Shown: positions 1 to 32,634 of the stretch, piece after piece
How the letters are laid out: every line of letters begins with the position of its first letter
Position numbering within the stretch: position 1 is the first letter of the stretch
From: Planctomycetota bacterium
GTDB taxonomy: Bacteria > Planctomycetota > Planctomycetia > Planctomycetales > Planctomycetaceae
Length of the DNA: 32,634 bases
Reading direction: 5' to 3'
NCBI GenBank assembly: GCA_003669615.1
Contig: QWOO01000126.1
Coordinates: 1 to 32,634 of the forward strand
Notes under the pieces: model-generated
The model's database searches: none
What the model was told of the DNA's origin: nothing
Seen by the model: only the letters and a program-made list of their open reading frames with translations
Translations under genes and position numbers: made by a program

Positions 1-1188
1 CACCGCGCCCAGACGCTGGATCGACCGCAGTCCCGAATACGAGTAGTCCTGAAAGACGCCCGGATCCGGTTCACCGGGGACTCGATCCTGACGAATATAG
101 ACCGGTTCAAAGAAGGCTCGCATCTGAAAATAGTTATCATGCGTGATCGGATCATACTTGTGATCGTGGCAATGCGCACAATTAAACGTCAGCCCTAGAA
201 ACGCCTTGCCCGTGTGTTCCACAGCACTCCGCATCCAGTCATTGGAGTTCAGAGAATAGTAGTTGCGAATCAGGTAGCCCGTCGCAACTCCCGCGTCGTA
301 GTCTTCGGGGCAGATTTCGTCTGCAGCCAGCATTTCCTGAACCATGCGGTCGTAGCCTCGGCCTTCGTTGAGCGACTTCACGATCCAGTCGCGCCATCGA
401 AAAATCTGCGACGCACTGTTACGCACGTCGTTGGAATCGCGCCGTCCATACCAGTCACTGTATCGCCAAATATCCATCCAGTGACGAGCCCAACGTTCGC
501 CATGTCGAGGATCATTCAGCAGTCGATCGACCGCTGTCGTATAGGCGTCTTCGGAATCGTCCGCCACAAACGCCAGCAGCTCATCGCGAGTCGGCGGCAA
601 TCCGATCAGATCCAGTGTGACTCGCCGCAGCAGCACCGGCTTGGACGCTGGCGGCCGAGGTTCAAGGCCATGCTCAGAAAGCTTCGCCATCAAAAGCGCA
701 TCGACAGAAGAAGTCGAAGAGGCATCACCTGCGAGCGACTGCACTAAAGGACGAACTGGTTTCTGAAAGGCCCAGTGCAAGCCGGGATCTTTTTCCGGCT
801 GTTCTCCGTCCGGTGAACGGGCTCCGTCGTTGATCCAGTTTCGCAGGAGACTAATCTGATGTTCGGAAAGTGGTTCACCCTCCGGCGGCATTCGAAGGGA
901 ATGATCGGCCGAAATCACGCGGTCCATCAGACTGCCCGAGGACGGCCGATCGAACGCAATCACGGGGCCGCTGTCACTTCCTTTTCGAATCAGTGATCCC
1001 GAATCCAGTCGCAGGCCCGCCTGTTGCTGAAGCGCTCCATGACAGGAAAAGCAGCGGGCTTTGAGCACCGGCTTGATGTCGCGAAGGTAATCAACAGATT
1101 CAGTCTGAGCGACACCCGCCCCGATGACGCAGGCCTGAGCAAAGCAGACCGTCAGCAGCCAAATGCAGCAGCGGATCGCAGGATGCAT
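1..1188 (-). CDS. PSD1 / DUF1549-DUF1553 planctomycete cytochrome-c-like domain protein (3' end beyond the window)
   Basis: Manual reverse translation from ATG at 1188: MHPAIRCCIWLLTVCFAQA...DYLRDIKPVLKARCFSCHGALQQQAGLRLDS...RMPPEGEPLSEHQISLLRNWINDGA...VTLDLIGLPPTRDEL...DRLLNDPRHGERWARHWMDIWRYSD...FNCAHCHDHKYDPIT. Signal peptide, CxxCH haem motif and DUF1549 motifs. Open to the window edge, so absent from the ORF track. Confidence 0.92.
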   Translation of the reverse strand, partial: MHPAIRCCIWLLTVCFAQACVIGAGVAQTESVDYLRDIKPVLKARCFSCHGALQQQAGLRLDSGSLIRKGSDSGPVIAFDRPSSGSLMDRVISADHSLRMPPEGEPLSEHQISLLRNWINDGARSPDGEQPEKDPGLHWAFQKPVRPLVQSLAGDASSTSSVDALLMAKLSEHGLEPRPPASKPVLLRRVTLDLIGLPPTRDELLAFVADDSEDAYTTAVDRLLNDPRHGERWARHWMDIWRYSDWYGRRDSNDVRNSASQIFRWRDWIVKSLNEGRGYDRMVQEMLAADEICPEDYDAGVATGYLIRNYYSLNSNDWMRSAVEHTGKAFLGLTFNCAHCHDHKYDPITHDNYFQMRAFFEPVYIRQDRVPGEPDPGVFQDYSYSGLRSIQRLGAV

Positions 1189-1346
1189 AAGATCAGTCCT
1201 CTTCCGGTCATGACAGACACTGCGATGGTTCACGATCAACACACATTAAATCTGAACATAACAGCCGTTTCAAATCCCGGCAACGAACTTTCTCAAAGCC
1301 TGAACATACGAACGGATGGGAAGAAACACAGTTGTCGACAGATCAA

Positions 1347-2010
1347 TCAGCCCAGCAGCTCGCGAACGATCTGGCCATTGGTCACGTGATGAGGACGTCC
1401 TGCAGGATCAGGGAAGGTGGCTTCGGGCCTGATAACGAGCAAGTGAAACACAGTGGCCGCAAGATCACTCGGAGTCATTCGACCGGAGACTGGAAAACTT
1501 CCGGTAACATCACTGGCACCATCAACCTGGCCCGTCCAAACGCCGGCACCGGCCATCACAAACGGAAAGACACCGCCCCAGTGATCTCGTCCGCCGCTGG
1601 CGTTGAACTTTGACGTTCGTCCCATTTCACCCACAGCAACAACGAGAGTTACGGATCGACAATCGCTGCAATGAGATATCAGCCTGCAACCCAGACCCGT
1701 CTGCATGAAATTCAGCGGCAGATGGGTCACAGCGAAAAATCTCAGGGTCCCATTCTCGCCCCATGAAGCCAGCATTCTGCCCCGGAAGAAGAATGTCAGG
1801 ATTGGCGATAGTAGGTTCAGGAAGCTGCACGGCCGGAAACGGAACTTTGCCGCTGGTTTTCAGCCGCTTGACGATCGAACCAATCGTCGGCCAGTCGTTG
1901 GGTGCCAGGAATCTCATATCAGGCCCGACATACTTCTGACCTGTGTTGACCCAGTAACCCCCGGATTCATGATTGGAATCATCAGTCGCCGGCGAGTCGT
2001 GAAGTCACAG
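1347..2010 (-). pseudogene. DUF1501 family protein remnant (frameshift plus internal deletion)
   Basis: Two minus-strand frames carry adjoining DUF1501 pieces: ...SNHESGGYWVNTGQKYVGPDMRFLAPNDWPTIGSIVKRLK...ILLPGQNAGFMGREWDPEIFRCDP...ADISLQRLSIR (ORF 1627-1917 extended upstream) and VTLVVAVGEMGRTSKFNASGGRDHWGGVFPFVMAGAGV...VFHLLVIRPEATFPDPAGRPHHVTNGQIVRELLG (ORF 1347-1775). The middle segment and N-terminus are missing. Confidence 0.8.
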
Positions 2011-2313
2011 AAGCCGGCTCAAGGCATGTTCGTTAGTCGCTGAGTCGCGTTCTGCCTTTGCCGACGGCGGATTGGTGGGTCCACTCAATGCCAGTGCGAT
2101 CAATTCGGAAGGGGCGAAGTTGAACAATTGACGCCAATGCTGTCACGAAGATCACCGCCATCGATCAGAATCTTGACCTCGATGTGGATTTTGCCCTGCA
2201 CGGAATTCAGGCCGAGTGGACGCCAGCCAAAGAACCAGTCGACCGCTTCAATGACCTTGTCCCGAGCGGAGCAAGAATGGCCAAGTAGCCCATTTTTGAC
2301 GCCAGCTCGACGG

Positions 2314-2919
2314 CTATCTGGTCTGGTTTTGCGAAGGCAGAGGTCGTCCATGCATGATCTGCGTTTGCCCGTGATGTGGCTGCGATGCGCTTTCGTCGAA
2401 GGATGCCTGATGAATGTCGTGTTGCGGCCGATTGGCAGGATGGCCAGAGACTGGTACATCTCTCCCGGACACAATTGCCTGACCCTGGTGGAGATCGGCG
2501 ACGGCGGATGAAGCTGGCACCTGTCCCTGAATCTCGGAATCAAATTTCCATATCGCGCCTGTCGCCGCATCAATGACCAGCCCTGGCACGCCTCCGATCA
2601 CAATGTTACCAGCAGTCCACCAATTAATCTTCGTGTCGATCTGATTACGAACAGCGCCTTCCTGTCCGGCGTAGACGACAGTGTATTCCGCCGGACGAAA
2701 TGGTCCGGTACTGGTTTTCAATGTCACCTGTTGAGGCGTCAAACCAGAATGGACGATATTCCCTTTTTCATCCACCACACTGAAGAAAGTAGGACCGCCA
2801 GAATTGTTGATCGTTACCTGATCCTTGCGGCCACTGACAATCGTGGCACATCCCCCAGCGCTGCAGGCAAACGTCAGAATCAACGACCAGCGGATCAACA
2901 GTTGAGTTGAGTTCATCAT
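2314..2919 (-). CDS. Putative lipoprotein (GCATIVSG lipobox-type N-terminus), C-terminal tail atypical
   Basis: MMNSTQLLIRWSLILTFACSAGGCATIVSGRKDQVTINNSGGPTFFSVVDEKGNIVHSG...; signal peptide plus lipobox AGGC; glycine-rich hydrophobic segment NIVIGGVPGLVIDAATGAIWKFD. Confidence 0.65.
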   Translation of the reverse strand: MMNSTQLLIRWSLILTFACSAGGCATIVSGRKDQVTINNSGGPTFFSVVDEKGNIVHSGLTPQQVTLKTSTGPFRPAEYTVVYAGQEGAVRNQIDTKINWWTAGNIVIGGVPGLVIDAATGAIWKFDSEIQGQVPASSAVADLHQGQAIVSGRDVPVSGHPANRPQHDIHQASFDESASQPHHGQTQIMHGRPLPSQNQTR

Positions 2920-3265
2920 TCGAATCTTCCGCGCTGCCCGGCACAGGTTGTTATTTTAATCGCAATCGGTGGCCACCATTAAGCCACGGAGTATGAGAAC
3001 AATTTCTCGTAGCCGCCAAGAGCGAACAGGTGCTCGGGATGCGAAGAACCTTGGACAATCCCGCCGGGACGCCGTTATCCGGCACAAAAGGCCGTTGCGA
3101 GGAGACAGGGGACCTATGACGTCTAATCGCATGATGCGTGGGCTTCGTCAACACTTGATGTGACGATTGCCGCCTCGATTATTTTCGCCGACGGTGCGGC
3201 GAATCTGCGTAGACGGGACACTTGTCAGCTCGCATGCAACACCAAAACCTATTTGTGACGCCGCA

Positions 3266-3712
3266 CTAGTGAAACTGGCAGGAGCCTGAGTTGCCGCAGA
3301 CATCGCAACCGATGGCAGTAGAAGCGGAATCGGCCTGCTCACGGCAATGGCGGATGCGATCGTTGATGATATCCAGCATTCCCGGGTGCAGACCAAACGG
3401 CGCGGTGACCAGCCAGCGAACGTCGGGATAATTGGTGGCAGCGGCTTTAACAAGAGACGGAATGTCTTCGGTCCAGTGACGGCCGGGAGAAAGGAAGTAC
3501 GGGAAGACGATAATCTCCGTGGCGCCCTTTTCCACACAGGCTGAAAACGCCTGAGCAATCGTGGGCTCGGCGAGTTCCATGTGCGCGGGTTCGACGATCG
3601 AGTACTGCGACTGCGCGGCGAAACGTTCGGCGGCGGTGTGGAGCATTTCATTGCTCGCACCACGACGGGAGCCGTGGTCGACGATGATAATGGCGGTGAC
3701 TGGGTCGGACAT
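3266..3712 (-). CDS. CbiX/SirB-like sirohydrochlorin chelatase family protein with Cys-rich C-terminus
   Basis: MSDPVTAIIIVDHGSRRGASNEMLHTAAERFA...VEPAHMELAEPTIAQAFSACVEKGATEIIVFPYFLSPGRHWTEDIPSLV; DHGSR and FPYFLSPGRH motifs of the CbiX family; ends CDVCGNSGSCQFH. Confidence 0.88.
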   Translation of the reverse strand: MSDPVTAIIIVDHGSRRGASNEMLHTAAERFAAQSQYSIVEPAHMELAEPTIAQAFSACVEKGATEIIVFPYFLSPGRHWTEDIPSLVKAAATNYPDVRWLVTAPFGLHPGMLDIINDRIRHCREQADSASTAIGCDVCGNSGSCQFH

Positions 3713-3785
3713 GGGCGGCTTGTTCGCGGAGAGATAATAAAGTGATACGGCCTGAGCCTGAGGCAGTTTTGAAAATAAACAGTCG

Positions 3786-4748
3786 CTACGCTGGAACCGC
3801 GATACTGTCCATCAGGGATTTTAAAATCTGAGTCGCTCGCTGACGATGGCCCTCCCGCAGCACGCCGCGACAGACCACACGATGAGCCAGAACCGGGATA
3901 GCCACCTGTTTAATATCATCAGGGATTACATAATTGCGGCCTTCCACAAAGGCGATGGCCTGAGCCGCGCGATACAACGTCAATGCACCGCGAGTGCTGA
4001 CGCCCAGCGTAAGTTCGGCGTGAGACCGCGTCCGAGTCGTCAGTTCCAGCATATACTCGGCCAATGAATTTTCGACATTGACGGCCTGAACCAGCTTTTG
4101 CAGTTCGAGAACTTCATCGGCATTAGTCACTGCCGACAGGCTGTCCACGGGCTGACCAGAGCGATGCCGCTGCAGGATTTCGAGTTCGGCCTTTCGATCC
4201 GGATACCCTACGCTCAGGCACATCATAAAGCGATCCAACTGGTTCTCGGGAAGCGGATAGGTTCCCTCAAACTCATAGGGATTCTGAGTCGCAATCACCA
4301 GAAAAGGTTCCTGCAACTGGTGCGTCAGCCCTTCGATGGAAACCTGACGCTCACTCATCGCCTCCAGCAACGCACTCTGATTGCGCGGAGTCGTGCGGTT
4401 AATTTCGTCAGCGAGCAGAATGTTGGTGAAGATCGGACCGGGACGAAATTCAAAGTCGCCAGTCGCAGGTCGATAGACGCTGGATCCCAAAATGTCGCTG
4501 GGCAACAGATCGGGCGTAAACTGCATTCGCACAAAGCGGCAGCCAAGCGACTTTGAAAGCGCTCTTGCAAGCGACGTTTTGCCGAGACCCGGAGCATCTT
4601 CAAGAAGGATGTGGCCACCGGCCAGAAGTGCGACAACCGACAACTTAATTGTCTGTGGTTTTCCAAGTACCGCACTTTCCACATTGGCAATGATGCGCCG
4701 AACAACCTCGTGACTCACATGCAGCTCCGAACGGATGGACACGAACAC
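3786..4748 (-). CDS. MoxR family AAA+ ATPase
   Basis: Walker A GGHILLEDAPGLGKTSLARALSKSL, Walker B NILLADEINRTTPRNQSALLEAMSERQVSIEG, ATQNPYEFEGTYPLPENQLDRFMM, GVSTRGALTLYRAAQAIAFVEGRNYVIPDDI. Confidence 0.95.
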   Translation of the reverse strand: MFVSIRSELHVSHEVVRRIIANVESAVLGKPQTIKLSVVALLAGGHILLEDAPGLGKTSLARALSKSLGCRFVRMQFTPDLLPSDILGSSVYRPATGDFEFRPGPIFTNILLADEINRTTPRNQSALLEAMSERQVSIEGLTHQLQEPFLVIATQNPYEFEGTYPLPENQLDRFMMCLSVGYPDRKAELEILQRHRSGQPVDSLSAVTNADEVLELQKLVQAVNVENSLAEYMLELTTRTRSHAELTLGVSTRGALTLYRAAQAIAFVEGRNYVIPDDIKQVAIPVLAHRVVCRGVLREGHRQRATQILKSLMDSIAVPA

Positions 4749-4847
4749 TCAGACAGGCGTCGGAAGTCTATCGCCTTCTCCGACGTTCCACCACACTCCC
4801 GATACTGAACAAACCCTTAAGTTGCCATTTCCGCCATTCGCACTGGC

Positions 4848-6593
4848 TCAATTCAGCAACTCCGGCTCTCTCTTTGTAAGTGTCGGATGCAGAACTCTCT
4901 GCCGAGCAGCTTCGGCCGCGCGAGCTGGAGCAAACGCATCTCGGCCGCTTCGCCCCGGAAAGCCGGGCCATGCCACGATTCCGGCAGGCATCTCGTCTGT
5001 TGCTCGTCGCCGCCACTCCGGAACGTAAGTCGGCAGCTGTGGATCATCGAATACCGAACGACGGCCCCAAAGAATCGATCGCCCGTCACCATACAGCCGG
5101 ACCCACGCCTTGTGTTGATCCAGAAACTTCACAGCCGGCGTATCCGCGATCCGATCCATCAGAACCAGATTCGGATTGCCAAATTCGAGCACCCGATTGG
5201 AATCGACAGGTCCGGACGCCGGGCCGCGATGACGACGCGACAGATCACTTCCAAACAGCAGATCGAAATTCATGTCGACCACAGGCTGTGGATAGCACGT
5301 ATCATAGCGACCATCAAAACCAACCGTAGTCGTCGGCGCCAACGCGGCGAGGGCATACTGAGCCCAGTCGAATGTCACGACCATGCGACCATTAATATTT
5401 TCGCCTGCTAAAAACTGGATCGCCGAAACCGGATACTGACTGCGATCCACACCAAAATTGACGAACGAATAACCAAGCAGCCCCAGCAGCAGCGTAGCGA
5501 CAACGCCCAATTCGGCAACCAGCCAGCGAATTTCTTTGCGAGACAGTTCCTGATGAGTTCCGAGAGTGGGTCGCCATTCGACAACACGCTGCCAGAGCGA
5601 TTCCAGATGTTGTGGCATCCAGAAACCAAAAGCAATGGCGAAGAATGCGAGGTGGCGTACATGTCCCAGTGTCTGCACAGCGATTAGTCCCAGGACCGTT
5701 AATTCCACCCAGTCACGTCGGCGACGTGTGCATTGAAGACTGACCAGTGTCAGCACCGATAGCACCGCAAACGGAACGGCAGTGACGCCCCCATCGAAGA
5801 TATTGGCCCACTCAGAAACTTCCGGGCGTGGCTGACTGAGTGACACAATCATCCAGTAGGGCAGTTCGTATCCGTACGGATTGATCAACACAGCGCCAAC
5901 TGCGCAGATGCTGATGGCAGAGAAATGCAGAATGGTCTTTAAACAATTGGTCTCGCGACGCAGCAGCAACTCGATGGAGCGAAGTCCGAGTACTGCAATC
6001 AGCACGCAGAGCCCTGCCGCAAATCCTCCGTGAGAATTTGTCCAGACCGTCATCAACGGCACACACATCCACAGCCAGCGAAATTCGACACGCCTGTCTT
6101 CAGCCCAGCTGCGAAACGCACGTTCGATCGCCATGAACATCAGGCCGCAGCACAGAAAACTAAACAGCTGTGGTCGTGCGAGCCAGAATTCACTCAGTCC
6201 CCATGCAACGGGAACCATCGCAACCACTGCGGTTAATGTGGCGAGTTGTCGACGCTGAGCCGTGCGAACCATTCCCCACAACAGCCAGAGTCCGGCGACA
6301 CACTTGAAGATCATCAGACCCAGACCACCGACCGTACGCTGGCCGAGTGCAACGGCCAGTTCAAACAGATTTTCGTGATTGACCCAGGGCTGATCGGGGG
6401 TCGAATAGGTGTGCGTAGCGGTCCGCGGCATCTCGCCAGCAGAGAGCCAGTCTTCCCCGTATTGAATATGTCCCCACAGATCGGGTTCAATCGTGCGCCA
6501 TGCCAGAAGATTGGCCGCTACCAAGGTCAGCAGCAACACAATGCCTCGAGACAGCCACTGTTGACTGCCTTCTTGTTGTTGAATGCCCTGCAT
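4848..6593 (-). CDS. Polytopic membrane protein, possibly GT-C-like glycosyltransferase
   Basis: 581 aa with many hydrophobic helices; N-terminal TM followed by an acidic/aromatic luminal loop (WRTIEPDLWGHIQYGEDWLSAGEMPRT...), an arrangement seen in GT-C proteins; soluble C-terminal part. Confidence 0.6.
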   Translation of the reverse strand: MQGIQQQEGSQQWLSRGIVLLLTLVAANLLAWRTIEPDLWGHIQYGEDWLSAGEMPRTATHTYSTPDQPWVNHENLFELAVALGQRTVGGLGLMIFKCVAGLWLLWGMVRTAQRRQLATLTAVVAMVPVAWGLSEFWLARPQLFSFLCCGLMFMAIERAFRSWAEDRRVEFRWLWMCVPLMTVWTNSHGGFAAGLCVLIAVLGLRSIELLLRRETNCLKTILHFSAISICAVGAVLINPYGYELPYWMIVSLSQPRPEVSEWANIFDGGVTAVPFAVLSVLTLVSLQCTRRRRDWVELTVLGLIAVQTLGHVRHLAFFAIAFGFWMPQHLESLWQRVVEWRPTLGTHQELSRKEIRWLVAELGVVATLLLGLLGYSFVNFGVDRSQYPVSAIQFLAGENINGRMVVTFDWAQYALAALAPTTTVGFDGRYDTCYPQPVVDMNFDLLFGSDLSRRHRGPASGPVDSNRVLEFGNPNLVLMDRIADTPAVKFLDQHKAWVRLYGDGRSILWGRRSVFDDPQLPTYVPEWRRRATDEMPAGIVAWPGFPGRSGRDAFAPARAAEAARQRVLHPTLTKREPELLN

Positions 6594-6801
6594 CTCTCAA
6601 CTCTCGCCTGTCACACTGCCGAATTCCATGGGCCGGATTGCCGCCTAAAGTCAGCGTAGCTCAGGTCCGTCATGTTGCGCGGCAGGTTTTCAAGACAGTG
6701 GGATGCCAGATCGCATCCTGTCGCTAAAATCCCTTTATGCAGAACAACTGCTGCAACTGACATCCGTCCTTTCTGACCGCATTTCGAATTCAGACGTCGC
6801 C

Positions 6802-7377
6802 ATGAAAACTCGGCAAGTCATTTTTCCGCTTTTGCTCGCCTGCGTCACTGCGGCCACTCTGTGGCGTGCAGCGAATCCTCGCGAAAAAGTTGTCGTTTCC
6901 CTTGAGTCACTCAACTTGATGCCGGCCCCGGAATTCCAGCTGCTGGATCAGAATTCGCGGCCCACACAGCTGAAGGGCTACGTTGGTCGTTACCGAGCTC
7001 TCATCTATTTTTTCCCTTCAGGCCAGGTTCTGGATTCTGACCCCGTGCTGCAGCGGCTGCGAGAAGTCTTTCCAGCTCTGAAGAGATCGGGCGTGATGGT
7101 GTTTGCCATTTCGACACCGTTGAATCCGGAACAGAAGACGAAGGCCATTTCGTACCCATTTCCAATCCTGCGAGATACAGTCGCGGGCCAGCCGGGTTCG
7201 TGTTCCTTGCGGTGGGGACGCACTCCGACAGTCTCCGGCAACACCCCCTCTGCAAAAATTCAGCCGGCCGTTTTCCTTGTCGAAGGCACCGGCCTGGTCA
7301 GTTGGGAAAACGACTTTCCGAAGCCGACGGAATCACCGCTCGATCTGATCAACGCATTGGTTAGCGGCCAACAATAG
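6802..7377 (+). CDS. Membrane-anchored AhpC/TSA (peroxiredoxin)-like domain protein lacking the catalytic Cys
   Basis: MKTRQVIFPLLLACVTAATLWRAANP... anchor, then PEFQLLDQNSRPTQLKGYVGRYRALIYFFPSGQVLDSDPVLQRLREVFPALKRSGVMVFAIST...YPFPILRD (thioredoxin-fold pattern). Internal ATG at 6802 gives a plausible signal anchor; ORF track start is 6703. Confidence 0.7.
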   Translation: MKTRQVIFPLLLACVTAATLWRAANPREKVVVSLESLNLMPAPEFQLLDQNSRPTQLKGYVGRYRALIYFFPSGQVLDSDPVLQRLREVFPALKRSGVMVFAISTPLNPEQKTKAISYPFPILRDTVAGQPGSCSLRWGRTPTVSGNTPSAKIQPAVFLVEGTGLVSWENDFPKPTESPLDLINALVSGQQ

Positions 7378-7406
7378 TTTGCGAGACCACATTTCAATGA
7401 CTGCGT

Positions 7407-7439
7407 GATTTGCAGAACCGGATTTGCAGAACCGGATTT
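7407..7439. repeat. Short tandem repeat, 14-bp unit gatttgcagaaccg, about 2.4 copies
   Basis: gatttgcagaaccg gatttgcagaaccg gattt read directly. Confidence 0.85.
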
Positions 7440-7450
7440 ATCCCTCGACC

Positions 7451-8635
7451 TCAGACTGACGAACGCTCGACAAGACCACCGACCACCGACAACTCTGGCA
7501 GAAAACGTCGAGTCGCACGGCCATCTGCTTCGGTTGTCTCCTGAAGACGAAACACAGTCAGATGGGCAGGGGACCCTTCTTCCAAAGAACTGGGCGCGAC
7601 CTTCATCAATTCTGCCGGCCGACTTGACGCAAGTGACCACGCATCCTGCAGAGTCGTATTGCAGGTCGACATGAAATGGGCCACGCATTCGCCCGTGGTC
7701 GCTCCGGATCCCGCGAGGAACTGAGTTTGACCGGCCACCACGATGCGGCCATCGGTCAGGACATCGACGGCAACTTCTCCCGTCGAATAGCGTCCCGGGC
7801 GACATCCGCCAAATCCCGAAACATCGGACGTCAGGATTATTCGATCACTGGTCTTGCAACGATGAACACAGTTGAGCATCGTGGCGGGGACGTGCCAGCC
7901 ATCCGCAATCACACTGCATGTCAGCCGATCATCTGCTAACTGCGGCCAAAAGACATTGTCGTGCCGAGGCACCATGCCCGCGCAGCCATTTCCCAGATGC
8001 GTTCCCAGTCGTGCGCCCCGTTCGATGGCCTGCTGAATAATGCTGGTTGAAGCGGCAGTGTGACCAATCGATACGACAACGCCCGTCGCTGCCACCTGTT
8101 CGATAAAGTCCAGGCCGTTGGCGACTTCCGGCGCCAGTGTGACCAGCTTCACCAGTCCTCCGGCCGCCTGCTGCCAACGCAAAAATTCCGACACATCTGC
8201 AGGCCGCACGTGCTGCAGCGGATGAGCTCCACGAGGCCCGTCGACTGGCGAAATGAACGGCCCTTCCACATGACATCCCACGACGGAGTTCCGGACCAGC
8301 ATCGAGTTTTCACGAGCCCGCCGAATCGTGGCGAGCCCGTGTTCGATCGCGCCGCAGGAGGTCGTGATCAGCGTCGGAAAGCAACGAGTGATCCCCTGCT
8401 GAGAGTAAGCACGAATCACTTTTTCCACATCGTCTGTCGTCAGCGTTTCGCTGCAGAACCAGATACCGTGAAATCCGTTGACCTGAATGTCGAACAGTCC
8501 GGGTCCGACAAAAGGAAGTTCGGCTGATTCCTGCGCAGAAACACCGGCAGGAAGGATGGACGCGATCCGGCCATTTCGAATCTGAAGCCGTACCGCTTCG
8601 CCTGTATCAAATCGTCGAGCTGTCAATGTTGTCAT
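7451..8635 (-). CDS. N-acetylglucosamine-6-phosphate deacetylase-like amidohydrolase
   Basis: FVGPGLFDIQVNGFHG, GITRCFPTLITTS, VVGCHVEGPFISPVDGPRGAHP, VVSIGHTAAS, RLGTHLGNGCAG, VIADGWHVP, ILTSDVSGFGG: NagA-type amidohydrolase motifs in order. Confidence 0.85.
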   Translation of the reverse strand: MTTLTARRFDTGEAVRLQIRNGRIASILPAGVSAQESAELPFVGPGLFDIQVNGFHGIWFCSETLTTDDVEKVIRAYSQQGITRCFPTLITTSCGAIEHGLATIRRARENSMLVRNSVVGCHVEGPFISPVDGPRGAHPLQHVRPADVSEFLRWQQAAGGLVKLVTLAPEVANGLDFIEQVAATGVVVSIGHTAASTSIIQQAIERGARLGTHLGNGCAGMVPRHDNVFWPQLADDRLTCSVIADGWHVPATMLNCVHRCKTSDRIILTSDVSGFGGCRPGRYSTGEVAVDVLTDGRIVVAGQTQFLAGSGATTGECVAHFMSTCNTTLQDAWSLASSRPAELMKVAPSSLEEGSPAHLTVFRLQETTEADGRATRRFLPELSVVGGLVERSSV

Positions 8636-8768
8636 TTTGTGCGGCAGACTTTACTTAAGAAGATCAACGAAGGAAGAGAGGAAAATCTGGCGGTTGTGAA
8701 GGTCACTCACGAGCGTCAGCGAAGTCGCTGCATGGGACATTAAGCGTAAGATTCCTGCAAACTCTGAT

Positions 8769-9698
8769 TCACGGTTCGAATAACTTCCAGGCACTTTGAG
8801 GCTGGTATCCGGATTCTTCTTCCGTCTCATGAATGAATGCGGCGTAGCGAAGTTTTAAGGTTGATCCCGGCTTCACTTCCACTCGACTCACCGCCTCTTT
8901 GGTAAACGCATTTCTTCCAAACGGGTTGATCGCAATAAATCCGTAGTCGCGTGCGTGACTCCAGGACGGATGGAAGTTCTCTCGCGATGACATCACCGTC
9001 ACTCCTGCCCAGCGCCCGTGAATCAGTCCCGAATAGTCACACCAGTCTGCAGTTTTCCCCCAGACTTCAGACCCGTTGATCCGTCCGGCACTGTCAATGA
9101 TTCGGCCGCCTTTCTTGCTGTCCACAGCGATGGATGAAGCCACGCGAAGGCCCAGTCCCATTTCTTCCTGATCACCAAAAACCAGCCCGCTCGGCCCCGG
9201 AGTAAATTTACTGTTGATTTCGATCATGTATCCCTGTTCGGAAACACGAAGTTTGTACTCACAAACTTCTTCGCACACGGTGCTCTTGCCATCTGTCGTG
9301 AGGTAGCGGTTCAGCACTGAGAATGTCCCCACGCCGTTCTCGGTCCGAGGCTCAGTCAGGAAGCGGACGTGTTCTGTCTTCGCTTTCAGTCGCCAATAAT
9401 CATGACCGCTGAGATCGCCAAAGGACAACCACAGCCCCGAATGAATGTTCTCATGATCCATCAAATCGGTTGCACGATCAGGAGGATGATTGCGAGTCAC
9501 CTGCAGGCCGGAGGCCGTCTTTACATCCACAAAGCAGGGGCGTCCGATTCCTGCGTCTTTAAAAAGGTAACGGGCAACGGTCTGATCGTTGAGTTGTATT
9601 TCAAGCGAATCCGAATGCTGTGTGAAATGAATCGTCTGGTCGCCCGCGGACGTCACGGGGAGTCGACACATCAATGCCAAAAAGATCAACCATCGCAT
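8769..9698 (-). CDS. DUF6807 family (PmoA-like) secreted protein
   Basis: Signal peptide MRWLIFLALMCRLPVTSAG; RYLFKDAGIGRPCFVDVKTASGLQVTRNHPP...DLMDHENIHSGLWLSFGDLSGHDYWR; GLGLRVASSIAVDSKKGGRIIDSAGRINGSEVWGKTADWCDYSG; typical of planctomycete DUF6807 proteins. Confidence 0.85.
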   Translation of the reverse strand: MRWLIFLALMCRLPVTSAGDQTIHFTQHSDSLEIQLNDQTVARYLFKDAGIGRPCFVDVKTASGLQVTRNHPPDRATDLMDHENIHSGLWLSFGDLSGHDYWRLKAKTEHVRFLTEPRTENGVGTFSVLNRYLTTDGKSTVCEEVCEYKLRVSEQGYMIEINSKFTPGPSGLVFGDQEEMGLGLRVASSIAVDSKKGGRIIDSAGRINGSEVWGKTADWCDYSGLIHGRWAGVTVMSSRENFHPSWSHARDYGFIAINPFGRNAFTKEAVSRVEVKPGSTLKLRYAAFIHETEEESGYQPQSAWKLFEP

Positions 9699-9808
9699 CT
9701 TTGCAGTTCCTGGTAAGGCCGCGCTGCGACTTCAAGAGAAATGCGGCTAACGGAAGGCGTGCTGAAAAAAAGATCATAGAGCAACGACCACGCTCGCGTC
9801 GATGCATT

Positions 9809-9842
9809 CCGCGTTTTGACGCGCCGCGAAGCGTGAACGCGG
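9809..9842. other. Inverted repeat / hairpin between divergent genes
   Basis: CCGCGTT (9809-9815) ... AACGCGG (9836-9842) with an inner ACGC/GCGT pairing. Confidence 0.55.
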
Positions 9843-9917
9843 TAGATTGCAAATCAGACCGGTGTTCATCACCATGTCATGAACTTGAAAATTCTTATTT
9901 GCCACGCCGGAACAAAC

Positions 9918-10277
9918 ATGAACACTCCAACAGCCCCGGAAATTCTGACTTTGGACTCTGTGACCATCGTTCGGCCCGGATCTGATTTTTCGAATCTCTA
10001 CGAAAGCCTGCTGGACAATCTCGGACTCACCACCGAACTCGCTCAGACTCTTCCCGCGCCTCTGCTTGTGGTCGACATGCAGCACGTGAAATTTATTGGT
10101 TCGGCATTTCTTGGGCGAATGGTAAGTCTGCAAAAAGCCTTTGCAGCGAAAGAATCGGGCCGCTTTGCACTTTGCGGCATGAGTACTTTTTGTCGAGCGG
10201 CCTTGTCCGTTTCCAAACTGGATACCGTGCTGGAAGTGTTTCCAACAGTGGACGATGCGGTTGCCGCAATGAGCTGA
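9918..10277 (+). CDS. STAS domain protein (anti-anti-sigma factor-like)
   Basis: MNTPTAPEILTLDSVTIVRPGSDFSNLYESLLDN...PAPLLVVDMQHVKFIGSAFLGRMVSLQKAFAAKESGRFALCGMSTFCRAALSVSKLDTVLEVFPTVDDAVAAM: STAS fold pattern. ATG 9918 preferred over 9879. Confidence 0.82.
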   Translation: MNTPTAPEILTLDSVTIVRPGSDFSNLYESLLDNLGLTTELAQTLPAPLLVVDMQHVKFIGSAFLGRMVSLQKAFAAKESGRFALCGMSTFCRAALSVSKLDTVLEVFPTVDDAVAAMS

Positions 10278-10306
10278 AATATGCGGCCGGTTGTGCGAAG
10301 GCTGCA

Positions 10307-11446
10307 TTAGAGAAACTCATTCGCGATCTCAAGAGGACTCACAGCGCGATGCTGTTCGGCCGATCGATAACAGGCATCGACCAGAGCCATCGTCGGCAGA
10401 TTTTTTCGTCCGGAAATGGTTGGTTCGCGTTGTTCTTCCAGTGCACACAGCAGTTCGGCCATCGGTCCGATAAACGCATCGGGGAACCAGACACTGTCCC
10501 AGGTCGGTGAATGCCACTGGCCTGCGTCGGAACGTGTCGAATACTGCAGCGTGCTGGGTGTGCGTTCCGGATACGACGGCCAGCCAATTGTTCCGCGAGC
10601 CAGTCCATCAGTGCCTTCGATTCGCCATTTGATTCCCAGATCCGCGGCACTTCCTTCACGAGCGGGACCGCTCCAGACGTCATCCCATGAGGACGCTCGA
10701 ATGTTGCCGGGAAATTCGAGAATGTACAGCGCAATGCCGTCTTGATGAGCAAACTTTTCCGACGTTCGTGGATCCGGCGTCACGCTTGCAAAGACACGAT
10801 CCGGTTCCCCGAGCCAGTAACGCAGCGTGTCCAGATGATGAATGCTCATGATTCGCAGCGTCACCCAGCCCTGACGTTCCTGCCACGACATCCAGTGCGG
10901 GATCGCTCGCATCTCAATCGTCGCCAAAACCGGCGAGCCCAGAACCTGTTGATCCAGCAGAGTCCGACACGCTCGAACCGACTGATCGAACCGCATGTTC
11001 TGATTCACCGCCAATACCACACCAGCGTCTTCGCACATGCGCACAATCTGCAGCGCTTCGCCGTAACTGACGCCGAGCGGTTTCTGAGCGAGGATGGCTT
11101 TTAGTCGGTTCGGAACTGCCAGTGCTCGCCGAATCACGTCCACCTGGCAATCTGGCGGCACCGCCACATCCAGAATTTGCACCTCCGGATGTCGCACGAC
11201 ATCTTCTACGGAATCACAGACAGATTTGATCTGATGTCGTGCGGCGACAGATTCGGCAGTGGCCCGAGTTCTTGATGTGATGGCAACTGGATTCAGTCCA
11301 TGCTGGCGATAAGCAACCAACTGACAGTCAGCCATGATGAACCCGGCGCCAATGCAACCAATGCCGCTGAAACGATCCACTGGCAGCGGAGGCACGATCG
11401 AAGCGAGCAGGGCGGCGTTGATTTCGTTTGCCGACAGGTGTGTCAT
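10307..11446 (-). CDS. Gfo/Idh/MocA family oxidoreductase
   Basis: [45 protein letters not shown]...[14 protein letters not shown]...[47 protein letters not shown]: Rossmann fold and QKPL (EKP-type) motif. Confidence 0.93.
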
Positions 11447-11501
11447 AAAGATGCAGGCCGGTAAAGATGAGGTCCGAGTCGATGTTTCGTCTGCTGACTA
11501 T

Positions 11502-11529
11502 AGTCGTTGTTTGCTCCGCAAACAAAACG
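11502..11529. repeat. Left arm of 28-bp perfect inverted repeat (REP-like hairpin)
   Basis: agtcgttgtttgctccgcaaacaaaacg; contains palindrome TTGTTTGC-TCC-GCAAACAA; exact reverse complement at 11758-11785. Confidence 0.9.
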
Positions 11530-11757
11530 GGTATTGGAGTGCACTTTTCCTTTGGCATCTCCGCCAGACGCTTTCCTGCCCTGATGCAGAAAAAAATTAC
11601 GCGATCAATACATGGGTAGTGAGTTATCTGATGTGTGGCAGGGAGGGTATTGAATTTTGGCAGAGTGAAGCGGTGGCATCGTTGAATTCATGAAACGCAG
11701 AGCAACAACAGGTAGAGCAACAACGATTAAGAGCTTTACAGGATTGTTCGTTTCATT

Positions 11758-11785
11758 CGTTTTGTTTGCGGAGCAAACAACGACT
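11758..11785. repeat. Right arm of 28-bp perfect inverted repeat (REP-like hairpin), abutting the addA-like stop codon
   Basis: cgttttgtttgcggagcaaacaacgact; reverse complement of 11502-11529; the next bases tta (11786-11788) are the stop of the minus-strand gene. Confidence 0.9.
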
Positions 11786-14700
11786 TTAAGTTGCGACAAC
11801 GGCCTGAGCTTCCAACAGCAAAAGGCGGGTGCTGATGTTTTCGGACGGAATGCCGAAGCAGTGTGAAACAGCAAAGCGATACTCTGCCAGCTGCGGGCCG
11901 TAATGAAGCTGTTTGCCTTCAATCCAGCGAGTGCGATCGCCAACGAAGCGGTCTGTTTTAAAGTCCACAACATCCGCAGCAACAGGCCGACCATTACTGT
12001 AAAGCAGAACCAGCCGATCGATCGTTCCCTGAACAAGTTCGCCGTTGTGAAGCAGCACAAACGTGCGTTCTCGTTCGACCTTCAATTGTAATTGCCCGCT
12101 CGCCAGTTGACTTTTGTGCACATCAAATGACGGTGCCCCGCCGCCCGTCGTGTATTCAAACGCTTTTCGAATCTCCGGCTGCTTCAGCATTTTCATAAAA
12201 TCGGGCAACAGCAGATTCACGATGTTATCCGGAACTGACAGCTCCATTGATTGCGTCCGCAGCAGCGCTTCGTCAGGCATTGCAGCAGAACCGTCGAGCC
12301 AGTCTATGCATTCGAACCACGCATGCATGACCGTCCCGCGAGTCCTCGCGTCGACGGCGGGTGGCCCTTTGCGATGAACGGCAACAGGTTCCTCTGGAAG
12401 TTGTCGCTTTGCAATCGCCGAAGTAACTTCAGGCAGGTACAGACGAGTCTCATCATGCCGCGATGGGGCTCGACGCCGAAGTCCTCGCCGACGACCATCC
12501 GGCATCGGTGAAAGTCGCACCTGTGGAATGATCGCCTTCACCATTGTGCGCGGCTGAGCTTCGGCGAATCGCAGATCCGGAAGACCTGTGAACCATTCCG
12601 GATCTCCAGTTTCGTAAAGTGTTGTCGACGGAGGCGCCTGGTTTCCACCGGACAATGCAGCAAGCAAAAGTCCGGCATAGGACTTGGGCGGCTTATCGCT
12701 CATAATCGGCGGGCACAGCAGGTGCATGGCGTGTTTGGCGCGAGTCACAGCCACATAAAAGACGCACAAGCTTTCGGCCACCTGCCGTGAGATGGTGTCT
12801 TCGAAAGCTTTCTGCAAAGACTCCGGCAGCAAGGGACGCAGTGACTTTTTACTCCACACACAAACGCGGTCCGGAGCTTCACCAGGCTTCTCGCTTGTGA
12901 ACGCCGCCTGCGGGCTCTGAAACAACTGCCCATCGATTTCAGGCAAAACAACGACATCGAATTCCAGGCCTTTGCTCTGATGCACCGTCATGACTCGTAC
13001 TGGCGCAGGTTCGGACTTCTGGAATTTACTGTTTTCCAGCAGCCGTACAAAGTCACATGGATTCAGAGAGCCGGTCGCATCAAACAACCATCCCTGAGAC
13101 ACGACCTGCTGCAGTCTCAGCAGATCTCTCGCACTGCACGCCGGTCGTACGGATTCAGACAGCCACTGAAGCGTCTTTCCGTATCCATCGTCCATCAGGC
13201 GTTCGCGAATGGACGCAGCAACTTTCGTGGCCAGCGCCAGATCTCGCCAGCGATGCAGACCAACAACCTCGGCGAACGGCGATCTCGCCACATGGAATCG
13301 CGACACCTGACATGCAGGATGAGACGTCAAATGCAGCAGCGACAATAGAGTCAGAACTGCCGGGCTGTCGGTCGGCGGTGTTCCACCTTCTTCACTGGCC
13401 GGCACATTCAATAGTGACAGCTCATGAACAAGTCGGGCGACCGTGCTGTTTTTCCGAGTCAACACGCCGATCTCCGCGCCGGGAGTCTGCTGATGCAGCT
13501 CGCGAATCTGCTCGGCGACCCAGCGAAACCACGGACCGCGCCGTTCGTCGGCCGACTCGCCTTCCATTGTCGGGGACGTGCGAAAACACACATAACCAGG
13601 CATGTCTTTGTGAGCGGTCGAATGCTCTGGAAACTCATTCGACCACTTCAGACTGGCGGCCGTATAGTCGTCCATGTTGGAATGGTTGGTGATCTGACTG
13701 AAGATCCGATTGACGGCTTCCATCACTGCCGGGGACGATCGACGACTCGTATCGAGTGTATCCGTTTTGATGTCCGTAACAGCCTCGGCCACCGCATCAA
13801 AGATGCCGGCAACACCACCGCGCCAGCCGTAAATTGCCTGCTTCCCATCACCCACACAAAAGAAACTCGATTTGCCTCCGTGATCATTGAGCGATTCCGT
13901 CAGGCGTCTCAGAATTTTCCACTGGTCCGCAGAAGTGTCTTGAAACTCATCCAGCAAAAGATTGCGAATGGAACTGTCCAGACGAAACCCCATGCGTCTC
14001 CCGCTGGCCGCCCCGGCTGACTTTGCCAGGATGCGAGTAACATCATTAAACCGCAGCCAACCATGTTCAGAACGCAGCCTGGAATACTCGCGATCGAAAC
14101 GCGTCATCAGATTGCGAATGGCTTTCATCTGCAGGGCCAGGCGTTCCAGCAGCTCGGCTTTGGCATGGCTCAGCAGGCGTTGATAGATCTCAACAATTTC
14201 GTCATTCAGCGTCTTTCCATAGTACTTCAGATCGTTGGCCAAAACCTTGCTGGCGAGGCCCTTGTCGATGAACTCGTCCCACTGCTCCGTCTGAAATCGC
14301 TCCATGTCTTCCGCCCTCGCTTTAATGAAGCGTTTGTCGGTCGGAAGTGGTGCGGCATACAGATCGCGCTGAGCCTGATCTCGCTGTTCCTGAGTCAGTC
14401 GATTGAGCTTAGGAAGCTTGTTCCACGCCTCATCATCGGTCAGCAAAAACAGTTCATGATAATTGCTGACGGTGTCATCGATCAGGTCTCGCACGCTGCG
14501 CTTCGACCGACCTTTGGCAAGCATCTGCATCAGATTCTGCGCGTCCTGAGGAATGTGTTGCGAAAGCACCGCGTCAATCGATTGTTCTCGCAGCTCACGG
14601 TCGGTGTGTTCATCAACAATGCTCCATCCGGGCGGCAGGCCCAGTTCCAGAGTCAGGCTGCGAGCCACCTGCTGAAAGAAACTGTCGAGCGTACAGACGC

Positions 14701-14989
14701 GCAGGCGATGCAGATGCCGCGTTACATCTGCAAGCAGCGCAAGAGATGTTTCGCACGTGACTTCGGCCGGCGCAAGAAACTCGCTCAGCCGTTTCGCAGC
14801 CTTCGGATCTTCGGCCGCTTCCGCAAGGCGCAGCAGAACGCGTCCAAGAATTTCTCCGGCGGCTTTACGCGTGAATGTTGTGGCAAGAATTGTTTCGGGA
14901 CGGTCGCCAAGGAATAGTTGTCGCAGGAAATGTCCTGACAACTGAAAGGTCTTGCCGCTGCCCGCGGAGGCTTTGATGAGTCGTTTCAT
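11786..14989 (-). CDS. addA: AddA-like UvrD/Rep-family helicase with C-terminal PD-(D/E)XK nuclease
   Basis: Walker A IKASAGSGKTFQL; TFTRKAAGEI; LLDEFQDTSADQWKIL; FFCVGDGKQAIYGWRGG; VMTVHQSKGLEFDVVVLPEID; FYVAVTRAKHAMHLL; C-terminal nuclease ADVVDFKTDRF...YGPQLAEYRFAV. Confidence 0.88.
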   Translation of the reverse strand: MKRLIKASAGSGKTFQLSGHFLRQLFLGDRPETILATTFTRKAAGEILGRVLLRLAEAAEDPKAAKRLSEFLAPAEVTCETSLALLADVTRHLHRLRVCTLDSFFQQVARSLTLELGLPPGWSIVDEHTDRELREQSIDAVLSQHIPQDAQNLMQMLAKGRSKRSVRDLIDDTVSNYHELFLLTDDEAWNKLPKLNRLTQEQRDQAQRDLYAAPLPTDKRFIKARAEDMERFQTEQWDEFIDKGLASKVLANDLKYYGKTLNDEIVEIYQRLLSHAKAELLERLALQMKAIRNLMTRFDREYSRLRSEHGWLRFNDVTRILAKSAGAASGRRMGFRLDSSIRNLLLDEFQDTSADQWKILRRLTESLNDHGGKSSFFCVGDGKQAIYGWRGGVAGIFDAVAEAVTDIKTDTLDTSRRSSPAVMEAVNRIFSQITNHSNMDDYTAASLKWSNEFPEHSTAHKDMPGYVCFRTSPTMEGESADERRGPWFRWVAEQIRELHQQTPGAEIGVLTRKNSTVARLVHELSLLNVPASEEGGTPPTDSPAVLTLLSLLHLTSHPACQVSRFHVARSPFAEVVGLHRWRDLALATKVAASIRERLMDDGYGKTLQWLSESVRPACSARDLLRLQQVVSQGWLFDATGSLNPCDFVRLLENSKFQKSEPAPVRVMTVHQSKGLEFDVVVLPEIDGQLFQSPQAAFTSEKPGEAPDRVCVWSKKSLRPLLPESLQKAFEDTISRQVAESLCVFYVAVTRAKHAMHLLCPPIMSDKPPKSYAGLLLAALSGGNQAPPSTTLYETGDPEWFTGLPDLRFAEAQPRTMVKAIIPQVRLSPMPDGRRRGLRRRAPSRHDETRLYLPEVTSAIAKRQLPEEPVAVHRKGPPAVDARTRGTVMHAWFECIDWLDGSAAMPDEALLRTQSMELSVPDNIVNLLLPDFMKMLKQPEIRKAFEYTTGGGAPSFDVHKSQLASGQLQLKVERERTFVLLHNGELVQGTIDRLVLLYSNGRPVAADVVDFKTDRFVGDRTRWIEGKQLHYGPQLAEYRFAVSHCFGIPSENISTRLLLLEAQAVVAT

Positions 14990-15107
14990 GGTTGCCTGTA
15001 AGCCGATCGTTTTTCAAATCGGCCTTCACGTTCTGGAGAAGATGAAAGGTAGCGAAGTTGGTTTTGGTTTCACTACGCGCAGGAATATCGGCGTGAGTCA
15101 GGTCGAT

Positions 15108-18100
15108 CTACGATGGACTGCCACCGCGACCGGGCCAGGACGCCAGCCACGGAATATTGCGATCGATGACAGGATCCTGACAGATGCGGGCCAGCTCTGA
15201 ATAGCGATCGTCATTTATTGCGGTGACTCGATCAATCTTCAGATCAATGATGTCTGCGGCAACCGTGCGAGCGATCTGCTCAGCTTGCAGAAGTTCCGAA
15301 TCCGTCCACGTCGCCGGCTCGTAACCCACTTTGCTCAGGTCCCCAGGCAACTGGATATAGCCAAGATGAACATCGCCTTTGATGGGAATCGATCTCACCA
15401 GCAAACGATACAACGGCAACTGCAGGTCAACCCATTCATCTTTCTTGCGATGCGTTCTGTTTGGCGGATCAGCCGCTTCGCTGGTTTTATAATCCAGGAC
15501 GCGCCACTCGCCGGTAGACTCCTTCCGATCAATCCGGTCCACTCGACCGATCAACTTCACCGGTCTATTGTGAATGTCTGCGAAATCTTCGCACGTTAAA
15601 TCTCGCTCGGTATAAGCAATTCGCCAGCCGTCACGAAGGCTGTCCACCTGCCACCTCGCAAATGCACTCAGGCGGCTTTCCAGCATTTTGAGTTGCACAC
15701 TGACGGTCGCCGAACGTGACCTTCCGAACTTTCCAAGAGCTTCCCGATGAAGCTCCTGAAACAGAAATGTTTCAATTGCCTCCACGTTCAGAGCTTCGCG
15801 AACAGCCGACTCGCCAAAGCTTTTCAGCACATCATGCATCAGGCTGCCGAACACCGGCGCGTTCAGCTCACGAACGTCGTCTTCCACGTTTCGCAGTCGA
15901 AGCTCTCGACGCAGAAAGTAGCGATAGGGACACTGGATGTACTCACGAAACGCGGTGACAGGAATCTCAACCGGGGCTGCCGGAACATCGATCGGGCAGG
16001 GCACCGCAAAGCCGCTCAGACGAGGCAAAACGTCAGATTCAGCGGCACCTGCGACCTCCACCACACCATCATCAGCCACATATCCAGGATCATAAAAGCG
16101 GTGAACTCGATCGGGAATCGACGCGGAATCAGCGGCAAACCACAAGCGGCTGGGGGCCAGCGGGTTCCCCTGCACGTCCGTTCGGCCGGTGATAAGCACC
16201 ACCTTTCGGCGACTCTTCAGAATCGACGTCAGAGCATAAGCATCTCGCGCATAACGACGGCGATTGTCGGTCAGGTCCAGTCGAGTTCTCAAACTGTTGG
16301 GCATGAAGGCGTCAGAGTTCATGGACTCCGGAACCTTGCCCTCATTGAATCCAGTCAAAATCAACACAGGGCTGTCGTCGAGAGTCAGTTCAAGCCAGCC
16401 AAGCAGCTCTACCGCATCATCGTTCGGCTCGGGCGGAATAATTTCCACGGCGATCTGCTTCAACAGCAACTGCAGCGACTGACTGGCAGTGCAGAGCGGC
16501 AACACAGCGATGGGAATCCTCTGAAGCTGCTCATTCAAATCCTGCAGCTTCGTGACACATTCCACAATTCCCCGATCCGCTGCCGACTCGCTATGGAGTT
16601 CTCGTTCTCCGTAAATGGTCGCGAGGACTCGCACTGCACCTTCGGCCCATTCCGACAACGGACGGCGCTGTTCCAATTGCTGAGTCAGCGACGATGCGAG
16701 CACGTCACCCATTTCATCAAGCGTCCGCTGTCGCGCCCGGTTAACCGGCTGCGTCTTCTGGGAACGCAGTCGGCCCACAGCGGAACCTGCCGATTCGGCC
16801 GTGTACGCATCGGCTACAAGACAGCGAGACAACATCTCCACAGCTCGGCAGAGTTCCGCGACGATAAGTCGACGTGGTGCCTTGCCCAGCATTTCTCCAG
16901 GTGTCACCTGCAGATGATCGGCGATGTATTGGTCCAGTTCGCTCAGCCACATGCCCATTCGATCATAGGCTTCCTCATCGGACAACGTGGCGGCCAAATA
17001 AGTGGTGATCCACTGATTGACGTCCGGATGTCGCACCAGATCATTGAGCGTTGCAAAGTCGGCCGGCATGTCGTCGCGAGCGGATGCAATGTGCAGAGCT
17101 AATGCCTGCAGCAGGCGAAATGGACGTGTTTCCGCAATGTGCATCCCGACCGGCCAGTGACCAGCGATACCGGCATCTGCCATCGCCTGCAGCAGCGTGG
17201 GAACCATCGTGTCATCCGCCACGCCGATTGTGATGTCGTCGGCACGGTAGAGTCCGTTGCTGGAAGAAAGTTCCTTCATCGCCGCATGAGCCTGCTCAAT
17301 CGGCGTCCCGGTGAATCGAGTCTTCGCAGGTTCTATATTGAGCGGGCGATTCTCCCACACGTCGGCTTTCACACAGCCATGTTCATCAAAGGAATCGGCT
17401 TCCGATTCGGGAGCGTGAATCAGCGCGGTGACGCGATCAGAAACCTGATCCAGCATTTTTCGAATGATGCGATTCATGTCGACCGTGCCGATCAGCACAA
17501 TGTCACTGTCGGTGCGGCACTCGTTCATATCCACAGCCACCAGCCGGGCCGCCTGTCGATCCCAAAGTTTCAGTTCATCCATCTGCACAAGGTATTCCGA
17601 CTGAATCCGACGCAGCGCTTTCCAGCGATTCGCTTCTTCAGTGTCGCCCGACTGCATCAGCTTTTCATACACCTCATCAAACTCCAGTCCCTCGCCCGCC
17701 AGCTCGTTGTGTTGCTTACGAAGCGATTCACACAAGGCCATCCATGCGGGAACAGAATCTTCAGGCGGACGATTAGGCAGCGCCTCCTTGATCTCCCACG
17801 ACGGGATCGCATACAGCGCCTTCCGCCAGACCAGTAGTTGTGTCAGATCGTCGGCCAGCTTCTGTTTTTGCGGGTACAACATTTCCGGAAAACGAGTAAA
17901 CGTGACCATCCGTGGAGGAATCAATGCGGGCCACTTGCCGCCGCCTCGCTGCACGAGAAGTTCAAGCATCCGCCGACTCGCGCGCCGTCCCGGAAAGACC
18001 AGAATGACTTTTGACATATCCAGCTGATCCCCGTGAGCATAGCGCCGGATCAGATAATCAGCTGCGGCTGTGAGGGCCGGTTTTTCCCAGTCCAGAAAAT

Positions 18101-18116
18101 GACGAGTGATCGCCAT
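15108..18116 (-). CDS. addB: AddB-like protein with C-terminal PD-(D/E)XK nuclease
   Basis: MAITRHFLDWEKPALTAAADYLIRRYA...VILVFPGRRASRRMLELLVQ; FREYIQCPYRYFLRRELRLRNVED; LIGRVDRIDRKESTGEWRVLDYKTSE...VDLQLPLYRLL. ATG at 18116 preferred; the upstream extension to 18281 looks non-homologous. Confidence 0.82.
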   Translation of the reverse strand: MAITRHFLDWEKPALTAAADYLIRRYAHGDQLDMSKVILVFPGRRASRRMLELLVQRGGGKWPALIPPRMVTFTRFPEMLYPQKQKLADDLTQLLVWRKALYAIPSWEIKEALPNRPPEDSVPAWMALCESLRKQHNELAGEGLEFDEVYEKLMQSGDTEEANRWKALRRIQSEYLVQMDELKLWDRQAARLVAVDMNECRTDSDIVLIGTVDMNRIIRKMLDQVSDRVTALIHAPESEADSFDEHGCVKADVWENRPLNIEPAKTRFTGTPIEQAHAAMKELSSSNGLYRADDITIGVADDTMVPTLLQAMADAGIAGHWPVGMHIAETRPFRLLQALALHIASARDDMPADFATLNDLVRHPDVNQWITTYLAATLSDEEAYDRMGMWLSELDQYIADHLQVTPGEMLGKAPRRLIVAELCRAVEMLSRCLVADAYTAESAGSAVGRLRSQKTQPVNRARQRTLDEMGDVLASSLTQQLEQRRPLSEWAEGAVRVLATIYGERELHSESAADRGIVECVTKLQDLNEQLQRIPIAVLPLCTASQSLQLLLKQIAVEIIPPEPNDDAVELLGWLELTLDDSPVLILTGFNEGKVPESMNSDAFMPNSLRTRLDLTDNRRRYARDAYALTSILKSRRKVVLITGRTDVQGNPLAPSRLWFAADSASIPDRVHRFYDPGYVADDGVVEVAGAAESDVLPRLSGFAVPCPIDVPAAPVEIPVTAFREYIQCPYRYFLRRELRLRNVEDDVRELNAPVFGSLMHDVLKSFGESAVREALNVEAIETFLFQELHREALGKFGRSRSATVSVQLKMLESRLSAFARWQVDSLRDGWRIAYTERDLTCEDFADIHNRPVKLIGRVDRIDRKESTGEWRVLDYKTSEAADPPNRTHRKKDEWVDLQLPLYRLLVRSIPIKGDVHLGYIQLPGDLSKVGYEPATWTDSELLQAEQIARTVAADIIDLKIDRVTAINDDRYSELARICQDPVIDRNIPWLASWPGRGGSPS

Positions 18117-18275
18117 GAAGACTCCATTCCAAAACAAATCCCTGACACATCCTGAAACTCTCAGCCACTGTTGGGGCTGACGTCCGATTTCAACATCCGA
18201 CCGCAGAACCACCGGCGTAGATGGATAAATGCCACAACGGAACGCGACCGCTCTGACGATTTTGAAGGATCGGCC

Positions 18276-18298
18276 GACCAACTGACCAACTGACCAAT
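18276..18298. repeat. Short tandem repeat gaccaact x about 2.9
   Basis: gaccaact gaccaact gaccaat read directly. Confidence 0.85.
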
Positions 18299-18334
18299 AA
18301 CTGCGGACAGCACCTAATTCAGAAATCGGTGCTC

Positions 18335-19816
18335 TTACTTTTTTTCATCCAGTGCGAATCGACCCTGCTCCGCGGCCATCATCAGGACGAGGTAATCTAA
18401 TCGTGCAGCGTTCGCGATCTTAGCGAAGTTGATCCCGTCCATCGTATCCGTCGTCTTGTGGTAATGAGGATTGAAGCCACCGAACAGAAACGTGACAGGG
18501 ACCCCTTTCTCGGAAAACGAAGCATGGTCACTTCGCCCATCGACACGGTTTTCTTCGTCATACTCAAACACAAATCCTACGGACTCATTCGCCTTCCGAA
18601 CCATCTCGTGGAACGCGGCCGAATGATCCTGACTGCCCACCAGATGAATCGTATTCTCGTTTTCCGAAGCAGGCTCTGACGTCGACTCTTCGTTGCGGCC
18701 GATCATATCGATATTCAGCATGCAGATCATATCGCTCACCGGCTTCAGCGGATGGGCCACATAGTATTTTGAACCCAGCAGCCCGCGTTCTTCCGCACAA
18801 AATGCCATCAGCAGCACGCTGCGGCGGGGCTTCACGGGATTGGCATGAATCGCGCGTGCCAGCTGCAAGACTGCCGTTGAGCCCGAACCATTGTCATCTG
18901 CTCCGGGAAACAATTCCCCCCGCTGAAGGCCCAGATGATCCAGATGTGCGCCAACGCAGACATGTTCGTGCCGTACCGTTTCATCCGCGCCCGGATACCA
19001 GCTGACGACATTGGGAACATCCACACTTTCACGTTCAATCTTTAGCCGGCATTGAACCATCTGTGACGAACTGACAAGCACATTCTCAGTGGGAGCGTTA
19101 GCAGAGAAAAGATCGGCACGCGCGCCACACCGAGCCGCGAGAGCATTGGCCGCGGCCGTAGTGACCATCGCCACGGGAATGGAGCTGGGCGTCTTCTCGG
19201 ATTCGTTCACCGCTTCATTACGGACTCGACCATCATCCGCCACGATCAGCACACACGCCGGCTTGCCTCGCACGATGAACGCATCATCCCAGCGAATACG
19301 GTCGGCCGATTGAATAACCAGAAGGCGACCGGCAAACGTGCCCTCGGCAATCTCAGGACGATTGGTCGTGACCACTGCAAAAGTCACCGGAAGAGAAGCC
19401 TCAAAAGCGCCGGCGAAGTCGCTGATCCCAATCGCCGTTCCGCCGATGAATTCCTCGACGCCGACCTTGAATCCGCAGTCCGCCGGCTGAGTTGCCAACT
19501 TGATGAAGGGAACATTCTGAAACCAGGACCCATCTGCACCTGCCGGCTGAAATCCGTACGACTCGAGCTGCGTTGCGAACCAGCGGGCCGCTCGAAGATA
19601 TCCTTCCTGACCGGTCCCTCGACCCTGCATTTCACCTTCTACTAAAATCCGAAGCAGCTCTTGGGAATCTGATTCCCGAATAGTCTCGAATCCCACCAAA
19701 TACTCTGCCGGTACCGGCGTGGTGGCTACAAAATTTCCTTCGGCGGCAACCAGAGCTGCTGCGGAGGCCATAATACCGAACAATATGACCACGAAATTGA
19801 GTTGGGCTGAAAGCAC
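18335..19816 (-). CDS. M28 family zinc aminopeptidase, secreted
   Basis: Signal-like N-terminus; VCVGAHLDHLGLQRGELFPGADDNGSGSTAVLQLARAI; FCAEERGLLGSKYYV; MLNIDMIGRN; SDHASFSEKGVPVTFLFGG: M28 metal ligands in order. Confidence 0.93.
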   Translation of the reverse strand: MLSAQLNFVVILFGIMASAAALVAAEGNFVATTPVPAEYLVGFETIRESDSQELLRILVEGEMQGRGTGQEGYLRAARWFATQLESYGFQPAGADGSWFQNVPFIKLATQPADCGFKVGVEEFIGGTAIGISDFAGAFEASLPVTFAVVTTNRPEIAEGTFAGRLLVIQSADRIRWDDAFIVRGKPACVLIVADDGRVRNEAVNESEKTPSSIPVAMVTTAAANALAARCGARADLFSANAPTENVLVSSSQMVQCRLKIERESVDVPNVVSWYPGADETVRHEHVCVGAHLDHLGLQRGELFPGADDNGSGSTAVLQLARAIHANPVKPRRSVLLMAFCAEERGLLGSKYYVAHPLKPVSDMICMLNIDMIGRNEESTSEPASENENTIHLVGSQDHSAAFHEMVRKANESVGFVFEYDEENRVDGRSDHASFSEKGVPVTFLFGGFNPHYHKTTDTMDGINFAKIANAARLDYLVLMMAAEQGRFALDEKK

Positions 19817-20313
19817 AGCGATAGGTCCTGATCAAAACGGAAAGAACGGAGCCCTCCTGAACTGCTCTTTTATCGCTAACAAATCTAAACAGCCAGCGAA
19901 TCGAGTGTCGGTGATCGATTAACCTTTAATGACGCAGTTCGTCCATTCAAGGACGAAGAACGGCGAAGCAGACCATGACATTCGTCGGCCGAGATTTCCC
20001 GACACGCAACCGTGAGATCAGCTTTGATCCGCCGTATTCGTTGAAAATTGTTTTCAATTTGAGCCCAATATCTATGTTGAATTCCGAAAATCGGCCGGTG
20101 AATTCCAGCCCTCACAGATCGCCCAGACTTCTGCTTTCCTAAAAACTGTTGGGAAAACGGAGTTCTCAAGATCCGACAATACGCGCGTGCGTTCGCATCG
20201 GTTATCTTTCCAAACTCAATTTGATCCAGCCTGAGGCCGCTGAGCCATTCTTCAGCAGGCTTTTCTGACCACATACTCGATGGAATTCGCGAGATTTCTC
20301 GCGATCTGATCTT

Positions 20314-22416
20314 ATGGAAAATCGCAGACTCTTCTCATTTCTGCTGACGTCGCTGGCATTTTTGTATCTCTGGACGACTGTCATCGGCCCGAAATTCTTC
20401 CCGGAACCAAAAAAGAAGCCGGTTGCGGCCGCTCCAGAAGTGGTTCCGGCGGTGACCAGAGAGGGCGATGCTGTGCAGGCGATTGCTGCAGGCGACGCCG
20501 TCCCCGCAACCGATCTGATGATTCCGGAGTATCCGACGGAAGCCGTGACACTCGGGTCACTGGATCCCGAGAGCGGCTATGGCTTGAACGTGGAACTGAC
20601 CTCGGCCGGCGCGTCTGTAGCCGCGGTGTCGCTCACCGCTCCGCAATACAAGAATATGAAGGACAAAACGCAGGCGGCCCGCATCATCGGCAATAATCCG
20701 ACAGATGACCGAACATTGTCGATGGCCGTGCCGGCCGTCGACAAGCAACTGGCCAGCCGCAAGCTGACTCTGGAATCTGCGAACTGGAAGCTGGTTGAAA
20801 AGACGGAAACAGATTCCCTTGCCACAGCGGTTTTTGAGTACGACGCACCCGATGGAACTCTCCGCGTCCGCAAGACATTTTCACTACCGCGACTGAAAGC
20901 AACTTCGGCGGCTATCGCGCAGGCATGGCGGACAGATCCGACCATTTACACGCTGGCTGTCACTCTGGAGTTGATCAATCTGTCCGATACACCTCGGACA
21001 GTGGATTATGAGCTTCAGGGTCCTGTCGGTGTGTTGTTTGAAAACGAAGAACACTCTTCGAAGTATCGTGACATCCATATTGAATTTGTGGACGACACGA
21101 AGCCAGCGACTCTTGCGGCTGGGACGATCGATGGTTACTGCATTGTTCTTAACCGTGAACTTGCTCGGCTTTCCTCACCGCTTGAACAGCGCGCGATGCT
21201 GCGTGAAGATCACGAGTGGACCTCCGCTTTTCGATATGCGGGCGTTGACGTGCAGTTCTTTGCCGCGCTCGTGGCACCGCTTGACGATCGGTCTGAAGAA
21301 GAACGGCGCGACAGCAAATGGCTGGAACGCACCTACCCTGTGATGATCGCTCGAAATCCAAGAGCAGACGCCAAGACGCCGGATAAGACGTCGGATATCA
21401 GTGTGCGAATGGCTTCCCTGCCTGTGATTCTGAAGGCCAAAGGCGAGGGAGATTCCCTGACTCACAAGTATGCGTTCTTCGTTGGCCCCAAACGTCGCGA
21501 GCTGCTGGACCCAGCTCCACTGCAGGCCAGCCAGGTACTGAATTACGGGATGTTTGGTTTTGTCGCACGAGGAATGCATTATCTGCTGGACACGTTCTTC
21601 AGTCTCGGTCTGCCGTACTTTCTTGCCATTGTCTCGCTCACCGTGCTGGTGCGAGGATGTCTGTTTCCGATCTCCCGCAAGCAAGCCATCATGGCCGCTC
21701 GGCAGAAAGAGCTGCAGCCACAGCTGACCCTGTTGAAAGAAAAGTATGCCGACGACAAAGAAAAACTGGCAAGAGCTCAGATGGAACTGTGGCGAAAGAA
21801 TGGCATCAATCCGCTGAGCGGGTGCCTGCCTCTGTTCCTGCAACTGCCAATCTTTGTGGGCCTCTATACGGCATTGAATTCGGCTGTGGATCTTCGCCTG
21901 CAAAGCTTTTTGTGGGTCGATAATCTTGCCGCTCCTGACGCTCTGTTCCGGCTGCCGTTTTCACTGCCATTCGGACTGGGCCAGGATTTCAGCATTCTTC
22001 CGCTGTGCACAGTAGCCCTGTTCCTGACGCAACAGAAATTATTCATGCCACCGGCGCAGGATGAGCAGCAGGAAATGCAGTACAAGATGATGAATATGAT
22101 GACTGGCGTGATGGGCATTATGTTCTGGCATCAGCCGGCTGGCCTTTGTCTGTACTTCATCGCCTCCAGCCTCTGGAGTATCGCTGAACGAAAACTGCTG
22201 GGCACCGGCAAATTGACTCCTGCGACTCCCGCCGTTCAGGTCCTTGAACCAGATTCAAGCCCCGCAATAAAAGTGTCACGCAATGGATCCAGCACTGCAG
22301 TACCCGCTCCTGCTAAGCCAGCCGGTTTTCTGCAGCGACTTCTGGACGCCGCAGCAGACGCACAGAAGAATTCGGAACAGCAGCGTGAGAAAAACCACAA
22401 AGGCAAGAAGAAGTAA
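20314..22416 (+). CDS. yidC: Membrane protein insertase YidC/OxaA
   Basis: MENRRLFSFLLTSLAFLYLWTTVIGPKFFPEP; periplasmic P1 domain; YFLAIVSLTVLVRGCLFPISRKQAIMAARQKELQPQLTLLKEKYADDKEKLARAQMELWRKNGINPLSGCLPLFLQLPIFVGLYTALN; basic tail. Confidence 0.97.
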   Translation: MENRRLFSFLLTSLAFLYLWTTVIGPKFFPEPKKKPVAAAPEVVPAVTREGDAVQAIAAGDAVPATDLMIPEYPTEAVTLGSLDPESGYGLNVELTSAGASVAAVSLTAPQYKNMKDKTQAARIIGNNPTDDRTLSMAVPAVDKQLASRKLTLESANWKLVEKTETDSLATAVFEYDAPDGTLRVRKTFSLPRLKATSAAIAQAWRTDPTIYTLAVTLELINLSDTPRTVDYELQGPVGVLFENEEHSSKYRDIHIEFVDDTKPATLAAGTIDGYCIVLNRELARLSSPLEQRAMLREDHEWTSAFRYAGVDVQFFAALVAPLDDRSEEERRDSKWLERTYPVMIARNPRADAKTPDKTSDISVRMASLPVILKAKGEGDSLTHKYAFFVGPKRRELLDPAPLQASQVLNYGMFGFVARGMHYLLDTFFSLGLPYFLAIVSLTVLVRGCLFPISRKQAIMAARQKELQPQLTLLKEKYADDKEKLARAQMELWRKNGINPLSGCLPLFLQLPIFVGLYTALNSAVDLRLQSFLWVDNLAAPDALFRLPFSLPFGLGQDFSILPLCTVALFLTQQKLFMPPAQDEQQEMQYKMMNMMTGVMGIMFWHQPAGLCLYFIASSLWSIAERKLLGTGKLTPATPAVQVLEPDSSPAIKVSRNGSSTAVPAPAKPAGFLQRLLDAAADAQKNSEQQREKNHKGKKK

Positions 22417-22455
22417 GCATTCAGCTTCTTGAACATTCATCTTTGCCAGAAGACG

Positions 22456-22494
22456 AAAGGCCCGTTCCGCGAAAGCAGAACGAGCCTTTTTTAT
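22456..22494 (+). terminator. Rho-independent terminator after yidC
   Basis: aaaggcccgttc-cgcgaaagca-gaacgagccttttttatt; stem with one mismatch followed by a T-run. Confidence 0.85.
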
Positions 22495-22643
22495 TTCCTC
22501 GCTCGACCAGAAACGCGCGCTGTCGCATCAACGGTCGCTGCCCATGGATGGAAGATTGTTCCCGCATTCCAGGCGTTCCAGTCGGCAGGGCATTTTGACC
22601 AATAAAGGCTCACCAGGAAACCACCACTGATCCGCGAGATTCC

Positions 22644-23495
22644 TCAACGAACATGCGTGGCGTTGATGGCGGCCAGACAGTGCTTCTCAATGAACTCGAT
22701 GATCGGAGTGCTGTCATCAAGCCCATGCACATGCCCCACGCCCGGCTTGTTGATCAGGATGATTTCACCACCAAGTGCCTTATATCGATCCGCGATGACT
22801 TTTGTGTTCTCATCCCAGGGCACGACTTCATCGGCATCTCCATAGACATGCAGCAATGGAACGTGAGCCTCTGCCAGAGGCTTTAACAGGTCGATCGGGT
22901 TCAACAATTTAGCAAACAGTTCTTCTTCTGTCGCGACTCCATAGACGGCCAGCAATTTCCGAACTTCGTCGGGACTGCCGACGCCGTGGCCTTTACCCAT
23001 CGGCCAGCTCTTCACATCACACACGGGCGCGTCACCATAGATGCACGCCACTTTAGCCGGGTTTTGAGCGGCCCAGTTGTAACAATAGAGTCCGCCGCGA
23101 CTAGTACCGGTCAACGCGGCCTTTTTGGCGAAGCCATGTTTCGAAGTCAGCGTTTCATAAACCTGATCCCAATGAGCGACAGCAGTCGGGCTGCCGAACT
23201 GATCCGAGATCTGAGTGTAGACAATGTGAAAACCCTTCTGCAGAAGAGCGATATCCGGGGCAGGCTTGTGACCAAAAAACTCTCCGTGCCAGAACCAGGG
23301 TTTACCCTTCGCCGCGACCTTTGGAGTGACTACCAGAACGGGACGATTACCAATTTCAAAGTCGAACCTGGCAAATCCGTTCCATTCACTTTCCTTTCCC
23401 ACAAAACGCTCGTCCGCGACGACGCAGTTCGAACAAACGAAAAACAGAGAAGTCACACAGACGAAGAGACGCATCAAAAGATTCATATCGACCAT
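22644..23495 (-). CDS. Secreted alpha/beta hydrolase
   Basis: Signal peptide MNLLMRLFVCVTSLFFVCSNCVVA; nucleophile elbow LTGTSRGGLYCYNWA; VPLLHVYGDADEVVPWDENTKV; HVHGLDDSTPIIEFI. Confidence 0.8.
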   Translation of the reverse strand: MVDMNLLMRLFVCVTSLFFVCSNCVVADERFVGKESEWNGFARFDFEIGNRPVLVVTPKVAAKGKPWFWHGEFFGHKPAPDIALLQKGFHIVYTQISDQFGSPTAVAHWDQVYETLTSKHGFAKKAALTGTSRGGLYCYNWAAQNPAKVACIYGDAPVCDVKSWPMGKGHGVGSPDEVRKLLAVYGVATEEELFAKLLNPIDLLKPLAEAHVPLLHVYGDADEVVPWDENTKVIADRYKALGGEIILINKPGVGHVHGLDDSTPIIEFIEKHCLAAINATHVR

Positions 23496-23765
23496 TTCCT
23501 GTTTAATTTAGAACGCCTGACAACATCGGCACCAGCTCCCGGCCAGTCCGAAAGGCCCCCGGAAAAGTAGCTCGGAGCTTGCCTGTCCGGCTTCTGTCAG
23601 AGCCGCCTACGACGGCAAGACCAGTGAAGGCTGATCGGAAAGAGTAACCTCACGCAGTTGATTTGCGGACTCAATCCGTGCAAGTTTTTTCTCGTGACAT
23701 CAGACTCATGAACGCCCGGATTGATTGCGAATGCTCGTGCGACTTTGAAGCGAAGAGCTTTACGC

Positions 23766-23797
23766 AAAAAGGCCGATGTCTTTTAAGACATCGGCCT
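23766..23797 (-). terminator. Rho-independent terminator for the minus-strand thioredoxin-like gene
   Basis: aggccgatgtctt-tt-aagacatcggcct perfect stem; on the minus strand followed by TTTTT. Confidence 0.88.
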
Positions 23798-23865
23798 GAG
23801 CATTGCATCGCAACGATTGTGAGAACTGAAACAACTTTGCCCATCATTTGACGGGCACTTCGTCG

Positions 23866-25314
23866 TTACTTGCCAGCCTTTTCTTCTTTCAGTTCTTCCA
23901 AAAATCCTGCGATCTCTTCTTTAGCATCATCCGACGCTTCGTCCAGATGTGCAGCAGCTTCTGTCTGCAGCTCGATGGCACGGTCCAGATCACCCTGCAA
24001 ATGCACAAGGTGAGCCAGGGTATCCAGCAGCATGCTGTTTTTAGGTTCTGCTTTTACAGCCTTTTCTGCCGCTGCCATTGCGGCTTTCGTCAAAGGTTCT
24101 GACAGGTCTTTTTTGTTATCTTTTGCTAACTCATAGATGCCCCACGCCAGCTGATTCAACATTTCAGGAGTTGTCTCTTCAGCACCAGAAATTTCAGTTA
24201 GCAGTTTGGCAGCGTCATCATGCATGTCAGCGGAAAGCATCGCGTTGAGTTTGGCCAGCACAAGCTGCTGCTTCTCAGCCGGAGCTGCTGTTGCCATCAG
24301 CGCATCCAGATCAGCCAGGCCTTCTTTTGTTTCTCCCGCCTGAATCTTCTGCATCGCAAAAGTTGCCTTCAGACGGAACTCCAGCTGGCTGTACATCGCC
24401 TGAGTTTCTGCATCACCTTCCGCGGCTTGCTTAGCTGCTGCCAGAACTTCCAAAGCTCCCTCCGCATCACCTCTCTGCATTTTGGTTCGCAGCTTCGTCA
24501 TGACGAGATCACGTTCCTGCTCCTTGCGAAACTCTTCCAGAAAGGCATCTCGATCCCACTCATCGCTCACGATTTTTTCCAGTGGCATGTCCATGCTCAT
24601 CGGATGGCCAATCCATTCGATCAACCCCGACTTGCCCACGATAAACGATGTGGGAATCCCATTCTGCCCGGAAGCTTCCATGTAGTCGGCCTTCACGGAT
24701 CCATCCGGATCGGTCGTGAGACAGTAGGCGCTCGTGAGTTTGGCATAGGTCACAGGCTTTGCCGCAGTCTTATTGTCGGCATCGCCTTCCGAATCTTCTT
24801 TAGCGGCTTTCGGTCCCTTTGCGCCGCGAACCGGTCGTTTCAGAAACCCCTGGACAACCTCCAGCTCTTCATCACTAATGCTGATAATCTGGACGCCTTT
24901 CTCGGCATAGCTATTCTGAATCTCAGCAAGGTGAGGCATGCTGGAAACGCATGGCCCGCACCATGTCGCCCAGAATTCTACGACGTAGACCTTACCTTCT
25001 TCGAAATCTTCGACAGGTTTGAATTTTCCCTGACCATCGCTGATCCAGTGCTCAATACTAATCGCCGGAGCCTTGGAACCGACGGTCAAACTCGGGGCTT
25101 CGGCGCCGTCCGCCGACTCTGTTTCTTCTGCCGGGTCAGCAGCCACTTTTTCCTGTGCCGACAAAGGAAGACTGCCGCCAGCAAGCAGGGCGATGACTAC
25201 AAGCCCACGCATTCCATTCAACCAAGACTTTGACACGATGCTCTTCCTTACAAAACGAGCTTGCAAAAACCGCCTGTTGATTCCCCGATCGCCTGTGCAG
25301 CCGGAGCCCGGCAA
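23866..25314 (-). CDS. TlpA-like thioredoxin family protein with C-terminal TPR-like region
   Basis: VYVVEFWATWCGPCVSSMPHLAEIQNSYAEKGVQIISISDE; IPTSFIVGKSGLIEWIGHP; helical repeats ...LNQLAWGIYELAKDN...AEKAVKAEPKNSMLLDTLAHLVHLQGDLDRAIELQTEA. True start may be downstream of 25314, near the MRGLVVIALLAGG signal peptide. Confidence 0.88.
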   Translation of the reverse strand: MPGSGCTGDRGINRRFLQARFVRKSIVSKSWLNGMRGLVVIALLAGGSLPLSAQEKVAADPAEETESADGAEAPSLTVGSKAPAISIEHWISDGQGKFKPVEDFEEGKVYVVEFWATWCGPCVSSMPHLAEIQNSYAEKGVQIISISDEELEVVQGFLKRPVRGAKGPKAAKEDSEGDADNKTAAKPVTYAKLTSAYCLTTDPDGSVKADYMEASGQNGIPTSFIVGKSGLIEWIGHPMSMDMPLEKIVSDEWDRDAFLEEFRKEQERDLVMTKLRTKMQRGDAEGALEVLAAAKQAAEGDAETQAMYSQLEFRLKATFAMQKIQAGETKEGLADLDALMATAAPAEKQQLVLAKLNAMLSADMHDDAAKLLTEISGAEETTPEMLNQLAWGIYELAKDNKKDLSEPLTKAAMAAAEKAVKAEPKNSMLLDTLAHLVHLQGDLDRAIELQTEAAAHLDEASDDAKEEIAGFLEELKEEKAGK

Positions 25315-25471
25315 TGTTCTCTATCGGGACGTTATCAGATCTTTGCTTTCTGAGCAAAATTTCCTCTCTGCTGCGGGAAAACACGGTTCCCCCTTAATAT
25401 TCCCTAAATAGAGTGCGTTAGAGACCTGAAAAATCTGATCCGATTTCGCTCGTTGGCCTTCCGGAACACCG

Positions 25472-26040
25472 TTGCTGATGAAAACCCTTTCCGTCGTTCA
25501 CCGCGCTGTGTTATTCCTTCTGTCTTGTCTGGCAGCGACGCAGACTCAGCCGCTCTCGGCGCAGGTCATTGTGGCTCATCGCGGCGCGTCTCAGGATGCT
25601 CCGGAAAATACGATCGCCGCCTTCAAAGAAGCATGGGCTCAAAATGCGGATGGCATCGAAGGCGACTTCTATGTGACGAAAGATCAGCAGATTGTCTGCA
25701 TCCATGACGCGAACACTGAACGCACTGCCGGCCGTAAATTGGAAGTCGCTAATTCAACACTGGCTGACAAGACAAGCAGTCGGGGGCATGGCATCCGACT
25801 GTAATGGAAGTTTCGGCAACGCTGAAAATCACAAAAGCTGACGGGTTAGGGACGCAGGGGAATCGAGAGATTGTTACGGATACGTTCGTTGATTTTCTGA
25901 AGCAGCAGGGAATGAAAGAGTTTCATGTCTGGACGGTCGATATACCGGCCGACGCTCGCTACTTTCAAACTCTGGGCGCGATCGGTATCACTACAAATCG
26001 CCCAGCCTTCATTCGTTCTGCAATAATCGAAGCGAAGTAG
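25472..26040 (+). pseudogene. Glycerophosphodiester phosphodiesterase (GDPD) remnant with internal deletion/frameshift
   Basis: N-terminal [72 protein letters not shown] in one frame; C-terminal GDPD KADGLGTQGNREIVTDTFVDFLKQQGMKEFHVWTVDIPADARYFQTLGAIGITTNRPAFI in another; the middle of the TIM barrel is absent. Confidence 0.85.
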
Positions 26041-26055
26041 CCTTTGATCGCGTGA

Positions 26056-26862
26056 TCATTCAATGACAATACCAGACACGTCCGGAGGGTCCGGATATTT
26101 GGGTGCCATCTTCTTCAGCGTATCGGCAATCACGCTGGCGACTACCAAATCCCGGTACCAGTTCTGATCGGCAGGAACCACATACCACGGCGAGTTCTCT
26201 GTCGAACACTTTTCCATCATGTCTTCAAACGCTGCTCGATAGTCGTCCCAGTATTTGCGCTTTTCCAAATCTGCCGGATCAAACTTCCAGCGCTTTTCCG
26301 GAATCTGAATCCGCTCTTCAAATCGCTGCTTCTGTTCATTCTTCGAGATGTGCAGAAAGAATTTCAAAATCGTGGTGCCCGAAGCGGTCAAAACTTCTTC
26401 GAAAGCGTTGATCTGTTTGTACCGAGGTTTCCATACGCCTTCAGGAACCAGCTTGTGAACTCGCACGACCAGCACGTCTTCATAATGCGATCGATTGAAA
26501 ACTCCGATCTTTCCAGACGGAGGAACCGCCTTATGAATCCTCCACAGATAGTCGCGAGACAGCTCTTCGGCACTCGGCTTTCTAAAAGAAGTCACTTCAA
26601 CCCACTGAGGATTAGCTCCTTCGAACACAGACCGGATGGTTCCATCTTTGCCGCCACCGTCCATCGCCTGAAACACAATCAATAATTTCTGACGTCCTTC
26701 AGCGAACAGTTTCTCACCCAGTTCCACGATCTCAGTTCGACGCTCGTGAAACTCATTCTCCAACTGGCTGGGATTCGAAACCAGATCCTTCCCATCCGAC
26801 TCCAGTTTTCGCAGGTCGACTTTCTGTCCGGGGGCGATTCGGTGTTCATCAAAGTTGGGCAT
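26056..26862 (-). CDS. Polyphosphate kinase 2 family protein (PPK2)
   Basis: KLLIVFQAMDGGGKDGTIRSVFEGANPQWVEVTSFRKPSAEELSRDYLWRIHKAVPPSGKIGVFNRSHYEDVLVVRVHKLVP; RFEERIQIPEKRWKFDPADLEKRKYWDDYRAAFEDM; WYVVPADQNWYRDLVVASVI. Confidence 0.95.
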   Translation of the reverse strand: MPNFDEHRIAPGQKVDLRKLESDGKDLVSNPSQLENEFHERRTEIVELGEKLFAEGRQKLLIVFQAMDGGGKDGTIRSVFEGANPQWVEVTSFRKPSAEELSRDYLWRIHKAVPPSGKIGVFNRSHYEDVLVVRVHKLVPEGVWKPRYKQINAFEEVLTASGTTILKFFLHISKNEQKQRFEERIQIPEKRWKFDPADLEKRKYWDDYRAAFEDMMEKCSTENSPWYVVPADQNWYRDLVVASVIADTLKKMAPKYPDPPDVSGIVIE

Positions 26863-26934
26863 TTCAAATCCATGGCGTAGTTTGGGATGGAAACGAAACG
26901 GTAATGAATTCGGCAGGGCAGCGAAGCATATGTA

Positions 26935-27312
26935 TCAGGGTGTCAACATCAGGCTGACAAAGACAACCGAGAACACGGCGAGCAGCATCAACGCAGACAA
27001 GAGAGTGCCCACGATGGCTTCAAATTTCGAGCGACCTGGAATCAGATAGCCGGTGAGACAAAGTATCAGTGAAACCAGATTCAACAAACCCGCACTTCCA
27101 CCGGCAATCAGCAGTTGAGTCAGTGCTGGCGAATTCGTGGTGAGGCCTTCCAGCTCCTGGCGATTGTCTGGCAGTTCGCTCAATAGAAAGAAGAGTACCC
27201 CGTACAAAAGGGCGGCAATGAAACCAAATACAATGCCGGCCCACGCCACAATGTTCGCAGGCTCCGACACCTCGGTCGATAGTGGCAACTCGAGTTCTCG
27301 GTCAGCAGCCAT
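26935..27312 (-). CDS. Small membrane protein, function unknown
   Basis: 125 aa, about 3 predicted TM segments (NIVAWAGIVFGFIAALLYGVLFFLL; LLIAGGSAGLLNLVSLILCLTGYLI; IVGTLLSALMLLAVFSVVFVSLML). Confidence 0.6.
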   Translation of the reverse strand: MAADRELELPLSTEVSEPANIVAWAGIVFGFIAALLYGVLFFLLSELPDNRQELEGLTTNSPALTQLLIAGGSAGLLNLVSLILCLTGYLIPGRSKFEAIVGTLLSALMLLAVFSVVFVSLMLTP

Positions 27313-27342
27313 ATCCCGCCTTCCGCGTCTTTAACTCTGACA

Positions 27343-27798
27343 TCACGGGCCACTCATGGCCCGCAGGCCCTGCATAAAGACAACCGCTGACGCTAAAACG
27401 CCGACAAAAAACGACAACACGAAACCTGCGACAGCGAGTACTCTGGGAGATCTTCTCAATCCAAAAAACAAACACACAAACAGTGACACAAACGTTAATG
27501 TCAGGCTGATTCCCAACAGCCCTACGATCAACCACGACATCGGAGAATCAGAATCCAGTCGAGCCACCTTACCGGCAGCACTCAGATACCACACGAGCAT
27601 AATCCACGCCGTGTGCCCCAGCAGCTGCAACACGCTCAGAAGAAACCCGACAAAGCCCGGCCTGTTCGACAAAAGGTCTTTGACGACATCCTGCACAGAC
27701 GGCTGGTCTTCAGCATCCCTTTTTCGAGCCTGCTGGACATCACGAGAAACAGGTGAGCTCGTCCTTCGCTGCGTCTTCTTCTGCTTCTTGCGAGCCAC
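27343..27798 (-). CDS. Small membrane protein with basic N-terminus, function unknown
   Basis: MARKKQKKTQRRTSS... then three hydrophobic segments; GTG start overlaps the upstream gene's TAG by 1 nt (TAGTG). Confidence 0.65.
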   Translation of the reverse strand: MARKKQKKTQRRTSSPVSRDVQQARKRDAEDQPSVQDVVKDLLSNRPGFVGFLLSVLQLLGHTAWIMLVWYLSAAGKVARLDSDSPMSWLIVGLLGISLTLTFVSLFVCLFFGLRRSPRVLAVAGFVLSFFVGVLASAVVFMQGLRAMSGP

Positions 27799-29054
27799 TA
27801 TGGTTTCTCAATTCGGTAAAGATGCGTGTCTGTGCGCAGGAATATGGAACTATCGACCATCGCCGGACTCGCCAAAGTTCGCCCCTCCAGCTGATTACTG
27901 GCCAGCACCTCAAACTTCTTCCCAGACGCTACGACAGTCGTTTTTCCTTCTTCGTCCAGAAAATAGATTCGCCCGTCAGCAAATGTTGGCGAAGCGGAAA
28001 AATTGCCTCCAATACGTTCCTGCCAATGCTGTTCTCCACTGACAGCATCAAGGCAAGTGGCAATCCCGTTATCACTCACCAGGTACAGTTCATCACCCAG
28101 CAGCAAAGGCGATGGATTCAACGGCGCCGCTTTCTTCATATTCCAGGCAAGATGAGATTCTGTAACATCGCCAGTGCCGTCAACTCGCACCGCAAAGAAC
28201 TCCGGACGATCATATCCCGAACTGATAAACACGTGCCCTTTACCAACAACGGGCCGTGGAACGTTGGAATAACCGTCGTAACGAAACCACCAAAGCTCGT
28301 CACCAGTGAGAGGATCGTACGAAACAATGCTGTCCGCACCGCTGCTTAAGAGTTGAATTTTTCCGTTAATCTCCGTCAGCAACGGTGTCGTATATGCCAT
28401 CGGGACACTGGATTTTCCACTAATCCGGTCTTCCCCGATGTGCCCTCGTTTCTTCTTCCAGACTTCTTTACCGGTGTTCTTATCAAGCGCCACGACGAAC
28501 TGAAGGTCGGATCCATCGCAGTTCAGAATCAGCAGGTTCTGATAGATAACCGGTGAACCTCCGGGACCGTGGCGATGGTTGTGCTTTAGTTCCTGCGTCT
28601 TCCAGACAACAGATCCATCGGTTTTCAAACAGGCGGTTCCATGAGCCCCGAAGTGGATGTAAACTCGATCATCTTCAATCAACGGTGTAGGTGATGCGTG
28701 GCTGTTCTTGGAGTGCACTGCACCAGGATCAGCCAGTTCAAAAACGACCACGTCGTGAATCGTTTTCCCAGTCGCTCGATCCAGTGCAATCGCATGCAGT
28801 GATTTGCCGTCGTCGATCGCAGTTGTCAGCCAGATCTGATCACCCTGAATGGATGGCGAAGACCAGCCAAGACCGGCCACGGGAACTTTCCATACCACGT
28901 TCTCCGTTTCGCTCCATGTCAGCGGAAGATTCGTAGCGTCGGAATGCCCCTGGCCTCCGGGACCTCGAAACTGTGGCCAGTCGGCGGCATTCAGAGGCGA
29001 ACAGACAAGAGACATGATCGTGAGAAGAAGGGCAGGGCGATCCATTTTCAACAC
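27798..29054 (-). CDS. PQQ-binding-like (BamB-type) beta-propeller, secreted
   Basis: Signal peptide; NAADWPQFRGPGGQGHSDATNLPLTWSETENVVWKVPVAGLGWSSPSIQGDQIWLTTA; repeated blade motifs (VYIHFGAHGTACLKTDGSVVWKTQ; VVALDKNTGKEVWKKK; LYLVSDNGIATCLDAVSGEQHWQERI). Confidence 0.93.
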   Translation of the reverse strand: MLKMDRPALLLTIMSLVCSPLNAADWPQFRGPGGQGHSDATNLPLTWSETENVVWKVPVAGLGWSSPSIQGDQIWLTTAIDDGKSLHAIALDRATGKTIHDVVVFELADPGAVHSKNSHASPTPLIEDDRVYIHFGAHGTACLKTDGSVVWKTQELKHNHRHGPGGSPVIYQNLLILNCDGSDLQFVVALDKNTGKEVWKKKRGHIGEDRISGKSSVPMAYTTPLLTEINGKIQLLSSGADSIVSYDPLTGDELWWFRYDGYSNVPRPVVGKGHVFISSGYDRPEFFAVRVDGTGDVTESHLAWNMKKAAPLNPSPLLLGDELYLVSDNGIATCLDAVSGEQHWQERIGGNFSASPTFADGRIYFLDEEGKTTVVASGKKFEVLASNQLEGRTLASPAMVDSSIFLRTDTHLYRIEKP

Positions 29055-29564
29055 TCCCGGCAGGCTGGAAAATATGCAGATTCAGCTATCGTGGTGGATC
29101 TCCAGATGGATTGCAAGAGTCTGCGGAATGCAAAAACCACCAGTTCTACCGAGTACCTTTCGAAATTTTTCTCTCCAGCTGAGCACTTAAGAAAGTTGAA
29201 GCTCAACCCGGGAAGTTGTCACGCAGGATTTTGGCCGCAGAGGTCCACGGGCTGCAGAATGGTACTGGGCTTGCGTCCATGCCTGCCGTCGATTCAGCCG
29301 AGTTCGGCCCGTCGATCTCCGAAACGGACTCGCCTGGCGTTCCGTTCAGAAAGAACACTGGTTTTTCGAACTATATTGCTGGTTGAATGGCACACACGAT
29401 CGTTATAAAAGCGGCGTTGAAATTTCACCGAGGCGAGTGGATGGAATATCAAATGACGTCTGTCACCTCGGTCTCATGATTTTCGACAGCATTTTGCCAT
29501 CCCGCCTGTGGTCCATCTGAATTTGTCGAGCCCTGCGACAGCAATTGTAAAGAGTTTCAATCAC

Positions 29565-30170
29565 ATGATGTCCGAATCTGCAATTCGTGAAAAAAAAGAG
29601 GCTCTGCGCAAGCTGGCTCACACAAATCGCAATGCACAGGAAAATAAAGATGAACTGAGCCGCCGCATTGTCGGTGCGTTCATGTCACTGCCGGAATATG
29701 CGACGGCAGAAGTTGTGATGTTTTACATCGACGTCCGCAGCGAAGTCCGAACTCGCCATGATCTCGAACTGGCCCTGCAATCCGGCAAGACCATCGTCGT
29801 GCCGTGGTGCAACGCCGAAGGGGAACTGGAACTGTTCAAGCTGACCAGCATGGACGAACTGGAACTCGGCATGTACCGAATTCTCGAACCGAAAACCGAA
29901 CTGCGAGACCTTGCCGAAAAACAAATCGATGTGGAATCTCTGGACCTGATCATGGTACCGGGAGTCGGCTTTGATCGTCGCGGCGGTCGCATGGGACACG
30001 GCAAAGGTTATTACGACAAACTGCTGCAGCACGCTCGCCGTGATACACCATTGGTGGCCCTGGCTTTTGAGTGTCAGTTGTTTGACGAAATCCCAGTTGC
30101 TCATCACGACATCTACATGGACAAAATTGTCACTGAGGACAATGTCTATCAGGGCCGTGGTCGAGGCTGA
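29565..30170 (+). CDS. 5-formyltetrahydrofolate cyclo-ligase family protein
   Basis: MMSESAIREKKEALRKLAHTN...VVMFYIDVRSEVRTRHDLELALQSGKTIVVPWCN...LDLIMVPGVGFDRRGGRMGHGKGYYDKLL: 5-FCL signature GxGFDRxGxRxGxGxGYYD. ATG 29565 preferred. Confidence 0.93.
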   Translation: MMSESAIREKKEALRKLAHTNRNAQENKDELSRRIVGAFMSLPEYATAEVVMFYIDVRSEVRTRHDLELALQSGKTIVVPWCNAEGELELFKLTSMDELELGMYRILEPKTELRDLAEKQIDVESLDLIMVPGVGFDRRGGRMGHGKGYYDKLLQHARRDTPLVALAFECQLFDEIPVAHHDIYMDKIVTEDNVYQGRGRG

Positions 30171-30230
30171 TCGGTCCCGGACTTCACATTCCAAACTTCG
30201 TCTCTGTTTTTGATGGTGCGGTAGTCGCTG

Positions 30231-31154
30231 ATGACAAGCTTTGTTGAAGACACGTACGCGGAAGCGTTTCGAAGTTTGTATGTCGAATTTCTAATCACAG
30301 CCCGTGATCGCAAGTGGCTGGATCATGCCATCAACGCAGCCACGGGTTATGGTTCATCCACAATCATGTGCGATTGCGAAGCGGGCCTTGATCGATACGT
30401 CGGGCCCGGCGGAGATGAATCGTTCGTCACTCCAGATGGTCGGCCGGGGGCAATCTGCCAGCTGCACGTGCCTCGCTTCTGGAAGCACCGTGTCGAGGCG
30501 CTCGAAAAAGCGTTGCTGGCACGTGTCTGTCAGAATGTTCTGACGTGTCCGACCACTGCCTGCTTTTCACTCAGCGACACCGAACCTTATTACAAGCTTG
30601 GTCGTAAGCTCTCATTTTTCGGCGACGGCCACGAGCAGCTCGAAGATCGCTTCGGCCGCAGAATGTGGGTCGTTCCAACGATGGGCGGCGAGTTCTGTAT
30701 CGACCGCCGTTTCGGGTATCACGATGGTGTGATGGGCGGCAACCTGTGGTTTATGGCGACCAGCGTGGACGCTTCACTGGAAGCGGCCGAACGAGCTGTC
30801 GCGGCCTGCCAGACAGTGCCGGGCGTCATCACCCCGTTCCCTGGTGGAGTTGCAGCCAGCGGTTCCAAGGCCGGCAGTCGTCACAAATTTATGTTCGCGA
30901 GCACCAATCATCCGTTCTGTCCTACGCTGAAGGGCCGATCGGGAATTGATTCGCAGATTCCAGACGGCATCAAGTCGGTGATGGAGATCATCATCAACGG
31001 CCATGATCTGGCCACCGTCAGTGCGGCGACTCAAGCGGCCATCAAGGCTGCGTCGATTGTTCCCGGTGTCGAAAAGATTACGGCCGGCAACTATGGTGGC
31101 CGTCTCGGCAAAGCCTGGGTCTGGCTGATTCCTGAGAATCACGCAGACGCGTAG
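30231..31154 (+). CDS. ftr: Formylmethanofuran--tetrahydromethanopterin N-formyltransferase
   Basis: EDTYAEAFRSLYVEFLITARDRKWLDHAINAATGYGSSTIMCDCEAGLDRYVGPGGDESFVTPDGRPGAICQLHVPRF...VLTCPTTACFSLSD...GRKLSFFGDGHE...IDRRFGYHDGVMGGNLWFMA: Ftr/FhcD family throughout. Confidence 0.96.
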   Translation: MTSFVEDTYAEAFRSLYVEFLITARDRKWLDHAINAATGYGSSTIMCDCEAGLDRYVGPGGDESFVTPDGRPGAICQLHVPRFWKHRVEALEKALLARVCQNVLTCPTTACFSLSDTEPYYKLGRKLSFFGDGHEQLEDRFGRRMWVVPTMGGEFCIDRRFGYHDGVMGGNLWFMATSVDASLEAAERAVAACQTVPGVITPFPGGVAASGSKAGSRHKFMFASTNHPFCPTLKGRSGIDSQIPDGIKSVMEIIINGHDLATVSAATQAAIKAASIVPGVEKITAGNYGGRLGKAWVWLIPENHADA

Positions 31155-31311
31155 CGTGTGACCGTAATTCGCAGGGTATGACAAGCGCAGCGCAGGCTCG
31201 ACAATTTCGCAATCTGCCTCACAATGAAACCGCAACAACAACGGTGTGCCTGCGGTCGCTGGCGCCCCCTTGTCACACCCTGCAAATAGATGGACACGCG
31301 GGGCACACCGC

Positions 31312-32634
31312 TCACATCGTGCGGAGAATCTTCACGGCCTCAATCGCGCCGAGTTCGGGCGACAACGCTGTGATCGCGATGCCTGACACTACCTTCGTGA
31401 TGTTGTGATCCACTTTGTCGACTTCACCCCAAACATCTCCATTAGCGACCGTCATGTAGATCGACAACGTGTGATGGCCGCTTCCCGGGCGTTCACCAAT
31501 CACATGCAGGGTCGTGAAGCGACCCTTTCGGCCACCGAAGAGCTGTTCGCCAATGCGATACCCGGCTCGCACTCGACCTGCCTCGACGATGACATTTGTC
31601 GGCGCGACTTTAAAGCCCGAGCCGACTAGTTCCTTTCGGAGTCGACGCACAAGGCTCATCAGCTGATCGCCGTCCGTCACGGCCAGCGCATTCAGTCCAT
31701 CAGAGATTACAATCTGCGTATCGGACTGCTGACTCTGCTCGCGCAGCTGCTGAATGAGCGTCTTCGAATCGTCCGAAAGATGCTCACCCGAAACCGGGTG
31801 CAGAATGTAGTCTTCACGATCGGCCGACTGTGTTTTCAGCCGGACGACATTCGGAATCGTTGAGACAAACACATCATCCAGCTCTTTCCAGATGGAGATC
31901 TTTGCATCGTCGTAAATGTGCTGGATATGTTCGGCCAGCGACGGCTGAAGGGCCGAGTAGCTTTCTCCAAAACCTTCGGCAATAAACACGCCGCGAGATC
32001 TCACTTCGGCGATTCGCACCTTCGCTTCTGCACGGATCTCTGCCTCCGGACGCGCATCCTGTTTGCGACGGCAATATTGCAGATAAACCCAGGCCGGATC
32101 TCCGAAATGCTGTGTCGGTTTTCCTGCGGCATCAATCACGCCCAGTGCCTGAAAGAACGACCACATGCGATCGTCGACTTTGAAACCGAACGTCTCACGG
32201 ATGTGAACATGATCCTGGTAACCGGTTGTCAGATAGCCGAGCATCGGATCAATACGAGTTGGCAGGGCCATCAGATACCCGGGATTCGCGGGCATGATCT
32301 GATCGATACACCAGCCCAGATCATTCAGACTGACGTCCATGTGCAGAGTCGAACAAACATCCAGGCCAATCATCAGACCATGCAGCTTGCCCATCACGAT
32401 ATCTTCAAGGCAGCATCGCACCAACTGTTCTCGAGAACGAAAACCCTCCGGCCCGATAAAGCCGGCGACATCATTGAGATGAACCCACGGACTTTCGGTG
32501 CGGCCTTTTTTCGCCAATGCGCTCGCAACCGTTTTTGTCAAAGCTCGGGCAAAGCCGTATTTACGCGATTCATGGATGACCATGTCGGTCCCTTGACCAT
32601 GTCCGTTCGTAAAATCCGCGCCCTGTCCGGTTTC
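31312..32634 (-). CDS. Ethanolamine ammonia-lyase, EutB C-terminal region fused to EutC (5' end beyond the window)
   Basis: The frame stays open past the ORF-track start to the edge: ETGQGADFTNGHGQGTDMVIHESRKYGFARAL...DVAGFIGPEGFRSREQLVRCCLEDIVMGKLHGLMIGLDVCSTLHMDVSLNDLGWCIDQIMPANPGYLMALPTRIDPMLGYLTTGYQDHVHIRETFGFK (EutB), then ISDGLNALAVTD...VEAGRVRAGYRIGEQLFG...HVIGERPGSGHHTLSIYMTVANGDVWGEVDKVDHNITKVVSGIA (EutC) without a stop between. Confidence 0.92.
   Translation of the reverse strand, partial: ETGQGADFTNGHGQGTDMVIHESRKYGFARALTKTVASALAKKGRTESPWVHLNDVAGFIGPEGFRSREQLVRCCLEDIVMGKLHGLMIGLDVCSTLHMDVSLNDLGWCIDQIMPANPGYLMALPTRIDPMLGYLTTGYQDHVHIRETFGFKVDDRMWSFFQALGVIDAAGKPTQHFGDPAWVYLQYCRRKQDARPEAEIRAEAKVRIAEVRSRGVFIAEGFGESYSALQPSLAEHIQHIYDDAKISIWKELDDVFVSTIPNVVRLKTQSADREDYILHPVSGEHLSDDSKTLIQQLREQSQQSDTQIVISDGLNALAVTDGDQLMSLVRRLRKELVGSGFKVAPTNVIVEAGRVRAGYRIGEQLFGGRKGRFTTLHVIGERPGSGHHTLSIYMTVANGDVWGEVDKVDHNITKVVSGIAITALSPELGAIEAVKILRTM

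Follow-up and report, generated by a model that had tools for sequence, protein, structure and literature searches.

A divergent second Ftr-family gene beside 5-formyltetrahydrofolate cyclo-ligase in planctomycetes, with a putative role between methanofuran and folate

We identified in a planctomycete contig a 5-formyltetrahydrofolate cyclo-ligase (5-FCL) gene followed by the gene of a divergent second member of the formyltransferase (Ftr) family, here referred to as Ftr2. The pair probably acts as a bridge between two C1 pools, at which Ftr2 would move the formyl group from formylmethanofuran to N5 of tetrahydrofolate (H4F), and 5-FCL, with ATP, would turn the product into methenyl-H4F. Both H4F as the acceptor of Ftr2 and a flux towards folate are what we infer. 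On this reading, two genes that automated annotation would label as unrelated enzymes acquire a role as a pair, and a reaction still missing between the methanofuran and folate C1 pools is predicted.

The gene pair and its divergent formyltransferase

The window, by which we mean the whole 32,634 bp stretch of DNA analysed, is contig C97 of a source genome with 62% completeness. On its plus strand, 5-FCL is encoded at 29565-30170 (PF01812, 135.8 bits; TIGR02727, 145.5 bits with a cut-off of 84.9) and Ftr2 at 30231-31154 (PF01913, 141.3 bits, and PF02741, 185.4 bits, both above the curated cut-off; TIGR03119, 326.2 bits with a cut-off of 292.6). The initial annotation had described a 5-FCL gene adjoining an Ftr gene on the same strand at about 60 bp; the coordinates and both families were confirmed, and the gap is 60 bp (30171-30230). 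A weak test saw no sigma-70-like promoter in this gap, and in some relatives the stop codon of the 5-FCL gene and the start codon of ftr2 overlap. No riboswitch or other known RNA from Rfam matched the region around the pair (28900-31400). It had also been stated that the window holds no other H4MPT genes, and indeed tblastn gave no match there for FhcA, FhcB, FhcC, Mch, MtdB-like or RFAP synthase, nor for FolD.

Other parts of the window carry genes of different kinds. On the minus strand, EutB and EutC domains occur in one open frame running off the contig end (31312-32634), an apparent fusion of the large and small subunits of ethanolamine ammonia-lyase. Also on that strand, at 11786-18281, lie two large adjoining genes that look like an AddAB-type pair: one encodes a UvrD-type helicase bearing a PD-(D/E)XK domain, the other a further PD-(D/E)XK protein.

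Beyond what the initial annotation held, the Ftr of the window turned out to be a second paralogue. When 170 genomes from the window's planctomycete family were searched, its own genome yielded two Ftr genes, 44% identical to each other; the canonical one, Ftr1, lies on another contig (C334 of G000, 13434-14351) and scores 431.8 bits with TIGR03119 (rounded, 432 vs 326 for Ftr2). Across the 170 genomes the identities to the window Ftr2 are bimodal, being at least 59% for the Ftr2 type and at most 50% for the Ftr1 type, and Ftr2 was found in 105 of these genomes. Among 392 genomes sampled across the phylum, matches of the Ftr2 type were limited to the same class, in families f1, f2 and f4. In an 89-row tree, a 100/100 branch with a length of 1.16 separates Ftr2 from Ftr1, archaeal Ftr and FhcD, and Ftr2 does not group with the characterised Ftr or FhcD; as the tree is midpoint-rooted, the age of this branch is unsure. 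The gammaproteobacterial Ftr2 sequences are nested within the planctomycete ones. One Ftr2 from a Pirellulaceae MAG (L162, 8001-8921), with no 5-FCL nearby, falls inside the gammaproteobacterial Ftr2 clade, which reflects either transfer or mis-binning.

Alignment revealed an Ftr2-specific insert, HVPRFWKHR, at residues 79-87 (codons 30465-30491, plus strand). The insert, with HVPRF at residues 79-83 of the window protein, is present in 45/45 Ftr2 and 0/40 Ftr1, and is missing from three archaeal Ftr and FhcD; in the insert region H79, P81, R82, F83, K85 and R87 are invariant in all 45 Ftr2. Eight residues (R82, K85, R87, R140, R159, N102, M168 and W173) are invariant in 45/45 Ftr2 and occur in at most 5% of the 40 Ftr1. 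Glu252 (codon 30984-30986, plus strand) aligns with Glu245 of Methanopyrus kandleri Ftr, which we take to be catalytic, and is invariant in 89/89 aligned sequences. The predicted fold of Ftr2 (model pLDDT 84.3) is the Ftr fold, with a TM score of 0.83 to 1m5s and 1ftr, and the sole close structural matches of the model were 1m5s, 1ftr, 1m5h and chain D of 6s6y. Judged from sequence, it is Ftr2 and not 5-FCL that departs from its own family, and the fact that Ftr2 keeps the invariant Glu while gaining invariant Arg and Lys residues supports the proposed bridge.

Conservation of the pair and the accompanying 5-FCL in planctomycetes

Within the 170 genomes of the family, 5-FCL is present in 104 of the 105 genomes with Ftr2 vs 28 of the 65 without (Fisher p 1.7e-18); corrected for phylogeny only to genus level, the counts are 33/34 genera with Ftr2 vs 10/24 without (p 2e-6). 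Conserved adjacency was among the checks proposed in the initial annotation, and 5-FCL was found directly upstream of Ftr2 on the same strand in 76 of the 104 genomes with both, from 21 genera, as well as in Gammaproteobacteria; conservation on this scale rules out chance adjacency. The pair is not adjacent in the other 28 of the 104, in some owing to contig ends, and this counts against the bridge. A scan of public genome contigs gave 80 loci with Ftr2; in 61 of them the first gene recognised upstream, within about 0.6 kb, is 5-FCL, while one locus (L128) has a partial 5-FCL downstream of Ftr2, not upstream. The earlier suggestion that the pair links the folate and H4MPT pools is supported, in the sense that folate and the methanofuran-H4MPT pool would be functionally connected, and so is conserved synteny; its version of a 5-FCL paralogue recruited for 5-formyl-H4MPT, which is taken up with the gammaproteobacterial loci, is not.

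The 5-FCL of the window is the sole copy found in the 62% complete source genome, and by its score appears to be an ordinary 5-FCL; it contains the glycine-rich motif of the family (PGVGFDRRGGRMGHGKGYYDK), and the GHGKGYYD motif is conserved. Nearly every genome having a 5-FCL has a single one, and the few second matches in planctomycetes are partial. A dedicated 5-FCL paralogue beside Ftr2 was therefore ruled out. The sampled 5-FCLs of Ftr2 genomes, adjacent or not, form one clade together with the gammaproteobacterial copies (99/96, in a tree whose bootstrap had not settled and in which several outer branches are long). The same clade holds five 5-FCLs from Ftr2-less genomes (G014, G021, G068, G101 and G154); since other species of their genera have Ftr2, it was probably lost or missed in these five. 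Wherever a sampled 5-FCL was deeply divergent, its genome lacked Ftr2. Co-occurrence of 5-FCL with Ftr2, the one shared 5-FCL subfamily and the parallel nesting of the gammaproteobacterial copies support the bridge.

A different gene content was observed in genus g10 (G024-G040), many members of which are single-contig and 99-100% complete. None of its 17 members was among the 5-FCL matches, Ftr1 was the sole type in those with an Ftr match, and 12 of the 17 possess Fhs.

Formate-H4F ligase (Fhs) was detected in 15 of the 105 planctomycetes with Ftr2 vs 15 of the 65 without (p 0.15; genus level p 0.53), so the idea that Ftr2 has taken the place of Fhs in planctomycetes has no statistical support. 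Ftr2 and Fhs occur together in 15 planctomycete genomes, and the failure of Fhs presence to track Ftr2 counts against the bridge. Beside the planctomycete pair, tblastn found no match for the serine-cycle gene set, save a distant Hpr-type match 4 kb off in one locus (L110). As most genomes are MAGs, failure to find a gene carries little weight, which also counts against the bridge.

In genus g3, Ftr2 is the only Ftr found in G003 (a single contig) and G004, both 97% complete and both with Mch; Ftr2 may serve H4MPT there, which would mean that H4MPT activity was kept in some lineages. These two genomes speak for Ftr2 being an isoenzyme with the ordinary formylmethanofuran and H4MPT reaction, beside a 5-FCL that only repairs 5-formyl-H4F made by SHMT. 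So does the TIGR03119 cut-off, passed by most Ftr2 tested: the other Ftr2 proteins scored 289 to 312 bits, most above 292.6, with two gammaproteobacterial ones just under it (L175, 289.2; L207, 289.7). 5-Formyl-H4F is a by-product of SHMT and the 5-FCL family is usually viewed as serving repair and not assimilation; such repair would suit any organism with high SHMT flux, and that serine-cycle bacteria may need 5-FCL anyway counts against the bridge. However, we regard the isoenzyme as unlikely, because it leaves unexplained why a second Ftr stays with 5-FCL across phyla, why Ftr2 has its own invariant residues, and why it is placed in a putative serine-cycle operon of genomes in which Fhs was mostly not found.

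The pair in a putative gammaproteobacterial serine-cycle operon

That operon was identified through public loci. Three of the 61 loci with an upstream 5-FCL carry a Gammaproteobacteria label, the gap there being estimated at 0-2 bp, and the flanks of L176 (lepA, lepB, rnc and era as read) look gammaproteobacterial. In the order to which L175 belongs, Ftr2 is present in 18 of 19 genomes and 5-FCL adjoins it in 18 of 18. The operon order in the long regions read is IlvD, 5-FCL, Ftr2, an SGA-like aminotransferase, an Mcl-like lyase, MtkA, MtkB, Hpr and Ppc. A FolD gene between Ftr2 and the aminotransferase was read directly in L206, L207, L208 and L211, and L210 has a FolD-sized gap there; in L175 and L209 the space of about 60-125 bp leaves no room for FolD at that place, which counts against the bridge. 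Family searches supported MtkA (684.8 bits, over a cut-off of 604), PEPcase (783 bits with Pfam) and FolD. The SGA-like aminotransferase had BhcA as its best match, under the BhcA cut-off, and serine-glyoxylate aminotransferase is our reading of it; for Mcl and Hpr, the assignment comes from family and context only. The gammaproteobacterial pattern may represent a single evolutionary event, which also counts against the bridge.

Fhs scored over the cut-off in only one of the 18 Ftr2 genomes of this order (G538); it was also found in G535, and not in G534 or G536. The bridge is the simplest account of both the operon and the near absence of Fhs there, and the gene content, with serine-cycle genes and, next to Ftr2 in four loci, FolD, fits its steps. 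In the two genomes of the order examined for it, G538 and G534, canonical Ftr1 is part of Fwd/Fhc clusters, and in G534 Mch, RFAP synthase and a gene read as MtdB (with no NCBIfam equivalog match) are near the cluster; H4MPT is thus already served by its own Ftr in these genomes. Locus L213 (G538:C1:942000-961500) contains a pair of Fwd/Fhc clusters separated by about 15 kb, with a methanethiol oxidase gene in the interval; FwdD and a ferredoxin-like gene belong to one of the two.

A Methylococcaceae MAG (G535) also has the pair, which there precedes an MfnB-like methanofuran biosynthesis gene, and this neighbour supports the bridge. At the Ftr2 level (>45% identity), only G535 was among the matches listed for the 201 genomes of its order, which rules out Ftr2 as a general trait of that order.

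The gammaproteobacterial neighbours also bear on the recruited paralogue of the initial annotation, namely that the 5-FCL of the Ftr2-linked subfamily acts on 5-formyl-H4MPT, the Ftr product. Adjacency to an Ftr gene and a 5-FCL subfamily common to Ftr2 genomes would suit such an activity. It is highly improbable, as the Ftr2-linked 5-FCL has an ordinary score and is normally the genome's sole 5-FCL, Mch, which handles 5-formyl-H4MPT free of ATP, was found in 158 of the 170 family genomes, and the enzymes encoded beside the gammaproteobacterial copies include those of the serine cycle and of folate, often FolD.

Proposed route from methanofuran to folate and its nearest relatives

The product of Ftr carries an N5-formyl group, and the substrate of 5-FCL is N5-formyl-H4F; formylmethanofuran is the step preceding formate in the H4MPT branch. 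In the proposed route, formylmethanofuran would be supplied from formaldehyde via H4MPT, Mch and Ftr1, and Ftr2 would transfer its formyl group to N5 of H4F, giving 5-formyl-H4F. At the cost of one ATP, 5-FCL would cyclise this product to 5,10-methenyl-H4F and so draw the reversible transfer in the forward direction. FolD would reduce methenyl-H4F, and the resulting methylene-H4F would feed the synthesis of serine, purines and thymidylate. Such a route would bypass both formate and formate-H4F ligase (Fhs/FtfL). We lean towards a formylmethanofuran:tetrahydrofolate N5-formyltransferase, an undescribed activity, which together with 5-FCL would constitute a formate-free entry of C1 units into folate. 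As a speculation, CO2-derived formyl groups could enter the serine cycle through Ftr2 and 5-FCL in the gammaproteobacterial order, where an Fwd-type cluster with ferredoxin lies beside Ftr1.

Ftr reactions are reversible, and Ftr2 might instead run backwards on folate, passing the formyl group of 5-formyl-H4F to methanofuran so that Fhc releases formate, as a means of folate disposal. This would account for the co-occurrence with 5-FCL as well, but we consider it quite improbable, since beside a 5-FCL heading an assimilatory operon the two enzymes would compete. If the transfer towards folate is true, it would explain how the serine cycle could be fed in bacteria that lack formate-H4F ligase, and would make the physiological use of the H4MPT enzymes in planctomycetes directly testable. 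Against it counts another route to methylene-H4F, the spontaneous condensation of formaldehyde with H4F, which is described in PMC8879981. In the parts covered of the open-access literature on planctomycete C1 genes and the serine cycle (PMC5020050, PMC8879981, PMC4807772, PMC2948502 and PMC3505017; the original planctomycete C1 paper of 2004 is outside this scope), there is no report of a second Ftr linked to 5-FCL.

Among known systems, Ftr itself (TIGR03119; 1ftr, 1m5s and 1m5h) resembles Ftr2 in fold (TM 0.83), in 43-46% identity by structure alignment, in the invariant Glu and in both Pfam domains, whereas Ftr2 differs by its separate clade, the HVPRF insert, the new invariant Arg and Lys residues and the linkage to 5-FCL. 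FhcD of Methylorubrum extorquens (6s6y chain D) is of the same family, with a TM score of about 0.82, but is a subunit of the formyltransferase/hydrolase complex FhcABCD; tblastn gave no match for FhcA, FhcB or FhcC homologues in the Ftr2 neighbourhoods searched. The FtfL/Fhs route of the M. extorquens AM1 serine cycle, like the proposed pair, brings C1 units at the formyl level onto folate at the cost of ATP; in AM1, according to PMC8879981, the path to the serine cycle branches off at formate, whereas here formate would be bypassed. Finally, the window 5-FCL is similar to 5-FCL in general (TIGR02727, MTHFS) in passing the curated cut-off and having the GHGKGYYD motif, and differs from it in belonging to a distinct subfamily that accompanies Ftr2.
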